From NCBI RefSeq assembly GCF_004765785.1, contig NZ_SBIT01000017.1, positions 1 to 64,000 on the forward strand: a DNA stretch of 64,000 bases, in the 5' to 3' direction. Numbering within the stretch: position 1 is the stretch's first letter; each line of letters begins with the position of its first letter. The stretch is from Halorussus ruber (GTDB taxonomy: Archaea; Halobacteriota; Halobacteria; Halobacteriales; Haladaptataceae). Position numbers and translations under genes: made by a program. This document shows positions 1 to 64,000 of this stretch, in pieces. The notes below the pieces were generated by a model. That model saw nothing but the letters and a program-made list of their open reading frames with translations. It did not search any database and was not told where the DNA came from.

Positions 1-50
1 CGTCCGCTCCCGCTGCCAACATTCAAGAGTCGCGGTGTCTAACGTCCTTT

Positions 51-97
51 TGAGCAGGTTTGCGGCTTGCATGGACACAACCGCTACAACCTGCTCA
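51..97. repeat. Imperfect hairpin at left edge of window
   Basis: Ten bases at 51-60 (TGAGCAGGTT) are the exact reverse complement of 88-97, and a second inner stem pairs GCGG at 62-65 with CCGC at 81-84. The AT-richer sequence 100-200 after it holds no convincing reading frame. It could be the end of a mobile element or of an RNA that begins left of the window; neither can be tested here. Confidence 0.4.
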
Positions 98-231
98 CTT
101 CTTAAACCGCGCTAACTAGACAGTGCCTCTTAACATATTGTTAGTTGGTTACAACGTGGCGGAGCTATAACGATTGCTAGAATCCGTACTGTGTTCAGTC
201 CGGTCGAAACGGAGGGTGTCTGTGAGGAGAA

Positions 232-412
232 GCTAGCTATTGCCGAAGCCTAGGGGTCTCCCGCACAGCACCGCAACCGCACCGCACCTCGTCCTCCCCA
301 CCCGCCTGCGGTCCTCACTTCGTTGCGGTCCTCGGCCCTCGCACGGATTGGCGGGGCCACGAGAGGCCCCACCAGCGCGCGCCGGACAGAAAACCGCGCC
401 AGCGCGCGCCGG
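232..412 (+). repeat. Dispersed structured repeat, copy 1
   Basis: Copy 1 of a four-member family (others at 4582-4743 minus, 11507-11673 plus, 45656-45866 plus). Shared blocks in order are GCTAGCTAT, CCGAAGCC, a block reading AGTCTCCCGCAC or close to it, runs of ACCGC, CCTCCCC, CCTCGCACG, a terminal hairpin, and CCAGCGCGCGCCG. In this copy the hairpin is GGGGCC/GGCCCC (353-358 with 365-370) around an ACGAGA loop, and the closing CCAGCGCGCG block occurs twice. No protein is credible here. It lies upstream of the first PilB gene. Confidence 0.7.
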
Positions 413-497
413 AACAGTCAACCAGAAGTCGCACCGGAGCAGTCGTTGAGTCAAGAACGCTATCGCCACTCGACCCAGTTCCACGCACTCGCTGACC

Positions 498-512
498 GGT
501 AATTTAAGTACC
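498..512 (+). promoter_or_regulatory. Putative TATA/BRE promoter of the pilB-like gene
   Basis: The string TAATTTAAGTA in an otherwise GC-rich stretch resembles a haloarchaeal TATA box. Transcription would begin near 533-540, leaving a leader of about 45 bases before the ATG at 583. Confidence 0.35.
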
Positions 513-582
513 CCCGACGTGATGTGGCGCGTAAACCGTCAGCGAGCGGCCACGCGTCCCGACCGCTCGCGCTCGACTCACC

Positions 583-2277
583 ATGTCCCAGTCTCCCCTC
601 TCCGAGTGGACCGACGACGTGCGGATTCGCATCCGCGAGTTCCAGCGGACGCTCCGGCGGACCGCCGAGGTCCTCCGCGGGTCGGCCATCGACGCCGAGG
701 AGTACGACCCGGCCGAACACGGCGCGCTGGTGTCGTTCTCCGGCCTCGACGGCTACGAGGAGATAGACCGCTACTGGGTCAACGCCCCCTTCGCGTTCGT
801 CGCCATCAACTACGACGACGTGGAGAACGAGTACCGGTATCACGTCGTGGAACCCGAACTGGACGACCTCGAAACCGAACTCCTCGAACGGCTCTTCTCG
901 GACATGCGCGACTCGCTCATCCACCGCCGGGAGGCCCGCGAGGCGGGCGACGACGAGGACGACGGCGGGAGTCGAGACGCCAAAAATCCCGACAAAGACC
1001 CCGAGACCGTGCTGAAAGAGGAACTGCGGGAACTCCTCTCGATGTACGGCGTCGAGGTGGACGAGGCGAGTTTCTATCGGCTCTTTTACTACCTCTTCCG
1101 CTCGTTCCGCGGGTTCGGCAAGTTGGACCCGCTAATGGCCGACCCTCACATCGAGGACATCTCCTGTGACGGCTACGACCTGCCACTCTTCGTCTACCAC
1201 GACGAGTACACCGACATCGAGACCAACGTCGTCTACGCACGGGAGGAACTCGACAACCTCGTCGTCCGCCTCGCCCAGCAGTCGGGCCGCCACGTCAGCA
1301 TCGGCGACCCCGTGGTCGAGACGACCCTGCCCGACGGCTCTCGCGCGGAACTTGCACTCGGCGAGGAGGTCACCCCCCGAGGCTCCGCGTTCACCATCCG
1401 GAAGTACGCCGACGAACCGTTCACCCCCATCGACCTCGTGGACTACGGCACCTTCTCGCTCGACCAGATGGCGTACCTCTGGCTCGCCATCGAGTCGAAC
1501 AAGTCGCTCATCTTCGCCGGGGGCACCGCCTCGGGGAAGACCACCTCGATGAACGCCATCTCGATGTTCATCCCGCCGCGCTCGAAGGTGCTGACAATCG
1601 AGGACACCCGCGAGTTGGCGCTCTACCACGACAACTGGCTCTCGTCGGTCACGCGAGAGCGCCGCGGCGAGGGTGCCGACATCACGATGTACGACCTGCT
1701 CCGGTCGGCCCTGCGCCACCGCCCGGAGTACATCGTGGTCGGCGAGGTCCGCGGCGAGGAGGCCATGACCCTCTTTCAGGCGATGAACACCGGCCACACC
1801 ACCTACTCGACGATGCACGCCGACTCGGTCCAGACCGTCATCAACCGCCTCGAAAACGAACCCATCAACGTCCCGCGGGCGATGATTCAGAGCCTCGACA
1901 TCCTCTCGGTCCAGACGCTGACCTACGTCGGCGACGAGCGCGTCCGCCGGAACCGCGTCCTCGCCGAAATCGAGGGCATCGACCAGCGGACCGGCGACTT
2001 GGACTACTCGACCACCTTCTCGTGGCAGGCCAACGAGGACACTTTCCGGCGCAACGACAGCAACGTCTTGGACGAGATTCAGGACGAGCGCGGGTGGTCC
2101 CGGGCCGAACTTCTCGAAGAACTCCGGAACCGAAAGCGCGTCCTCCAGTACCTCCGCGAGCGCGGCGTCTCCGACTATCGGCGGTTCACCGCGATGATAA
2201 ACGAGTACTACTCGCACCCGGACCGCGTGCTGGACACCCTGGACCTCGACAGCGAGGTCTCGACCGGGTTCGACTGA
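583..2277 (+). CDS. Type II/IV secretion system ATPase (PilB/GspE-like)
   Basis: This 564-residue cytoplasmic ATPase should power assembly of a type IV pilus-like machine. Walker A (GGTASGKTT) lies near residue 311, the Asp box (TIEDTREL) near 337, Walker B (VVGEVRGEE) near 383 and the His box (GHTTYSTMHAD) near 404. An N-terminal domain with a DRYWVN motif around residue 65 is shared with the much larger PilB at 26233. The ATG at 583 is preferred because the ORF is open to a downstream PilC-like platform gene 16 bases after its stop. No pilin gene lies in this pair, so it either works with pilins encoded elsewhere or has a specialised role. Family assignment is secure; the exact machine is unknown. 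Confidence 0.92.
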   Translation: MSQSPLSEWTDDVRIRIREFQRTLRRTAEVLRGSAIDAEEYDPAEHGALVSFSGLDGYEEIDRYWVNAPFAFVAINYDDVENEYRYHVVEPELDDLETELLERLFSDMRDSLIHRREAREAGDDEDDGGSRDAKNPDKDPETVLKEELRELLSMYGVEVDEASFYRLFYYLFRSFRGFGKLDPLMADPHIEDISCDGYDLPLFVYHDEYTDIETNVVYAREELDNLVVRLAQQSGRHVSIGDPVVETTLPDGSRAELALGEEVTPRGSAFTIRKYADEPFTPIDLVDYGTFSLDQMAYLWLAIESNKSLIFAGGTASGKTTSMNAISMFIPPRSKVLTIEDTRELALYHDNWLSSVTRERRGEGADITMYDLLRSALRHRPEYIVVGEVRGEEAMTLFQAMNTGHTTYSTMHADSVQTVINRLENEPINVPRAMIQSLDILSVQTLTYVGDERVRRNRVLAEIEGIDQRTGDLDYSTTFSWQANEDTFRRNDSNVLDEIQDERGWSRAELLEELRNRKRVLQYLRERGVSDYRRFTAMINEYYSHPDRVLDTLDLDSEVSTGFD

Positions 2278-2293
2278 TGACGGGGTGGTTGTA

Positions 2294-4480
2294 ATGCTCA
2301 GTTTTTTGCCGCTCGTGCTGGTGGTCGCCCTCCTCGCACCTGTCGCGGCGGCTCCCGTCTCCAAGCAGGCCAACCTACTCGTCACCCGAACCGCGCTGAC
2401 CGCGTTCGGCGGGTGGATAGAAGACCACGGCAGGCGACGCCGCCAGCGCCGAGAACTCTTGCAGGCGGTCCACGCCGAGGAGACCTACCGGATGTTCGCG
2501 GCCAAGACCCTGCTGTACGCCGGGCTGGCCGCGGTCGCCGGGAGCGTCCTCGGGGTCTACCTCGTCGCGGGCGTGCTGGCGATTCTCCGGATTTCGCCAG
2601 CGGCGATGCAAGCCACCCTGCCCTCGCAACTCCACTTTCTGGCAAGCCTGCTGGTGTTTCCGGACCTCTCGGCGGGCCAGTTGTTCGCGCTCCTGTTGAC
2701 CAGTAGCGCGACCCTCGGCGTGGCCTCGGGCGGTCTGACCTACTGGATTCGGTGGGAGAACCTGTCGTACCGGGCCAACGCCAGAGAGCGCAAGATAGAC
2801 GAGAGCATCGCCCGGACCGTCGCGTTCATCTACGCCCTCTCGCGGTCGGGAATGGCCTTCCCCGAAATCATGCGGACCCTCGCCCGCAATCGGGAGGTCT
2901 ACGGCGAGGCCGCCGAGGAGATTGCGGTCGTCGTCAAGGCGATGGACTACGCGGGCCTCGACATGCTGTCGGCCATCGAGCGACTCGCCGACCGGACCCC
3001 CAGCGAGAAGTTCGGCGAGTTCGCCGACAACCTCGCCAGCGTCCTCCAGAGCGGCCAGAGCATCTCGGCGTATCTCGAAAACCAGTACGAGCGCTACCAG
3101 GAGGACGCCGAGGCCCAGCAGGAGGCCTTCCTCGAACTGCTCGCCACCCTCGCGGAGGGGTACGTCTCGGTGTTCGTGGTCGCACCCCTGCTTTTCATCA
3201 CCATTCTGGTCATCATGGGCCTGATGGCGCTGGGCGACACCCTGCCGCTCCTCCGGGCGATGACCTACCTCGCCATCCCGCTGGCGAACGTCGGGTTCGT
3301 GGTCTACCTCGACAGCATCACCGAGTCGCTCCGGGCGGCCCGCGAGGACCGCGAGGTGGACCTCTCGGCGATAGCGCTGGCTGGCGTCCGGCGAACCGAC
3401 GACCCCGCGGCCGAGCGCACCGGCGTCCAGCGCCCGGACGAGATTCCGGTTCGGTCGGACGCGGCTCGCCCGGACGGGGGCGGTTCCGCGGGCGCTCACG
3501 CCCGCGGAACCGCGAGCGCGGGGTCGGGCGAGAGCGCGAGCGCAGGCGCGGTCAACTTCGAGCGGCTGGACGCCTTCGAGAACGTCCGGTGGCTCCGCGA
3601 GGCGATCGCCGACCCGATGCGGACGCTCCGCGAGAACCCCGTCGTGGTGCTGTACGCCACAGTGCCGCTCGGTCTCCTTTCGATTCTGTTCCGGTCGTGG
3701 CCCCACCTCGCCGCCGGGACGCTCTCGCTCCGGGTCGTGGACGACTTCGTAGTGCAGGCCGCGCTGGTCGTCGTCGGCACCTTCGCGGTCGTCCAGGAAC
3801 TCCACCGCAGGCGCATCGCCGCAATCGAGGCCGGGGTGCCGGACTTTCTGGACCGCCTCGCCAGCGTGAACGAGGCCGGGATGTCGGTGGTCGAGAGTCT
3901 GGGCAGAGTCACCGACAGCGACCTCGGGGCGCTCGATACCGAGGTCGAGAAGCTCTGGGCCGACATCCAGTGGGGTGTGGACGCCGAGACCGCGCTCTAC
4001 CGGTTCGAGGACCGCCTCGACACGCCGACAATCACCCGGACGGTCACGCTCATCGCCAACGCAATGGCCGCCAGCGGCGACATCGCGCGGGTCCTCCGCA
4101 TCGCTGCCGACGACGCTCAGGACACCCGGCGACTCAAGCAGAAGCGCCGCCAAGAGATGCTGACCTACCTCCTCATCATCTACCTCTCCTTTTTCGTCTT
4201 CCTCGTCATCGTCGGCGCGCTCAACAGCATCCTCATCCCGAACCTGCCGACCGGCGCGAGCGCCCCCTCGGGGAGTCCTGTCGGCGGCGGCCCGATTTCG
4301 GGCATTTCGAGCGTCAACGTCGAGGGCTACACCCTGCTCTTCTTCCACGCCTCGCTCGTGCAGGCGCTGTTCTCGGGCTTGCTGGCGGGGCAGATGGGCG
4401 AGGGGAGCGTCAAGAACGGCGCGAAGCACGCGACGGTGCTGCTGACCATCGCCTACGGCGTGTTTCTGTTCCTGCCATAG
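2294..4480 (+). CDS. Type IV pilus platform protein (PilC/TadC-like), double T2SF domain
   Basis: A polytopic membrane protein of 728 residues that would anchor the ATPase encoded just upstream. Two T2SF/TadC-type helical domains are visible, roughly at residues 165-350 and 505-720, each followed by hydrophobic segments (for example LLFITILVIMGLMAL and the LIIYLSFFVFLVIV stretch). A low-complexity Gly/Ala/Ser linker lies around residues 365-420. A GTG nine bases upstream (2285) is an alternative start; the ATG at 2294 opens directly into a membrane segment. The gene follows the ATPase by 16 bases, so the two are presumably one transcript. Confidence 0.88.
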   Translation: MLSFLPLVLVVALLAPVAAAPVSKQANLLVTRTALTAFGGWIEDHGRRRRQRRELLQAVHAEETYRMFAAKTLLYAGLAAVAGSVLGVYLVAGVLAILRISPAAMQATLPSQLHFLASLLVFPDLSAGQLFALLLTSSATLGVASGGLTYWIRWENLSYRANARERKIDESIARTVAFIYALSRSGMAFPEIMRTLARNREVYGEAAEEIAVVVKAMDYAGLDMLSAIERLADRTPSEKFGEFADNLASVLQSGQSISAYLENQYERYQEDAEAQQEAFLELLATLAEGYVSVFVVAPLLFITILVIMGLMALGDTLPLLRAMTYLAIPLANVGFVVYLDSITESLRAAREDREVDLSAIALAGVRRTDDPAAERTGVQRPDEIPVRSDAARPDGGGSAGAHARGTASAGSGESASAGAVNFERLDAFENVRWLREAIADPMRTLRENPVVVLYATVPLGLLSILFRSWPHLAAGTLSLRVVDDFVVQAALVVVGTFAVVQELHRRRIAAIEAGVPDFLDRLASVNEAGMSVVESLGRVTDSDLGALDTEVEKLWADIQWGVDAETALYRFEDRLDTPTITRTVTLIANAMAASGDIARVLRIAADDAQDTRRLKQKRRQEMLTYLLIIYLSFFVFLVIVGALNSILIPNLPTGASAPSGSPVGGGPISGISSVNVEGYTLLFFHASLVQALFSGLLAGQMGEGSVKNGAKHATVLLTIAYGVFLFLP

Positions 4481-4581
4481 TCGGGCCTTAGAATTGTATA
4501 AATTGCTTTAGAAAGTTAGAAGAGTTGTTTAGAGAAGATATTTAATTCTTTAAGGCGTATTTTGATTTCCGACACGGCGGT
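4481..4581. other. AT-rich intergenic stretch after pilC-like gene
   Basis: A stretch of unusually low GC for this window follows the PilC-like stop codon. It contains TATA-like strings (TGTATAAAT near 4496 and GATATTTAATT near 4538) but no reading frame. It may hold the terminator of the pilB-pilC transcript. Confidence 0.4.
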
Positions 4582-4743
4582 CGGCGCGCGCTGGCGCGAC
4601 CTCGTGTCGCGCCATCGGCGTGCGAGGGCCGAGTAGCGCAGGAGCGTAGCGACGAGCAACGCAGGCGGTTGGGGAGGTGTGAGGTCCGCGGTCGCGGTGG
4701 CGGGGCGGTGCGGTAGACTCCTCGGCTTCGGCGATAGCTAGCT
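4582..4743 (-). repeat. Dispersed structured repeat, copy 2 (minus strand)
   Basis: Read on the minus strand this copy begins with GCTAGCTAT and CCGAAGCC and ends with CCAGCGCGCGCCG, in the same block order as the other three copies. Its terminal hairpin is GGCGCGAC paired with GTCGCGCC (4593-4600 with 4606-4613) around ACGAG. It is inverted relative to copy 1 and lies on the other side of the pilB-pilC pair. Confidence 0.7.
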
Positions 4744-4879
4744 CCCTACACCAAACAGCTCTATTCCGTGCTGGCCGGGAAATCAACTTTCCAACGAATC
4801 ACGAACTCCCACGCCGATCCAGAAGGCCGACGCATCTACCATCGGAGTCGTTTTCACGCCCCGTACCCCACCCAGACGC

Positions 4880-5632
4880 ATGGACGGGGCGGACGAAGCC
4901 GAGAAAAACGACGACGCGAGCGACGAAGCCACACCCCCAGAGCGAAGCGACGTTCAGGCGACCTACGACTACATCGCCGACCACTTCGCCAAGACCCGCG
5001 AGTACGCGTGGCCCGAGGTCGAGGAGTTCGTTGCGGACCACTCCAACGCCGAAACCGTCCCGGTCGCGCTCGACCTCGGCTGTGGCAACGGTCGCCACGC
5101 CGAACTGCTGGCAGACCACGCCGACCGGGTGGTCGCGGCGGACGTGAGTCGGGGTCTCCTCGACACCGCCCGCGAGCGGGCCGCCGAGCGAGGCTTCGAC
5201 CTAGACCTCGTGCAGGCCGACGCCGCCCGCCTCCCGCTTTGGGACGCGACGGTGGACCTCGCGGTCTACGTCGCCACGCTCCACCACCTGCCGACCCGCG
5301 AGGCCCGCGTCGAGAGCCTGAACGAACTCGCCCGCCTCCTCACGACCGAGGGCCGAGCGCTGGTCAGCGCGTGGAGTACCGCCCACGACCGATTCGACAG
5401 CGAGGCGCGGAGCGCCTCGGAAAATCGAGCGGGCGAAGCCCGCGACGGCGAGGAGGGATTCGATACGGAGGTCGATTGGACGCTCCCCGGCGGCGAGCGC
5501 GTCGAGCGGTTCTACCACATCTACTCGCCCGCGGAGTTCGAGGCCGACGTGGCCGAGAGCGACCTCGAACTGGTCGAGTTCGAGATTTCGAGCGGGAACT
5601 GCTACGGGACCGTTCGCGGGACGAAACAGTAA
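4880..5632 (+). CDS. Class I SAM-dependent methyltransferase (Trm9/ALKBH8-like)
   Basis: A 250-residue protein with a Rossmann methyltransferase fold. SAM-binding motif I (LDLGCGNGRH) is at about residues 63-73, the acidic loop DVSRG follows, then motif ADAARLP and the motif-IV region with LHHL near residue 135. The spacing and the LHHLPT signature resemble the Trm9/ALKBH8 family that modifies wobble uridines in tRNA, so a tRNA substrate is a reasonable inference; it lies 108 bases upstream of a tRNA gene. An acidic, polar insert around residues 175-195 is typical of haloarchaeal proteins. The ATG at 4880 gives an acidic N terminus before the conserved domain. Confidence 0.8.
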   Translation: MDGADEAEKNDDASDEATPPERSDVQATYDYIADHFAKTREYAWPEVEEFVADHSNAETVPVALDLGCGNGRHAELLADHADRVVAADVSRGLLDTARERAAERGFDLDLVQADAARLPLWDATVDLAVYVATLHHLPTREARVESLNELARLLTTEGRALVSAWSTAHDRFDSEARSASENRAGEARDGEEGFDTEVDWTLPGGERVERFYHIYSPAEFEADVAESDLELVEFEISSGNCYGTVRGTKQ

Positions 5633-5672
5633 GGCCCTTAATGCCGGACGGCAAAGGAGGAAATGTAGCTGC

Positions 5673-5740
5673 GCGCCGGTGGTGAGCAAATCCGTAGGAT
5701 TTGCGAGCCTCGGCGCATAAGCGAACGAAGTGAGCGCAAT
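5673..5740 (+). repeat. Copy of tRNA-Gly 5' end with hairpin
   Basis: Eleven bases at 5673-5683 (GCGCCGGTGGT) repeat the first eleven bases of the tRNA-Gly gene at 5741. They are followed by a CAAATCC/GGATTTG hairpin (about 5686-5702). A TATA-like GCGCATAAGCG near 5713 sits at the right distance to be the tRNA promoter. Confidence 0.5.
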
Positions 5741-5811
5741 GCGCCGGTGGTCTAGTGGTATGACTATGGCCTTCCAAGCCATCGACCCGGGTTCAAGTCC
5801 CGGCCGGCGCA
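5741..5811 (+). tRNA. tRNA-Gly(TCC)
   Basis: The 71-base cloverleaf has a perfect acceptor stem, GCGCCGG with CCGGCGC, and discriminator A. The anticodon loop CTTCCAA gives anticodon TCC, and the T-arm is CGGGTTCAAGTCCCG. The 3' CCA is not encoded. The 3' end and the following sequence are repeated 215 bases downstream. Confidence 0.95.
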
Positions 5812-6066
5812 CTTTTTCGGCGAACTACCCGGCGAGCAGCTCGTCTGCTCGCCACTCGTGAGCCGTAAAATCGACTTCGAGGGACTTGCGCCCTGCCAGT
5901 CGCATGCTCGCGGAACCGAGCGAAGCGAGGTGAGCAAGAACGTCTGGCTCTGGTTCAAGTTCCGAAAGACGCTTCGCGTCTTTCGGCGCTCGCGGACCAT
6001 CGGTCCGCTCGCTCCCGGCCGGCGCACTTTTTCGGCGAACTACTCGGCGAGCGGCTCGTCTGCTCT
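5798..6066 (+). repeat. Direct repeat of tRNA-Gly 3' end and flank
   Basis: The 31 bases from 5798 (end of the T-arm, acceptor 3' half and the CTTTTTCGGCGAACTAC flank) recur exactly at 6013-6043, and similarity continues to about 5851 and 6066 with two mismatches. The first unit contains a 9-base hairpin GGCGAGCAG/CTGCTCGCC. The roughly 160 bases between hold a degraded inverted T-arm (GGGACTTG near 5881) and no gene. This covers the whole gap between tRNA-Gly and the next gene. Confidence 0.75.
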
Positions 6067-6113
6067 ACTGCCGCGAGCGAATCGCTTAATTCCGAGCGCT
6101 ATCTACGTCGGAT

Positions 6114-6284
6114 ATGGTCCTCCTCCAGATGTTCGGCGGTAACCCGTTCGGCGAGTTGATTCTGGGATTCCTCGTGTCCTTCCTCGTCGTCGCGTTCGGT
6201 TCCTACGTCGGCGTCCTCATGGCGCTCCAGTCGTTCTTCGAGGAGTCGTCGTGGCGAGAGGTCGTCGAGAACCAGAGTGACTGA
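6114..6284 (+). CDS. Small single-span membrane protein, 56 residues
   Basis: A short ORF with ATG at 6114 and TGA at 6282 encodes 56 residues. Residues 15-40 form one hydrophobic helix (segments LILGFLVSFLVVAFG and YVGVLMAL), followed by a charged tail ending NQSD. Codon use has the G/C third positions of neighbouring genes, which argues that it is real. The opposite-strand frame over the same bases is arginine-poor but lacks any recognisable domain. Function is unknown. Confidence 0.6.
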   Translation: MVLLQMFGGNPFGELILGFLVSFLVVAFGSYVGVLMALQSFFEESSWREVVENQSD

Positions 6285-6376
6285 AGGCGGTGGGACGACC
6301 CCGAACCGTGGCGGGAGACGACTCCTCGCCCGCCACAACCCTTACTCCCCGCACTACCGTGCTTCCCCTGTCCACC

Positions 6377-6925
6377 ATGTCCGACAATCCCGAGAAACAG
6401 ACGAGCGACGAAGTGGACCAGAAACAACTCGACCTCGCCCGGCAGGCGGGCGACGCCTACCGAGAGGCCCTCGACTACATGGCGAACGAGGTCGCCCACA
6501 CCGGCGGTAAGCGGGAAGTCGGCGATTACGTGGTCGGCTTCGCCCAAGAAGAGGCCGAGGGGATGTATCTCCTGCAAGGCGAAGGCCGGTTCGAGTGGGT
6601 CGAACCCGACGACGAGAACTGCCACCTCGAAGTCGCGGTTTGCGACGCCGCGGACGGCCGGTTCGTGCCCGAATGCACCGTCATCGCCACGCTGACCCGC
6701 GAGGACGGCAAACAGGTCGGCCCGACGCGGCTCCCCCTCCTCTGGCACCCCGGTCTCTACCACTACGGGAAGAACCTCGAAGTCCCCGCCGACGGCACTT
6801 ACACCATCGACGTTCGGGTCGAGCCGCCGACGTTCGAGCGTCACGACGAGCAGAACGGCGACCGGTACGGCGAGTCAGTCGCGGTCACGTTCGAGGACGT
6901 GGACGTCGAGACCGGGCAGGACTAA
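6377..6925 (+). CDS. P19/Tp34-family iron-related domain protein
   Basis: An acidic soluble protein of 182 residues. The C-terminal half carries the pattern LLWHPGLYHYGKN followed by a beta-strand ending in PPTFERHDE, which resembles the periplasmic P19/Tp34 metal-binding fold linked to ferrous iron uptake. No signal peptide or lipobox is visible at the ATG at 6377, so as annotated it would be cytoplasmic, unlike bacterial P19. No iron transporter gene is adjacent. The family match is moderately secure and an iron role is inference. Confidence 0.6.
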   Translation: MSDNPEKQTSDEVDQKQLDLARQAGDAYREALDYMANEVAHTGGKREVGDYVVGFAQEEAEGMYLLQGEGRFEWVEPDDENCHLEVAVCDAADGRFVPECTVIATLTREDGKQVGPTRLPLLWHPGLYHYGKNLEVPADGTYTIDVRVEPPTFERHDEQNGDRYGESVAVTFEDVDVETGQD

Positions 6926-6996
6926 CTCGGACGACATATCCGACCGACATATCGGCTATCCGACTCGGGCCGTACCCTTTTTCCGCTCTAGCGCCC

Positions 6997-7004
6997 TATT
7001 TATA
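6997..7004 (+). promoter_or_regulatory. TATA box of the PAS/GAF regulator gene
   Basis: TATTTATA stands in GC-rich sequence just after a T-run (CCCTTTTTCC near 6977) that may end the previous transcript. Transcription would start near 7025, giving a leader of about 97 bases. That leader contains a 13-codon ORF (ATG at 7088) overlapping the start of the regulator at 7122. Confidence 0.45.
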
Positions 7005-7121
7005 GACGTACCTACTGCTCGGTCAAAAAGTGACACCGTGGTTCGGTTGCGACGACCGCTCCACCTCCGAATACCGCCACACGAGCGATGAACGTGAACG
7101 TGATTCAGGACCTACGCAACG

Positions 7122-10100
7122 ATGGCTGACTCGGTTCGCGTCCTCTACGTCGCGGACAGCGACGTGACCGGCGAGCGACTCGAATCGCTGTTCGAGGAGG
7201 ACCGCCCGGCAGTCGAACTCTCGTTCGTCACGAGCGTCGGGCAGGCGCTGGCGACACTCGACAGCGAGGACATCGACTACGTCGTCCTCGATTCGGCCGT
7301 CGCGGACCGCGCGAGCGGCGACGCCGAGAGCCTCTTCCGGCGCGAACAGTCCGGCGTCCGCGTCGACGTCGTTCCGGGCGTCCCGACCGCAGAGGCGGCG
7401 GACGGCCACTCGGCGGGCGACCAAGCGACGGACGGCCAAGCGACGGCCGACCAAGCGACGGCCGATCGACTGCGCCGGGCCGAGACCGACCAGATTCGCG
7501 CGCTGGCCGAGCGAGTCGAGGACGCGGTCGCGTCCGAAACCGCCGAAGGCGTCGTGGCGGGCGAACACTTCCGGGCGCTCGCCGAGGAGCTATCCGACGC
7601 CATCCTCGTCATCGACACCGACAGCACCGTCCAGTTCGCCAACTCGGCGGTAAACGACATCTTCGGCTACTCGCCCGAGGAGCTCGTCGGCGAGTCCCTG
7701 ACGAAACTCATGCCCGAGGCGTTCGCCGAGCGCCACCGCGAGGGGATTCGGCGCTACCTCGGCGAAGGCGAGCGCCACGTCGATTGGAACTACCTCGAAC
7801 TCCCCGGCCAGCGCCGCGACGGGACCGAAATCCCGCTGGGCGTCTCGTTCAGCGAGTTCGCCTCGGGCGACGAAGTGCGGTTCACCGGCATCGTCCGGGA
7901 CATCTCCGACCGCAAGCGCCGCGAGTCGGAACTCCACCACCGGGTTCGCCAGCAGGAGGCGCTCTCTCTGTTCTCTCAGCACGCGCTCGAAAACAGGAGC
8001 GTCCCCGACCTGATGGATGAAGCGACCGAGCTCGTCGCCGAGGCGTTAGACCACGAGTACGCCGGGGCGCTGGAGTATCGCCCCGACGAGGGCGACCTGC
8101 TGGCCCGGACGGGAGTCGGGTGGGACGACGAGATTTGGGACTCGGCGACCATCGGCACCGACCGCGACTCGCAGGCGGGCTACACCCTCCTGACCGAGGA
8201 GCCGGTCGTGGTCGAGGACTTCGAGACCGAAGACCGGTTCGCCGACGACGAACTCCTCCGGTCCATCGGCGCGAAAAGCGGCGTCAGCGTCGTCATCGGG
8301 TCGCCGGACGACCCGTGGGGCGTCCTCGGCGTCCACGACACCGAGCGCCGGAGCTACGCGGACCACGACGTGCAGTTCGTCCAGAGCATCGCGCGCATCC
8401 TGACGACCGTGATTCAGCGCAGCGAGCGCGACCGCCGCCTCGAACGCTACGAGGCCATGCTCAACGCGGTGGACGACGGGGTGTACGCCCTCGACGACGA
8501 CTCGCGGTTCGTCGCGGTCAACGACGCCTACGCCGAGTTGACGGGCTACGACCGCGAACAGTTGGTCGGCGAGCACGCCGCCGACATCCTCGGCGCGGAA
8601 CTCTACGACGAGTTAGACTGGGTGCCGGAGGCGCTCGAAAACGGCGAGGAGGTCGTGACGCTGGAGGCGACCATGCCCACCCGCGGCGGCGACTCGGTCC
8701 CGGTCGAAGTCCGGGTCGCCCCCCTCCCGCTGGACGACGGGGTGGGTCGAGTCGGCGTGGTCCGCGACGTCTCCGACCGCAAGCGCCGCGAGGAGAAACT
8801 CACCTCGCTCAACGAGCTGTTCGAGTCGCTGTCGGAGGCCGAGACCTCGGCGGAAATCTGCGAGTTGGGGGTCGACGCCGCCGTCGAGACGCTCGGCTTC
8901 CCGAACGCCGCGGTCGCGCTCTACGACGACGAGGCGGGCGCGCTCGTCCCGACCGTCCGGCAGTGGTCGGGCGACGACATCGACGACGCGCTCCTCGGGC
9001 AGGGTGCCGACGACGTGGCGTGGCAGACGTTCGTGGAGGGCGAGTCGAAGACGTTCGCGGACCTCGCGGCCCTCGACGCCGACGCCGAGATGGGGAGCGC
9101 GCTCTCGATTCCGCTCGGCAAGTTCGGCGTCTTCCTCGCTGGTGCGCCCGAGACCGACTGGTTCGACCGGACCGACGTGTCGCTGTCGGACATGCTCTGT
9201 TCGAACGTCCGGTCGGCGCTCGACCGGGCCGAGCGCGAGGAGACGCTTCGGGAGCAGCGCAACGACCTGAAGGAGAAAAATCGGGAACTGGAGCGGGTCA
9301 ACCGCATCAACCGGGTGATTCGGGAGATTACGAAGGCGCTGACACAGGCCTCCTCCCAAGAGGACGTGATGCAGGCGGTCTGCGACCGACTGACCGAGAC
9401 CGGCCCCTACCGGTTCGCGTGGTTCGGCAAGCACGACCGAGCGTCCGGCGAGGTCCGACCGCAAGCGAGGGCTGGCGTCGAAGAGGGGTACCTCGACGAG
9501 GTGATGGTGACCGCCGACGAGGACGCGGCGCGCGGCGAGGGTCCGGCCGGACGCGCGGTCCGGACCCAGCAGTTGCAGGTCCAGAACGACCTGCTCGGGG
9601 ATCCGCCGTTCGACCCGTGGCGCGAGAAGGCGCTCAAGCGCGGCTATCGGTCGTGCGTCGCGGTGCCGGTCGTCTACGGCGGGGCGCTCAGGGGCGTGTT
9701 GATTCTGTACGCCAGCGAGACCGACATCTTCAACGAGATGGAACAGGCGGTGCTGTCGGAACTCGGCGAGACCATCGGCTACGCGCTGAACGCGCTCGAA
9801 CAGAAGCAGGCGCTGGTGAGCGAGCGGTCGATAGAACTCGATTTCCGGGTCCGCGGGGCCGACAGTCCCCTGTTGGCGTTCGTGACCCAGACCGGCGCGA
9901 AGTTCGAGTTCGAGAACGCGGTCGAGCGCGAGGACGGCCGACTCCACGCCTTCTTCACCATTCGTGAGTCGCCGCCCGACGAGACCATCGAGTTCGCCGA
10001 GAGCATCTCGTGGATAGAAGACGTGCGGCTCGTCACCGAGCGCGACGACGAGTACCTCTACGAGTCGACGCTCGCCCACGATTCCTTCCTCGGGTCGCTG

Positions 10101-10484
10101 GTGGACCGCGGCGCGATGCCCCAGTCGATTACCGCCACCAAGGAGGAGACTCGATTCGTGATTCGGGTCCCCCAGAGCGCCGACGTGCGGGCGTTCGTGG
10201 ACCGCTTCGAGGACTACTACGACGACGTGGAACTGGTCGCGCGCCGAGAGCGCGACGAACCCGTGATGACCCGCCAAGAGTTCGAGTCCGAACTCACAAA
10301 TCGGCTCACCGACCGCCAGCGGGAGGTCCTCCGGACGGCCTACCTCAGCGGCTTCTTCGAGTGGCCCCGCGAGAGCACCGCCGAGGAAATCGCGGAGGTC
10401 CTCGGCGTGTCCCAACCGACCGTGAGCCGTCACCTCCGGGCGGCAGAGCGCGCGCTGTTCGGCCTGCTGTTCGAGGACGATTGA
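7122..10484 (+). CDS. Multi-sensor PAS/GAF regulator with bat-type HTH_10 domain
   Basis: A 1120-residue cytoplasmic sensor-transcription factor with no kinase domain. In order there is a receiver-like segment (1-70), a linker with repeated DQAT/ADQAT units (about 95-115), PAS1 (about 150-270), GAF1 (285-430), PAS2 (445-560), GAF2 (565-705), GAF3 (750-890), a bat-associated domain (about 900-1050) and an HTH_10 winged helix (about 1055-1112, motif LGVSQPTVSRHL). This is the architecture of the bacterioopsin-activator family, which couples oxygen, redox or light cues directly to transcription. The receiver-like segment lacks a clear acidic pocket, so phosphorylation is doubtful. A HalOD1 gene follows, separated by an inverted repeat. 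Confidence 0.9.
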   Translation: MADSVRVLYVADSDVTGERLESLFEEDRPAVELSFVTSVGQALATLDSEDIDYVVLDSAVADRASGDAESLFRREQSGVRVDVVPGVPTAEAADGHSAGDQATDGQATADQATADRLRRAETDQIRALAERVEDAVASETAEGVVAGEHFRALAEELSDAILVIDTDSTVQFANSAVNDIFGYSPEELVGESLTKLMPEAFAERHREGIRRYLGEGERHVDWNYLELPGQRRDGTEIPLGVSFSEFASGDEVRFTGIVRDISDRKRRESELHHRVRQQEALSLFSQHALENRSVPDLMDEATELVAEALDHEYAGALEYRPDEGDLLARTGVGWDDEIWDSATIGTDRDSQAGYTLLTEEPVVVEDFETEDRFADDELLRSIGAKSGVSVVIGSPDDPWGVLGVHDTERRSYADHDVQFVQSIARILTTVIQRSERDRRLERYEAMLNAVDDGVYALDDDSRFVAVNDAYAELTGYDREQLVGEHAADILGAELYDELDWVPEALENGEEVVTLEATMPTRGGDSVPVEVRVAPLPLDDGVGRVGVVRDVSDRKRREEKLTSLNELFESLSEAETSAEICELGVDAAVETLGFPNAAVALYDDEAGALVPTVRQWSGDDIDDALLGQGADDVAWQTFVEGESKTFADLAALDADAEMGSALSIPLGKFGVFLAGAPETDWFDRTDVSLSDMLCSNVRSALDRAEREETLREQRNDLKEKNRELERVNRINRVIREITKALTQASSQEDVMQAVCDRLTETGPYRFAWFGKHDRASGEVRPQARAGVEEGYLDEVMVTADEDAARGEGPAGRAVRTQQLQVQNDLLGDPPFDPWREKALKRGYRSCVAVPVVYGGALRGVLILYASETDIFNEMEQAVLSELGETIGYALNALEQKQALVSERSIELDFRVRGADSPLLAFVTQTGAKFEFENAVEREDGRLHAFFTIRESPPDETIEFAESISWIEDVRLVTERDDEYLYESTLAHDSFLGSLVDRGAMPQSITATKEETRFVIRVPQSADVRAFVDRFEDYYDDVELVARRERDEPVMTRQEFESELTNRLTDRQREVLRTAYLSGFFEWPRESTAEEIAEVLGVSQPTVSRHLRAAERALFGLLFEDD

Positions 10485-10516
10485 TTTCCGATTCTCGCGC
10501 GCTCACTCGTCGGATT

Positions 10517-10558
10517 TAGATGTATAAATCGCCGGTCGGCGGTCCGGCTATACATCTA
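10517..10558. promoter_or_regulatory. Inverted repeat between regulator and HalOD1 gene
   Basis: TAGATGTATA at 10517-10526 is the exact reverse complement of TATACATCTA at 10549-10558, with a 22-base GC-rich spacer. The arms look like TATA-containing half-sites, so this is a candidate operator upstream of the HalOD1 gene at 10604, or a terminator-like hairpin for the regulator. Confidence 0.45.
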
Positions 10559-10603
10559 TCGTGAATTCCTATCCCTACGTCCCACTATAGAATGGAATAG
10601 AGA

Positions 10604-10930
10604 ATGAGTACGACTACGACGGGGAAAACGTTCGAGGAGCAGTCGACGAGTCAGCGCGTAATTTCTGCGGTCGCCGAGGAGACGGGAAAGGAGCCGACGG
10701 AGGTGGGGCCGCTCTACCACGTTATCGACCCGGACGCGCTCGACCGACTGTTTTCCGCGACCCGCGGGAGCGGGCGCAACCAGGGCTACGTGGAGTTCAC
10801 CTTCGCGGGGTGCGACGTGGTCGTCCACGGCGACGGCGAGATAGAGGTAACCCAGCGCGACCTGACGGTCGGCGTCGCCGACGACGCAGACGCGGAGGCC
10901 CGCCCCGTCGGCACCGACGAAACGCCGTAA
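10604..10930 (+). CDS. HalOD1 output-domain protein
   Basis: A 108-residue protein consisting almost entirely of one HalOD1 domain. The family pattern is visible as a short helix VISAVAEETG near residue 20, the segment PLYHVIDPDALDRLF near residue 40, and a beta-hairpin ending VEFTFAGCDVVVHGDGEI. These domains occur as output modules in haloarchaeal signalling and also alone, and their biochemical role is unknown. It follows the PAS/GAF regulator on the same strand, which suggests shared signalling. A second HalOD1 gene is at 38426. Confidence 0.85.
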   Translation: MSTTTTGKTFEEQSTSQRVISAVAEETGKEPTEVGPLYHVIDPDALDRLFSATRGSGRNQGYVEFTFAGCDVVVHGDGEIEVTQRDLTVGVADDADAEARPVGTDETP

Positions 10931-10955
10931 CCCGGTCAACGTGTGATTCGCTCCC

Positions 10956-11189
10956 ATGCATATGCACCAACGCCCGAACTCCCACCGTCACGAACCATCG
11001 GGACACTCGAACGACGGCCGGAGCAGTGATGCCGTGAATCCCCAGTGTACCCACTGTGACGAGCGCATCGACCCCGAGGAGTGGCACCCGGTCGCCACGC
11101 GCCGCGACGAGGAGGGGACCGCGGAAATCTACGACTTCTGTTGCGAGGACTGCCGGTCGGCGTGGCTCGACGGCAACGGCGACGACTGA
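10956..11189 (+). CDS. Small zinc-ribbon protein with two CxxC-type pairs
   Basis: A 77-residue protein. The core starts at about residue 28 with CTHCDERID, then a DEEGTAEIYDFCCEDC segment; the four cysteine positions (CxxC and CxxC) suggest a treble-clef or zinc-ribbon site. This resembles a family of small haloarchaeal zinc-binding proteins of unknown function. The first 27 residues are His/Arg/Ser-rich with no conservation signal, so the true start may be a later codon. An MHMH start pair is at 10956 and 10962. Confidence 0.7.
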   Translation: MHMHQRPNSHRHEPSGHSNDGRSSDAVNPQCTHCDERIDPEEWHPVATRRDEEGTAEIYDFCCEDCRSAWLDGNGDD

Positions 11190-11382
11190 CGACGGAGTTG
11201 GTTCGTGGCGGGTGGGGGGCAGGAGATTGTTTCTTTCCCCCTTGTTTTTATTTCTCTAAGCAGCTTTTGTACGCCTTTACTCGATAGGTGGGTTCGGTGG
11301 TCGAGATTCGTTCGGGGTCGTTCACAACCTGTTGCTTTTGCCACTCCTCGATTTTTGCTACGCTGGTCGCCTGCTGGTCTTC
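11190..11382. other. Intergenic region, T-rich terminator-like tract
   Basis: Nothing coding is visible. The string CCCCCTTGTTTTTATTTC near 11237 is a plausible terminator for the upstream gene. Confidence 0.4.
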
Positions 11383-11487
11383 TGATGGTCCTGTTGTTCT
11401 GGTGGTCCTGCTACTCCTGATGGTCCTGTTGTTCTGGTGGTCCTGCTACTCCTGATGGTCCTGTTCTTCGAGTAGTCCTGCTACGAA
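11383..11487 (+). repeat. Tandem repeat, three 35-base units
   Basis: Units at 11383-11417 and 11418-11452 are identical (each begins TGATGGTCCTG and ends GCTACTCC). A third, diverged unit is at 11453-11487. Each unit is itself two related halves built on GGTCCTG. There is no CRISPR-like spacer diversity. Confidence 0.85.
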
Positions 11488-11506
11488 ACGAGGAGAGTCG
11501 AGCGAG

Positions 11507-11673
11507 GCTAGCTATTGCCGAAGCCGAGGAGTCTCCCGCACAGCACCGCAACCGCACCGCGACCGCGGGCCACACCCTCCCCAACCGATTGCGTTGCTCG
11601 GCCTGCGGCCTGCGCTACTCATCCCTCGCACGCCGATAGCGCGCTCACGAGAGAGCGCGCCAGCGCGCGCCGG
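11507..11673 (+). repeat. Dispersed structured repeat, copy 3
   Basis: This copy has the most regular block order of the family. It starts GCTAGCTAT, ends CCAGCGCGCGCCGG, and its terminal hairpin is GCGCGCTC/GAGCGCGC (11639-11646 with 11653-11660) around ACGAGA. It sits between the 35-base tandem repeats and the end of the minus-strand DUF2298 gene. Confidence 0.72.
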
Positions 11674-11741
11674 ACTGCTGAAGGACGAAATAGCACTCGA
11701 AAAGACGGTCGAAATCCCCGAACGCACCCGCCGAATCCGAC

Positions 11742-14141
11742 TCAGAGTTCCGACTCCTCGACCCGGTAGATGACGACGCCATCCTCGCGGAAGGCCTCCT
11801 CGATGCCCGGATACTGGCCGAACTGGAGTTCCTCCTCGCCGTAGCGGTCGCGGGCGCGCGGGCCGACGTAGATGTACTCCACGTCGTAGCGGTCCAGCAG
11901 CTCGGCCCGGTCGCCCCACGACCCGGTGAAGATGCGGTCGGCTTCGCTCGCGCGGGCCTCGGCCGTGTCGTGGCCCCGATAGATGCCCTCGTGGTAGACC
12001 CAGCCGATGACCGCCGGGAGGCCCGTCAGCGACGAGGAGGGACTGGTCCACGTGTAGACCTTCTGCCCCGGCGCGGCGGCGATGTGGGGTTGGCCCTCCC
12101 GGTCGTCCAGCCACGCGATAGCGGCGGCCTCGGAGGGGTGGTCGTCCTCGACGAACGCCTTGCCGTCGAGGGTGGGGTCGTCGATGCGGTTGAACTCGCT
12201 GGTGAAGTGACCGCCGAGCGCCATCCCGCCGTAGAGCGAGGTCGAGACGACAAGCAGGGCCGCGAGTCCGCTCATCGCGCCCGCGCGGTCGATGTTCACC
12301 ACCGGGAGTCGCCAGTCGGCGGGACCGGTCCGGGAGACCAGCACGCCCAGCGCAGCCCCCGCGGCGGTCGCCCAGAGAATCCACACCTGCATGTAGACCT
12401 TGAAGACGGTGTTGAATCGCCCGCCAGCGGCGCTGTCGCGCACGTAGACGAACTCGACCAGCGTGACGAGTCCGGCCCCCGCGACCAGCAGGACCGTCTC
12501 GTAGCCGACGCTCGACGCCGCCGAGTCGGCGTCGAGGCGGTACTGCGCGCCCTCGGTCCGGAGGAGCGCCCACCCGACCGCCAGCAGGGGGACGACCAGC
12601 GCCAGCACGGGATAGCTCGCCATCCACGCGAGCGCGACCAGCACACCCGCGAGGACGGCGAACCGACCCAAATCGACCTCGAAGGCCTCGCGCGCTCGGG
12701 GCCAGAGGTACGCTCCGAACACCGCGAGGAAGGTGCCGTGGACCAACAGCAGGCCGACCGCGCTCGACGGGTCGGGGAAGAAGGCGATGCTCCGGTTGCC
12801 CGCCGACTCGAGCAAAATGCCGAAGACGAACGGCGCGACCCACGCGATTGCCAGCGCGGCGACCGCGCCCGTCGCGGCGAACGCCCCCGCGATTCGCCTG
12901 ACCTCCGAGCCGACCAGCGACTCGACCGACGAGGAGGTCCGTTCGGGGGTGGCCTCCTCGCCGCCGTCGGCGACGGGTTCGACCGTCTCCGACCCCGAGA
13001 CGCCGGGGAACAGCGACAGGGGTCCGGCGGGCGCGAACAGAATCGCCAGCCAGACCACGCCCAGACCGGTCGGGAAACTCCAGACGTTGACCGACCCGAG
13101 GAAACCGACCATCGGCGGCAGGACGCCGAACGCGAGCGCCTGACGCCGCCGAATCGCGCCCGGCCGTGTCCGGTAGTAGGAGAACCCGAGCGCGGCGACC
13201 AACAGCATGAACGGCGTGCTGACCATGTGGGCGTGGAGGTCGCCGTTGAGGAACGAGAATAGCGGGAACTCGTTGATGGTGCCCGGAATCACTCGGCTCG
13301 GCCCCCAGTAGCCGAACGAATCCAGTCCCTTCGTGACGAGTTCGCCCGAGGTCGAGTCCGAAATCGGCTTCGCCACCCAGTTCGCCACGCCTTGGGCCAT
13401 CTCGTCGGGCAGGAGCCAGACGAGGCCCGTGACCGCGGTCACGAGGTTGGCCGCGAAGCCGACGAAGAAGGCCCCGAACACCCCTGCGGCCCTGCGGGAG
13501 CCCCCGCGAGCGTCGGCCACCGCGCCAGCGAGACCGTAGGCTCCGGTCACCAGCGCGGCGTAGAACCCCGAGAGCGCGAGGTTGTACGCGAACTGGGCCT
13601 CGGTCCCCGTGAGCTGTGCCAGCAACGCCGACGCGAGGTGACCGCCGTAGTAGTAGAGGATGTGTTCGCCCGCCCACCACATGTCCTGTGGCGGCAGGGC
13701 GTCAGCCCGCAGTAGCGACTTCAGGATGCCGAAGTCGAGGAACTTCTCGCCCCCGCCGGGGTGGACAGAGGGGTCCACCGACCGGATGGCGACGAGGAGT
13801 CCGAACGCGATTGCGAATATGATTATTGTCTCCGCGTACGCGCGTGGCCGGACTGCCGACCCGAGGGACCCCGCCCCGTCCGGCCGGAGCGACCGGTCGC
13901 TCCACGCGACTACCAGTGACAGGCCCGCGAGAACCCCGACGCCGAGGAAGGCGGTCCACCGTCCGAACCCGAGGTGGCCCACCCAGTAGCCGACCAGCGT
14001 CACGACTACCAGCGCGACCGGGAGGGCGAAGGCCGCGCCCCGGTCCGGAAACCGGGGGAATAGCCGGGCAGCGAGCGGCAGCGCGGCGAACGCGAGCGCC
14101 TGAAACACGACGAACCACAGCAGGACGAGCGCGTACTCCAT
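11742..14141 (-). CDS. DUF2298 / Chlor_Arch_YYY membrane protein
   Basis: A large polytopic membrane protein of 799 residues with about a dozen or more hydrophobic segments. The diagnostic motif is EHILYYYGGH near residue 145, preceded by a GGEKFLDF motif. These match the Chlor_Arch_YYY/DUF2298 family, found in haloarchaea and Chloroflexi and resembling glycosyltransferases of the lipid-linked sugar type; the activity is not established. The ATG at 14141 (MEYALVLLW) is chosen over an upstream in-frame ATG because the extension would run back over the tRNA-iMet gene and has no membrane character. A soluble, acidic C-terminal domain ends the protein. Confidence 0.85.
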   Translation of the reverse strand: MEYALVLLWFVVFQALAFAALPLAARLFPRFPDRGAAFALPVALVVVTLVGYWVGHLGFGRWTAFLGVGVLAGLSLVVAWSDRSLRPDGAGSLGSAVRPRAYAETIIIFAIAFGLLVAIRSVDPSVHPGGGEKFLDFGILKSLLRADALPPQDMWWAGEHILYYYGGHLASALLAQLTGTEAQFAYNLALSGFYAALVTGAYGLAGAVADARGGSRRAAGVFGAFFVGFAANLVTAVTGLVWLLPDEMAQGVANWVAKPISDSTSGELVTKGLDSFGYWGPSRVIPGTINEFPLFSFLNGDLHAHMVSTPFMLLVAALGFSYYRTRPGAIRRRQALAFGVLPPMVGFLGSVNVWSFPTGLGVVWLAILFAPAGPLSLFPGVSGSETVEPVADGGEEATPERTSSSVESLVGSEVRRIAGAFAATGAVAALAIAWVAPFVFGILLESAGNRSIAFFPDPSSAVGLLLVHGTFLAVFGAYLWPRAREAFEVDLGRFAVLAGVLVALAWMASYPVLALVVPLLAVGWALLRTEGAQYRLDADSAASSVGYETVLLVAGAGLVTLVEFVYVRDSAAGGRFNTVFKVYMQVWILWATAAGAALGVLVSRTGPADWRLPVVNIDRAGAMSGLAALLVVSTSLYGGMALGGHFTSEFNRIDDPTLDGKAFVEDDHPSEAAAIAWLDDREGQPHIAAAPGQKVYTWTSPSSSLTGLPAVIGWVYHEGIYRGHDTAEARASEADRIFTGSWGDRAELLDRYDVEYIYVGPRARDRYGEEELQFGQYPGIEEAFREDGVVIYRVEESEL

Positions 14142-14302
14142 CGATTTGTAGCGTGCGACCGAGCGATAAACCTCTTGGGGTTCAGCGCAACTACAGGCCG
14201 TTTTCGGCGGGTACGACCGCGCCTCCTGTCGGACACGCCGGTTCGGTGGTTCGGTAATCAGACAATACCGAGAGAAATTCCCATACGGCGACGGAATCAT
14301 AA

Positions 14303-14312
14303 CCCTTATTCG
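14303..14312 (+). promoter_or_regulatory. Putative promoter of tRNA-iMet
   Basis: CCCTTATTCG is a TATA-like string about 28 bases upstream of the first tRNA base. Confidence 0.4.
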
Positions 14313-14334
14313 TTCGACGGCATTACGAGATAGT

Positions 14335-14409
14335 AGCGGGATGGGATAGCCAGGAGATTCCGGCGGGCTCATAACCCGCAGACCGGTGGTTCAAATCCAC
14401 CTCCCGCTA
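14335..14409 (+). tRNA. Initiator tRNA-Met(CAT)
   Basis: A 75-base cloverleaf with acceptor AGCGGGA/TCCCGCT and discriminator A. The first pair is A1-U72, and the anticodon stem has the three consecutive G-C pairs GGG/CCC around CTCATAA; both mark an archaeal initiator. The T-arm is CGGTGGTTCAAATCCACC. Partial copies of its 3' end follow at 14544 and 14682. Confidence 0.95.
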
Positions 14410-14704
14410 CTTTTCGAGGAAACAACGTGAACGAGGAGCGTAGCGACGAGTGAACCGTTTCCTCGAAAGTACGATGGATTTGAACCCTGCAAGTCGCACG
14501 CCTGCGACGCGACTGGAGAGAGCGAGCAGGACCGTCTTGCTCCGGTTCAAATCCACCTCCCGCTATACTTTTGCGGAACTCACGTCCGACGAGGCGTTTT
14601 ATCGCCGAGTCACGACCGAGTTCCGCGAATCTGCTTCGGAGTGGATTTGAATCAGGGAAGGGAGTATAGCGGACTGACTGTGGTTCAAATCCACCTCCCG
14701 CTAC
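14410..14704 (+). repeat. Array of tRNA-iMet 3'-end copies with inverted T-arms
   Basis: The 22-base T-arm plus acceptor string GGTTCAAATCCACCTCCCGC(TA) occurs at 14388 (in the tRNA), 14544-14565 and 14682-14703. Each downstream copy is preceded by an inverted T-arm: TGGATTTGAACC at 14475 and GTGGATTTGAATC at 14641. The first unit also carries the exact 12-base inverted repeat TTTCGAGGAAAC/GTTTCCTCGAAA (14412-14423 with 14457-14468). The second has GCGGAACTC near 14574 pairing with GAGTTCCGC near 14620. No gene lies inside. Confidence 0.8.
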
Positions 14705-15021
14705 GTCTTCCAAGCTCGAACCGACGAGTCGAGAGAGTAGCGACCCGGATTTGAGGTAATCGCTGTCAGATTCCAATTAGGGGTTAGATAGCTTTCATTT
14801 CTGGCGAGTCAATACGGATTAATTTAAAATACTACGTGAGATAGCCGAGGCGGATGACGCCGAACTGTCTAATCGCTCACACGGGCGATTCCGGATGAAA
14901 ATTTACAACTAATTCCGTTCGGACCGCTCGCAGTTTTTGCCGCGGGCCAGCGCGCGCCCGAGTCGGAACCCGGATTTATTGAGTTCCGCGAGGTAGTGGA
15001 CACCGCGAGGTGTGACACACG
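14705..15021. other. Intergenic region with TATA-like strings
   Basis: No gene is visible. TAATTTAAAATAC near 14820 and GGATTTATTGAG near 14972 are TATA-like. The second, with GAGGTG at 15008, probably serves the gene at 15022. Confidence 0.4.
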
Positions 15022-15717
15022 ATGACATCAGTCTTGTTCGTGGTTAGCGAAGAAGGGTACTGGGGAGAAGAGTGCGTAGACCCGCTGGAAACGCTTTCAG
15101 ACACGGATGCGAGCGTGGACGTGGCGACGCCGAGCGGGAACAAACCCGTCGTGGACGACCGGTCCATCGACCCCGAGAACGTGGGCGAGGAGACCGCCGA
15201 GCGCGTCACGGAGGTCCACGCGAACGACCAGCGGTTACAGAACCCGAAACCGCTCGCGGCGGCCAGTTCCGCCATGTACGACGCGGTGGTGTTCCCCGGC
15301 GGTCACGGCACCGAGTGGGACGTGAATCAGGACAGACACGCCCGCACGTTGCTCCGCGAGATGGTCGAGAGCGACGGCGACCAGAAGGCGCTGGCCATCT
15401 GCCACGCGGTCGGTCTGCTCGCGTTCACCCGCGACAGCGACGGCGACTTTCTCGTAGAAGGCCGCGACGTGACCGGGTTCCCCAACGAGTGGGAGCAGAA
15501 CATCGTGGACGACAACGACCTGATGCCCGACGGCCGCAAACTCCCCTACTGGGTCGAAGACGAGGTGAAAGCCGCAGGGGCGAACTGGGACGCCGAGTTG
15601 GACGCCGACACCAGCGTCAGGACGCACGGCGACCTGATTACCGCTCGCGGTCCAGATTCGTCTCACGCGGGCGTGATGGCGCTCGTCGAGGCGCTCGGCG
15701 TCACGCCGCCCGCTTAA
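15022..15717 (+). CDS. DJ-1/PfpI family protein (Hsp31-like)
   Basis: A 231-residue cytoplasmic protein of the class I glutamine amidotransferase-like superfamily. The nucleophile elbow is AICHAVG near residue 131 (Cys), with the preceding GGHGTEWD loop near residue 93. An N-terminal Glu in the EEGYWGEE segment is the typical partner of the cysteine. Length and the long insertion after the first strand fit the Hsp31/glyoxalase III branch, which converts methylglyoxal to lactate and protects from carbonyl stress, rather than PfpI proteases. A GAGGTG ribosome-binding motif precedes the ATG by about 8 bases. Confidence 0.85.
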   Translation: MTSVLFVVSEEGYWGEECVDPLETLSDTDASVDVATPSGNKPVVDDRSIDPENVGEETAERVTEVHANDQRLQNPKPLAAASSAMYDAVVFPGGHGTEWDVNQDRHARTLLREMVESDGDQKALAICHAVGLLAFTRDSDGDFLVEGRDVTGFPNEWEQNIVDDNDLMPDGRKLPYWVEDEVKAAGANWDAELDADTSVRTHGDLITARGPDSSHAGVMALVEALGVTPPA

Positions 15718-15730
15718 TCCCGAAAGCACA

Positions 15731-15740
15731 CTTTTATACG
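15731..15740 (+). promoter_or_regulatory. TATA box of the small membrane protein gene
   Basis: CTTTTATACG lies 31-40 bases before the ATG at 15771, close to the leaderless spacing. Confidence 0.5.
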
Positions 15741-15748
15741 TCGCGTCT

Positions 15749-15766
15749 TCTCACCGATAGGTGAGA
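15749..15766. promoter_or_regulatory. Palindrome at the transcription start
   Basis: TCTCACC-GATA-GGTGAGA is a perfect 7-base inverted repeat. It falls where transcription from the TATA box at 15731 should begin, four bases before the ATG. It is a candidate repressor operator or a 5' hairpin. Confidence 0.5.
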
Positions 15767-15770
15767 GACG

Positions 15771-16049
15771 ATGGCGTTAGACACTCGCGGAGTTCTCGCA
15801 ATCATCGCCGGGCTACTGATGACCGTCGCGCTTGTCGCCGCCCGGACCGAGGAGCGCCTCCTCGGCACGTGGATAATGACGCTCGCGTTCGCGGTCGCCT
15901 CGCTGTGGTCGATTATGAGCATCTTCTGGGCGCAGTCGAACCCGAGCGCGCTCGCGCCGGAACTCTGGATAACGATGGCCTCGATGGCCGCGGCGGCGAC
16001 GATATATTTCGGTCACATGGGTCTCAACGGTCACGGCTTAGGCGAATAA
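15771..16049 (+). CDS. Small three-span membrane protein
   Basis: A 92-residue hydrophobic protein with three predicted membrane segments, at about residues 7-24, 33-52 and 62-82. No catalytic or binding motif is visible. The gene stands alone between a DJ-1 gene and an ABC importer and has its own TATA box and palindrome. Function is not recognised. Confidence 0.7.
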   Translation: MALDTRGVLAIIAGLLMTVALVAARTEERLLGTWIMTLAFAVASLWSIMSIFWAQSNPSALAPELWITMASMAAAATIYFGHMGLNGHGLGE

Positions 16050-16180
16050 TACGTCCTCTCAACCGTCCCTTACTGAGCTAATCGCAGCACAGAGCGCACC
16101 TGAAACGGTCTTACTGGCGAGTATTTATCGCAACGTTACCCTGAGAGCATCACACAACCAGTAGATTTAAATGCATGATT

Positions 16181-16199
16181 GCATACCACAATGGTATGC
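16181..16199. promoter_or_regulatory. Palindrome overlapping the start of the ABC substrate-binding gene
   Basis: GCATACCA-CAA-TGGTATGC is a perfect 8-base inverted repeat whose right arm covers the ATG at 16196. A TATA-like ATTTAAATG at 16164 sits about 28 bases upstream, so the message is probably leaderless and the palindrome lies on the start site. It is a candidate operator. Confidence 0.55.
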
Positions 16200-18259
16200 C
16201 ACACCGGCGCAACCGATCGGATGGTACGAACGATAGCCGACGAAAGTTCCTGAAAGCGAGTGGTGCTGGTGCCGTTGCCCTCTCTCTTGCTGGCTGTAGC
16301 GGTGGCGGCGACCAGGATACGACCGAGACGACCGAGACGACCGAGACGACCGACGGGTCGGACACGGTCACGGGCGATGCTAGCGACATTCCCAAGGGTG
16401 GGACGTTGCGGTACGGGATGTCCTCGAAACCCGACTCCTCGAACGTCCTCGTGTCCAGTTCGGTCTACGGCGGCGTCCCGCTGTACCGCGTCTACGAGTT
16501 CGGTGTCGCGCTCGACCCCGTCTCGAACGAGGTCAAACCGTGGGTCTTCACCGACTGGACCATCGAGAAGGACTCCGACGAGCCGAGCATCTACTTCGAC
16601 ATGCGGGACGGCCTGAAGTGGAACGACGGCGAGGACTTCACCAAGGAGGACGTGCTGTTCACCTTCCAGTACTGCATGGACCAGGTCCCCGGCCAGTTCG
16701 CCAGCATCATCGAGCCGATGGAGGAGATCAAAGAGTCCTCGAAGAGCGACTGGGACTTCGAGCTGAAACTCAACAAGCCCATCGGGTACTGGGAGAACGA
16801 CACCCTCGGCGGTCTCCCGCTCCTGCCCAAGCACAAGTGGGAGGGCAAGGACTACAAGAAGTACGACCCGATGGAGGAGAACCCGGACAACGGTCCGGTC
16901 GGTCTCGGTCCGGGCCGACTCACGAAGTTCAATCCGGACACCTCGATGCAACTCGTCCTCGACAACGAGCATTACTACGACACCCTCAGCCAACTCGACT
17001 GGCGGAAGGAACACGACCAGCTCCTCGCTGGCGGTCCCTTCCTCGACAAGGTCAACTTCAAAATCTACGGTAGCCAAACCGCGATGACCCAAGCCTTCCT
17101 ACAGGGTGAAATCGACACCCACTACGGTAGCATGAAGGCCTCGAAGATGCCGGAGGTCAAGGAGAAGCAGGGGATGGGCCTCGTCAACGGTATCGACAGC
17201 GGGTTCTCGTATCTCGGCTTCAACGGTCGCCGGAAGCCCCTCGACGACGTCGCGTTCAAGCAGGCGATGGGCTTCATGTTCGACGAGTACTTCTGGATTC
17301 AGCGACTCCTCGAGAACAACGCCATCAAGGGCGACTTCGCCCAGACGCCGGGGTATCCCGCGCCGCGTCCGGACTACCAGTTCGCCGGCGAGGACGAGAT
17401 GTCGTCCCACCCGGCCACCAACGCCTTCGACTTCCGCGCGAAGGAGGCCGCGGTTCCGGACGTGGAGGCCGTCCGCAAGTTCCTCACCGAGGGCCAGATT
17501 ATCGACGGCTCCGAGGGCACCTACGCCGGCAAGGAGTACCCCGGCAGTCTCTCGGGCATCAAGGCCAGCCAGACCGAACCCAAGCACGAGTACACCTTCG
17601 GCGAGGTCAAGTCCTCGGCACTCAAGGACTTCGACAAGGCCGACAAGGAAATCCGCGTGGACGGCAAGACCATCCCTGAGGTGATGGACGGCGACGCGAT
17701 CACCGTCTTCATCGACCCGCCGAAGAAGACGCCGAAGGAGGCCAAGGCAATCAAGCGGTGGACGGAAAACCTCAAGCGCCTCGGCATCCCGGTCAAAACT
17801 CAGACGGTGTCGTTCAACACGATGGTGGCGAAGGTCTACCAGCAGGAGGACTTCGACATCTACCCGATGGGTTGGGGCGGCACCGGTCCGTTCGGCTCCT
17901 CGGCCTACGCCTTCTTCCACTCGGACAACGCCGACGACCTCTCGGAGAAGGACCACGGCGCCGACAAGAAGAACACCTCGACGACGCTGTACAACGGCGT
18001 CGGCTACGGTCTGGCCGGCGGCAGTGCCGACGAGCTTCTGTCGAACGCTCGAACCGAGCTCGACCCCAAGAAGCGTAACAAACTCAGCGCGAAGGCCCTA
18101 GAGCGCATCTACCTCGACATGCCGTACTACGTCATGGACTACGACAAGATGCGCTGGCCGGTCAACACCGCGAAGTTCGACGGCTTCATCGAGGGCCTCG
18201 TGGACCCGCCGTACGCGAGCTTCGGCACCGCACTCAACAACATCCACCTGAAGGAATAG
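16196..18259 (+). CDS. ABC importer substrate-binding lipoprotein (SBP_bac_5 family)
   Basis: An extracellular solute-binding protein of 687 residues, exported by Tat and lipid-anchored: the signal has SRRKFLKASG and ends in the lipobox LAGC near residue 32. A Thr/Glu-rich spacer of TTET repeats follows. The mature part has the peptide/nickel-binding family layout, including GGTLRYG at its start and a DGLKWNDGEDFT motif near residue 140. The ATG at 16196 is chosen because a TATA-like box lies 27-30 bases upstream; an in-frame ATG at 16175 would precede the expected transcript start. It heads the five-gene importer locus. The ligand is a peptide or an oligosaccharide; the sequence does not decide. 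Confidence 0.88.
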   Translation: MPHRRNRSDGTNDSRRKFLKASGAGAVALSLAGCSGGGDQDTTETTETTETTDGSDTVTGDASDIPKGGTLRYGMSSKPDSSNVLVSSSVYGGVPLYRVYEFGVALDPVSNEVKPWVFTDWTIEKDSDEPSIYFDMRDGLKWNDGEDFTKEDVLFTFQYCMDQVPGQFASIIEPMEEIKESSKSDWDFELKLNKPIGYWENDTLGGLPLLPKHKWEGKDYKKYDPMEENPDNGPVGLGPGRLTKFNPDTSMQLVLDNEHYYDTLSQLDWRKEHDQLLAGGPFLDKVNFKIYGSQTAMTQAFLQGEIDTHYGSMKASKMPEVKEKQGMGLVNGIDSGFSYLGFNGRRKPLDDVAFKQAMGFMFDEYFWIQRLLENNAIKGDFAQTPGYPAPRPDYQFAGEDEMSSHPATNAFDFRAKEAAVPDVEAVRKFLTEGQIIDGSEGTYAGKEYPGSLSGIKASQTEPKHEYTFGEVKSSALKDFDKADKEIRVDGKTIPEVMDGDAITVFIDPPKKTPKEAKAIKRWTENLKRLGIPVKTQTVSFNTMVAKVYQQEDFDIYPMGWGGTGPFGSSAYAFFHSDNADDLSEKDHGADKKNTSTTLYNGVGYGLAGGSADELLSNARTELDPKKRNKLSAKALERIYLDMPYYVMDYDKMRWPVNTAKFDGFIEGLVDPPYASFGTALNNIHLKE

Positions 18260-18411
18260 CGACCTAACTCCTTCCCTCTCGCGCGTCGTTTTCGTACGTC
18301 GAACGCGAGTACTTCCGAGTAGGCGCATCGTGTGGGGGATTCGTGGCGTGGTAAATCATCACATTCATAACGAACCTCCACCATGAACAGCACGTATTTG
18401 CCAGAGTCGCA

Positions 18412-18453
18412 ATGGCAGCAACTAATCACACCGCAACCGAAGCAAAACTATGA
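18412..18453 (+). CDS. Possible 13-codon leader peptide overlapping the permease start
   Basis: ATG at 18412 opens 13 codons (MAATNHTATEAKL) ending in a TGA that overlaps the permease ATG by four bases (ATGA at 18450). Such overlaps couple translation in this window (for example 47786). Chance is possible at this length. Confidence 0.25.
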   Translation: MAATNHTATEAKL

Positions 18454-19439
18454 CACGAATTAGCGCACGATACTTGGGCAAGCGGTTGGTCGTGTCTTAC
18501 CTGACCCTGCTTGTCATCATGTCGCTGCTGTTCGTCCTCATCCGGAGCATGCCGGGTTCGTTCATCGGCTCGATGATCACCCCGGAGCTCGGCCAAGAGG
18601 ACATCAGAAGGCTGAGAGAGACATGGGGCCTCAACGAACCGATTTGGAGACAGTACATCGACTTCATGATCAACTACCAGACCGGCCAGTTCGGCCGGTC
18701 CCCGACGTACAAAGAGCCCGTGTGGGACATCATCATCCGCCGACTCCCGCGGACTCTCGTGCTGTTCGGCGGGGCGTTCATCGTCCAGTTCATCGTCGGG
18801 CCGCTCGTGGGCATGTACCTCGGCTGGTGGCGCGGAACCCGGAAGGACAAGAGCATCTTCACGTCCAGTCTGGCCGTGTACTCGATGCCCGCCTTCTGGA
18901 TTTCGTGGTTGTTCATCTGGCTGTTCAACTACGAACTCGAGTGGCTGCCGAGTACCTACATGTTTACCAAGTTCGCGGGGTTCGAGTGGACCACGGTGAA
19001 CATCATCACCGACGTACTCCGTCACATCGCCCTGCCGCTGTTTAGTATCGCGTTCGTCTCGTGGGTCGGCGCCATGCTGGTCATGCGCCCGGCGATGAAC
19101 AACGTCACCAGCGAAGACTACGTGTTCCTCGCGCAGGCGAAGGGACTGAGCGAGCGGACCGTGATGATAAAGCACGCCGCGCGCAACGCGCTCATCCCGG
19201 TGGCGACGCAGGCCATCGTCGGACTGGCCTTCCTGCTCGACGGGAGTGTCATCATCGAGAACGTCTTCAGTTGGCCGGGCTTGGGACAGGTCATCGTTAC
19301 CTCGGTGCTGAGTCGGGACTACCCCGTCTCCCAAGCGGCGTTCTTCATGCTCGCCGTCCTCATCATCGTCATGCGACTCCTCACCGACATCGCGTACACG
19401 TATCTCGACCCGCGGATCAAGTTCGGGGGTGAATCGTAA
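18450..19439 (+). CDS. ABC importer permease (DppB/OppB-like)
   Basis: The inner-membrane permease has 329 residues with six predicted spans, beginning with a first helix near residues 12-30. The DppB family's EAA-type loop is visible as QAKGLSERTVMIKHAARNAL near residue 230, contacting the ATPases. It overlaps the next permease by one base (TAATG). The gap of 190 bases after the substrate-binding gene may allow separate expression levels. It forms the translocation pore with the DppC-like protein. Confidence 0.9.
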   Translation: MTRISARYLGKRLVVSYLTLLVIMSLLFVLIRSMPGSFIGSMITPELGQEDIRRLRETWGLNEPIWRQYIDFMINYQTGQFGRSPTYKEPVWDIIIRRLPRTLVLFGGAFIVQFIVGPLVGMYLGWWRGTRKDKSIFTSSLAVYSMPAFWISWLFIWLFNYELEWLPSTYMFTKFAGFEWTTVNIITDVLRHIALPLFSIAFVSWVGAMLVMRPAMNNVTSEDYVFLAQAKGLSERTVMIKHAARNALIPVATQAIVGLAFLLDGSVIIENVFSWPGLGQVIVTSVLSRDYPVSQAAFFMLAVLIIVMRLLTDIAYTYLDPRIKFGGES

Positions 19440-20398
19440 TGTCTACGGAAACTGAAAGTAGCTCACAGTTCGACTCGTTCAAAGAACGCTGGCGGCCACG
19501 AATCGAACGGTTCCGCCGCGGTTGGGACCGATTCACCGAGGAGAAGATGGGCGTCCTCGGCATCATCATCATGGTCGTGTTCATCCTCTGGGCGCTGTTC
19601 CCCGACTTCTTCGCGCCCCACTCGATGGAGTGGCGCGCGTACCTCGGGACCGAACCCGGACGGCTGACCGCCGAGCAGGCGGATTCGCTGCCGCACCCGC
19701 CCGCGTTCGGCGACCCGTTCTGGGCACCCCTCGGGACGAACTACCTCGGACAGGGCATCCTGACGCTCATCGTCCACGCCGCCGACGACGCGCTCTACAT
19801 CGGCTTCGCGGCCGGTCTGCTGTCGAGTCTCGTCGGCGTCCCGCTGGGACTCATCAGCGGTTTCTACGGAAACACGTGGATCGACGAGACCATCCAGCGC
19901 GTCGTCGACGTGATGTACGGTCTGCCCTTCCTGCCCTTCCTCATCGTCCTCGTGGCGATTCGGGGCATCACGACCACGAACATCATCCTCGGCATCGCCG
20001 TCACCTCGTGGCTCAACAACTGCATCGTCATCCGCGGGGAGACCCTCTCGCTGAAGGAGCGCTCGTACGTCGAGTCCGCGAAGGTCGCGGGCGCGAGCGA
20101 CACCCGAATCGTGTTCCGGCACATCATGCCCAACGTCCTGCCGCTGGCGTTCGTCTTCCTCGCGCAGGACGCGGCGGCGGCCATCATCGCGCAGGCGTCG
20201 CTGGCGTACCTCGGTCTGGCGGACTTCACCGCCAACTCGTGGGGCCTGATGCTCCAGAACATCAAGTCGAACGGGTACGTCTTCGACGCGTGGTGGTGGC
20301 TCATCCCGCCGGGCGTCTGTATCATGCTGCTGGCGGCCGCGTTCTACTTCATCGGCTTCTCGATGGAGGACGTGACCAACCCGCAGGAGGACAACTAA
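19439..20398 (+). CDS. ABC importer permease (DppC/OppC-like)
   Basis: The second permease subunit has 319 residues with an N-terminal cytoplasmic stretch, one span near residues 38-57, and five further spans. The conserved loop [21 protein letters not shown] near residue 220 matches the EAA motif of DppC proteins. It overlaps the DppB-like gene by one base and is followed after one base by the first ATPase, so translation is tightly coupled. Confidence 0.9.
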
Positions 20399-20399
20399 C

Positions 20400-21545
20400 A
20401 TGTCACTACTCGAAGTAAACGACCTCTCGGTGCGGTACGACGCTGGCGACTCGAAGGTTCACGCCGTCGACGGCGTGAGCTTCAGCGTCGAACACGGCGA
20501 AACGTTCGGACTGGTGGGCGAATCCGGCTGTGGCAAGACCACGCTCGGCAAGTCGCTCATCCACCTGCTCGACGCCAACGGCTACGTCGAGAGCGGCGAA
20601 GTCTGGTTCAACGGGACGCTTCCCCGATGGCAAGACGAGAACGGGACTCCCCGACGCGAAGTCATCGAGGACGACCAGTATCCCGTCCGCGAAGACGGGA
20701 TGACCGACCTCACGGAACTCGACGACGAGGACATCCGCGACATCCGCTGGCGCAACATCGCGCTGATTCCCCAGAGCGCGATGAACGCCTTGAACCCCGT
20801 CTACAAGGTCGGCGACCAGATTATCGAGGCCATCCTCCGACACGAACCGAACACGACGAAGCAGGAGGCCGACGCACGGGCGCGTGACCTCCTCGAACGA
20901 GTCGGCATCGAACCCGAGCGGGCGGACGACTACGCCCACGAGTACTCGGGCGGGATGAAACAGCGCGCGGTCATCGCAATGGCGATGGCGTGCAATCCCG
21001 ACATGCTCATCGCCGACGAGCCGACGACCGCGCTCGACGTGATTATCCAGGACCGCATCCTCGAAGAGATCGAGGAGCTACAGGAGGAGTTCAACGTCTC
21101 CATCCTCGTGGTCAGCCACGACATCAGCGTCATGGCCGAGATTTGCGACAAACTCGGCGTGATGTACGGCGGCAAGATGATGGAGAGCGGCCCGAAGGAG
21201 GAGGTCCTCGAGGACGCCGCCAACCCCTACACCCTCGGGCTGAAGAACTCCTTCCCGACGGTCAAACAGGAACAGGAGCAGTTGGTCTCGATTCCGGGGT
21301 CGCCGCCGACCCTGCTGGACCCGAACGCTGGCTGTCGGTTCGCCGACCGCTGTCCGTTCGTGGTCGACGAGTGTCACACCGAGCATCCGCCGATGTACGA
21401 CGTGCAAGCCGCCGAGTCCGGTACCCGGACCGAGGCCACCGACCGCCACGAGCATCGCTCGGCGTGTTACCGCGTGAACGAACTCGAAATGATGCGCGAA
21501 GAAGCTGGTAAGGAGGAAACATGGACCGAAACGCAGACCCACTAG
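20400..21545 (+). CDS. ABC importer ATPase (DppD/OppD-like)
   Basis: A 381-residue ATPase with Walker [11 protein letters not shown] near residue 40, the signature YSGGMKQR near 182 and Walker [12 protein letters not shown] near 202. The C-terminal oligopeptide-transporter extension has the cysteine cluster [14 protein letters not shown] near residue 311, which in related proteins can bind an iron-sulfur cluster. An acidic insertion between Walker A and the Q-loop (about residues 70-115) is typical of haloarchaea. Its 3' end overlaps the next ATPase gene by 25 bases. Confidence 0.9.
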
Positions 21546-22885
21546 TCGAAGTCGAGAACCTCTCGAAGTGGTTCGACATGTCTCAGGGGGTCATGGACCG
21601 CCTGATGGGTCGAGAGCCGACCCCGGTGAAAGCCGTCAACGACGTGTCGTTCACCATCAACGAGGGAGACATCATGGGCATCGCGGGCGAGTCGGGCTGT
21701 GGCAAGACCACGCTCGGCAAACTGCTGGTGCAGCTTCACGAGCCGACGAAAGGCTCGATTCACTTCGACGGCCAGGACATCACCGACATGTCCGGAAGCG
21801 AGGAGCAGGAGTTCCGAAAGCGGGTCCAGATGATCTTCCAGGACCCCTTCGAGAGCCTGAACCCGCGGATGACGGTGTTCCAGTCGGTCGTGGAACCGCT
21901 CCGAATCAACGACATGTACGGCGGGTACAGCGAGCGCCGCGACCGGGTCATCGAGGTCCTCAACGAGGTCGGCCTGTCGCCCGCGGAAGCCTACCTCAAC
22001 GAGTTCCCGAAGGAACTCTCCGGCGGGGAGCTCCAGCGCGTCGCCATCGCGCGGGCGCTGGTGGTCAACCCCGACTTCATCGTCTGTGACGAACCCGTCT
22101 CGATGCTCGACGTGTCCATCCGGGCGGGCGTGCTGAACCTGATGAAGGAGCTACAGGACGAGTACGGCCTGACCTACGTGTTCATCAGTCACGACCTCTC
22201 GCTCATCCGGTACATGTGCGACCGGACCGCCATCATGTATCTGGGCGACATCATCGAGCAGGGGCCGACCGACGACGTGGTCATGGACCCCAAACACCCC
22301 TACACGGAGGCGCTGTTCGACGCGGTGCCGGAGGTCGCGCCCGACGCCGAGCGCCACCGCGCGAACGTCACCGGAGAGGTTCCCAACCCGCGGAACCCGC
22401 CCTCCGGCTGTCGGTTCCACCCCCGGTGTTCGAAGATTATCCCGCCGGAGGACTGGACCGGGAGCCAACCGGCCTTCCGCCGGGCCTTCCAGTTCAAGCG
22501 CAAGGTCCTCACCGGGCAACTCGGCCCGGAAGACGTCCAGGCGAGTCCCGGGACCGCGGGCGACCGGTCGGTCGAGGAGTTGCTCGAACACGGTCTGACG
22601 CTCGAAATTCCGGAGGAATACCGTCCCGACGTTGCGACCGGTGCGGACGTGGACCTCCGGCAACTCGACCTCCCGAGCGGGGCCGAATCGACCCTGCGTG
22701 AGGCCGCCGAGCGAGTCGTCAACGACGACGTGGACGGCGCGCGCGAGGTACTCGACGGCGAGTTCTCGACCGTCTGCGCGCAGGACCACCCCGAACTCCG
22801 CACGGCGGGCGACCAGATTACCGCCTGCCACCTCTACGAGGGCGAAGCACGGAAGACTCGCAAGGCACCCAGCGCCGACGACTGA
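21521..22885 (+). CDS. ABC importer ATPase (DppF/OppF-like) with C-terminal extension
   Basis: The second ATPase subunit has 454 residues. Walker [11 protein letters not shown] is near residue 57, signature LSGGELQR near 166, and Walker [13 protein letters not shown] follows. The cysteine-bearing C-terminal region [10 protein letters not shown] starts near 297. About 110 residues beyond the usual OppF end carry two further cysteines (VCAQD and TACHLY), reminiscent of a duplicated C-terminal module. It is the last gene of the locus and is followed by a T5 tract at 22904. Confidence 0.88.
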
Positions 22886-23026
22886 CGGCCCTGCGGCTCT
22901 CGCTTTTTGTCGCTTCTCCCCCTCTCGGCGTTTCCTCCTTTGCTCTCCTCTCAGCTCTCATCGTGTGCGAGCACGTCTCGTATCAGTACCTTCTTTTGTC
23001 GCGCCGACAACTGGACGAACGATTAC

Positions 23027-23506
23027 ATGACCGACCGCACGCGATTCTCCCCCAGAAAGCCGGTTACGCTGGGGTCGTTTCTGGTCGTCGCGCTCGTCGC
23101 GGTGGCGCTGTTCGTGCCGTCGTTCTCGGCGCACGTCGCCGTGATGAACGCGGTGAGCATCGACGGGACCCCGACCGACTACGCCGTCTCCGACGACGGC
23201 GACCACGTCGTCGTCGATATTCGAGTCCACAACCCGACCCGGAGCGCGTTCACCGCGCGCTACGGCGACCTCTACGGCAAAATCGACGGCGAGCAGGTCA
23301 CCGGGTTCGGAATGGATGTCGAGGAGACCACGATTCCGTCGGGCGAGAGCGGCGTCGTCACCGCTCGCATCTCCATCGAGGACGGCGAGCGCGAGGCGGT
23401 CGCCGACGCCGTCGAGTCGGGCCGACTCCACGTGAGCGGCGTCCTCGAAGGCACGATTCAGGACAAGCAGGTCGAAATCGACGTGACGGAGGACGACGAT
23501 GGCTGA
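23027..23506 (+). CDS. Membrane-anchored LEA14-like protein
   Basis: A 159-residue protein with one N-terminal span (about residues 16-36) and an external beta-sandwich. The pattern of VDIRVHNPTRSAFTARYGD, then a turn and TTIPSGESGVVTARI, resembles the LEA14/WHy domain linked to water-stress tolerance. The ATG at 23027 is preferred over an upstream in-frame ATG because the extra 40 residues are Ser/Leu-rich with no conserved look. It overlaps the next gene by eight bases. Confidence 0.65.
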   Translation: MTDRTRFSPRKPVTLGSFLVVALVAVALFVPSFSAHVAVMNAVSIDGTPTDYAVSDDGDHVVVDIRVHNPTRSAFTARYGDLYGKIDGEQVTGFGMDVEETTIPSGESGVVTARISIEDGEREAVADAVESGRLHVSGVLEGTIQDKQVEIDVTEDDDG

Positions 23507-23945
23507 ACGCACGCGCACGAGTACTCCGCTCGTCGGTCGAGCAGTCCGCCACCGACTCCGCCTGCTCGCGCTGGCGACGCTGACCGGCGGGGTTGCCGGG
23601 ATGGGGTCGTTCATGTACATCAAAGAGCAGTTCCTGCCGTGGGGCGTCTCCGCGACGTGGGCGCTCGTCCTCGTCGGTCTCGGCGGGGCCTACACCCACC
23701 TCCTCGCCGAGGACCTCGCCGAGAGCATCAGCCTCTCGCTGGTCGCGGTCGTCGTCGGGTTCGCGGTCCACGTCGGCGCGTGGATTGCGCCGCTGTGGAT
23801 TCTCTCGTACCCGCCCGGCGCGCGTGACCTCATCCTGCGCCAGATGGTCGGCCGAGCGGTCACGAGCGGGATTCTGGCGTACGTGATGACGTTCTACGGG
23901 TCGTACTTCGGCGCGGTGCTGGTCGGGGGCTACCTCGAACCGTAG
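23499..23945 (+). CDS. Small polytopic membrane protein
   Basis: A 148-residue protein with about four hydrophobic segments (near 22-40, 50-68, 78-100 and 120-145). No conserved catalytic residues are seen. The eight-base overlap with the LEA14-like gene suggests that the two proteins are made together and may interact at the membrane. Confidence 0.65.
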   Translation: MAERTRTSTPLVGRAVRHRLRLLALATLTGGVAGMGSFMYIKEQFLPWGVSATWALVLVGLGGAYTHLLAEDLAESISLSLVAVVVGFAVHVGAWIAPLWILSYPPGARDLILRQMVGRAVTSGILAYVMTFYGSYFGAVLVGGYLEP

Positions 23946-23992
23946 CGAGTCGCGCTCGTCGGTCTCTCGGAGCGTCGCTAACCGGGCCGTTT

Positions 23993-24280
23993 ATGAGTCG
24001 CCCCGCGCTACGTCGTCCCGTGCCGAAGGACACCCCGAACCCCGACAAGCCGGTGCGCGAGCGGGGCACGTTCGCCAACCACAACGAGGACCCCACCCTC
24101 GCCAGCTATCTCTCGTCGCTGTTCTTGGTGCTGTCGGTGCCCGCCTTCCTCGTCGCGGCCTACGCCGGTCACTGGGTCGGCCTCTACGGTTACGGCGGCA
24201 TCCTCCCGGCGTTCGCGGGTCTCCTCGTCGGGTCGATTGCGGTCGCGTTCGGGCTCATGCACGTGCTTACCGGCCGGTGA
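23993..24280 (+). CDS. Small two- to three-span membrane protein
   Basis: A 95-residue protein whose first 30 residues are polar and basic (PVPKDTPNPDKPVRERGTF), followed by hydrophobic helices near 40-58 and 63-90. The start could also be a later codon at 24020, since the first residues overlap the promoter-proximal region. Function is unknown. It converges on the minus-strand gene at 24413. Confidence 0.6.
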   Translation: MSRPALRRPVPKDTPNPDKPVRERGTFANHNEDPTLASYLSSLFLVLSVPAFLVAAYAGHWVGLYGYGGILPAFAGLLVGSIAVAFGLMHVLTGR

Positions 24281-24412
24281 CACACGTCCCGACTGACCGG
24301 TAACTCGTCTCTCGACCGGACAGACCCTGTCGGACCCAGAGGAATACTTAGTTGTCTCTAAAACTCTATTTCATTGCTCGAAGAAACAATTTTGATTTTC
24401 TATCCGGAGCGG

Positions 24413-24625
24413 TCAATACGTGTTCGTCCGGAGCGACATGTAGAACACGACGACCATCGAGGCCACGAGGAGGACGAACTCGGTCCGAGTCGGCGACCCC
24501 GAACTGCCAGCGATGAAAAACAGCAGACTGCTCAGACCGAGTCCGGCCGCCAGCATGAACAGGAGTATCGTCCGGTTGCGCTCGTCGGTCAACCAGACGT
24601 ACATCGACTCCTTCAGGTCGTCCAT
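24413..24625 (-). CDS. Small two-span membrane protein, 70 residues
   Basis: The start is set at the ATG at 24625 (MDDLKESMYVWL), because upstream residues of the longer frame are an arginine-rich shadow of the neighbouring gene. Two hydrophobic helices are present (about 20-38 and 46-63). It is the last of four minus-strand genes packed within 8-45 bases of each other. No known domain is recognised. Confidence 0.6.
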   Translation of the reverse strand: MDDLKESMYVWLTDERNRTILLFMLAAGLGLSSLLFFIAGSSGSPTRTEFVLLVASMVVVFYMSLRTNTY

Positions 24626-24633
24626 GGCGGCGT

Positions 24634-25167
24634 TCAGTACCAGATGTCCTTGAAGTCGCACTCGACGGGTTCGCTCGTGACGTTCTGGGCCAGCGCCATC
24701 GTGGTCAGCGCCACGTCCGTGTCCGCCGTGAACTCTCCGTCCTCCTCGCGCCACTCGCAGACGGCGACGCCGACTTCGAGTTCCCAGTCGCAGATGGTCA
24801 TCAGCCACTCGTCCGGGAGGTCACCCACGTCGTCTTCGAGCGTGACCCGGAAGAGATACTTGTACGTCGTCTCGTATCGGTCGCTGATGTCCTCGCCCGC
24901 CATGTACTCGGGGAAGGTCGGCGTGCCGAACAACTGGACGAGGCGGTAGAGCGCGGTCCCCACGTCGCCCTCGACCGGTTCGCCCGGGGCGTCGCTCATC
25001 GGGGCGCGCACGTCGAGGTCCTCGCGCTCGTTGACCACGTCCTCGACCAACACCTCGCCGTCGTCCCGCCTGCGCCGTATCTCCTCTTGGGTAATCGGTT
25101 CGAGGACGAGGTTCTGTAGCTTCTCCAAATCGGGCGCATCGGGGTGGGAGCGAACGTCTACGGGCAT
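24634..25167 (-). CDS. Acidic soluble protein of unknown function
   Basis: This 177-residue protein is acidic and has no membrane segment. Two Cys residues near the C-terminal half (ICDWELEVGVAVCEW) and a third at ECDFKDIWY are notable, but no metal site pattern is obvious. It starts two bases before the end of the upstream small membrane gene, so the two are surely co-transcribed. Function is not recognised. Confidence 0.65.
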   Translation of the reverse strand: MPVDVRSHPDAPDLEKLQNLVLEPITQEEIRRRRDDGEVLVEDVVNEREDLDVRAPMSDAPGEPVEGDVGTALYRLVQLFGTPTFPEYMAGEDISDRYETTYKYLFRVTLEDDVGDLPDEWLMTICDWELEVGVAVCEWREEDGEFTADTDVALTTMALAQNVTSEPVECDFKDIWY

Positions 25168-25169
25168 GA

Positions 25170-25421
25170 TTAGTAGGCGAAGTAGGTGAAGCCCTTCCAG
25201 CCGAGATAGCCCACGACCAGCGAGACGATACCGACGGCGGTGACACTCAACGCCTCAGTATTGCTGATGGCTCCCTGTTCGATGGGGTGCAGGTCGAAGA
25301 ACAGGGTGACGCCGGTGGTGATGAGGATGTAGCCGACGACGATGCCGAGCAGCATGACTGCCAACGATGTGAAACCCGCGGGACCGCGGAGGGGTTTCGG
25401 CACTTGTTCGCGTATCGCCAT
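25170..25421 (-). CDS. Small two-span membrane protein, 83 residues
   Basis: The N terminus is amphipathic (MAIREQVPKPLRG), followed by spans near 18-40 and 57-75 separated by a short outer loop (DLHPIEQGAISN). No domain is recognised. The layout of soluble and membrane genes suggests a small membrane complex. Confidence 0.62.
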   Translation of the reverse strand: MAIREQVPKPLRGPAGFTSLAVMLLGIVVGYILITTGVTLFFDLHPIEQGAISNTEALSVTAVGIVSLVVGYLGWKGFTYFAY

Positions 25422-25462
25422 GGTTTGTGGTATTATTCGCCAAGGTTAAAAGTTCCGCACTT

Positions 25463-25897
25463 TCACTCGCGCGAATCCGTTTCGCCCTCGCCACGCGCGT
25501 CGTCCGGCTCCTCGCCCCGCGTCTCACCGCCCCGCGTCTCACCGCCCCGCGAATCGTCCCGCGCGTCGCCGTCGACGTGTTCGAGGCCGTCACCGCCGAG
25601 CGGCGACATCTCGGAATCGAACTCGCCGGTCTGGTCGGGGTCTGGCGAGGAGTCGCCCACCTGCTCGGACCGGGTCGGTTGGTCGGAGGGCGTCGAGACG
25701 TACTCCTCGGCGGGCGTCTTGAACCGGTAGCCGAGCGCGATGAAGATGCTCCCGAGTATCACTCGGATGACGACGTACGGCGAGGTCAGCCCGTAGGTGC
25801 CTTGCACGACGCCGCCGTGGAGGGCCTCGCCCACGAGGAGCGCCCCGACCACGAGCAGGACCGTACTCAACATCGCCAAGAACCGTACTGAAATCAC
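25463..25897 (-). CDS. Two-span membrane protein with acidic tail
   Basis: This 144-residue protein has two N-terminal spans (about 7-25 and 38-58) and a long acidic cytoplasmic tail carrying RGGET repeats near residues 118-130. It is the first gene of the four-gene minus-strand cluster ending at 24413 and diverges from the large pilus operon at 26233. The tail is low complexity; function is unknown. Confidence 0.65.
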   Translation of the reverse strand: MISVRFLAMLSTVLLVVGALLVGEALHGGVVQGTYGLTSPYVVIRVILGSIFIALGYRFKTPAEEYVSTPSDQPTRSEQVGDSSPDPDQTGEFDSEMSPLGGDGLEHVDGDARDDSRGGETRGGETRGEEPDDARGEGETDSRE

Positions 25898-26232
25898 GCA
25901 CGGGGGTTGTGAGTCCCGGCAATTACGCCTTCCGGTTCGAGTCCGATTCCCGAGGGGTCCGGCGCGCGCCGGAAATACCCCCGCGATTTCCGGGTGGAAA
26001 CGACACCGTACTCCGCCGTCGTATCACGAATCGATGTAATCGAGCCGAGGAGCCGCCGAAAAATCGGATTCACCGCTCTGTCACCGAACTCGCCCGGCGG
26101 ATACGTATCAGATTGTTATCCTCTCGGCCAAAATTTTCATTATGTCTCCATTGAGGATGTAAAGTAAACTATGACGACGTATCTTTTCTCTGTTACAAGG
26201 TTTTTTGCGTCATTAGGCGAGGGGAATAGTCA
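25898..26232. other. Divergent intergenic region
   Basis: This stretch separates the small membrane cluster from the pilus operon. It grows AT-rich towards 26100-26200, with TGTAAAGTAAAC near 26158 as a possible TATA for the pilB-like gene. A GAGGGG motif 9-14 bases before the ATG at 26233 may act in ribosome binding. No gene is seen. Confidence 0.4.
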
Positions 26233-29200
26233 ATGAGCGACGAACGGGACGCCGGGGACGTCATCCCCGACGAAGAACCACGGCGGGACGACGGTCGTCC
26301 GGACGGCGAACAATCGGACGACGGGAGCGAGAGCGGACCTGCGCGCGCCGACGAGTCCGAGGTCGAAGACGAAACAACCGCGGACCGACCGGGAGACGGC
26401 GAATCGGAGGAAGCCGAACCGGAAGACGGCGACGACTCCGAGGGTATTGGAAATGCCGACGACTCCGCGACCGACGCAGAAGAGGAATCCGAGGCTGACT
26501 CCGAGGAGTCCGACGAGTCCGACTCCGAGAGAGAGTCTGATTCCGACGAGACCGACGACGCTGATGAGACTAGCGACGAGTCCGACGACACCGAGGAGGA
26601 CGATGATGAATCCGACACCGAGGAGTCCGACGACGGGTCCGACACAGACGAGTCCGGAACTGACGACGAGTCCGGCACCGACGACGAACCCGGTACCGAG
26701 GAGGGCGACTCCGACGCGGGACCGGACTCGCTCGGCATCTCCGACGAGCAGTTGGCCAGCGCGGGCGTCAGCGTCGGCGAGTACGACTGGGAGGACTTCA
26801 AAGCGGAGTTCTTCTACGAGAACGGAAGCCCGCCGACCAACTGGCGGGGGAAGGCCCTCCCCTTCGAGGCCGAGGAGTACCTCGGCCACGACCCCGCCGA
26901 GACCGCCGACGTGGTCGAGGAGGGTGCCGAGACCGCCGAGGGCCTGAGCGCCTACTTCGAGGACTTCCTCGACCCACAGCAAACCCCCGTCGCGCTCGGG
27001 GAGTACCTCTGGGAGCACTTCCGCTACGAGTACTACTACGAGGAGGACGACGACGAGAAGATTTTGCCCCGCGACGAGTCGGGCGAGGTCGTCCCCTTCG
27101 ACCGGAGCGAGTGGGTCGGCCACGACGACTTCCCGGCCAGCGTCTTCGAGGCCAGCACCGCCGTCACGGACCTGAGCGGGAGCTTCGAGGAGTGGCTGAA
27201 CCCCGAGACCACGCCCGTCACCAAGGGCGAGTACTACTGGGAACACTTCAAGTACGAGTACTACTACACCGACACCGACGTTACCGCCCCGGAGCGTCCC
27301 CGCGACGACGAGGGCGAAATCGACCGCTTCGACGAGGAGGAGTGGCTGGGCTTCCCCGAGGAGAACATCGAGGAACTCCTCGCGGAGGGCGCACACGACG
27401 CCCGAAAGCTCCTGCAAATCGAGGACGAGCGCACCCTCGACGTGCCCGAGGACTTGGACGAGGACGCCTTCTTCTCGACGGTCGAGGGCCACACCACGGT
27501 CGCAAACCGCTACGACCTCGAAAAGGAGGTCGCGCTCCCCAAGAAACAGCACTTCCGCGAAGTAGACCGCTACTGGGTCAACAAGCCCTTCTCGTTCGTC
27601 GTCATCTTCCACTCCGAGAAGGAAAACGAGACCAAGTACTATCTGGTGGAACCCTACTGCACGCCCATCGAGGAGGACCTGCGAGACTTCCTGACCAAGA
27701 AGCTCCGGTCGGCAATCAAGTACTCCAGCGACGAGGTGGTCGTGGAGGCCGAAGAGGAGGAACGCGAGGAGGTCATCGAGCGCGAGACCCTCGAACTGCT
27801 CGCGCGCTACGACCTCTACGCCGAGAACGACGGCGAGCGCGCCGACCAGATGAGAGACCTCCTCGAACGCTACGACGAGACCAGAGACGCGGTCTCGGCC
27901 TACGTCGAGCGCCTCCGCGAGGAGACCAACGAGGCGTTCGAACCCATCCGCGAGGCCCTCGAAAGCCAGCGAGGCGGGGAGGGCGACGAAGCGGGTGCCG
28001 AAGTCGAGGCAATCGAGGACGACGCTGAAGAGGACGAGGAAGACGACGCTGAGGCCGACGAGGAGGCCGAAATCGACGCCGAACCGTCGCCCGAGGCCGA
28101 CCCCGAAAACGATAAAGTCGCCGCGGACGGAGGTGCGGTCGAAGACGACAGCGAAGCCGAGGCGGAACCGGCCTCGCCGGAAAGTCCCGACTCGCCCGAA
28201 GGGCCAGATGCCGCGGGCGACGAGTCAGCCGACCTGCCCGCGACGACCGACGAGAGCGAGACGGGAGAAGCTGACGACCTCCCGGCGACGACCGACGAGG
28301 AGGCCGACCGCGGACCCCGCATCCGACTCGACGAGTACCTCGACCTCGACTTCGAGGCCGAGGGGAGCCTGCGCGAGCAGGTCCGGGCCGCCTTCGAGGC
28401 CAAAATCGAGGAACTGGAACCCGACGAGTCGGGCGGCCTCGACGGCATCATGGTCCGGCCCGAACCGGTCCTCATCGAGGAGGACAACGAGGACCTCTCG
28501 GAGTATCAGACCGAGAAACTCCTCTACTACCTGAAACGGGACTTCACGGGTTACGAGCGCATCGACGGCATCAAACACGACATCAACGTCGAGGACATCT
28601 CCTGCGACGGCTACAACTCGCCCGTCTTCGTCTACCACACCGACTACGAGCAGGTCATCAGCAACGTCTACCACGGCGAGTCCGAGTTGGACGACTTCGT
28701 GGTCAAGATGGCCCAGCGGTCGGGCAAGGGCATCTCGAAGCGCCAACCGCAGGTCGACGCCACCCTGCCGGACGGCTCTCGCGCCCAGCTCACCCTCGGC
28801 CGGGAGGTCTCCGACCACGGGACCAACTACACCATCCGGCAGTTCAAGGACGTGCCGTTCACGCCCATCGACCTCGTGAACTGGAACACCTTCTCGCTGG
28901 AGGAGATGGCGTTCATGTGGCTCGCCATCGAGAACCACAAGTCGCTCATCTTCGCCGGCGGTACCGCGTCCGGGAAGACGACCAGCCTGAACGCGGTGTC
29001 GCTGTTCATCCCGAGTAACTCCAAAATCGTCTCCATCGAGGACACCCGCGAGGTCGAGTTGCCCCAGCGCAACTGGATTGCCTCGGTCACGCGGCCCTCC
29101 TTCTCCGACGACGACAAGGGCGACGTGGACGAGTTCGACCTGCTGGAGGCCGCCCTCCGCCAGCGCCCCGACTACATCGTGATGGGCGAGATTCGGGGCG

Positions 29201-30483
29201 AGGAGGGTCGCACCCTCTTCCAGGTCATGTCCACGGGCCACACCACCTACACCACCTTCCACGCCGACACGGTCGGCGAGGTCCTCAAGCGATTCACGAC
29301 CGAACCCATCAACGTCTCCAAGACCCTGTTCACCGCGCTCGACTTGGTCTCCATCCAGACCCAGACCCGAGTGCAGGGGAGCAAGGTCCGCCGGAACAAG
29401 TCCTTGACGGAAATCAACGAGTACAACGCCGAGAACGACGAAATCAACGTCCAAGACATCTTCCAGTGGCGCGCGGAGGACGACGAGTTCATGCGCCTCT
29501 CGGGGTCGAACACGATGGACGAAATCATGTTCGACCGCGGGTGGGACCGCGACCAACTGGAGCGGGAAATCTTGAAGCGCCGGGTCATCCTCGCGTACCT
29601 CATCAAGAACGGTCTCAACAAGTACGCGCAGGTCGCCGCCACCGTGCAGGCGTTCATCAACGACCCCGACACCATCCTGACGCTGGTGGCCAACGAGAAA
29701 CTGGAAGAAAGCCTGCAGGACCTCCGAGAGATGGAGAGCGTCCAAATCAACGTCGACCCCAAGAAAGAGGAGATGGTGCCCCGACCCGACCCCGGCGAGG
29801 AGACCTACGAACTCGCCAAGGGCATCCTCGCGGAGGCCGAGGACCGATTGCTGGACGACTACCGCGGCGCGGACGCCGACGTGGAGGGACTGGCGGTCGC
29901 GCTGGCCGAGTCCGCCGAACCCACCGACGCGCCCGCCGAAATCGAGGCCGACCCCGGCGCGGGCGACCAACCCGACGCGCCCTTCGGCGGCGACATCCTC
30001 GACTCCGAGAGCGTCGGCGGCGAGGGTCTCGGCGGCGAAGACCTCGACGGCGAAAGTGGTGGCGGCGCGGACCTCGAAGGCGAGGGCCGCGGCGACACCG
30101 CCGACGAGAGTGGCACCGAGCGCGGACGGGTCCAAGACACCGAGTCGGTCGGTCCGGAGGACAGCGTCCGCAACCCCAACGACGCCGGGGAACTGGGTAG
30201 CTTCCCCGAGAGCTACAACGAGAGTGCCGAGGAGACCGACGGAGACGACGAGCTAGGTAACCTCGCCGAGGACCTCGTGCCGGAGGACGAGTCCGAGGGT
30301 GTCGACCCCGAGGGCGTCGAACCGGGGAGCGTCGAGACCGACCCCGAGAGCGACGACGGGGGCGACTCGTTCGGTGACTTCGAGGCCGCCTTCGACGCGG
30401 ACGATGGCGGCGACGAGCGCGGAGACGACGGCCGCGAGGACGACCGGTTCGGAGACGCCGACAGCGAGGAGGACGCAACATGA
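26233..30483 (+). CDS. Giant type II/IV secretion ATPase (PilB-like) with N-terminal repeats
   Basis: A 1416-residue ATPase heading the pilus-like operon. The first 170 residues are Asp/Glu/Ser-rich and disordered. Three modules follow, each opening with a GEYxWExFKxEYYY-type motif at about residues 180, 255 and 331 (spacing 75-76). Next come a DRYWVN domain (about 447), a second acidic linker (about 575-690), and the ATPase core with Walker A GGTASGKTT near 909, Asp box IEDTREVEL, Walker B VMGEIRGEE near 981 and His box GHTTYTTFHAD near 1002. The C-terminal 180 residues are again acidic and Gly-rich. The ATPase of the smaller PilB at 583 lacks the repeats. It overlaps the PilC start by four bases. 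Confidence 0.92.
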   Translation: MSDERDAGDVIPDEEPRRDDGRPDGEQSDDGSESGPARADESEVEDETTADRPGDGESEEAEPEDGDDSEGIGNADDSATDAEEESEADSEESDESDSERESDSDETDDADETSDESDDTEEDDDESDTEESDDGSDTDESGTDDESGTDDEPGTEEGDSDAGPDSLGISDEQLASAGVSVGEYDWEDFKAEFFYENGSPPTNWRGKALPFEAEEYLGHDPAETADVVEEGAETAEGLSAYFEDFLDPQQTPVALGEYLWEHFRYEYYYEEDDDEKILPRDESGEVVPFDRSEWVGHDDFPASVFEASTAVTDLSGSFEEWLNPETTPVTKGEYYWEHFKYEYYYTDTDVTAPERPRDDEGEIDRFDEEEWLGFPEENIEELLAEGAHDARKLLQIEDERTLDVPEDLDEDAFFSTVEGHTTVANRYDLEKEVALPKKQHFREVDRYWVNKPFSFVVIFHSEKENETKYYLVEPYCTPIEEDLRDFLTKKLRSAIKYSSDEVVVEAEEEEREEVIERETLELLARYDLYAENDGERADQMRDLLERYDETRDAVSAYVERLREETNEAFEPIREALESQRGGEGDEAGAEVEAIEDDAEEDEEDDAEADEEAEIDAEPSPEADPENDKVAADGGAVEDDSEAEAEPASPESPDSPEGPDAAGDESADLPATTDESETGEADDLPATTDEEADRGPRIRLDEYLDLDFEAEGSLREQVRAAFEAKIEELEPDESGGLDGIMVRPEPVLIEEDNEDLSEYQTEKLLYYLKRDFTGYERIDGIKHDINVEDISCDGYNSPVFVYHTDYEQVISNVYHGESELDDFVVKMAQRSGKGISKRQPQVDATLPDGSRAQLTLGREVSDHGTNYTIRQFKDVPFTPIDLVNWNTFSLEEMAFMWLAIENHKSLIFAGGTASGKTTSLNAVSLFIPSNSKIVSIEDTREVELPQRNWIASVTRPSFSDDDKGDVDEFDLLEAALRQRPDYIVMGEIRGEEGRTLFQVMSTGHTTYTTFHADTVGEVLKRFTTEPINVSKTLFTALDLVSIQTQTRVQGSKVRRNKSLTEINEYNAENDEINVQDIFQWRAEDDEFMRLSGSNTMDEIMFDRGWDRDQLEREILKRRVILAYLIKNGLNKYAQVAATVQAFINDPDTILTLVANEKLEESLQDLREMESVQINVDPKKEEMVPRPDPGEETYELAKGILAEAEDRLLDDYRGADADVEGLAVALAESAEPTDAPAEIEADPGAGDQPDAPFGGDILDSESVGGEGLGGEDLDGESGGGADLEGEGRGDTADESGTERGRVQDTESVGPEDSVRNPNDAGELGSFPESYNESAEETDGDDELGNLAEDLVPEDESEGVDPEGVEPGSVETDPESDDGGDSFGDFEAAFDADDGGDERGDDGREDDRFGDADSEEDAT

Positions 30484-32504
30484 GCCACGGGAACGCCGGA
30501 AACCCCGAGCGGTCGGCCGACTCGCTGGCCGACGTGTTCTATCCCCTGTTCGACTATCTCTTCGACGAGGACGGCGACTTCGTGGACGACGTGGAAACCA
30601 AACTCGCCGAGGCCCGGATGCCCGACACCGTGGAACTGTACCTCTCGCGGGGGCTGGCAATCGGCGTGCTGGCGGGCGTCCTCCTCTGGTTGGTCGGCCT
30701 GTTCGTGGGCTACGCCCTGTTCGTGACGGGCATCGTGGAGGTCGGCGTCCTCATCGGCGTCCCGGTGCCCAACGACACGGTGCTTCGCATCATCGAGTTA
30801 CTGAAGGTCCCGGCGCTGGTGGTGGCCAGCGGCTTCGTCTTCGGCGCAATCGGGTTCGCCGTCGGCTTCGGCGTCATCGTCGCCATCCCCTACATGCGGG
30901 CCAGCGAGAGGGAGCGGGAAATCAACATGCTCCTGCCCGACGCCATCTCGTTCATGTACGCCCTCTCCATCGGGGGCCTGAACCAGTTGGAGATTCTCGA
31001 AGCGATGGCGAAGGCCGACGACACCTACGGCGAGGTCGCCCGCGAGTTCCAGTCCATCGTCCAAGAGACCGAGTACTTCGACACCGACTACCGGACCGCG
31101 ATTCGCAAGCGGTCGCTGGAGACGCCCAGCGACGAGTTGGGTCAGTTTCTGACGGACATGCTCTCCATCGTCAACTCCGGGGGCGACATGAGCGACTTCC
31201 TGGACGACAAGAAGGACAAGCACATGCGCACCGCCAAGCAGGAACAGGAGATGACCTTGGAGACGCTGGAGCTGTTCGGCGAGATGTACATGACCCTGTC
31301 TCTGTTTCCGCTCCTGCTCATCATCATCCTCGTCATCATGTCGATGCTCGGGCAGGCCAAGCAGTCGATGCTCTACGCGACGGTCTACGGGCTGATTCCC
31401 CTGACCGGGGTGGGCTTCCTCGTGCTGGTCTCGACGGTCAAGCAGGACGACCCCGGCGACGGCTACCTGAATCCGTCTGACGGGGGCGACCGCCTCGAAG
31501 CCACGACCGGCGCGGGCCTGCTCCACCTCGGCCTCATCGAGAAGTACGTCGGCGAGTTCTCGGTCTTCGACCGCATCAAGAGCCGGGAGGGGACCTACGA
31601 GACCATCGAACTGCTCAAGCAACCGCACGTCTTCTTCCGCGAACGCCCGCTTTTCATCCTCGGGCTGACCGTTCCGGCCTCGCTGGTGCTGGTCGGCAAC
31701 GCGGTCTGGTCCGGCGCGGCACCCCGGACGTTCGACGGGATGGTCGCCCAACCCATCTGGGGGACGTTCATCTACGTCTACGTCCCGGTGTACGTCAACT
31801 TCCTGCCGCTGTCGATTTTCCACCTCTGGAACGTCCGGTCTCGGAAGGCGGTCATCGACAAGCTCTCGGACAACCTCCGGAAGCTCTCGTCGGCCAACGA
31901 CACCGGCCTGACCCTGCTGGAGTCCATCCGGACGGTCGCAGACACCTCCTCCGGAAAGCTGGCCGACGAGTTCGACGTGATTCACGCCAAGGTCGAGTAC
32001 GGGATGAGTCTCAAAGCCGCGCTCATCGAGTTCAACAACCGGTATCACATCCCGCGGTTGGCTCGGACCGTCAAGCTGGTCTCGAAGGCCCAAGAGGCCT
32101 CCAGCCAGATTACGGCGGTCCTCTCGACCGCGGCCCAAGCCAGCGAGAATCAGGACGACATCGCCCGCGAGCGCCGGTCGCGCTCCCGGATGCAGGTCGT
32201 CATCATCATCATGACCTACCTCACGCTGTTGGCGGTGATGGCGATTCTGAAGGTGAAGTTCCTCGACGTGATGGCCGGGCTATCGAGTCAGGCGTCGTCG
32301 TCCGGCGGCGGGGCCGGGGCGTCCCAGTTCGCTGGCGGCATCGACACCAACCTGCTGGCGATGCTGTTCTTCCACGCCGTGACCCTGCAGGCCATCCTGT
32401 CGGGGTTCATCGCGGGCTACATCCGCGACGCGTCGCTGCTGTCGGGCGTGAAGTTCGCGGTCGTCCTGCCGACCGTCGCGCTGATCGTGTTCATCTTCAT
32501 CTAA
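30480..32504 (+). CDS. Type IV pilus platform protein (PilC/TadC-like)
   Basis: A 674-residue membrane protein that starts in an ATGA overlap with the ATPase stop. Two T2SF-type domains are seen, at about residues 145-325 and 440-670, each followed by hydrophobic spans, with two further spans near 57-80 and 108-135. It would sit in the membrane as the platform on which the ATPase acts. It is more acidic and shorter than the PilC at 2294 and lacks that protein's Gly/Ala linker. Confidence 0.9.
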   Translation: MSHGNAGNPERSADSLADVFYPLFDYLFDEDGDFVDDVETKLAEARMPDTVELYLSRGLAIGVLAGVLLWLVGLFVGYALFVTGIVEVGVLIGVPVPNDTVLRIIELLKVPALVVASGFVFGAIGFAVGFGVIVAIPYMRASEREREINMLLPDAISFMYALSIGGLNQLEILEAMAKADDTYGEVAREFQSIVQETEYFDTDYRTAIRKRSLETPSDELGQFLTDMLSIVNSGGDMSDFLDDKKDKHMRTAKQEQEMTLETLELFGEMYMTLSLFPLLLIIILVIMSMLGQAKQSMLYATVYGLIPLTGVGFLVLVSTVKQDDPGDGYLNPSDGGDRLEATTGAGLLHLGLIEKYVGEFSVFDRIKSREGTYETIELLKQPHVFFRERPLFILGLTVPASLVLVGNAVWSGAAPRTFDGMVAQPIWGTFIYVYVPVYVNFLPLSIFHLWNVRSRKAVIDKLSDNLRKLSSANDTGLTLLESIRTVADTSSGKLADEFDVIHAKVEYGMSLKAALIEFNNRYHIPRLARTVKLVSKAQEASSQITAVLSTAAQASENQDDIARERRSRSRMQVVIIIMTYLTLLAVMAILKVKFLDVMAGLSSQASSSGGGAGASQFAGGIDTNLLAMLFFHAVTLQAILSGFIAGYIRDASLLSGVKFAVVLPTVALIVFIFI

Positions 32505-32506
32505 CC

Positions 32507-33067
32507 ATGCGCGCACAAACGACACTCGACTTCGCCATCGGGATGAGCGTCTTCCTGCTCACGGTCGCGTTCGTCGTCAGCTTCCTCCCCGGGATGTTCC
32601 AACCCTTCGAGGCGGGCGGCGGCGACGAAATCGTCGCGGCCGACCGGGTCGCCAACCAACTCAGCCGCAGTCTACTGGTCCGCGGCCCAGAGCCGTTTAT
32701 GCTCGACGATTCCTGCACCTCGCAGTTCTTCGCGCTCGCCGGGTCGCCCACCGAGTCGTCGCCGCCCGACTGCCGATTCGAGGGGACGACGCTACAGGAA
32801 CGGCTCGGACTCGCTGACGACGCCGACGTCAACGTCCAACTCGTCGGCGAGGACGCCGACGGCGACGGCGACCCCGACCTGCTCTGTTCCGACGGGGACG
32901 CCGACGGTGACGGCAACATCGTCATCGACGAGGAGGGCGACCAGTCGTGCGCCACCACGTTCGAGGCGGGCGAGACGCCGCCCGACGAGTCCGGGTCGGT
33001 CGTGGTCACCCGTCGAGTGGTCTCGATACAGCACCGCGAGGCGACGCTCCTCGTGAGGATGTGGTAG
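32507..33067 (+). CDS. Pilin-like single-span protein (DUF7287-type)
   Basis: This 186-residue protein begins MRAQTTLDFAIG followed by one hydrophobic helix (about 9-30), the layout of a class III-type pilin or pseudopilin, although the cleavage site is not canonical. The rest is external, acidic and carries a DGDGDPD/DADGDGN segment near residue 120 that resembles a calcium-binding loop. It starts two bases after pilC and is one of five such proteins in the operon. The family number is my recollection and less sure than the pilin-like class. Confidence 0.72.
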   Translation: MRAQTTLDFAIGMSVFLLTVAFVVSFLPGMFQPFEAGGGDEIVAADRVANQLSRSLLVRGPEPFMLDDSCTSQFFALAGSPTESSPPDCRFEGTTLQERLGLADDADVNVQLVGEDADGDGDPDLLCSDGDADGDGNIVIDEEGDQSCATTFEAGETPPDESGSVVVTRRVVSIQHREATLLVRMW

Positions 33068-33069
33068 CG

Positions 33070-33678
33070 ATGCGGGCACAGGCACACACCCTCGAAGGCG
33101 TCGTCGCCGGACTCCTGCTCGTCAGCGCGCTCGTCTTCGCGTATCAGGTGACGGCCGTGACGCCGCTGTCGGGCAGTACGTCGAGCCAGCACATCGAGAA
33201 CCAACAGCGAGCGACCGCCGAGGGCGCGCTCCAGACCACCGCCGAGTCGGGCGCGCTCAAGCGGGCGCTCCTCTTCTGGGACTCGGCGAACAAGAAGTTC
33301 CACGGCGCGGACAACGGCCAGCACTACACGAACACGCAGGACCCGCCCAATCGGTTCCTCGCCGCGATGGGGCGGACGTTCGCCGACCGCGGTATCGCGC
33401 TCAACGTCCACGTCGTCTACACCGACACGGGCGGCACCCGGCGGAGCCAGCAGTTGGTCTACCGGGGCGAACCCAGCGACAACGCGGCGACGGCGACGAC
33501 GACGCTCACGCTGTACGACAGCGACGTTCTCTACGCCGACCCGGACGGCGACGACGTGGCCGACCCGACGGGCACCGAAATCGGGGACGACCCCAACGCC
33601 TTCTACGTCCCCGACGCGGGGTCGAGCAGTAGCGTCTACAACGTCGTCGTGGTGGAGGTGACGGTATGGCGTCAGTAG
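33070..33678 (+). CDS. Pilin-like single-span protein (DUF7288-type)
   Basis: A 202-residue protein with N terminus MRAQAHTLEGVVAG and one helix (about 8-28), then an external domain that contains a DPDGDDVADPTGTE loop. The start at 33070 is chosen because it follows the previous stop by two bases and gives the family-typical N terminus; a longer upstream frame overlaps the previous gene. It should be an accessory subunit of the pilus-like machine. Confidence 0.72.
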   Translation: MRAQAHTLEGVVAGLLLVSALVFAYQVTAVTPLSGSTSSQHIENQQRATAEGALQTTAESGALKRALLFWDSANKKFHGADNGQHYTNTQDPPNRFLAAMGRTFADRGIALNVHVVYTDTGGTRRSQQLVYRGEPSDNAATATTTLTLYDSDVLYADPDGDDVADPTGTEIGDDPNAFYVPDAGSSSSVYNVVVVEVTVWRQ

Positions 33679-33740
33679 ACGAGTTAGTCGAGTGCGTTCG
33701 GCGGGAAACGAATAAAGAAGATTCTAAAACGATGAAAAAT

Positions 33741-35126
33741 ATGTCTCAAACGAAGCGTGACCGCGGCCAACTCGTCCTCGTCGGCGCGCTCACGCTCGCG
33801 GTCTCGCTGGTCGTGCTGGCGGTCGTCCTCAACTCCGCCATCTACACCGAGAATCTGGCGAGTCGGAGCAGCGAGGCCGGGACCAGCGCGGCGGTGGACG
33901 CCCGCGAGAGCGTCCGCGACGGCGTCGGCGGCGTGACTGACCACGTGAACAGGAACCACGCCGGAGCGGACTACACCGAGCTGGCCGACACTCACCTCCC
34001 GGCCGCGCTGGCCGAGTGGCGACCGTTGGTGGTCCGCCAGCAGGTCGTCTCGGGACGGACGCTCCGGGTCGCGCGCGTCGACAACACCGAGGGTACCAGA
34101 ATCGCCGACGAGAGCGCCGGAGAGTTCCGTCCTCAGACTTCGGGTGCCAATCCCCTCGGCTACGGCGACCCGAATTGGCTGGTCGCGGATTCGGTCGAGG
34201 TCCGGAACTTCCTCCTCGGCCAGATTTCGGCCTCGGACCTGACCAGCGCGAGCGCGCCCTTCGACCCCGAGGACGCGGGCACCTTCTTCGTGGAGGTCCG
34301 CGAGCGAGGCGGGTCCGAGGAGTGGCAGGTCGCGCTCTACGAGGACGGCGGGAGCGTCGGCGTGCTGGTCTGGGACGAGGACCCCGCCGAGGCCGACGAG
34401 GAGGCCATCGGGTCCTGTCAGACCCCCGGTCCCGCGACGGTGGACCTCACCGGGGCCTCGCTCGGCGGCGAGTCCTGCGAGGCGCTCTCGTTCTTCGAGG
34501 AGGCCCAAAGTCCGCTCGACATCTACTACGTCAACGGCGACGACGCGGTCGGCACCTACGAACTCGTCGTGGACCGGGCCGGACACGCGACCAGCGACGC
34601 GCTCAAGAACCGCGTCGATGCGGAGAACTACGGCCGCCACTGCGACGGCCCGACCTACGCCGACAGTCCAAGCAACGACCCCTACGCCGCGGCGGCGGTC
34701 TACTCGACCACCGTGGACTTCCGGTTCGCCAGCGAGTCGGTCACCTACGAGACCGAGGTTCGGGCCGCGAACGGCGAACCAGGACCTGCACCGAAGCATC
34801 CGCGCGTCACCGGCCTGAGCGTGACGGACAACAGCGACCCCGACGGCGACGCCTCCTTCGCCGTGAACTGGGAAGTTGCCGACCCGAACGCCGACCTCGA
34901 CAGCGTGACCGTCGAGTTGCGCCAGGGCGGGTCCCCGGTTGACGCCCCGCCCTCGGTCAGCGTCGGCGGCGCGAGCGATTCGGGGTCTGTCACGCTCTCG
35001 GACTCGAACGGCGGGGGCGGAACCTACACCGTCGTCGTCACGGTGACCGACGACGCGGGCCACTCGCGCACCGACGCCGAGACACACGCCGCTGACGGCG
35101 ACGGCGGAACGGGGTGTCCGCCGTGA
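33741..35126 (+). CDS. Pilin-like single-span protein with C-terminal Ig-like domain (DUF7261-type)
   Basis: The N terminus MSQTKRDRGQLVLVG and the helix that follows (about 10-32) fit this family. Earlier in-frame starts at 33666 and 33732 exist; 33741 fits the usual short basic leader best. The external part is long, and its last 90 residues read as a PKD/Ig-like beta-sandwich (VTGLSVTDNSDPDGD near residue 370, then repeated TVVVTVTDDAGH). It is the largest of the subunits in the operon (461 residues) and may be a tip or adhesin-like component. It ends in CPP, an unpaired cysteine close to the C terminus. Confidence 0.7.
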   Translation: MSQTKRDRGQLVLVGALTLAVSLVVLAVVLNSAIYTENLASRSSEAGTSAAVDARESVRDGVGGVTDHVNRNHAGADYTELADTHLPAALAEWRPLVVRQQVVSGRTLRVARVDNTEGTRIADESAGEFRPQTSGANPLGYGDPNWLVADSVEVRNFLLGQISASDLTSASAPFDPEDAGTFFVEVRERGGSEEWQVALYEDGGSVGVLVWDEDPAEADEEAIGSCQTPGPATVDLTGASLGGESCEALSFFEEAQSPLDIYYVNGDDAVGTYELVVDRAGHATSDALKNRVDAENYGRHCDGPTYADSPSNDPYAAAAVYSTTVDFRFASESVTYETEVRAANGEPGPAPKHPRVTGLSVTDNSDPDGDASFAVNWEVADPNADLDSVTVELRQGGSPVDAPPSVSVGGASDSGSVTLSDSNGGGGTYTVVVTVTDDAGHSRTDAETHAADGDGGTGCPP

Positions 35127-35623
35127 GCCGGAATCGCCTTCCGGACCGGTTCCGCCGGGACGACCGCGGCGTCTCGACCACGCTCGGCTACATCCTGAAC
35201 CTCTCGGTGGCGACGCTGGTCATCACCGGTCTCCTCGTGGCTGGCGGCGACATGGTGGCCGACCAGCGCGAGCAGACGACTCGCTCGGAACTCCGAGTTA
35301 TCGGCCAGCAACTCGCCGCGGACCTCGTGGCGGCCGACGAACTCGCCGCGACGATGGGCGGCGACGGCGACGACACGCTCGAAATCGAGCGCCAACTCCC
35401 CCGAGAGGTCGCGGGCCGGACCTACAGCATCGAGCTACGCAATCCCGGCTCGGACCAGCCGTACCTCCGCCTGTCGGCGACCGGGACCGACATCAGCGTC
35501 AGGGTCGAACTCACGCTGGAGACGCCGGTGGTCGAGTCGTCGGTGAACGGCGAGCAGATTCTGATTCGGTACGCGAACCCGGACGGCGACTCGACTTACG
35601 AGTTGGAGGTGAAGAATGCGTAA
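35123..35623 (+). CDS. Pilin-like single-span protein (DUF7266-type)
   Basis: Starts at a GTG that overlaps the preceding stop (GTGA at 35123). The N terminus has RDDRGVSTTLGYILNLSVATLVI, with the basic-residue run and single helix of haloarchaeal pilin-like proteins, and a compact external beta domain of about 120 residues. It overlaps the next gene by eight bases, indicating coupled translation with the DUF7289-type protein. Confidence 0.75.
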   Translation: MSRNRLPDRFRRDDRGVSTTLGYILNLSVATLVITGLLVAGGDMVADQREQTTRSELRVIGQQLAADLVAADELAATMGGDGDDTLEIERQLPREVAGRTYSIELRNPGSDQPYLRLSATGTDISVRVELTLETPVVESSVNGEQILIRYANPDGDSTYELEVKNA

Positions 35624-36479
35624 GCGAATCGCGGCGTCCGACCGGGGCGTCAGCGACGTCATCGGGTTCGTGCTGATATTCGCGCTCATCACGTCCACGG
35701 TGGCAATCGTCTACACCTTCGGGTTCTCCGGGCTTCAGGACGCCCGACAGCAGGAGCGCATCTCGAACGCCGAGCGCGTCTTCGACATCTTGGCCGACAA
35801 CGTCGGCGACCTCCAGCACCGGGGCGCACCCAGTCGCGCGACCGAAATCAAGCTCTCGGAGGCCTCGCTGGGCTACGACGACGAGACCGCGGTGACAGTC
35901 GAGGTCACCAACGCTCCCTCGACGCCCCGATTCAGCACGAACATCGACCCCGTCGTCTACTCGCCGACCGGCTCGCGGGTCCAGTTGGTCTACGAGAACG
36001 GGGCCGTCCTCCGCGAGCGACGGGGGACCGGCGGCGTCCTCCTCGAACGACCGGGGTCGGTGTTCCGGAAAGACGGAGACACCAAGACCGCCGTGATTCC
36101 GTTCGTCCAGACCCGCAAGGCCGGGAGTCCGGGCGTCGGCGGCTCCACGACGGTCCGGATTCGCACGGAACTGACCGGCTCGGAGGTCCTCGGCGCGCTC
36201 GCCACTCCCTCCGACGCCACGGCCGACCCCGACGGAGACGGGACCGACGAGGCCGACCCCGACCCCGACGGCGACGGGCAAGACGAGTACGAGATAACCT
36301 ACACCATCGAGACCTCCGAGACGCGCGCGCCGCTCTGGGAGCAAGCCCTCGAAGAACGAATCCCCGACGCGTGGAACGCCGACGCCTGTGAGGTGCCCTC
36401 GGACGGGACGGTCACTTGCACCCTCAGCGTCGAGCGCCTCTACGTGACCGTGGCGCGAGTAGACGTGTCGTTCAGCTGA
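35616..36479 (+). CDS. Pilin-like single-span protein (DUF7289-type)
   Basis: The N terminus has DRGVSDVIGFVLIFALIT and one helix (about 13-33), followed by a 250-residue external beta domain. A DPDGDGTDEADPDPDGDG stretch near residue 205 suggests calcium-binding loops. It is the last gene of the plus-strand operon and converges on another pilin-like gene with a single base between the stops. Confidence 0.75.
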   Translation: MRKRIAASDRGVSDVIGFVLIFALITSTVAIVYTFGFSGLQDARQQERISNAERVFDILADNVGDLQHRGAPSRATEIKLSEASLGYDDETAVTVEVTNAPSTPRFSTNIDPVVYSPTGSRVQLVYENGAVLRERRGTGGVLLERPGSVFRKDGDTKTAVIPFVQTRKAGSPGVGGSTTVRIRTELTGSEVLGALATPSDATADPDGDGTDEADPDPDGDGQDEYEITYTIETSETRAPLWEQALEERIPDAWNADACEVPSDGTVTCTLSVERLYVTVARVDVSFS

Positions 36480-36480
36480 T

Positions 36481-37983
36481 TCAGCTCGTCTCGACCTCGA
36501 TTTCGTTCTCGGTGACGTGGAGGTAGGTGATGTACATCCCGCCGCCGCCGTACTCGATTCGGCCGTAGGAGGCCCCTTCGTTGACGGTGTTACTGCTCTT
36601 GTCGTCGATGGTCAGGGCGAACCCGCCCATCTCCGAGGCGTAGTGGTTGACGATGCGGTCTATCGTCTCCCGGTCGCCGTCGTCGGGTTCGTAGCTCTCG
36701 GACTCCCACGTCGCTGGCGGGTTGTGACCGTCCAGCGTCACCGGGTCGCGCACCGTGCCCTTCGGCTTGAAGTTCATCACTTCGCTGTTCTTGAGGTCCA
36801 CGTACTCCAGTTTCGGGTCGTCGGACTCGACGTCGTGGACGCTCCCGTCGTTGTCGTCGTCGTCCACGAAGTCGATGACCATTCGGACCTCGTCGTCGCC
36901 GTCGCCGTTGTAGTCGCCGCACTCGGCCTCGAAAGCGTCGGCGTCGTACCAGCCCTGCTCGTGGATGCCGCCGTCCGACGAGTAGTAAATCGTCACCGAG
37001 GCGACCGCGTTACAGCCGCTCCCGCCGTTCTGTCGGATGTGAATCTCGAACTGGGTTGTTCCCTTGTCGACGTACATCGACCACTTGAGGTTCGCAAAGT
37101 TGGCGCTGTCGGCGTCGTCTGGCCGGACTGTGACCTCGAAGTCGGTCATCCCGTGGCCCGCGATGCCCCGAACGTCCACCGACCCGTCTTCGCCCGGCAT
37201 ATCGAAGAATCCGGTGTTACCCGTACTGATGAGTCGGATGACGACGGTCTCGTTGGCGTCGTAATCGTTGACCTTGGCGTTGGTTCGCTCGCGGAAGTAC
37301 TCGGCCCATCCCTCGTGGTACTCGCTCTCGACGTAGATTTTGATCCGACCGTGTTCGGAGGGGTTCGTGTACGCGGGTTTCGAGGTGTCGTCCTCGTAGT
37401 GTTCGGAGGCGTCGGGGAAGACGTGTTTCATCTCCGCGCCCGACTTCACCCGAGCCTTCGACCCGCCCGCAGATCCGCCCGAACCGGTGACTCGCACGAG
37501 GGGCAAGGTCAGCGTCGAACCGCGGTAGTGAAACTCCGGGGGCGAGACCATCGAGACGCCGCCGTTCTCGTCCTGCCGCCAGACGCCGCCGCCCTGATAG
37601 ACGAGTTTGGTGTCGTCGTTCTCGTAGACCAGCGACCCGAGGTCGTTCTCGTATATGATTTCGTCCGTCCCGCTCCCGTCGTAGTTGACGTGTTCGATGG
37701 TGATGTGCCCGTCTCCGGGTTCCGGACGGAGCGTGCCCGAGGTTCCGCCGAAGTCGACAGTCTGGACGTCGGAGTCGCCGAGCGCGACCTTCGCCGCCCG
37801 GGAGTCGAACACCGTCATGGCGAGTTCCGCCTGCTTGAGTTCGGTCGACGAGCGAGTGTCCTCGAGCGCAACGTCACCGAACCCGAGGATGAGTCCCGTC
37901 CCGGCGATGGTGATGGCCAGCAGCAAGACGACGCCCAGCGTCTCTGACTGGCCTCTCTCCGACGATTCAGAACAAGGCCACAT
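36481..37983 (-). CDS. Large pilin-like protein, convergent to the operon
   Basis: The protein has 500 residues from the ATG at 37983 (MWPCSESSERGQSETLGVVLLL); the longer upstream frame runs over an unrelated small gene. The N terminus RGQSETLGVVLLLAITIAGTGLI matches the same single-span pilin-like class as the gene at 35616. The large external domain is beta-rich and contains DYNGDGDDEV and VDDDDNDGSV segments resembling calcium loops. Opposite orientation means it has its own promoter, so it may be the regulated major or adhesive subunit. Its order relative to the operon is unusual. Confidence 0.72.
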   Translation of the reverse strand: MWPCSESSERGQSETLGVVLLLAITIAGTGLILGFGDVALEDTRSSTELKQAELAMTVFDSRAAKVALGDSDVQTVDFGGTSGTLRPEPGDGHITIEHVNYDGSGTDEIIYENDLGSLVYENDDTKLVYQGGGVWRQDENGGVSMVSPPEFHYRGSTLTLPLVRVTGSGGSAGGSKARVKSGAEMKHVFPDASEHYEDDTSKPAYTNPSEHGRIKIYVESEYHEGWAEYFRERTNAKVNDYDANETVVIRLISTGNTGFFDMPGEDGSVDVRGIAGHGMTDFEVTVRPDDADSANFANLKWSMYVDKGTTQFEIHIRQNGGSGCNAVASVTIYYSSDGGIHEQGWYDADAFEAECGDYNGDGDDEVRMVIDFVDDDDNDGSVHDVESDDPKLEYVDLKNSEVMNFKPKGTVRDPVTLDGHNPPATWESESYEPDDGDRETIDRIVNHYASEMGGFALTIDDKSSNTVNEGASYGRIEYGGGGMYITYLHVTENEIEVETS

Positions 37984-38134
37984 GTTTCCGCTTGCTTTCG
38001 AGTCCGATAGTATAAATCTGATGGGCAACGACTGCTCGAATCTGTAGGCCGACGCCGGATTCGACTGGCGACTTCGAAAGTTCGCGGCGAGTCCCGCCAC
38101 AAACCCTACCCCGGTGGCTCCCCCTCGTTCCGAT

Positions 38135-38266
38135 GTGCCACAACTCTCGACTCTCGTGATGGCGCTGGGTGCGGGACTGTTCGTGCTTCCGATTCCCGGG
38201 ACGTTCATCCTCGGGGGACTCGTGATGTTCGTCGGTATCGGGATGTACCTCTTGGGTGGGAAGTAG
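38135..38266 (+). CDS. 43-residue membrane protein
   Basis: A GTG start at 38135 opens 43 codons ending in TAG at 38264. The protein begins MPQLSTLVMALGAG and has two tight hydrophobic segments around a PIPGTFILGG turn, ending in GGK. It closely matches a type of very small haloarchaeal membrane protein I recognise but cannot name. The ATG two bases earlier leads to a stop after eight codons, which supports the GTG. Confidence 0.65.
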   Translation: MPQLSTLVMALGAGLFVLPIPGTFILGGLVMFVGIGMYLLGGK

Positions 38267-38425
38267 GTTCCGGACGGGAACAAGGCGCGGAGGCGGTATC
38301 TCTCGAAGCTGGAACCGACGCCGTTTCTCTGGACCGCGATAGGTCGGTCATTCGATGCTTCTTCCGGCGCTTTTCGTCATCGGAAAACCTATGTACGATC
38401 CACCCTGATAACGCATAGCAACCGA

Positions 38426-38755
38426 ATGAGTATGTCGAGAAAGAACATCGACCCCGTCGAGATTGAATCCACCGCTAACAACGGCGATTCGACCTCTACC
38501 TACGTTTTCGATATCAGCCACCACATGCTCGACGGCGAGGTCTGCACGGGCCTCGCACTCGCGCTCTCGGAGGTTCTCGAACGCGACCCCGGACAGATGA
38601 CGCCGCTGAGTTCGGTGGTGGACTGCGACGCGCTCCAACTGCTCTTCCACACTCGGCGGTACGGCGACCTCCGAGACGACGTGTCCGTCTCTTTCCCCTA
38701 CGACGTGTACGAAGTCACGATTCACTCCGGCGGACGAGTCGTCGTGCGGGGATAA
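38426..38755 (+). CDS. HalOD1 output-domain protein
   Basis: A 109-residue protein with the same domain as the product of 10604. A STYVFDISHHMLDG N-terminal strand, the PLSSVVDCDALQLLF helix near residue 60 and a final beta-hairpin with VSFPYDVYEVTIHSGGRVVV are seen. It stands alone, without a sensor gene, between a small membrane protein and further membrane proteins. Role in signalling is inferred from the domain only. Confidence 0.85.
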   Translation: MSMSRKNIDPVEIESTANNGDSTSTYVFDISHHMLDGEVCTGLALALSEVLERDPGQMTPLSSVVDCDALQLLFHTRRYGDLRDDVSVSFPYDVYEVTIHSGGRVVVRG

Positions 38756-38840
38756 GGGCAGTCGTCACGCCTCAGTTATCGCTGGCTCTTACTCGTCGTT
38801 CGGCGACACAGTTACGTCGCTCCGACTGGTGTGGTAGCAT

Positions 38841-39050
38841 ATGACAACCGCGTCACGCAGGTTCGACTGGCGACTCGCCGCGCTCGTGGTCCTCCTCCTC
38901 GGGGCCGGGGCGCTCCAAGTCGTCGCCGCGTCGGCGGGCGGCGGTGACGACGTGCAACTCGTCGTCATCGGTTCCGCCAGCATCGTCATGTTACTGGCTA
39001 TCGGCGTCGTGATGCTGATGGTCCGCTCGCGGACCGAGCGCCAATCGTGA
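38841..39050 (+). CDS. Small two-span membrane protein, 69 residues
   Basis: Two hydrophobic helices (about 11-31 and 40-62) flank a short GGGDD loop, with a basic N terminus (MTTASRRFDWR) and a basic tail. Its stop codon is inside the first unit of an 18-base tandem repeat. Unknown function. Confidence 0.6.
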   Translation: MTTASRRFDWRLAALVVLLLGAGALQVVAASAGGGDDVQLVVIGSASIVMLLAIGVVMLMVRSRTERQS

Positions 39051-39153
39051 GGGTTGGCCGCTTCGTGAGGGCTGACCGCTTCGTGAGGGCTGACCGCTTC
39101 GTGAGGGCTGACCGCTTCGTGAGGGCTGACTGCTCCGTGACGACTGACCGCCA
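39046..39153 (+). repeat. Tandem repeat, six 18-base units
   Basis: Units of CGTGAGGGCTGACCGCTT: 39064, 39082 and 39100 are exact copies; 39046, 39118 and 39136 are diverged. The array begins and ends next to a CGCCAATCGTGA string. The first unit contains the stop of the gene at 38841; there are no spacers, so it is not CRISPR. Confidence 0.9.
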
Positions 39154-39191
39154 ATCGTGATGTGTCTCGCCCACGTAGGACCGCCGGATAG

Positions 39192-39395
39192 ATGACTCGG
39201 CGGATGCGCGAGTTCCTCGGACCGAGGCCTCGGAACCTCGCCGCGCTGGTCGCGGTCGGGGCGTTACTCGGCGGCGCGTACCTCCTCGTCTCGAACCCGC
39301 TGGTCCGGTATGGCGCGTGGCTGCTGGCGTTCGCCGTCTGGATGGCGTGGTTCGTCGCCGTCGCGCGCGAGTGGATTTCGCGGGCCGACTTCTGA
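39192..39395 (+). CDS. Small two-span membrane protein, 67 residues
   Basis: A basic N terminus (MTRRMREFLGPRPRN) is followed by two helices (about 17-35 and 41-58). The start is chosen at the first ATG; an internal ATG at residue 5 is equally possible. It is followed by a TATA box for eIF-1A. Function is unknown. Confidence 0.55.
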   Translation: MTRRMREFLGPRPRNLAALVAVGALLGGAYLLVSNPLVRYGAWLLAFAVWMAWFVAVAREWISRADF

Positions 39396-39449
39396 CTAGA
39401 GGTGCTATCGCACTCGACTTCGAGAGAGTCGTTGCCACGCACGATGAAA

Positions 39450-39461
39450 CCATTTAAAAGG
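39450..39461 (+). promoter_or_regulatory. TATA box of the eIF-1A gene
   Basis: CCATTTAAAAGG is centred about 27 bases upstream of the GTG at 39482, the spacing expected for a leaderless haloarchaeal message. Confidence 0.6.
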
Positions 39462-39481
39462 ACACGCCACCTATATCGGTT

Positions 39482-39769
39482 GTGAGTGAAGATTCTGGGC
39501 GACGGAACCTCCGCATGCCCGACGATTCAGAGCAGTTTGCCATCGTAACCGAGATGCTCGGCAAGAACCGCGTGCGCCTCCGGTGCAACGACGGTGTCGA
39601 GCGAATGGGCCGGATTCCCGGCCGAATGCGCAAGCGAATCTGGATTCGACGCGACGACATCGTGCTGTGCGAACCGTGGGACTGGCAGGACGAGAAGGCC
39701 GACATCGAATGGCGCTACGACGGGTCCGCACAGGACCAACTGCGACGCGAAGGCCACATCAACGTCTGA
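39482..39769 (+). CDS. Translation initiation factor eIF-1A (aIF1A)
   Basis: A 95-residue S1/OB-fold initiation factor that binds near the ribosomal A site and assists start selection. The core [15 protein letters not shown] and the motif [21 protein letters not shown] are diagnostic. A flexible NLRMPDD N terminus and acidic tail fit the archaeal family. The GTG start at 39482 fits the TATA box just upstream and gives the usual length; an internal ATG at 39515 would remove the N-terminal tail. Confidence 0.95.
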
Positions 39770-39950
39770 TACCGTACTTCTCGAGTCACTTCTTCGGCAC
39801 GTCAGGTTCCGACCGACGAGTCGCACGACACCTTGTAGTGAACTGAGAGAACAACGATATAATCGGCATCTAATATCAAGCTGGTCTGTTAGAAGTATCC
39901 CGGAAGCGCTTATCAGGAAGTTCGTCAGAGTCCCGACCACGACAGCAACA
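39770..39950. other. Intergenic region
   Basis: Nothing coding is seen; two weak TATA-like strings (GATATAATCG near 39856 and GCTTATCAGG near 39907) precede the pseudogene. Confidence 0.4.
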
Positions 39951-40099
39951 ATGTGGGCGGACCCGAACGACGGACCGTTCTGCGGCGCGACGCTCCAGAA
40001 CAGCGTGGAGTTCATCAACCACATCGATGACACCTCGGCTGCGAGACTAGCTTCGACGCTTGGCGGACAAACGTCGCTGGCGACATCCGCGGTGGCTAG
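39951..40099 (+). pseudogene. Frameshifted small CPxCG-type zinc-finger protein
   Basis: From the ATG at 39951 the frame reads a GPFCGATLQN segment and then FINHIDDTSA. Changing frame once at about 40040 continues as CETSFDAWRTNVAGDIRGG and a stop at 40097. The joined protein has the layout of a small haloarchaeal zinc-finger protein that begins CPFCGA and ends WRxxVAGDIRGG. The first cysteine is Gly here, and one base appears missing, so both the zinc site and the frame are broken. Two independent lesions argue against a sequencing error. Confidence 0.65.
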
Positions 40100-40340
40100 T
40101 CGGGATAGCGTACTCGAACGACGACGGATTTCTCCCGGCGTGAAGGTTAGTGGCGGTAGCGAGAAAAATAGGCGTAACTCGACTAGGGCGTAGACCGAAA
40201 CAAGCTCGTAGGAGGACTGGAATTGGCCTTATAGGTCACGACGACCCGCAGTTCGTTTTGACTGACGCGACGACATGGGCAGTCGGTGAGGTTTCCACCT
40301 GACGACAGCGAGCCGAAGTCGTAAATCGGCAGTTTGCTCG
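40100..40340. other. Intergenic region between pseudogene and PQQ-repeat protein
   Basis: No gene is seen. The last 100 bases lie downstream of the minus-strand lipoprotein and may hold its terminator. Confidence 0.4.
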
Positions 40341-41531
40341 TCACTCGCTGTCGTCTTCGGGCGTCGTCACGTACGCGAAGTAGGTACTACTGGCGCTTTG
40401 CGCGATAAGAATGGGTCCGTAGGGCCCGAGCGCGAGTGGTGACGTGACCTTCCCGCGGAACTGGATCGAGTCGGTGACCTCCCGGCGCGAGAGCGAGAGG
40501 CGCTCGACGATGTCGTAGCCAGCGAGGAAGACGCTCTCACCGGTCACGAGCGGTTGGTAGGCGCTCTGGGCCTGTACGCTCCATTCTCTGGTACCGTTGG
40601 CGGCGGACACGACGTGGAGTTGCGGCTCGTCGATTCCGGAGAGAAATATCGTCTCACCGTCTGGCGATACCGCTGGGGGTGCGTCGGCGTCTACAGTCTC
40701 ATAGTGCCATAGTCGCTCTCCGCTAGCCGCGTCGAAGGCCCAGAGCGTTCCGGTCTCAACGTCCGTGTAGAGGACCTGGCCCTCCGAGACCACTGGATAA
40801 AGAACAGGTGCGATTCCTTCGACCTCCCACGCCGTTTCGCCAGTCGTCCACTCGAGCGCACGAAGCGCCGGAACGTCCGTACCACCGGTAGTGACGTAGA
40901 TCCGGTCGTCGTCGGCCGCGAGACCGTATGGGACGCCGAGTTCCTTCGACTGCCAGCGGGTCTCGCCAGTATAGGCGTCCAGCGCCACGACTCGCCGACC
41001 GGATCTGACGACGATGCGGTCGTCCCGTTTGAGGTGAGTCTGGTAGAACCCGCTTCCGCCGACGTTTCGACGCCAGTACACTCTCCCTGTTTCGATGTCC
41101 ACGGCGAAGGTGTTCGCGCCGCCTGAGAAGATGGCCGTCTCGCCGTAGACTGATGGCGTCGTGTAGTCAACGACGTCCGGGTTGTGCCACAGTTGCTCGC
41201 CAGTTCCCGGTTCCAGCGCGAACGCGCCACTCGTTAGGCTTCTGGTCTCCGACCGCGCGAGGAGGATGCGATTGCTCGCGTAGATCGGAGCGTCGGTGCG
41301 GTCAGGTTTCCCAATCCGGAGGACCCGCCGGGCCGTAAGGGAGTCGTCTGGAACAGTGAGACCGGTCGAACTTGTGTTCCGCCGGTCGTGACCGAGCATC
41401 GGCCACGGGGAATCGGCGCTACCGTACGTCGGTTCCGGTGCTGACTCTCTCGACTCGAAGCACCCGGCAGTCGTGGTGAGTCCGACGAGACTTGTTAGGA
41501 CACTTCGTCGAGTGACGTGGAGCGCGGACAT
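40341..41531 (-). CDS. Tat-exported lipoprotein with PQQ-type beta-propeller
   Basis: A 396-residue secreted protein. The signal has TRRSVLTSLVG and the lipobox TAGC near residue 24, so it should be lipid-anchored on the outside. The mature part has repeated blades with the PQQ/quinoprotein-like pattern: ALEPGTGEQLWH, DIETGRVYWRRN, ALDAYTGETRW, DVETGTLWAFDAASGERLWHYE and NGTREWSV. No pyrroloquinoline quinone ligand set is obvious, so an enzymatic role is uncertain; a scaffold like BamB is possible. The ATG at 41531 is chosen because the longer frame upstream overlaps the neighbour and has no export signal. Confidence 0.82.
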   Translation of the reverse strand: MSALHVTRRSVLTSLVGLTTTAGCFESRESAPEPTYGSADSPWPMLGHDRRNTSSTGLTVPDDSLTARRVLRIGKPDRTDAPIYASNRILLARSETRSLTSGAFALEPGTGEQLWHNPDVVDYTTPSVYGETAIFSGGANTFAVDIETGRVYWRRNVGGSGFYQTHLKRDDRIVVRSGRRVVALDAYTGETRWQSKELGVPYGLAADDDRIYVTTGGTDVPALRALEWTTGETAWEVEGIAPVLYPVVSEGQVLYTDVETGTLWAFDAASGERLWHYETVDADAPPAVSPDGETIFLSGIDEPQLHVVSAANGTREWSVQAQSAYQPLVTGESVFLAGYDIVERLSLSRREVTDSIQFRGKVTSPLALGPYGPILIAQSASSTYFAYVTTPEDDSE

Positions 41532-41560
41532 CCTAATATACCTATACGTTTGTAACCGTA

Positions 41561-41590
41561 CCAAAAAAATTGGGCGGCTCAATCGGCTGT
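41561..41590 (-). terminator. Terminator of the Tat-exported protein gene at 41591
   Basis: On the minus strand, a short GCCGATTGAGCCG segment after the stop is followed by CCCAATTTTTTTGG (A-run at 41561-41568 on the plus strand). A T-tract of this kind ends archaeal transcripts. Confidence 0.5.
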
Positions 41591-42850
41591 TCAGGCGGAC
41601 CAGTACGCCGTGCCGTAGTCCTCTTCCGTGTGGGTGTTCGTGCCAAAGAGGGTGTTGTCGTACCAGCGCCAGGTGTCGTCGTAGGCGTAGTCCGTTGAAG
41701 TCGTATTGTTGGCGACCTTCGTCCGCTGGCCCATGTAGCTCGTGAGCGTCTCGTCGGAGACGTTCCCGCCGCGCTTGATGTCGAAGTCGTAGTCGACCTG
41801 TTCGTCGGCGTTGCCCACGAACGTCCCGACCTTGACGCCCGAGGTGGTTTTGGACTCGCTGAACGAGATCGACCCGGTTCCTTCGACGCTGTCGAAACCT
41901 GCCGAGAGCGAGAATCCGACGGACTTGGTCGTCGTGTAATCCCCTTCGTCGCTCGGCGGGCCGTAGTCGTCGATCTCGCCGTCGTTGAACGTCATCGACC
42001 GACTCATGAAGTCGTTGCGCCACTGGTTCGAACTACAGTTGTTGTCCTCGTTCGCGCTGGGGATGATTTGGAGTTCGGTCTCCCAGCCGAACCAGTCGTT
42101 GCCAGTGTCGTCTTCCTGAAGTCGAGCACCCCACTGACGCCGGTCCCAGCCACCGTACGGGCAGGGGTCGCTGACGCTGAGGTCATCGAGTCCGAGGCAG
42201 TTCCAGTTCGTATCGTTACCGGTCGCCGGGGGACAGATGGTCCCCGTTGGCTGGAGTGTCGTGTCGCCGGTCGTCGTCACATCGTCGCCGCCAGCCTGAA
42301 GCTTCTGCCCAAGGAAGTCGAACACGGTTGAGCTGGTCGCTTCCCCGGTGCGAAGTCTGAAGATGTTGAGTGAGCCGGACGCCGGAAACGCGAGCGCGAC
42401 TGTCTCCTCGTTGGCGTACGAGTACTCGAATCCGAAGGAGTACGGCAGGTCCGTTCCCTCGTGTGGTCGCCCGTTACGAATAGCCTGCTCGACCGCGGTC
42501 TGGGGGACGTCGAAGACGGTAGAGAGCAGACCGTCGAATGCGGGGGTGCCAGCGAAGGCCACCGGCTTACCCTGCTTCAAGGCGGCGACCAGGTTCCCGC
42601 GGGCGACCGTCGTGTCGGGCGCGACCACGATGAGATCCGCATTCCCGAGGCCGGAACGCTCCAGCCCCGCGGGAAGATCGAAGCTGACGTTCCCGCCGAG
42701 GAACACGCGGGTCCCCTCCGGGAGCGATGGGTCGGAGCTATCGGGCCGTGCCGAGACTGCCTGCGGTCCGACGGTGGTCGCGGCCGCGGCAGCTCCTGTC
42801 GCTTTTAGGACGCTACGTCGCGTCGGTGTTGAGAGGTTGTCATTTGACAT
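41591..42850 (-). CDS. Tat-exported protein of unknown function
   Basis: A 419-residue protein with the Tat signal TRRSVLKATGAAAAATTVG and no lipobox, so it is expected to be released or wall-associated. The N-terminal half (to about residue 190) is mixed alpha/beta and contains a SLNIFRLRTGE segment. The C-terminal half is Asn/Asp/Ser/Tyr-rich and beta-like, with SVGFSLSAGFDSVEGTGSISF near residue 315. Seven cysteines or fewer are concentrated in the middle (CPPATGNDTNWNC and DPCPYGG), suggesting disulfides. It is 13 bases downstream of the gene at 42864, so the two form an operon. No family is recognised. Confidence 0.72.
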   Translation of the reverse strand: MSNDNLSTPTRRSVLKATGAAAAATTVGPQAVSARPDSSDPSLPEGTRVFLGGNVSFDLPAGLERSGLGNADLIVVAPDTTVARGNLVAALKQGKPVAFAGTPAFDGLLSTVFDVPQTAVEQAIRNGRPHEGTDLPYSFGFEYSYANEETVALAFPASGSLNIFRLRTGEATSSTVFDFLGQKLQAGGDDVTTTGDTTLQPTGTICPPATGNDTNWNCLGLDDLSVSDPCPYGGWDRRQWGARLQEDDTGNDWFGWETELQIIPSANEDNNCSSNQWRNDFMSRSMTFNDGEIDDYGPPSDEGDYTTTKSVGFSLSAGFDSVEGTGSISFSESKTTSGVKVGTFVGNADEQVDYDFDIKRGGNVSDETLTSYMGQRTKVANNTTSTDYAYDDTWRWYDNTLFGTNTHTEEDYGTAYWSA

Positions 42851-42863
42851 GGTCTCTGTTCGG

Positions 42864-43922
42864 TCAGAGGTATTCGTAGTCGATGCTCATCGTCTCCTTG
42901 TCCGTGACTGTCACCTCGTCGTAGACGCTCCCGCCGTTCGTGTAGAAGAACGTCTCTTCGGCGGTCAGTTCCACGATGTCGTAGTAGCCGGAGCTGGGCT
43001 GGTTCGTTTCGACGGCAGTACCACAGCCCAGCTCTTCGGTATTGTCGCCGGTCCCACTTCCGTAGTCCTGCTTGAAGTCTCCGTGGAGCTGATCCGCGTC
43101 GTTCGCGTCCGTCGCCGAGTCGGTCGTCACGTCGCCGTTGTGGGTCCACGACCACGACAGTGGCGTGTCCCGAGCCGACAGGCGAGCGGATTTCGTTCCG
43201 TCGCCACTAATGGGGTTGACCGGCGCGTAGTCGGTGAGGGAACTCGACTCGACGCCCGGTGAACTCTGAGCGGGACTCCAGTCGTGGAACGTATCGCCCG
43301 AGAGGTTACTATAGACATCCGGCACGGTTTCCATAATCTGGATGGGTGCGAACGTCTCGCCGTCGCTCGTCCCGTCGTTCGTGAGTCGGTGGACCTCAAT
43401 GTCGTGGTGAATCGTCCCGGCATCGGTATCAGTACCAGCACTTCCATAGAAGCCGACCTCGAACTCCCAAGACTTGCTCTGGGTCGTCACCGACTGGGTC
43501 TCCGAGAAGACGCCGGTACTCCCGATCTGTGTTCGGAACTCCTCAACGCGTCGCTTGAGGTCCGCGACGCGCTGGTCCACCTTCGAGGGGTCGGGCGTCT
43601 TGGCCGAGAAGTAATGGGGAACGCCACGGTCGTCGAAGCCGACGGCGAACCCGACGAGGGGCTTGTCGTCAGCACTGTGGAACCTCGCGGCTCGCTTCGG
43701 GTACTCACCGTTCTCTCGGCGGTAGGCTTCGACTGCTCTCTCCCAAAGGCGGTCCTGTAGCTCTTCCCCGACAGGGGACGCTACACTTCCGAAGGCCGTC
43801 TGGACGCGCGACGGCCCTTCACTTCCGGTCGCAGTCACCGCGGGAACGCCTCCTAATCCCGCAACTGCGACACCGGCTGTTCGAAGTACCGTCCGACGCG
43901 TGTGTCGGTTCTCCTCCGACAT
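42864..43922 (-). CDS. Tat-exported protein of unknown function
   Basis: A 352-residue exported protein with signal HTRRTVLRTAGVAVAGLGG. After an alpha-helical stretch (about residues 50-75 and 120-150, RVADLKRRVEEFRTQIG), the remainder is beta-rich and polar, with TIHHDIEVHRLTNDG near 185 and a C-terminal FFYTNGGSVYDEVTVTDKET. No enzymatic motif is recognised. It is the first gene of a two-gene minus-strand operon and diverges from the regulator at 44109 across a 186-base AT-rich region. Confidence 0.72.
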   Translation of the reverse strand: MSEENRHTRRTVLRTAGVAVAGLGGVPAVTATGSEGPSRVQTAFGSVASPVGEELQDRLWERAVEAYRRENGEYPKRAARFHSADDKPLVGFAVGFDDRGVPHYFSAKTPDPSKVDQRVADLKRRVEEFRTQIGSTGVFSETQSVTTQSKSWEFEVGFYGSAGTDTDAGTIHHDIEVHRLTNDGTSDGETFAPIQIMETVPDVYSNLSGDTFHDWSPAQSSPGVESSSLTDYAPVNPISGDGTKSARLSARDTPLSWSWTHNGDVTTDSATDANDADQLHGDFKQDYGSGTGDNTEELGCGTAVETNQPSSGYYDIVELTAEETFFYTNGGSVYDEVTVTDKETMSIDYEYL

Positions 43923-44108
43923 TGCACTCGGAGAGTGTGGCTTTGAAAATGTATTTGTAGCTATGTTAAATTAATCAGGTTCGAGAATTGTTCATGGCTC
44001 CTGAACGTATTCGGATTCCCGTACGAGAACGGGGTTCTGGACGGACCGGGCGTTTTTAGGATTACAGATTCCAGAAAATTAAAATATGATATATCTCTAA
44101 TACTATCT
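43923..44108. promoter_or_regulatory. Divergent AT-rich promoter region
   Basis: This region separates the exported-protein operon from the winged-helix gene. It contains several TATA-like strings: AAAATTAAAATATGATATAT near 44075 on the plus side and TTTAACATAGCTAC near 43965 on the minus side. Its size and base bias suggest both operons are controlled from it. Confidence 0.5.
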
Positions 44109-44873
44109 ATGAGGATGCTGGCTGAAACCGACGCCTCCGACGTTCTCGCTACCGTGAATAAACGTCAGGACCTCCTCAAACAAGTCGCCAGCGGCGTTCA
44201 GGACCGCCAAGAGCTTGCGAGCCTCACCGAGAGTTCCAAAACAACTGTTTATCGGGGACTAGATCAGCTCGAAGAGCAGGACCTCGTCACCGAGCGAAAT
44301 GGCCACTATCGCCCCACCGAGTTCGGCAAATGGCTATCTGAGAACTTTGAGGCGCTCGCTGAGCGGACAGAGTTGGCTTTCGAACACCGGCAGTTCCTCC
44401 GGCAGCTTCCGATGACGTTCGAACCTAAACAATTTTCCACGGGGGAGACGTACCACAGCACTACTTACGACCCGCAGGCAGCGTCTCGAGCCCTCACGAA
44501 ACACATCAGCAACCAGTCGCCGATTACGATTGTCACGCCGACCATCCAGCGCGACGTTCTCGATGGTATTTGTGGTCGGCTCGGACGCCAACGCCTCGAA
44601 GTGGAACACGTCACGAGCGAGCAGGTACTCACAGTTCTGTCTGAAGAGTACGACGACTATCTAAACCACGACAACGTAGACGTCAAAATCAGCGATTCTT
44701 TCCCGGAGATCGGACTGTATCGAACCAGCGATACGGTAGCACTAACCACATTCTCTGAGGAGTATCACCCTACCTCTGTCCACATAACTAACGCCGACGC
44801 CGTCGTCACAGCGGTCGAATCGCTGATCGAGGAGTACCGCGATGCTGCCCGACCAAGACTGGTCCAACACTGA
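44109..44873 (+). CDS. Winged-helix transcriptional regulator
   Basis: A 254-residue DNA-binding protein. A winged helix spans about residues 12-80: LLKQVASGVQDRQELASL, then the recognition helix SKTTVYRGLDQLEEQDLV and the wing ERNGHYRPTEFG. The remainder (about 95-250) is a mixed alpha/beta ligand-type domain with TIVTPTIQRDV and SDTVALTTFSEEY segments, like many haloarchaeal ArsR/TrmB-related regulators. It diverges from the exported-protein operon at 43922 and is a natural candidate to control it. Confidence 0.82.
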   Translation: MRMLAETDASDVLATVNKRQDLLKQVASGVQDRQELASLTESSKTTVYRGLDQLEEQDLVTERNGHYRPTEFGKWLSENFEALAERTELAFEHRQFLRQLPMTFEPKQFSTGETYHSTTYDPQAASRALTKHISNQSPITIVTPTIQRDVLDGICGRLGRQRLEVEHVTSEQVLTVLSEEYDDYLNHDNVDVKISDSFPEIGLYRTSDTVALTTFSEEYHPTSVHITNADAVVTAVESLIEEYRDAARPRLVQH

Positions 44874-45109
44874 CGTGGTCAATCCCGAACTCTCGTCGAA
44901 TGCGACTCACCCCGACAGTAACACCTGTCGCTATGCTCCTGTCGTGGGAGGAGTAAAATCCGGCCCAGCCGTCGGTCGGGAACCAACGAACCGTATCCGA
45001 CCGGCCACAGGGAAGACTATACGAACGGACTCATCGCAACAGGACGAGCGAAGTTTGGCCACGACGACCGACGAATTGAGAACCGAGTGAAGTGAACGAA
45101 AGGAGGAAG
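44874..45109. other. Intergenic region downstream of regulator
   Basis: No gene is visible; the sequence is GC-rich and has no repeats of note. Confidence 0.4.
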
Positions 45110-45181
45110 TGGACTCGTCGGGATTTGAACCCGAGGCCTTCCCCGTGCCAGGGGGATGATCTACCGCTGATCTACGAGCCC
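45110..45181 (-). tRNA. tRNA-Ala(GGC)
   Basis: A 72-base gene on the minus strand. The acceptor GGGCTCG pairs with CGAGTCC, and G3-U70, the alanine identity pair, is present. The anticodon loop is CTGGCAC (anticodon GGC) and the T-arm contains GGGTTCAAATCCC. Discriminator A. A TATA-like GTTTATCAA lies about 30-40 bases upstream. Unlike the other two tRNAs in the window it has no 3'-end copies beside it. Confidence 0.95.
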
Positions 45182-45392
45182 TCGAACGCATTTCTTCGTT
45201 GGCCGGGGTGATTGATAAACCTCTCGGATTCCGATTACCACCGGGAACCGATGACGCATCACGCGACGGCTCGACGGTGGGTGGTAGTCTTGAGCCGTGT
45301 TTTGTTGGTTTTTGGAATTGTATAGATATATTTAACATCTACAAGCATTGCTTTACACCCCCTACTTCGCTCGGTGAGACAGGCCACATCCT

Positions 45393-45533
45393 GGTGGACT
45401 GAAAGGGCGAGCGCGGTTCGCGTTTACCGTGGTCGTCTCAGCGACCCCTATCTGAAGATGAGCCGAGCGAAGCGAGGCGAATCGAAGATATGTCGCTGAG
45501 CGACCGCGAACCGCGCGAGGGCTTTCGAAACCT
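45393..45533 (+). ncRNA. Long-stem structured repeat, copy A
   Basis: It starts GGTGGACTGAAAGGGCGAG and ends GAGGGCTTTCG. The 12-base arm GCGCGGTTCGCG (45411-45422) pairs exactly with CGCGAACCGCGC (45505-45516), and inside it TCAGCGAC pairs with GTCGCTGA. The tip is a variable hairpin (TATCT/AGATA). Copy B at 61965 shares all conserved blocks but has a different tip. An RNA function is inferred from the paired structure; no promoter is proven. Confidence 0.45.
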
Positions 45534-45589
45534 CGGTCGCTGTTTTCGTGGCTTATTAGAACACGTTCGGACAGAAGCCGAAGGCAGAA

Positions 45590-45677
45590 AGAAGCTAGCT
45601 TCAGACTTGAGAGGGAGAAAATCTGGCTGGTTCGGGAGAGAGAAGATAGAGAAGAGCTAGCTTCAGGCTTGAGTCTA
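45590..45677 (+). repeat. Direct repeat with GCTAGCTTCAG core
   Basis: AGAAGCTAGCTTCAGACTTGAG near 45590 recurs as AGAGCTAGCTTCAGGCTTGAG near 45653, about 62 bases apart. The second copy merges into the start of dispersed repeat copy 4. Confidence 0.6.
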
Positions 45678-45866
45678 GGCGTCTACCGCACCGCCCCGCA
45701 CCGCAACCGCGGGCCACGTCCTCCCCAACCGATTGCGCTTCTCGGCCTTCGGCCTGCGATGCTCATCCACCGGCAGAGACAAGCTCTGCCGAGCCTGCGG
45801 TCGCTTTGCTCCCGCAGACCTCGCACGGAAGGGCGCGGCGATAAAACGCCGCGCCAGCGCGCGCCG
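45656..45866 (+). repeat. Dispersed structured repeat, copy 4
   Basis: This copy shares GCTAGCTT, CCGCACCGC, CCTCCCCAACCG, CCTCGCACG and CCAGCGCGCGCCG with the other three. The terminal hairpin is GGCGCGGCG/CGCCGCGCC (45832-45840 with 45847-45855) around ATAAAA. An extra hairpin GGCAGAG/CTCTGCC (near 45772-45792) is inserted, so the copy is longer than the others (about 210 bases). Confidence 0.7.
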
Positions 45867-46127
45867 AATCGGTTGGCAAGAGGCTCAAACCCAATAGAAT
45901 ATAGTAAACCTTTACCCTCCGACGTGCATCCATTGGAGTACGGGAACAGCACAGCCGCAAATCTGACTCGCCGGGTGCTCGCGGGCGTTGCCCGCTCGCG
46001 ACCGAGGTCGTTCGACCTCGCCTTTTGCCCGGCTCGGGATTGCGGACGTGCGCCGCGTCAATCGACGCATCAGCACGCCTACCTCACAATCGGCGATAGC
46101 GGCCTGTGCAGTTCCAATCCGATAACA
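45867..46127. promoter_or_regulatory. Leader/promoter region of the rpsO operon
   Basis: A TATA-like GAATATAGTAAACC sits near 45896. Two hairpins follow: GCGGGC/GCCCGC near 45970 and CGAGGTCG/CGACCTCG near 46004-46021, the second followed by a short T-run (CCTTTTGCC). These could be a terminator-like attenuator before the ribosomal protein gene. Confidence 0.4.
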
Positions 46128-46592
46128 ATGGCACGAATGCACACCCGCCGCCGTGGCTCGTCCGACTCGGACAAGCCGGTGGCAGACGAACCCCCGGAGT
46201 GGAGCGACGTAGACGAAGACGCCATCGAGGAGCGCGTCGTCGAACTGGCAGAGCAGGGCCACAGCCCGAGCCAAATCGGCCTGAAGCTTCGTGACGAAGG
46301 CGTGAAGGGCACGCCCGTCCCGAACGTGAAGCTGGCGACCGGCAAGAAGGTCACCGAGATTCTCGAGGAGAACGACGCCGAGTCCGACATCCCCGAGGAC
46401 CTCTACAACCTGATGGAGCGGGCCGTCCGACTGCGCGAGCACATGGACGAGAACCCCCAGGACGCTCAGAACAAGCGCGCGCTCCAGAACACCCAGTCGA
46501 AGGTCCGTCGCCTCGTTGACTACTACCGCGGCGACGAACTCGACGCGGACTTCACCTACTCCTACGAGACCGCCAAGGAACTCCTCGAATAG
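46128..46592 (+). CDS. rpsO: 30S ribosomal protein S15 (uS15)
   Basis: A 154-residue small-subunit protein with the archaeal N-terminal extension MARMHTRRRGSSDSDKP and the S15 core near residues 65-150, including VRLREHMDENPQD and ALQNTQSKVRRLVDYYR. It binds 16S rRNA helices H20-H22 at the central domain. The ATG at 46128 gives the usual archaeal start; an upstream in-frame stretch is not conserved in appearance. It leads the operon rpsO - RecJ-like - pcc1 - rps3ae, and the next gene begins right after its stop. Confidence 0.93.
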   Translation: MARMHTRRRGSSDSDKPVADEPPEWSDVDEDAIEERVVELAEQGHSPSQIGLKLRDEGVKGTPVPNVKLATGKKVTEILEENDAESDIPEDLYNLMERAVRLREHMDENPQDAQNKRALQNTQSKVRRLVDYYRGDELDADFTYSYETAKELLE

Positions 46593-47789
46593 ATGTCCAC
46601 CTCGGGTCGAACGGACGGCGCGGACGAGAGCAACCCCGCGGCCAGCGACGTCGCCGCCAGCTTGCGCGAGGCCGACTTCGTGCGACTCCTCGCGCGGGCC
46701 GACGGCGACTGTCTCGCCGCCGCAGGGCTGCTCGCCCGCGCTCTCGCCGAGCGCGGCGTCCCCTATCAGGTGCGCGTCGGTCGGTTCGGCGCGACGCTGG
46801 CCGGTCCCGAGAGCGGCCCCGACGACGCGAGCGAGTCGGACGCGAACACGTCCGACACGACCGTTGGCGTGGGTCTCGGCCCCGCCGCGGACGCCCACCT
46901 CAGCGCCGAGGAGACGCCCGCGAGCGTCCTCGCCTTCGACGTGGCACGGAATCTCGGCGCGTCGCCAGACCCGACGCTCGCACTCGCGGGAGTCGTCGCC
47001 GCGGGCTACCCCGCAGGCGGTGGCGAGAGCGCGCACCTCCTCGAAGCGGCCCGCGACGGTGGCGTCGAGCGCCGACCCGGCGTCGGGATTCCGACCGAGG
47101 ACCTCGCCGACGGATTGGCCCACTCGACGTTGGCGCACGCCGACTACTCCGGCGACGCCGGGGCCGTGCAGGCCACGCTGGCCGAACTCGGTCTCCCCGC
47201 CGAACTCGACGACGAGGCCCACCGCCGCGTCGCCTCCGAGTTCGCGCTGGCGGTCACGGGAGCCGAGGGCGCGACCGACCGCGCCGCCGAGGCAGTCGAG
47301 CGTGCGCTCCGACCGCACACTATACCAGACGGCCCCTTCGCCACAATCGAAGGCTACGCCGACGTGCTGGAGGCGCTCGCCCGAGAGCGACCCGGAACCG
47401 GCGTCGCAGTCGCGCTCGGTCACGACGCCCGAGGCGACGCACTCGACGCGTGGCGAAGTCACGCCGAGCGCGCCCACGCCGTCCTTCGGAACGGGACCAC
47501 GGGCCGGTACGACGGCCTGTTCGCGCTCCGGACCGACGAAGCCCCAGTCGAGACGGTCGCCCGTCTCCTGCGGGACTTCCGGTCGCCCGAGCCTGTCGCG
47601 CTCGTCGTGAGCGAGGAGCAGGCCGCGGCGGCCGCGACGGAAGCGTGTGGCGTCGGCGCGGCGATAGCGGAGGCGGCGAGCGCAGTCGGCGGCACGGGCG
47701 GTGGGACGGCCACCCGCGGTTACGCCGAGTTCGACCCCGAGACGGACACCAAGGAGTTCCTATCCGCCTTCAGGGAGGCCAGAGCATGA
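46593..47789 (+). CDS. RecJ-like DHH-superfamily protein (catalytically doubtful)
   Basis: A 398-residue acidic protein. An ADGDCLAAAGLLARAL segment near residue 37 resembles motif I of RecJ/DHH proteins, and HDARGDALDAW near residue 275 with a GYAEFD end resembles the later motifs. The DHH motif III itself is not found, and the final GGGH-type loop is missing, whereas the protein at 53676 has all of them. In other archaea, degenerate RecJ relatives join the replication helicase (Cdc45-like). It starts directly after rpsO and overlaps pcc1, a context conserved in haloarchaea. Confidence 0.65.
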   Translation: MSTSGRTDGADESNPAASDVAASLREADFVRLLARADGDCLAAAGLLARALAERGVPYQVRVGRFGATLAGPESGPDDASESDANTSDTTVGVGLGPAADAHLSAEETPASVLAFDVARNLGASPDPTLALAGVVAAGYPAGGGESAHLLEAARDGGVERRPGVGIPTEDLADGLAHSTLAHADYSGDAGAVQATLAELGLPAELDDEAHRRVASEFALAVTGAEGATDRAAEAVERALRPHTIPDGPFATIEGYADVLEALARERPGTGVAVALGHDARGDALDAWRSHAERAHAVLRNGTTGRYDGLFALRTDEAPVETVARLLRDFRSPEPVALVVSEEQAAAAATEACGVGAAIAEAASAVGGTGGGTATRGYAEFDPETDTKEFLSAFREARA

Positions 47790-48040
47790 GCCGGTCGGCG
47801 ACGATTCGGACGGACGTCGAGGAGGCCGAAATTCTGGCGGCCTCGGTCCGCCCGGACAACACGCCCCAAATCGACACGCGAGTCGAGGACGGCGCAGTTG
47901 TGACCGCTATCGAGCGCGAGACGACCGGCGGCCTCCGGACCACGGTGGACGACTACGTCGTGAACCTCTCCGTGGCCCAACGAGTCGTACAGGCAGCTAA
48001 ACGACATGCAGACAACACAAAGCAGACAGATAACACATGA
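47786..48040 (+). CDS. pcc1: KEOPS complex subunit Pcc1
   Basis: An 84-residue protein that starts in an ATGA overlap with the RecJ-like gene. The fold pattern is beta-alpha-beta with SATIRTDVEEAEILAASVRPDN, then TAIERETTGGLRTTVDDYVVNL and a final helix with VVQAAKRH, characteristic of the Pcc1 subunit. KEOPS makes the t6A base of ANN-decoding tRNAs; Pcc1 dimerises and bridges two Kae1 units. Its place between ribosomal proteins fits a translation operon. Confidence 0.85.
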   Translation: MSRSATIRTDVEEAEILAASVRPDNTPQIDTRVEDGAVVTAIERETTGGLRTTVDDYVVNLSVAQRVVQAAKRHADNTKQTDNT

Positions 48041-48672
48041 GTGAACGCTCAGTATCCAAGCAGAAACAGGAAAAGCGGTGGTACACCATCCACGCTCCCC
48101 AGCAGTTCGACCGACAGGAGCTCGGTGGCACCCCCGCAGACGAACCGGACAAAGTTCTCGGCCGCAACGTCGAGACCACGCTCGGCGAGCTGAAAGGCGA
48201 CGCCAGCGAGAACAACACCAAGCTCACGTTCAAGATCAACGACGTGGGCAGCGACTCGGCCTACACCGAGTTCATCAAGCACGAACTCACCCGCGACTAC
48301 CTGCGGAGCCTCGTGCGACGCGGTGCCTCCAAAATCGAGGCCTACATCACGGTCCTGACGACCGACGACTACCGCGTCCAGATTCAGCCCGTCGCGTTCA
48401 CGACCAAGAGCGCCGACGCGAGCCAGGAGCAGGCCATCCGCCGCACGATGATCGACATCGTCGAGGAGGCCGCCGAGGACCGCACCTTCGAGGACCTCAT
48501 CGACAGCGTGGTCGAAGGTCGTCTCTCGTCGGCCATCTACGGCGAGGCCAAGACCATCTACCCGCTGCGCCGCGTCGAGATTCAGAAGGCGACGATGGAA
48601 GCCCGTCCCGAAGAGGTCGCCGCCGAGGAGGAGACCTCCGTGGACGTGGACGAAGAGGAAGTCGAAGTCTAA
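48037..48672 (+). CDS. rps3ae: 30S ribosomal protein S3Ae (eS1)
   Basis: A 211-residue small-subunit protein, overlapping pcc1 by four bases. The conserved start SKQKQEKRWYTIHAPQQF, the central FKINDVGSDSAYTEFIKHE and the segment YLRSLVRRGASKIEAYI are diagnostic. It lies near the mRNA exit of the small subunit. The Glu/Asp-rich tail is typical of haloarchaea. A CTTTTCGTTTTCTTC tract follows the stop and probably ends the operon. Confidence 0.95.
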   Translation: MSERSVSKQKQEKRWYTIHAPQQFDRQELGGTPADEPDKVLGRNVETTLGELKGDASENNTKLTFKINDVGSDSAYTEFIKHELTRDYLRSLVRRGASKIEAYITVLTTDDYRVQIQPVAFTTKSADASQEQAIRRTMIDIVEEAAEDRTFEDLIDSVVEGRLSSAIYGEAKTIYPLRRVEIQKATMEARPEEVAAEEETSVDVDEEEVEV

Positions 48673-48729
48673 GCGCGGACTTCGGAGTTCGATTCGACTT
48701 TTCGTTTTCTTCGAAGCGACGAGTCGCTA

Positions 48730-49164
48730 CTATTCTTCGGTCACGACGACTTTCCCGACCATCCCGCTCGGCTCGTGGGGGATGCAGAAGTAGTGGTACT
48801 CGCCCGGCACCTCGAAGGTGTGTTCGTAGGTCCGGCCCGCCTCGATGCGGCCCTCGAAGTTGCCCATCCAGCCGTCGCGGGCGGCCTCCTCCGATTCGAA
48901 CCCGCCCGAGGCGAAGTACTCGGCCCCGTCGGGAATCTGGCCCTCGTAGGCCGTGACGGTGTGTCTGCGGTTGCCCGTGTTCGCCCAGACGACGGTCTCA
49001 CCCACGGAGACCTCGAATTCGGCCGGTCGGAAGAACGCCGACCCCATGCCGATGTCGTACTCGCCCTGCCCGGCGCTGGCGTTTTCACCCGAAAAGGAGG
49101 TACAGCCCGAGAGGCCGACTGCGGCGACGGTCGCGCTCCCGGCGAGGAATGTTCGGCGGTCCAT
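48730..49164 (-). CDS. Halocyanin/plastocyanin-like blue copper lipoprotein
   Basis: A 144-residue electron carrier on the outer face of the membrane. The Tat signal DRRTFLAGSATVAAVGLSGC ends in a lipobox cysteine near residue 21. Copper ligands are visible: His in NRRHTVTA near residue 88, then Cys and His in YFCIPHEPSGM near 128-135, with the methionine at the end. A single cupredoxin domain, so not the double-domain form. It diverges from the archaetidylserine synthase gene. Confidence 0.9.
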   Translation of the reverse strand: MDRRTFLAGSATVAAVGLSGCTSFSGENASAGQGEYDIGMGSAFFRPAEFEVSVGETVVWANTGNRRHTVTAYEGQIPDGAEYFASGGFESEEAARDGWMGNFEGRIEAGRTYEHTFEVPGEYHYFCIPHEPSGMVGKVVVTEE

Positions 49165-49266
49165 GTCCGACTCTCGGGACGCGAGCGATTTATGTCATGC
49201 GGAAGGTCGTAGCCGCCGACTCGGAAACGAAAAAACGTATCAACGGCCGTCGCCCACCCCGCAAGT

Positions 49267-50025
49267 ATGCAACCCCGGTTCGTCGGTCGGCTCGGCGTCG
49301 CCGACGCGGTGACGGTCGCCAACGCCGCGCTCGGCTTTCTCGCGGCGGTCGCCGCCACCATCGAGCCGGAACTGGCCGCGCGTCTCATTCTGCTTGCCGC
49401 GGTCGCAGACGGTCTCGACGGCGTCATCGCCAAGAAACTCGGAAGCACCCCCGCGGGCGAGTATCTGGACTCGCTGGCCGACGTGGCCTCGTTCGGGGTC
49501 GCGCCCGCCGTGCTGGTGTTCGTCGTGGCGCGGGGGCGTTGGGGGCTGGAGAGTCCCTCCCTGATGGCGATTGCGGCCTTCTGCGTGCCCGCGATTTTCG
49601 TGGCGATGGCGGTCGTCCGGTTGGGCCTCTACACCGCCTACGACGTGGGGAACGGCCACACCGAGGGCGTACCCAGCACGCTCGCGGCGACGGTGCTGGC
49701 GGCGACGGTCCTCGCGGGCGTCGAGGAGGCCGCGGTCCTGCTGGCGACCGCCGGGATATTCGCGTACCTGATGGTGACGCGCGTGACCTATCCGGACCTC
49801 TACGCCCGGGACGCGGTGGCGATGGGCGGCGTGCAGGCGCTCGCCATCCTCGCGCCGACCGCGTTCGGGCGGGCCTTCCCGAAACTTCTGCTCGGGGCCG
49901 CGCTGGCGTATCTCCTGCTCGGCCCGCGGTTCTACTGGCGGGACGCCGACTGTGACCTCGACGGTCCCGGCGTGGCGGCCCCCGAGGACGTGGAGTCCCC
50001 CGAGATGGAAGGGAAACGCTCTTGA
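49267..50025 (+). CDS. pssA: Archaetidylserine synthase (CDP-alcohol phosphatidyltransferase family)
   Basis: A 252-residue integral membrane enzyme. The CDP-alcohol signature DGLDGVIAKKLG...GEYLDSLADVASFG spans about residues 55-80, including the metal-binding aspartates. About eight hydrophobic segments follow. It should transfer CDP-archaeol to serine to make archaetidylserine, which in haloarchaea feeds lipid head-group synthesis and lipid anchoring by the archaeosortase system. The gene symbol follows the Haloferax name; no archaeosortase gene is nearby. Confidence 0.82.
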   Translation: MQPRFVGRLGVADAVTVANAALGFLAAVAATIEPELAARLILLAAVADGLDGVIAKKLGSTPAGEYLDSLADVASFGVAPAVLVFVVARGRWGLESPSLMAIAAFCVPAIFVAMAVVRLGLYTAYDVGNGHTEGVPSTLAATVLAATVLAGVEEAAVLLATAGIFAYLMVTRVTYPDLYARDAVAMGGVQALAILAPTAFGRAFPKLLLGAALAYLLLGPRFYWRDADCDLDGPGVAAPEDVESPEMEGKRS

Positions 50026-50082
50026 AGTGTACGCACGGAGTTTCCACCATATGAGTCCGGTAAGCCTTGCGGGGTGGGACGA

Positions 50083-51393
50083 ATGAGCGACGAGGAAGCC
50101 GAGGGCGAGGAGACCGACGCCGAGGAACCGGCCGAAGAGGTCGAGGAGGCCGAGACCGAGGAACTCGAGACGGTCCTCTCGGAGGAAGACATCGAGGCGG
50201 AACTCGACGAGGCCGAGGCAGAACTCGAAGCGGCCGAGACCGAGGCCGACCTCGACGAGGTCGAGGCCAAGCTAGACGACATCGAGGGCCACATCGAGAA
50301 CGCCGACCTCCCCGAGCCAGACGAGGACGACGAGGACGCGGAGAACCCCCGAGAGGCACTCGAAGACCGCCTCGCGGACCTCCGGAGCGAACTCGAAGCC
50401 CAGCGCGGTCCCTACGCCGAGGACGTCGTCGAGGACGTCTCCGAGACCGGCACCACCGTCGAGGAGACCGAGTGGACCGACGACGGCCGCGAGGAACTGG
50501 CCGAGGTCGTCGAGGCCTTCGTCGCCGACGTCGAGGAGATTCTCGACGTGGACATCACGGCCCCCATCTCGACCGACGTGGACGACCTCGCGGGCGCTAT
50601 CGAGGACGCCGCGGTCGAAATCGGCGAGGCCGGTCTCGACCCCGACGAGGACGCCGGGACCATCGCCGAACTGGAGGAGGCCGCCGCCGACCTCGAAGCG
50701 GGCGTCGAGGACGCCGAGGAGTGGGACGACCTCGAAACCCGCGAGAAGTTGCAGGCGCAGGGCTTCTACGAACACATCGACAACACCAAAGACTACCCGC
50801 CGGAGTGGCACGCCGTCAAGACGTGGGAACAGCGCGGTCGGGTCGACATGGTCATCCTCGCGCTGGAGAACTTCCAGTCGAACTTCATGGAGGAACACTG
50901 CATGGAGTCGCTCGAACGCATGGGCCACCCCGACGCGCTCGAGAAGATGCAGGAGAAGGCCCAGCGCCGCGACGAGGCCGCCATCCGCACCATCGGCAAC
51001 ATCGGCGAGGAGGAGGGTCTGGACGCGGTGCTGGACTACGTGGATTCGGACCCCGGATTGGCCAAGCCCGCGCTGAAGGCGGTCGGCAAAATCGGAAGCG
51101 AGGAGGCCACCCAAGACGTCGCGGACCAGCTCGAAGCCGACGCCTCGTCGGTTCGGAGTCTGGCCGCCCGGTCGCTCGGCCTCATCGGCGACACGCGCGC
51201 CATCGAACCGCTCGCCGACACGCTCGAAAACGACGAGACCGACGAGGTCCGCGCCAGCGCGGCGTGGGCGCTCAACCAAATCGGCACCGAGCGCGCGCTC
51301 GAAGCGGTTCGAGCATACGACGACGACAGCGTCTACCTCGTGCAGGCCGAGGCCGAGAAGGCCGTCGAGAGTCAGGCCGAACCGACCGCGTAG
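50083..51393 (+). CDS. HEAT-repeat protein with acidic coiled-coil N terminus
   Basis: A 436-residue soluble protein. The first 95 residues are Glu-rich and probably coiled-coil; an intermediate domain covers about 95-230. From about 240 to 420 there are five or six HEAT/PBS-lyase-type repeats (for example MESLERMGHPDALEKM, AIRTIGNIGEEEGL, LAARSLGLIGDTRAI and ASAAWALNQIGTERAL). Such repeats bind partner proteins. The ATG at 50083 is chosen over the in-frame GTG at 50074. The target is unknown. Confidence 0.8.
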   Translation: MSDEEAEGEETDAEEPAEEVEEAETEELETVLSEEDIEAELDEAEAELEAAETEADLDEVEAKLDDIEGHIENADLPEPDEDDEDAENPREALEDRLADLRSELEAQRGPYAEDVVEDVSETGTTVEETEWTDDGREELAEVVEAFVADVEEILDVDITAPISTDVDDLAGAIEDAAVEIGEAGLDPDEDAGTIAELEEAAADLEAGVEDAEEWDDLETREKLQAQGFYEHIDNTKDYPPEWHAVKTWEQRGRVDMVILALENFQSNFMEEHCMESLERMGHPDALEKMQEKAQRRDEAAIRTIGNIGEEEGLDAVLDYVDSDPGLAKPALKAVGKIGSEEATQDVADQLEADASSVRSLAARSLGLIGDTRAIEPLADTLENDETDEVRASAAWALNQIGTERALEAVRAYDDDSVYLVQAEAEKAVESQAEPTA

Positions 51394-51489
51394 GTCCGTA
51401 ACGTCCCTTCGCGGCCCGGTAACGCCCCGTTACTGCGTTTTACACGACGGATAACAAAGACCCTCGTATCCTTTCTCCCGAGTAGTCGC

Positions 51490-51642
51490 ATGTCGTCCGC
51501 ATCGACGCTCGGTAGCTGTCCGAACTGCGGCGGAGCCATCACCCGCGAGTACGTCCTCATCGAGTACGAGTCGAAGGGTCGGCCCGCACAGTTCGCCGAG
51601 TGTCCCGACTGTCGGGACGTGGTCCACCCCTCAGGCGAGTAG
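51490..51642 (+). CDS. 50-residue zinc-finger protein (CPNC/CPDC)
   Basis: ATG at 51490 and TAG at 51640 give 50 residues with two CxxC pairs, CPNC near residue 10 and CPDC near residue 38, spaced for a zinc ribbon. Between them is a TREYVLIEYES strand. Many such micro-proteins exist in haloarchaea, some with roles in biofilm and motility. The last codons overlap the minus-strand gene's end. Confidence 0.75.
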   Translation: MSSASTLGSCPNCGGAITREYVLIEYESKGRPAQFAECPDCRDVVHPSGE

Positions 51643-51873
51643 CGCCGCCAGAAATTCGAGCGCGAACGCGACGATGAGCATGAACGCGCCGATGCGACCG
51701 ATCCACGTGTGTTCGGTCACTTCCATCGGCGAGATGTCCACGCTGTAGTCGTTGTACTCCTCGCTGTACTCGACGTAGCTCGGGAGTTGAAAGAACTCGA
51801 AGAAGACCAACGCCGCGCCGAGCGCGCCGAGTGCGTACCCCGCCAGTTCGAGTGCCAGCGCCAGTTCCACCAT
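51631..51873 (-). CDS. Two-span membrane protein, 80 residues
   Basis: From the ATG at 51873 (MVELALALELAG) the protein has helices near 3-28 and 58-79, separated by an acidic, Tyr-rich outer loop (YVEYSEEYNDYSVDIS). An alternative longer start runs upstream without any membrane or domain signature. It overlaps the zinc-finger gene by 12 bases at the 3' end. Function is unknown. Confidence 0.62.
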   Translation of the reverse strand: MVELALALELAGYALGALGAALVFFEFFQLPSYVEYSEEYNDYSVDISPMEVTEHTWIGRIGAFMLIVAFALEFLAALLA

Positions 51874-51952
51874 ATCCACACGGCCGAACGTAGTCAGCAA
51901 AAAGCCACCGGTCCCCGAAGATTTAAATCGGAAAGCGGGACCAACCCTGCCC

Positions 51953-53674
51953 GTGTCTAACTCGTCCGCCGCCATTGCCTCCGACGCCACCGCCGCCGTC
52001 CGCTCGTCACTCCTCGCCGCGGTCGTCCTCCTCGCGGTCGTCGCGCCGGTGGTCGCACCGCCAGCGGCCGCGGCCGCCGGGAACGCACCCAAAGATGCGA
52101 GTCCCGAAATCGTCGCCCTCTACCCGAACCCCGTGACCGACGGCGATTCGGGGGAGTTCGTCGTCGTGGAGTTCCCCGAGGAGGCCGACGCCTCGAACTG
52201 GTCGCTCGCCGACGGCGAGTCGGTCGCCTCGCTCCCGAACGCGACCGTCTCGGGCCGAGTCGCGCTCTCGCCCGACCCCGAAGTCGCCCGGAACCAGACC
52301 GACGCGCGGGTCCTCGGACTCGCGGACGACCTCGCGCTGGCGAACGGCGGCGAGCGCGTCGAGTTAGTCCGGGGAAACCGCACTATCTCGACCGCGACCT
52401 ACGAAGACGCCCCCGAGGGCGAACGCTGGCATCGCGCCGGGGGGACCGGCGATGGGGAAGCAATCGGGGCCGCGTGGCGGTGGACTCCGCTCGGCGCGAC
52501 CGACTTCGCGGTCCGTCACGCCGGTCCGACCGAGGTCCGAGCCTTCGTCCTCCCGGACTCGCCCGCGGTCCCCCTCGAAACGCTCCGGCGGGCCGACCGG
52601 CGCATCCTGCTCGCGGGCTACACCTTCGCCTCCCCGAGAGTCGCCGACGCGCTCGCGTCGGCGACCCGGCGCGGCGTCTCCGTCCGCGTGCTGGTGGACG
52701 GCGCGCCGGTCGGGGGCCTGACGCGCCGGTCGGCCAAGATTCTCGATTCGCTGGTCGCCCGCGGCGTCGAGGTCCGGGTGTTGGGCGGTCCGCGGGCGCG
52801 CTACGACTTCCACCACGCGAAGTACGCCGTCGCCGACGACCGGGCGCTCGTGATGACCGAGAACTGGAAACCGTCGGGCACCGGCGGCAACGCGAGTCGC
52901 GGGTGGGGCGCGGTCGTCCGGAGCGAGGAGACCGCAGACCAGCTCGCGGCGGTCTTCCGCGCCGACGCGGGGTGGCGCGGCGCGACGCCGTGGTCGGAGT
53001 TCAGCAGGGGGCAGAGCTTCACCGCCGCGGACGGCCAGCCAGCGAGCGAGTCGTTTCCGTCCGAGATTGCTCTGGAAAATACAAAGATTGCTAAAAGTAG
53101 TGTAATTATTGCTCCGGACAACGCGGAGATTGCGCTGCTCGACCTGCTCGATTCGGCCGACGAGTCGATTCGCGTCCAGCAGGTCGCGGTCGGCGACCGA
53201 AGGCACTCGCTCCTGCGCGCGACTCTGCGGGCCGCGCGCCGAGGAGTCGAAGTCGAGATTTTGCTCTCCAGCGCGTGGTACGTCGAGGAGGACAATCGCG
53301 CGCTGGTGGAGTGGCTGAACGGGATGGCCGAACGGGAGAACCTGCCCCTCGAAGCACGGATGGCCGACCCCCAAGGACGCTACGAGAAAATTCACGCCAA
53401 GGGCGTCGTCGTGGACGGCGAGGCCGCGGTCGTCGGCAGTCTCAACTGGAACAATCATTCCGCGCGGGAGAATCGGGAAGTCTCGGTACTCCTGCGCGGC
53501 GAGGAGGTCGGCGGGTTCTACGCCGGGGCGTTCGATGCAGACTGGAAAGCCAGCGCGGACGGCGCTGAGGGGGCCGGGCGCGTGCCGGTCGGACTGCTCG
53601 GCGCGGTCGCTGTCGGGGCAGTCGTCGCACTCGCCGTCGCAAAACGCGAGGTGATTTTCGAGAAACGTCGTTGA
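51953..53674 (+). CDS. Exported phospholipase D-family nuclease with LTD-like domain
   Basis: A 573-residue protein with an N-terminal hydrophobic signal (about residues 17-42), an LTD-like beta domain (about 50-175), and two PLD halves with HKD motifs: HHAKYAVADDRALVMTENW near residue 287 and IHAKGVVVDGEAAVVGSLNWNN near 479. Together they form one active site that cleaves phosphodiester bonds, probably of extracellular DNA. A C-terminal span (about 545-562) with basic tail would anchor it. GTG start at 51953. A local AT-rich run near 53070-53105 falls inside the reading frame. Confidence 0.82.
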   Translation: MSNSSAAIASDATAAVRSSLLAAVVLLAVVAPVVAPPAAAAAGNAPKDASPEIVALYPNPVTDGDSGEFVVVEFPEEADASNWSLADGESVASLPNATVSGRVALSPDPEVARNQTDARVLGLADDLALANGGERVELVRGNRTISTATYEDAPEGERWHRAGGTGDGEAIGAAWRWTPLGATDFAVRHAGPTEVRAFVLPDSPAVPLETLRRADRRILLAGYTFASPRVADALASATRRGVSVRVLVDGAPVGGLTRRSAKILDSLVARGVEVRVLGGPRARYDFHHAKYAVADDRALVMTENWKPSGTGGNASRGWGAVVRSEETADQLAAVFRADAGWRGATPWSEFSRGQSFTAADGQPASESFPSEIALENTKIAKSSVIIAPDNAEIALLDLLDSADESIRVQQVAVGDRRHSLLRATLRAARRGVEVEILLSSAWYVEEDNRALVEWLNGMAERENLPLEARMADPQGRYEKIHAKGVVVDGEAAVVGSLNWNNHSARENREVSVLLRGEEVGGFYAGAFDADWKASADGAEGAGRVPVGLLGAVAVGAVVALAVAKREVIFEKRR

Positions 53675-53675
53675 G

Positions 53676-55574
53676 TCAGTCGTCCTGCTCGTGACCGACC
53701 GTCGTACTCTGCAGCTCCTCGTCGATTTCGGCGTCGGCCATCTTCTCGACAAGCGCGTCGAGGACCTCCTCGCGCATGCCGGGGACGAACTTGATGGACC
53801 CGACCACGAGGTGGCCGCCGCCGGAGACGCCGCCGCCGACGATCTCCTCGTTGAGTTCCGAGACCATCTCGGGGATGTCGAGGCGGACGCCGTCGGAGCG
53901 CAGGACCGCGAAGTCCGGGCCGTAGCCGATGGTGATGACCGGTTCGCCGGTTTCCTGCACTTTGCGGTCGTGGATTTCGCCGGTCGTCTTGCCCGGCGCG
54001 GGGTAGGTGAACCGGTGGGCGTGGTTCTCCACGTCGATGCGGTAGAGGTTGGCCTCGCTGTCGAGCCGCTCGTGTTCGACGTGGGGCATCGCGGCGTCGA
54101 GTTGGTCCTCGACCTCCGACTCGGCGGTGTCCGCAAGGAACGAGACTAGTTCGCGGTGGCGCTGTTCGTCGTCGCTGCCGACGTTCAGCACGTCGTTGAT
54201 GAGGTTGCGCCCGGCGTCGTACTTCAGCCAGTGGGCCTCGTAGTCCAGCGCCTCGCCAATCGCCCGCAGGGTGGACTCCTCGTAGCCCTCGTCTTCTGCG
54301 AGTTCCACGTAGTCGGTCATGGCGTCTGCCTTCGACCGGTCGCAGAGACCGGCGACCGCGGGCACGTGGCGGAGTTCCTCGGTAATCGGCGGCCAAATCA
54401 TCCGGGCCAACTCGACGCACATCATCCCGGTCGTGATGCGGTAGTCCTCGTCGTAGAGGTAGGGGTTGACGTGAGCGTCCACGTAGGGTTCGACCGCGTC
54501 GGGGTCGGGGTGGTGGTGGTCCACGACCACGATGGGGATGTCGTAGTGAGCCAGATTCTGGTAGGCGGGCACGTCCTCGGCGGTACTCCCGTTGTCGAGC
54601 ATCAGCAGGAGCGGGAGCTTCTGGCCGTGGCGGGCCTGGTCCTCCAGCGCGAAGTTCAGGTCCCGAGTCACGTCCTCCATCTCGTAGAAGGGAGCCTTCG
54701 AGGGCAGGCGCTTGAACAGGTGACGCTTGGCCTCGGGGTCCTGGTGGGTGTCCTCGATGAACTGCTCTAAGGCGTACTGGACCGGAATCGAGGCGCACAT
54801 CCCGTCGCCGTCGGCGTGGTGGCGGACCCGGATGGGCCGACTTTCGAGGACGGTCCGGCGAAGCTGAGCCGCGACCTCCTTCAAGTCGGGGAACATCTGG
54901 GTCAGCGCGGGCCACTCCACGAGCGGTTCGGTGTCGTGGGGTTCGGCGCGCTCCTCGAAGGCCGCTTCGAGGCGCTCGCGCACGTCGTCGGCGTCGCCGT
55001 CGGTCAGCACGTCGAGGGTATCGACCTCGACCTGCAGGGCGTTGTCGCGCTCTTCGACGGTCCCGGTCACGCGAATCACGTCGTCGATTTCCACCTCGGG
55101 GTAGGCGCGAACACCGGCCTCCTCGAAGGCGGCGCAGGGGATGACGCCCGTCTCGTCGCTGACGTGGAAGATGGTCGGGCCGCCGGTCTGCTTGATTTGG
55201 ACGACCTCGCCTTCGAGGTGGACGGTCTCGCCGATTTCGTCGCCGAGTTCGCCCGCGTCGGCGATGTCGTAGTCGTGGCCGACCTCGACGGTCTCGTACT
55301 CCTCGAGTTCGACGGGGTCGAAGCTCAGGTCGCCGTTCTCCCGAATCTCGGTCAGTTCCACGACGAGGTCGTCGCCGACCTCGTAGCTTCCCTCGTAGTT
55401 CGACTCGTGGGCGAGTCCGGAGACCGAATCGGAGAGGTCCACGAACACGCCGTAGTCCACCACGCCGTTGACGGTCGCGTGGTAGTAGTTACCCTCTGCT
55501 ACGTCTTCGAGGGTGCAGTCCGGGTCGAGGTCGTAGACGACAGTCTCCTCGCCCGAGTCAGCAGTAGATGTCAT
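53676..55574 (-). CDS. DHH-family single-strand nuclease (RecJ/GAN-like) with S1 and OB domains
   Basis: A 632-residue protein. An S1 domain (about 1-85, NYYHATVNGVVDYGVFVDL) is followed by an OB-fold (about 110-190), then the DHH core: RVRHHADGDGM near 265 (motif I), LLMLDNGSTAED (motif II), VVVDHHHPD near 370 (motif III), and the GGGH-type loop GVSGGGHLVVGS near 600. All catalytic residues look intact. This resembles the archaeal RecJ-like nuclease linked to the replisome. It starts at the ATG at 55574; the longer upstream frame is low in conservation. It ends with a polar EQDD tail. Confidence 0.85.
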   Translation of the reverse strand: MTSTADSGEETVVYDLDPDCTLEDVAEGNYYHATVNGVVDYGVFVDLSDSVSGLAHESNYEGSYEVGDDLVVELTEIRENGDLSFDPVELEEYETVEVGHDYDIADAGELGDEIGETVHLEGEVVQIKQTGGPTIFHVSDETGVIPCAAFEEAGVRAYPEVEIDDVIRVTGTVEERDNALQVEVDTLDVLTDGDADDVRERLEAAFEERAEPHDTEPLVEWPALTQMFPDLKEVAAQLRRTVLESRPIRVRHHADGDGMCASIPVQYALEQFIEDTHQDPEAKRHLFKRLPSKAPFYEMEDVTRDLNFALEDQARHGQKLPLLLMLDNGSTAEDVPAYQNLAHYDIPIVVVDHHHPDPDAVEPYVDAHVNPYLYDEDYRITTGMMCVELARMIWPPITEELRHVPAVAGLCDRSKADAMTDYVELAEDEGYEESTLRAIGEALDYEAHWLKYDAGRNLINDVLNVGSDDEQRHRELVSFLADTAESEVEDQLDAAMPHVEHERLDSEANLYRIDVENHAHRFTYPAPGKTTGEIHDRKVQETGEPVITIGYGPDFAVLRSDGVRLDIPEMVSELNEEIVGGGVSGGGHLVVGSIKFVPGMREEVLDALVEKMADAEIDEELQSTTVGHEQDD

Positions 55575-55784
55575 TCTTGTCCGTGGTTTCGGTTCGGTCG
55601 AGTTTAAGAGTTTGCAACTGGATTCGCAAGCGCCGCCGGGAGGCCCCGTCTCAGTTATCGGGCTTCCAACCGCGCTCGGAAAAAACACGTATCAGCACAC
55701 TCCTCGCCGAGTGTGCCGCCGTCGAACTGCTATGTCAGACGAACTGTCCCTGCCGTCTACCGCTGGCGTTCGGTCGGCGAACGT

Positions 55785-56666
55785 CTACTGACGACCTTCG
55801 CAGTAGGTCGTCCACTTGCAGTCGTAGAATCCGCTCCGGTCTCTCGCCTGCCGAGTTACCGTCGTCGCGTTCAGCGACTGTCGGCCCTGCGTACCGTTCG
55901 CGTCCAGCGTCGCCGAGAACTCGCCTGCCGGACCCTTATCGACGCCGCCGGTCTCCGGACCGAACGTGGCGTCCTTGACGTAGACCTCTCCGGAGATGCC
56001 GAACTCCGCACCGCCGTACCCGACGGTTACGCCGACGCTCTTCTGGCGACCGTTGAGGTCGCTCGTAGAGGAGGGCGAAATGTCCGTGACCTCTTCGTCG
56101 GTACTGCGGATGTTCAGCTTGTTCCGCATGAACTTGAGGTGGGTCTCGTCGTGCCAGTAGTCGCTGTTGGTCTCGGTCTGCGACCAGTGCCAGTAGAAGT
56201 AGTGGTAGCGCCCTTGGGAGTCCTTCTCGTTCGACTTGTAGACCGAGAGGAAGTGGTCGGTCGTCAGCAGGAGTCGTTCCGGCGTTCCACCGCGGACCTT
56301 GTAGTCCTGATTCCAGCTTTTCAGGTAGTTGAGGTTCTGGGTGTTGCTCGGTCCGCTACCGGACGTCGTCATCACGTCGTCGCCGAACGCGCCGCTCTGG
56401 GTATCGACAGGCCCGGCGACGATACTCTTGGCGCTCTCCTCGCCGTACTTCTGGGCGAGACGCTGGATTTCGTCTTCGACTTCACGACGACTGAGCGCGT
56501 TCTCGTCCGACAGTCGGGTCGTCTTCGACTTCGCCCCGACCTTCTTCTCGCTCGCCTTCTCGGACGACGCGGCCTGTGCAGACCCGGCAACGCCGAGAAT
56601 GGTCGCGGAACCGGCTATCGACTTTATCACGTTTCTTCGACTCGATATGGTATCTTTTCTATCCAC
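55785..56666 (-). CDS. Tat-exported protein of unknown function
   Basis: A 293-residue protein with the signal SRRNVIKSIAGSATILGVAGSAQA. A helical region (about 58-80) is followed by a beta-rich region with HYFYWHWSQTET near residue 165 and KSVGVTVGYGGAEFGISGEVYV near 220; the last motif resembles the strand pattern of the exported protein at 41591. Two cysteines near the C terminus (YDCKWTTYCEG) may form a disulfide. It has an AT-rich promoter region upstream. No family is recognised. Confidence 0.68.
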   Translation of the reverse strand: MDRKDTISSRRNVIKSIAGSATILGVAGSAQAASSEKASEKKVGAKSKTTRLSDENALSRREVEDEIQRLAQKYGEESAKSIVAGPVDTQSGAFGDDVMTTSGSGPSNTQNLNYLKSWNQDYKVRGGTPERLLLTTDHFLSVYKSNEKDSQGRYHYFYWHWSQTETNSDYWHDETHLKFMRNKLNIRSTDEEVTDISPSSTSDLNGRQKSVGVTVGYGGAEFGISGEVYVKDATFGPETGGVDKGPAGEFSATLDANGTQGRQSLNATTVTRQARDRSGFYDCKWTTYCEGRQ

Positions 56667-56847
56667 AGATAATATAAAAATTCCAACTGCATTAAGTTCT
56701 TTGTAAGGTAGAAATAGTAAAATATTGTATGTTTTAATAGAGAAATATACTGGGGCTCCGTCGCCGCTTCGGCTATCGTCGGCGCAACCGCGACAAAACG
56801 AGGACCACAGGAGGCTGAGGTATCGACTGCACGCCCACTAGCGACTG
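56667..56847. other. AT-rich intergenic region
   Basis: Bases 56680-56755 are strongly AT-rich compared with the rest and hold several TATA-like strings, consistent with the promoter of the minus-strand gene at 56666. No gene is seen. Confidence 0.4.
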
Positions 56848-57288
56848 TTACGAAGTCGTCGCCCCGCTACTACCGGTCGTCTGCGAGGAGCATCTCGAAT
56901 AGAATCGTGCCGAATCGATGACCGACCCGTCTTCGTCCAAGACGGTGATGTCGAACGTCGTCGCGTCGTCCACTGCGAAGGTTATCTTTTGTCTCCCTTC
57001 CGTCACGCTCGAAACTGCGTGAACCGTCTCACCGTCCGAGCTAATTTCGATGCGTTCGACGTTCCCGCTTTTCACCTCGATGTGGAGTTCTACCTCCTCG
57101 AACTGGAGGATGTTGACGAACTCGAACGTCCCGTTCGCTGGGCGCTGTTCCACACCGCTCCGGCATCCATTACCTCGGCCGCCCGTCTCCATCGTGCCTT
57201 CGTTCGACCCGGAGCGCGTCAGAGCGACGTATCCGCCACCTGCCAGACAGCACGATACCCCCGCGAGGACCGACCTTCTTTTCACCAT
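56848..57288 (-). CDS. Small exported protein
   Basis: A 146-residue protein beginning MVKRRSVLAGVSCCLAGGG, a signal-like sequence with RR and a CC pair near residue 13 that could be a lipobox. The mature part has a beta-sandwich look (EVELHIEVKSGNVERIEIS and TTFDITVLDEDG). The longer frame upstream reads over the promoter. It diverges from the JAMM gene. GC is lower than in neighbours, and no family is recognised. Confidence 0.6.
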   Translation of the reverse strand: MVKRRSVLAGVSCCLAGGGYVALTRSGSNEGTMETGGRGNGCRSGVEQRPANGTFEFVNILQFEEVELHIEVKSGNVERIEISSDGETVHAVSSVTEGRQKITFAVDDATTFDITVLDEDGSVIDSARFYSRCSSQTTGSSGATTS

Positions 57289-57414
57289 ATCAACATTATT
57301 ACTTATCCGGGGTGCAAAAACATTGTGGCTCGCTGAAACGAGTGGGCCGGGCGTCGCGTATCGGACTCCACGCGCAACGCAACCTTTAGAACGCACCCGC
57401 CCGGAGGTTTGGCT

Positions 57415-57939
57415 ATGCGGCTCTTCCGGTCGAGCGAAATCCTCGGCATCGCCGACGAGGCCCTCCAGTTCGCCCTCGCGGCCTCCGAGGACGCTCACCC
57501 TCACGAGTACATGGGCTTTCTGCGCGGCGAGGACGCCAGGGTGCTGGGACTCGAACGCGACGGGACCGTCATCACCGACGTGCTGGTCATCCCCGGCACC
57601 GAGTCAAACAGCGTGAGCGCGACGGTCAAGACCAGCCAAGTCCCCAACGACTTCAACTCGGTCGGGTCGGTCCACTCCCACCCCAACGGCGTCCTGAAGC
57701 CCAGCGACGCCGACCTCGCCACCTTCGGCAAGGGGAAGGTCCACATCATCATCGGCTACCCCTACGACGACGAAGACTGGAAGGCCTTCGACCGGGAGGG
57801 CAAACCGCGGGAGTTGGACGTCCTCGACGTCTCGCTCCCCGAGGGCGAATCGTTCTTCGACTTCACGCAGGCCGACATCGACGCCGAACTGGGCTACGAC
57901 TTCGACGACGACGCAGACTACCACGAGGAGACAGAATGA
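57415..57939 (+). CDS. JAMM/MPN metalloprotease (possible desampylase)
   Basis: A 174-residue zinc protease. The JAMM signature [14 protein letters not shown] at about residues 87-100 gives the two histidines, Ser and Asp of the metal site, and the Glu in [11 protein letters not shown] near residue 30 is the general base. In haloarchaea JAMM proteins cleave SAMP modifiers from proteins. The ATG at 57415 is chosen because GGAGGT sits 8 bases upstream; a TTG at 57409 is in frame. It overlaps the FAD synthase gene by four bases. Confidence 0.85.
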
Positions 57940-58364
57940 CGCACGTCATCGCACAGGGAACCTTCGACATCCTCCACCCCGGACACGTCCACTACCTCCG
58001 CGACGCCAAGGCGTTCGGCGACCGGCTCACGGTCATCGTCGCCCGCCGGGAGAACGTCACGCACAAGGAACCGCCGATTCTGCCCAACCGCCAGCGCCGA
58101 GACATGGTGGCCGCGCTCGACCCGGTGGACGACGCCCGGGTCGGCCACCCGGACGACATCTTCGCGCCAATCGAGGAGATGGAACCGGACGTGATTGCCT
58201 TGGGCCACGACCAGCACCACGACGAGAGCGCAATCGAGGAGGAACTCGCCCGGCGCGGCGTCGAGTGCGAGGTCCGGCGCGCCGGACCCCGCGAACCCCA
58301 ATACGAGGAGGAACTCCTCTCGACGGGGCGGATTATCGACCGGATTCTGGAAGAGCGCGGGTAG
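57936..58364 (+). CDS. ribL: Archaeal FAD synthase (RibL)
   Basis: A 142-residue nucleotidyltransferase that adenylates FMN to FAD. The cytidylyltransferase signature [14 protein letters not shown] near residue 8 binds ATP, and [19 protein letters not shown] near residue 50 and the ALGHDQHHD motif near 90 complete the family pattern. The archaeal type is a stand-alone enzyme without a riboflavin kinase domain. Its ATGA overlap with the JAMM gene shows coupling. Confidence 0.9.
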
Positions 58365-58380
58365 AAGAGCGACAATCTCG

Positions 58381-58893
58381 TTAGGCCGTAGCAGACTGGG
58401 TTAGCGTTCCGAGTAGTTGAAGACTGAACCCCGAAGCAAGTAGAAACAGTCCGGACAAACGGATACGGGTTGCTTGTTTTCGGACGCGTGACCGTATTAT
58501 CCGATAAACCTCACCCACAGGATAGTAATCCATATCATCATAGTCAGCGTCCTGTGCATACCGAGCCTCGACATATTCCTCTCCCCATGTAAAATTAACT
58601 TGACCGGGATATCCGGTCTTAGAGTTGACAATTATTTCAGCATAATTTTCCCCTCCGTTTTGTGTCCCAATGTCTGAAACGGGTGGGATTCCATTGAGGA
58701 TAGTCTCTAAATCTGAGAACCCAACATCATCTTCTGTAACTCCTTCTGCTTCCATCTGTTCTCGCGCACGTTTGAGCGAACCAGCACCGAGTAGTTCTGA
58801 AAGCCAGGGAACGTCAGGTACGGCGATTAAGGTAGCACCGAAAATATCCAGTAAAAGGCCGAACGCCACGAAGCAGACACTTGACGCTACCAT
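58381..58893 (-). CDS. Two-span membrane protein of unknown function, low GC
   Basis: A 170-residue protein with an N-terminal span (about 6-25), an acidic middle part and a C-terminal span (about 145-165). No catalytic motif is visible. Its GC content is clearly lower than that of the neighbours, and its codons include many A/T third positions, which suggests recent transfer. It is transcribed opposite to the FAD synthase gene. Confidence 0.65.
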   Translation of the reverse strand: MVASSVCFVAFGLLLDIFGATLIAVPDVPWLSELLGAGSLKRAREQMEAEGVTEDDVGFSDLETILNGIPPVSDIGTQNGGENYAEIIVNSKTGYPGQVNFTWGEEYVEARYAQDADYDDMDYYPVGEVYRIIRSRVRKQATRIRLSGLFLLASGFSLQLLGTLTQSATA

Positions 58894-58943
58894 GTTGAAC
58901 TGAAGAACGCTAAAACCACAAAAACCTGAAGAAACCAGTTAGG

Positions 58944-60113
58944 CTACAGCGAGTCCCAGGCCTTCAGCGCCTTGGGAATCGAACTCATGTCCGCAATCCA
59001 GCGCGCGGCGATGGCCTTCTTGAGGAACTGGGCGGGGTAGGAGTTGAACGTCCGGACCGGGAAGGACATGCCGCCAGCCTTCACGTCGTGAGCGACGGCG
59101 GTCTCGCCGATGGAGATGACCGTCCCCTTGTCCTCGTGGGTCCACGTCTTGAGCGGCTGGTCGTTGATGGCGCGGGCGATGTTCTCGCCGACGACCTCGG
59201 CGGCCTGCCACGCGGCCTGTGCGGTCGGCGGGGCGGGGTTGTCGCCCTGGTCGATGACGGCCGAGTCGCCGACGGCGAAGACGTTCTCGTCGCTGGTCTG
59301 GAAGTCGGACTCGCAGGTGACGCGGTTGTGTTCGTTGTCGAGATTGCAGTCGTCGAGCGCGTCCTGGCCCGTAATCCCGCCGGTCCAGACGAACACGTCG
59401 TAGCCGAGGGGGTCGCCCTCGTCGAAGTAGATGGTGTCCTCGTCGGCCTCCGTGATGGGGTCGTTGGTCATGATTTCGACGTCGGCCTCCTCGAGGTGGC
59501 GTCGGACCGTGCCCTGAAGCTCCGAATCCTGCCCGGGCATGATCTCTTCGAGGGCCTCCACGAGGTAGATGTCGATGGGCGCGCGGCGCTCGTCGCGGAA
59601 CTCCGCGACCTCGCCCGCGCTCTGGATGCCCGACAGGCCAGCGCCGCCGATGACGACCTTCGCGGGGTCGTTGCGCGAGGCCTGCGAGGCGGCCTCCTTG
59701 ACCTGCTCGTGAATCTCGTGAGCGTCGTCAAGCCCCTTGAGCGTCAGGGCGTTCTCCTCCATGCCGGGGATGCCGTAGTAGGCGGTCTGGCTTCCGAGCG
59801 CGACCAGCAGGTAGTCGTAGTCCACGGTGTCGCCGTCGTCGAGTTCGACCGACTGCTCGTCGGTGTCCACGCCCTCGACGCGGGCCTGAATGAACTTGGT
59901 ACTCGGACTGGCGATTTCGCCGACCGGAATCGTGATGTCGTCCTCCACGCCCGGGTCGCTGATGACCCGGTGGGACTCGTGAAGGACGAGGTGATAGTTG
60001 TTCTCGGAAATCCACGTCAGTTCGGCGTCAACGTGTTCTAGTTCGTCTTCGAGTGTTTGGACCGCGCCTGCACCGGCGTAACCCGCGCCGAGCACGACGA
60101 CCTTCTCAGTCAT
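58944..60113 (-). CDS. Type II NADH dehydrogenase (NDH-2)
   Basis: A 389-residue flavoprotein that oxidises NADH and reduces menaquinone without pumping protons. The FAD-binding motif LGAGYAGAG is at residues 7-15, the NAD-binding GGAGLSGIQSAGE motif near 165, and the second FAD motif NVFAVGDSAVI near 295. The C-terminal helices (FPVRTFNSYPAQFLKKAIAA) are amphipathic and would hold it to the membrane surface. The ATG at 60113 removes an upstream extension that overlaps other sequence. Confidence 0.85.
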   Translation of the reverse strand: MTEKVVVLGAGYAGAGAVQTLEDELEHVDAELTWISENNYHLVLHESHRVISDPGVEDDITIPVGEIASPSTKFIQARVEGVDTDEQSVELDDGDTVDYDYLLVALGSQTAYYGIPGMEENALTLKGLDDAHEIHEQVKEAASQASRNDPAKVVIGGAGLSGIQSAGEVAEFRDERRAPIDIYLVEALEEIMPGQDSELQGTVRRHLEEADVEIMTNDPITEADEDTIYFDEGDPLGYDVFVWTGGITGQDALDDCNLDNEHNRVTCESDFQTSDENVFAVGDSAVIDQGDNPAPPTAQAAWQAAEVVGENIARAINDQPLKTWTHEDKGTVISIGETAVAHDVKAGGMSFPVRTFNSYPAQFLKKAIAARWIADMSSIPKALKAWDSL

Positions 60114-60239
60114 ATCGAAACCTCCGGAGTCCGGGGATACAAAGGCTTTGAAAGCCCGAAAGCAATGGTTGAGAGTATCTAGCACGAAGGGCGGTCTAAA
60201 CGAAGACCCATCGACGCGAGTAGCGAGAAGAACGAGAAG

Positions 60240-60773
60240 TTAGTGTTCGGGCTCCTCGGCGGGGGCTTCCATCGATTCGATTTTCAGGATGAGAATGTTG
60301 TTGGTGTCGTCCTTCCCGTCGACGGACCCCTCGACGACGAGTTTCGACATCGGGGTGGGACCGACGCGGACCGAATCTCCCTCGTGGAACTCCCGGACCG
60401 ACCCGCGGACGTGAATCTCCGCGCGGCAGAGTTCGGGGTGGTGGACGCTGGCGAGGTCGATCTCCTCGACGTTTGCGTCCTCGACGACTTCGCCCTCGTG
60501 GAAGAGCGGGACCTCGGCCTCTTGGTCCATGTCCTGGACGCCGAGGGCGTCGAAGGCGTTGGCGGTCGGCTTGTACCCACCCTTCGGACCGGGCACGCCT
60601 TCGACCAGTTGGAGGGCCTTCAGACTCTGCATCTGATTGCGAATCGTTCCGGGGTTGCGGTCAACTTCCTCGGCGATGTCCTCGCCTTTGACCGCGTCCT
60701 CGGTCTCCCGGTGGAGGTCTACGAGTGCGCGGAGAATCTTCTTCTGGCTGGCGGTCAACTCGATAGTGGACAT
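60240..60773 (-). CDS. Rrf2-like winged-helix regulator with C-terminal beta domain
   Basis: A 177-residue protein. The winged helix covers about residues 1-70, with VDRNPGTIRNQMQSLKALQL as recognition helix and wing GVPGPKGGYKPT typical of Rrf2-like proteins. A second domain (about 90-175) has a beta-barrel pattern (SKLVVEGSVDGKDDTNNILILKI). No iron-sulfur cysteine cluster is present. The ATG at 60773 is supported by a TATA-like CCATTTAAGG 27 bases upstream on the minus strand, giving a leaderless message. Confidence 0.78.
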   Translation of the reverse strand: MSTIELTASQKKILRALVDLHRETEDAVKGEDIAEEVDRNPGTIRNQMQSLKALQLVEGVPGPKGGYKPTANAFDALGVQDMDQEAEVPLFHEGEVVEDANVEEIDLASVHHPELCRAEIHVRGSVREFHEGDSVRVGPTPMSKLVVEGSVDGKDDTNNILILKIESMEAPAEEPEH

Positions 60774-60959
60774 TGCCGAATCTTTGGTAGTAGATGGCCT
60801 TAAATGGCACGAACCGCGAGATTGCGCAGGTCTGAGCCGGTCGTTCGGCCTCCCGACAGTTAATCCCCCACATTCTCGTCGGGAAGGCCCACCAGCGACG
60901 ACCTCCCATCCGACCGATAGAACGACACCGATTTGACGGTGGCCGAGGTGAGTCGAACT

Positions 60960-61880
60960 ATGGACGGCAAGCGAGTTCTCGTAACCGGCGGTGCAGGCTT
61001 CATCGGGTCGAATCTGGCGAATCGCCTCGCCGAGGACAACGACGTAGTCGCAGTCGACGACCTCTATCTCGGCACGCCCGAAAATCTGGACGACTCGGTC
61101 GAGTTCCACGACGTGAGCGTCGTCGAGGACGACCTGCCGACCGAGGAGGTGGACGTACTCTTCCACCTCGCGGCGCTCTCGTCGTACCCCATGCACGAGG
61201 AGGACCCCGCCAAGGGCGCGCGGGTCAACGTCGAAGGCTTCGTCAACACGGTCGAGCAGGTCCGCGAAGACGGGTGTGACACCGTGGTCTACGCCTCGAC
61301 CTCCTCGATTTACGGCGACCGGACCGAACCCTCGCCCGAGGAGATGGACGTGAAAGCCCGAACTGGCTACGAGGCTTCGAAACTCGCCCGCGAGCGCTAC
61401 GGCGAGTACTTCGCGTACCACTACGACATGAACATGGCGGGGATGCGATTCTTCAGCGTCTACGAGGGCTTCGGCGGCGCGGAGGAACACAAAGACGAGT
61501 ACGCCAACCTCATCGCCCAGTTCGCCGACGAACTCGCCAACGGCGAGGCCCCGGTCATCTACGGCGACGGCACTCAGACCCGCGACTTCACCCACGTCTC
61601 GGACATCGCCCGCGGGTTGGAACTGGCCGCCGACCACGAACTCACCGGCATCTACAACCTCGGCACGGGCGAGTCCTACAGCCTGAACACGCTGGTCGAG
61701 CGCCTCAACGACGAACTCGGCACCGACATCGAACCCGAGTACGTCGAGAACCCCATCCCGGAGAAGGTCTACGTCCACGACACGATGGCCGACTCCTCGA
61801 AGATGACGGAGGCCACCGGCTGGGAACCCGAGATTAGCTTCGACGAGGGACTGAAGCGAGTCTGCTCGTACTACGAGTAA
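60960..61880 (+). CDS. NAD-dependent sugar epimerase/dehydratase (extended SDR)
   Basis: A 306-residue extended short-chain dehydrogenase. The NAD-binding GGAGFIGSNLANRL is at residues 12-25, a SSIYGD element follows near 117, and the catalytic tyrosine is in GYEASKLARERYGEY near residue 141. The RFFSVYEGFG segment resembles UDP-glucose 4-epimerases. It probably acts on nucleotide sugars for glycan synthesis. The start at 60960 gives MDGKRVLVTGG; nine extra residues upstream are not family-like. Confidence 0.88.
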   Translation: MDGKRVLVTGGAGFIGSNLANRLAEDNDVVAVDDLYLGTPENLDDSVEFHDVSVVEDDLPTEEVDVLFHLAALSSYPMHEEDPAKGARVNVEGFVNTVEQVREDGCDTVVYASTSSIYGDRTEPSPEEMDVKARTGYEASKLARERYGEYFAYHYDMNMAGMRFFSVYEGFGGAEEHKDEYANLIAQFADELANGEAPVIYGDGTQTRDFTHVSDIARGLELAADHELTGIYNLGTGESYSLNTLVERLNDELGTDIEPEYVENPIPEKVYVHDTMADSSKMTEATGWEPEISFDEGLKRVCSYYE

Positions 61881-61964
61881 GCAGACACTCGACCTCTCCG
61901 ACCCCCTGATTTCGACATTTCGACCGACCACCCGCGTCGCTCGGCGACGCAAACCACCACCCTC

Positions 61965-62096
61965 GGTGGACTGAAAGGGCGAGCGCGGTTCGCGCTTGCA
62001 TGGTCGTCTCAGCGACCCCTATCCGCAGGCGCGCCTCCAGCGCGCCGAGGAATATGTCGGTGAGCGACCGCGAACCGAGCGAGGGCTTTCGAGACC
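61965..62096 (+). ncRNA. Long-stem structured repeat, copy B
   Basis: It has the same borders as copy A: GGTGGACTGAAAGGGCGAG and GAGGGCTTTCG. The arm GCGCGGTTCGCG (61983-61994) pairs with CGCGAACCGAGC (62069-62080) with one mismatch, and inside TCAGCGAC pairs with GTCGGTGA with one mismatch. The tip is a GGCGCG/CGCGCC hairpin, unrelated in sequence to copy A's. It lies between the epimerase and arginase genes. Confidence 0.45.
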
Positions 62097-62204
62097 ACGA
62101 TTCCCGCCTATTTGGCTATCGACTCGATAACTCCTCCCAGTCCACAATATTCGCACTGACCGAAAATCACGTCTTCTTTACCCCGGCCCGCCGAAATCCC
62201 GCAC

Positions 62205-63125
62205 ATGAGCGAACAGGTGCGAATCATCGGCGTCCCGATGGACCTCGGCGCGGACCGGCGCGGCGTGGACATGGGGTCGTCTACCATCCGATACGCCGGA
62301 CTGGCCGACGAACTCGACGCCCTCGGCTACGACGTACTCGACGCGGGCGACCTTCCCGTCCCCCGCGCCGAGGAGCGCGACCCCGAGGCCGAGGCCCCGC
62401 GCGAAGGAAAGGCCAAGTTCCTGCGCGAGACCTCGGAGGTCTGCACGAACCTCGCCGACGAGGTGGCCGAGGCCCTCGACGCGGGCGAGTTCCCCCTCGT
62501 CCTCGGCGGCGACCACTCCATCGCAATCGGGACCGTGACGGGCGCGGCCCGCGACGCCGACCTCGGCGTGGTCTGGTTCGACGCCCACGGCGACTTCAAC
62601 ACGCCCGCGACCTCGCCCTCCGGCAACGTCCACGGGATGCCGCTGGCGGCGGTCCTCGGCATCGGCGACTTCGAGGACACCGAGTGGGCGACCGCCGCGA
62701 ACCTCCGCGAGGAGAACGTCGCCATCGTCGGCCTCCGGAGTCTGGACGACGACGAGCGCGAGGCCATCCGGGAGAGCGACGTGACCGCCTACACCATGTC
62801 GGACATCGACGAGCGCGGGGTCACGCCGGTCGTCGAGGACGCCCTCGACGTGGCGACCGACGGCACCGACGGCATCCACGTCAGCCTCGACATGGACTGG
62901 CTCGACCCCAAAGTCGCGCCCGGCGTCGGGACGCCGGTCCGCGGCGGGGTCAACTATCGGGAGGCCCACACCGCCTTAGAGAAAGTCGCCGAGCGCGACG
63001 AGGCCGAGGACGTTCTGCGGACGTTCGAGGTCGTGGAAGTCAACGCAATTTTGGACGAACACAACGAGACCGCGGAACTGGCGACCGAACTGGCCGCGAG
63101 CGGGCTCGGAAAAAGAATTTTGTAG
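62205..63125 (+). CDS. Arginase/agmatinase family protein (arginase-type)
   Basis: A 306-residue ureohydrolase with the binuclear manganese motifs: GGDHS near residue 105, DAHGDFNT near 126 and SLDMDWLDP near 228. The SGNVHGMP segment after the second motif is the arginase-type substrate loop, so arginine to ornithine plus urea is the likely reaction. The third motif has Leu-Asp-Met-Asp-Trp instead of the usual FDVDALDP, but its Asp ligands are present. A TATA-like CTTTACC lies 29 bases upstream, giving a leaderless message. Confidence 0.9.
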
Positions 63126-63411
63126 GCGGTCGGCGGACACTCCGACTTCCGGTGGATTTTCCGGCCAGTCGCTCGTCCGCGTCCTCGGCGTCTTCGACCC
63201 GGCACTCCGGGGGTACGAGCGCCGGATTCGGGGAAGAACGACATCGAGCTTACGGGCGTGAAAACAATGCGTTAAGAATTATTTTTAATTGCTAAATAAA
63301 TGGTTAGTTGTCTTTTTGGCGCGAGCGACGGCGAACGCCGCGAAAGCCGCTCCTCGCGGAAACGCACGCAAGACCGACACTATCAAGTCCGCCGCCTGCG
63401 CCCTGACGCCA
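63126..63411. other. Intergenic region with AT-rich block
   Basis: Most of it is GC-rich without a gene. An AT-rich block (GTTAAGAATTATTTTTAATTG near 63270) looks like a terminator for arginase. CTATCAAG near 63380 may be the promoter of the last gene. Confidence 0.4.
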
Positions 63412-64000
63412 ATGACCGACTACGACGCGATTCTGTTCGACAACGACGGCGTGCTGGTCGAGCCGCCCTCGGACGAGACCCTGCGCCGAGCGGCCGAGTC
63501 GGCCTTCAGCGCGGTGGGCGTCGAGGACCCAGAGGAGAACCACATCGCAGACGTCCTCCGAGGAGTAACCCCCGAGAGCCTACAAGCCATCTGCGACCCC
63601 TACGGCCTCGACCCCGACGAGTTCTGGTCGGCGCGGGACCGCCACGCCTCGGCGGCCCAGCGCGAGGAGTTCCGCGGCGGCGACCGAGCGCGCTACGACG
63701 ACGTGGCGGCAATCGAGGAGTTGGCCCACGACTTCGGCATCGTGAGTTCCAACCAGCACGCGACCATCGAGTTCCTGCTGGAGTTCTGCGACTTCGCGGA
63801 CCTGTTCGAGACGCACTACGGCCGCCAGATGGGCGTCGAGAGCCTGGCGAAGAAGAAGCCGAACCCGCACTTCCTCGAACGCGCGCTGGCCGACCTCGGG
63901 GCCGAGACGGCGCTGTTCGTCGGCGACAGCGAGAGCGACGTGGTGGCCGCAAAGCGCGCGGGCCTCGACTCGGCGTTCGTCCGGCGCGACCACTGCGCGG
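63412..64000 (+). CDS. HAD-superfamily hydrolase (partial, runs off window)
   Basis: The ATG at 63412 opens a frame that is still open at the window end, with 196 residues visible. The nucleophile motif is FDNDGVL near residue 9 (the DxDGV form of HAD phosphatases), SSN at motif II near residue 107, and motif III/IV with KKKPNPHFLERAL and FVGDSESDVVAAKRAG near 170-185. The cap domain is of the helical C1 type. Substrate is unknown (phosphoglycolate phosphatase-like by pattern). Confidence 0.85.
   Translation, partial: MTDYDAILFDNDGVLVEPPSDETLRRAAESAFSAVGVEDPEENHIADVLRGVTPESLQAICDPYGLDPDEFWSARDRHASAAQREEFRGGDRARYDDVAAIEELAHDFGIVSSNQHATIEFLLEFCDFADLFETHYGRQMGVESLAKKKPNPHFLERALADLGAETALFVGDSESDVVAAKRAGLDSAFVRRDHCA

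Follow-up and report, generated by a model that had tools for sequence, protein, structure and literature searches.

What is the sequence that recurs at four places in the 64,000-nucleotide stretch of Halorussus ruber DNA analysed here (the window)? A sequence-only reading had described a dispersed element with a hairpin near its end, whose arms differ between copies and still pair, and had offered two explanations: an RNA or a hairpin-dependent mobile element. Reading the sequence again, we found the four copies where they had been placed, with their blocks in identical order. The terminal hairpin arms were as described in every copy, with one A.C mismatch in copy 1, and the loops of copies 1 to 4 were ACGAGA, ACGAG, ACGAGA and ATAAAA. 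Copy 1 extends to 412 if a second 3' end that follows it is counted. The features of the window are as follows.

232-384, plus strand: copy 1, matched at 284-383 by the family covariance model R1 with 89 bits; it runs from the 5' GCTAGCT module through a C-rich linker, triplet-mismatch helix, outer helix and terminal hairpin (350-373) to the AGCGCGCGCC end
395-412, plus strand: second, detached 3' end (CGCGCCAGCGCGCGCCGG) directly after copy 1, with an exact motif match at 399-411
4582-4742, minus strand: copy 2
11507-11672, plus strand: copy 3, the best match of the family model (114.5 bits)
11507-11531, plus strand: 5' module of copy 3, GCTAGCTATTGCCGAAGCCGAGGAG, of the genus-specific type
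11587-11623, plus strand: triplet-mismatch helix region of copy 3, in which every third pair is mismatched and the flanking pairs covary
11587-11599, plus strand: 5' arm of that helix, GAT(T)GCGTTGCTC
11600-11610, plus strand: inner hairpin of copy 3, GGCCTGCGGCC
11611-11623, plus strand: 3' arm of the triplet helix, (T)GCGCTACTCATC
11627-11669, plus strand: outer helix of copy 3, CGCACG (11627-11632) with CGCGCG (11664-11669)
11639-11646 with 11653-11660, plus strand: terminal hairpin of copy 3, GCGCGCTC/GAGCGCGC, enclosed by the outer helix
45592-45618, plus strand: detached extra 5' module (GAAGCTAGCTTCAGACTTGAGAGGGAG) upstream of copy 4, recognized from its sequence
45656-45866, plus strand: copy 4; an inserted pair of hairpins (about 45768-45819) separates the triplet helix of this copy from its outer helix

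The element is about 165 bp long and consists of a modular 5' end and a conserved, folded core that closes in AGCGCGCGCC-G. In most Halorussus copies the 5' end is GRA-GCTAGCT..., while the CCCTTTCAGTCCACCC type is found elsewhere and in some copies of the window's own genome. Its edges are consistent: GRA precedes GCTAGCT, and GCGCC is followed by G (88%) and then a purine. Three matches to the 5' motif GCTAGCTNNNGNCNNNG lie in the window, where 0.06 would be expected. For the 3' motif CCAGCGCGCGCCG, allowing two mismatches gives 19 matches against 12.2 expected, and this motif is not specific by itself; the significance lies in the whole element. In the orientation used above, the core has three structural parts. 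The triplet-mismatch helix reads GAT(T)GCG-xTy-CTC, a variable inner hairpin, then (T)GCG-y'Tx'-CTC-ATC, where x pairs with x' and y with y'. The outer helix joins CGCRCG with CGCGCG, and within it lies the terminal hairpin GGCGCG...CGCGCC.

Several other features lie in or near the copies. A small second module of two adjacent hairpins, starting with CACCGG, is inserted at two fixed points in element copies; we saw it at window 45768-45819 and at five further loci (L009, L015, L019, L023 and L042). Its arms vary yet pair (CGGCAGAG/CTCTGCCG, CGGCGGAC/GTCCGCCG, CGGAGGAC/GTCCTCCG), and it could be one mobile repeat lodged inside another. Many copies that lack GCTAGCT start instead with another dispersed module, ending in GGCCCCTTTCAGTCCACCC (L027, L036, L046, L053-L055 and L104-L113). 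That module also occurs without the core and seems to be a repeat in its own right, widespread in haloarchaea. A short tandem array (TCCTGATGGTCCTGTTGTTCTGGTGGTCCTGCTAC...) occupies 11360-11490, immediately 5' of copy 3, and the intergenic region that holds both is far longer than its counterpart in sister species. A predicted S15-Halobacteria ribosomal protein leader (Rfam RF03143; window 45940-46051) starts 74 bp past copy 4. CTAG, a methylation motif in haloarchaea, is scarce in the window, with 28 occurrences against 97 expected from trinucleotides. Seven of the 28 (at 232, 249, 4738, 11508, 45595, 45657 and 45675) fall inside one of the four copies or in the detached 5' module, and a link between these sites and methylation is possible.

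How far does the family extend? With copy 3 as query, BLAST returned 40 strong matches of 73-100% identity in the organism's own draft genome (4.32 Mb in 31 contigs). We then carried out the covariance search of haloarchaeal genomes that had been proposed as a check, using R1, which was built from 34 cores and whose E-values are rough. At E values up to 0.01 it found at least 134 matches across the replicons of the window's genome, and at least one match in 129 of 292 sampled Halobacteria genomes. Counts per genome, drawn from up to 150 scored candidates and each a lower bound, were 134, 100, 28, 124, 36, 125, 132, 7, 142, 0, 51, 59, 92, 91, 112, 110, 25 and 110 for the Halorussus genomes. The near-complete Halorussus genome G009 had no copy among the candidates scored, whereas most genus mates have dozens to more than 140; counts were also low in G014 (at least 7), G015 (at least 25) and G004 (at least 28). 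Hosts outside the genus include Haladaptatus, Halosimplex, Natrinema, Haloterrigena, Halococcus, Haloarcula, Natronomonas, Halapricum, Halogranum and Halovenus. Among 197 genomes drawn from across the phylum, none outside Halobacteria matched, and all that did match belong to the window's order. Hence, the element is dispersed, as the sequence-only reading held, but its scale had been underestimated: there are more than 100 copies in this genome, and the family is class-wide.

We asked whether the pairing exceeds what base composition would give. Among 34 copies we counted 107 doubly changed paired cells against 32 +/- 5 after shuffling; the figures were 417 against 114 for 105 distinct rows and 441 against 139 for 106 copies from a separate scan. 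These counts come from related, non-independent sequences and are not probabilities; however, the many pair types span many genera, so that one inherited change cannot be their source. The signal was lost once the partner was shifted by one to three columns. The best covarying helix is one that the earlier description lacked, the triplet-mismatch helix GCG-xTy-CTC...GCG-y'Tx'-CTC. Among 197 distinct copies with a readable unit, 175 retain both outer pairs of the triplet, in about 11 combinations (among them CTT/ATG, GTC/GTC, TTG/CTA, TTT/ATA and CTC/GTG), and 186 retain the middle T opposite T. The terminal hairpin covaries as claimed, yet it is just one of three helices that do. Single-sequence folding energy was ordinary (z of -0.7 to 0) on either strand, folded as RNA or as DNA. 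Folding energy is thus uninformative, and covariation is the only evidence for structure; it lies far above composition, and selection on structure is supported. The sequence-only reading had named two results that would have spoken against it, a search returning only four loosely similar GC-rich strings or covariation no greater than composition; with at least 134 matches and covariation beyond composition, we obtained neither. Chance likeness of GC-rich strings was ruled out by the 40 BLAST copies, the motif excess, the covariation and the R1 matches.

Which strand folds? A wobble pair appears as G.T on the folding strand and as A.C on the other. On the strand used above, A.C outnumbered G.T by 121 to 22 in the class-wide set, 67 to 21 in the organism's own genome and 158 to 24 among the named public loci, a five- to six-fold excess in the class-wide sets. 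A single outer-helix position accounts for 46 and 50 of the A.C pairs in the class-wide sets; leaving it out brings the ratios to 75:22 and 108:22. The A.C excess points to the complement, which is probably the folding strand. There the fixed mismatches are purine-purine (A.A and A.G), and the short inner loops follow the pattern GNA. The asymmetry argues against a cruciform with equal use of both strands, and it fits RNA and single-stranded DNA alike. The presumed folding strand also carries a conserved GGTTGGGGAGGGTGTGG stretch (the complement of window 11570-11586, for example), which could, judging by its letters, form a two-layer G-quadruplex. The high potassium of haloarchaeal cells would favour such a structure.

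We then considered where copies lie. With gene calls from a codon-usage caller made for this analysis, none of 192 copies fell inside a called gene (0 of 88 in the organism's own genome and 0 of 104 at public loci). Orientation relative to genes showed little preference: same-sense and opposite-sense placements beside tandem genes were even (24 and 23 in its own genome, 25 and 22 at public loci), and convergent contexts outnumbered divergent ones (22 to 17 and 30 to 11, respectively). On both sides of the 85 and 57 copies profiled, AT content was flat, with no promoter-like peak. Apart from common housekeeping families, we saw no recurring neighbour or carried gene. All 17 public-locus pairs within 200 bp were inverted and none direct; nine were tail-to-tail at 41-64 bp, with spacers that appear unrelated by sequence, and eight head-to-head at 71-158 bp. 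The window's own genome has few such close pairs; we saw one, head-to-head.

Do the copies move? The nearest neighbour of 80 of 108 copies lay in the same genome, against 23 under label shuffles, although this subset was partly picked by score, which may inflate the figure. We compared orthologous sites using one genome per species, and "not found" here means that R1 gave no hit in the stretch retrieved. The sister species G007 and G016 have copy 2, G002 has a degenerate form of it, and in seven others it was not found; copy 3 gave no R1 hit at the corresponding site of any of ten sister species. One copy of genus g21, judged to be Haloarcula in part from a shared neighbour gene, keeps its position across several species, a pattern that a resident function would explain as well. 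We conclude that most copies turn over while a few persist, and that the element is amplified lineage by lineage. The proposed check for filled and empty sites thus revealed differing presence at orthologous sites, but at species distance it gave no clean empty site and no target rule; at that level of comparison we saw no repeated flank around copies that would mark a target-site duplication.

Perhaps a known transposase drives the element? Eight Halorussus genomes (G001, G002, G003, G009, G010, G011, G014 and G016) yielded no Y1_Tnp, and six of them (G001, G002, G003, G010, G011 and G016) have from 36 to at least 142 copies each. In 60 loci, copies near Y1 or TnpB genes did not exceed background density, and near Y1 they were at or below it. 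TnpB number and copy number are uncoupled: one genome has 4 TnpB genes and at least 142 copies, another 7 and none. With no association with copies, Y1 and TnpB were rejected as current drivers. Halovirus carriage was rejected as well, there being no match in phage records and no exact core match in viral contigs.

The Y1 and TnpB results bear on the possibility that the element is a PATE, a remnant of IS200/IS605-type transposons mobilised by their Y1 transposase. Like the PATEs of Haloquadratum, it is haloarchaeal and short, has no transposase gene, and combines a near-terminal palindrome and heterogeneous copies with a lack of terminal inverted repeats and of visible target duplications (PMC3119063). 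In our element the hairpin lies near the 3' end, and we saw neither terminal inverted repeats nor a repeated flank. However, PATEs are defined by kinship to the ends of IS605-type transposons (PMC3119063), and we found no link to such ends, as judged by density beside Y1 and TnpB genes rather than by comparing ends. Together with the Y1-free high-copy hosts and the uncoupled TnpB numbers, this makes a PATE the least probable of the readings considered here. Another possibility is a site that organises or repairs the chromosome: as proposed for E. coli BIMEs, it would serve as a binding site for a nucleoid, topoisomerase or replication protein and would spread by conversion or selection, not transposition. 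Copies that are exclusively intergenic, distributed over replicons, regularly inverted when paired and in one case fixed in place across species all suit such a role, but a genus in which one member has no copy among the candidates scored, another only 7 and sisters more than 100 does not, nor does the finding that most of the orthologous sites compared are unoccupied in sister species. We regard this as improbable, though less so than a PATE.

Might the element instead be a structured RNA, transcribed from the complement strand by itself or by read-through, that acts by binding a protein or changing mRNA ends, the family then being one of genes or cis-acting elements? This is a little easier to entertain than a chromosomal site but still unlikely. 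The covariation is of an RNA-like kind, the wobble asymmetry is compatible with G.U on the complement strand, and there is a mild excess of convergent contexts at the public loci. Against these stand the missing AT-rich peak in either flank, the even placement beside tandem genes, a range from 0 to at least 142 copies within one genus, the ordinary bare folding energy and the lack of a match in Rfam 15. The element shares with Rfam's structured RNAs a secondary structure conserved through compensatory changes; it differs from them in being dispersed and amplified in particular lineages, with no promoter signal. Of the two explanations offered at the outset, the mobile element fits best, and the RNA gene is less supported because of the absent promoter signal, the small gene-relative bias and the lineage-specific amplification.

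We also compared the element with other repeats. Bacterial REP, BIME and REPIN sequences are likewise short, non-coding, palindromic and extragenic, often exceed 100 copies per genome, lie inverted when close together, keep their pairing through complementary mutations and have a conserved internal mismatch (PMC2817692; PMC6006769). In contrast to REPs, which measure 20-40 bp and are described as bacterial (PMC2817692), the element is archaeal, about 165 bp long and built of several helices. Also unlike REPs with their RAYT (TnpA_REP), several of its high-copy hosts yielded no Y1 transposase; of the TnpA subclasses, IS200 is stated to be the only archaeal one (PMC6006769). By eye, we recognised no GT[AG]G foot tag in the aligned copies. 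The small mobile repeats (SMR) and MITEs of haloarchaea are also short, non-coding and multi-copy, but where these have terminal inverted repeats, our element has unrelated ends and internal pairing. A MITE was rejected: 5' GCTAGCT and 3' GCGCGCC are not inverted copies of each other, and the flanks hold no matching duplication. In the open-access literature we found nothing on the element's sequence strings or on archaeal REP-like repeats.

We think it probable, if well short of certain, that the element is a mobile DNA repeat of Halobacteria, non-autonomous and structure-carrying, which behaves much as bacterial REP/BIME sequences do. By definition it is not a REP, because several high-copy hosts lack a detectable Y1 and the surroundings of Y1 and TnpB genes hold no excess of copies. 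A putative trans-acting protein would bind the complement strand while it is single, during replication or transcription, and would recognize it through the hairpins and the helix with its retained mismatch at every third pair. We infer the next step, in which this protein would cut the folded strand and move or copy the element; copies landing in genes would be purged by selection. The folded structure could equally be read as RNA. More tentatively, and with rather less confidence than in a mobile repeat as such, we suggest that this is an independently arisen archaeal counterpart of REP: a class-wide repeat with a non-Y1 mover and a one-strand reading of the helix with periodic mismatches.

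REP and BIME sequences have been described from bacteria and linked to RAYT proteins, and here the same habits appear class-wide in archaea, including species that yielded no Y1. If true, this would mean a new mobiliser or a different way of spreading. Genus mates with 0 and with more than 140 copies would allow the mobiliser to be sought through gene content, and the covariance model allows the family to be annotated. The periodic-mismatch helix would be an unusual and precisely defined target for recognition.
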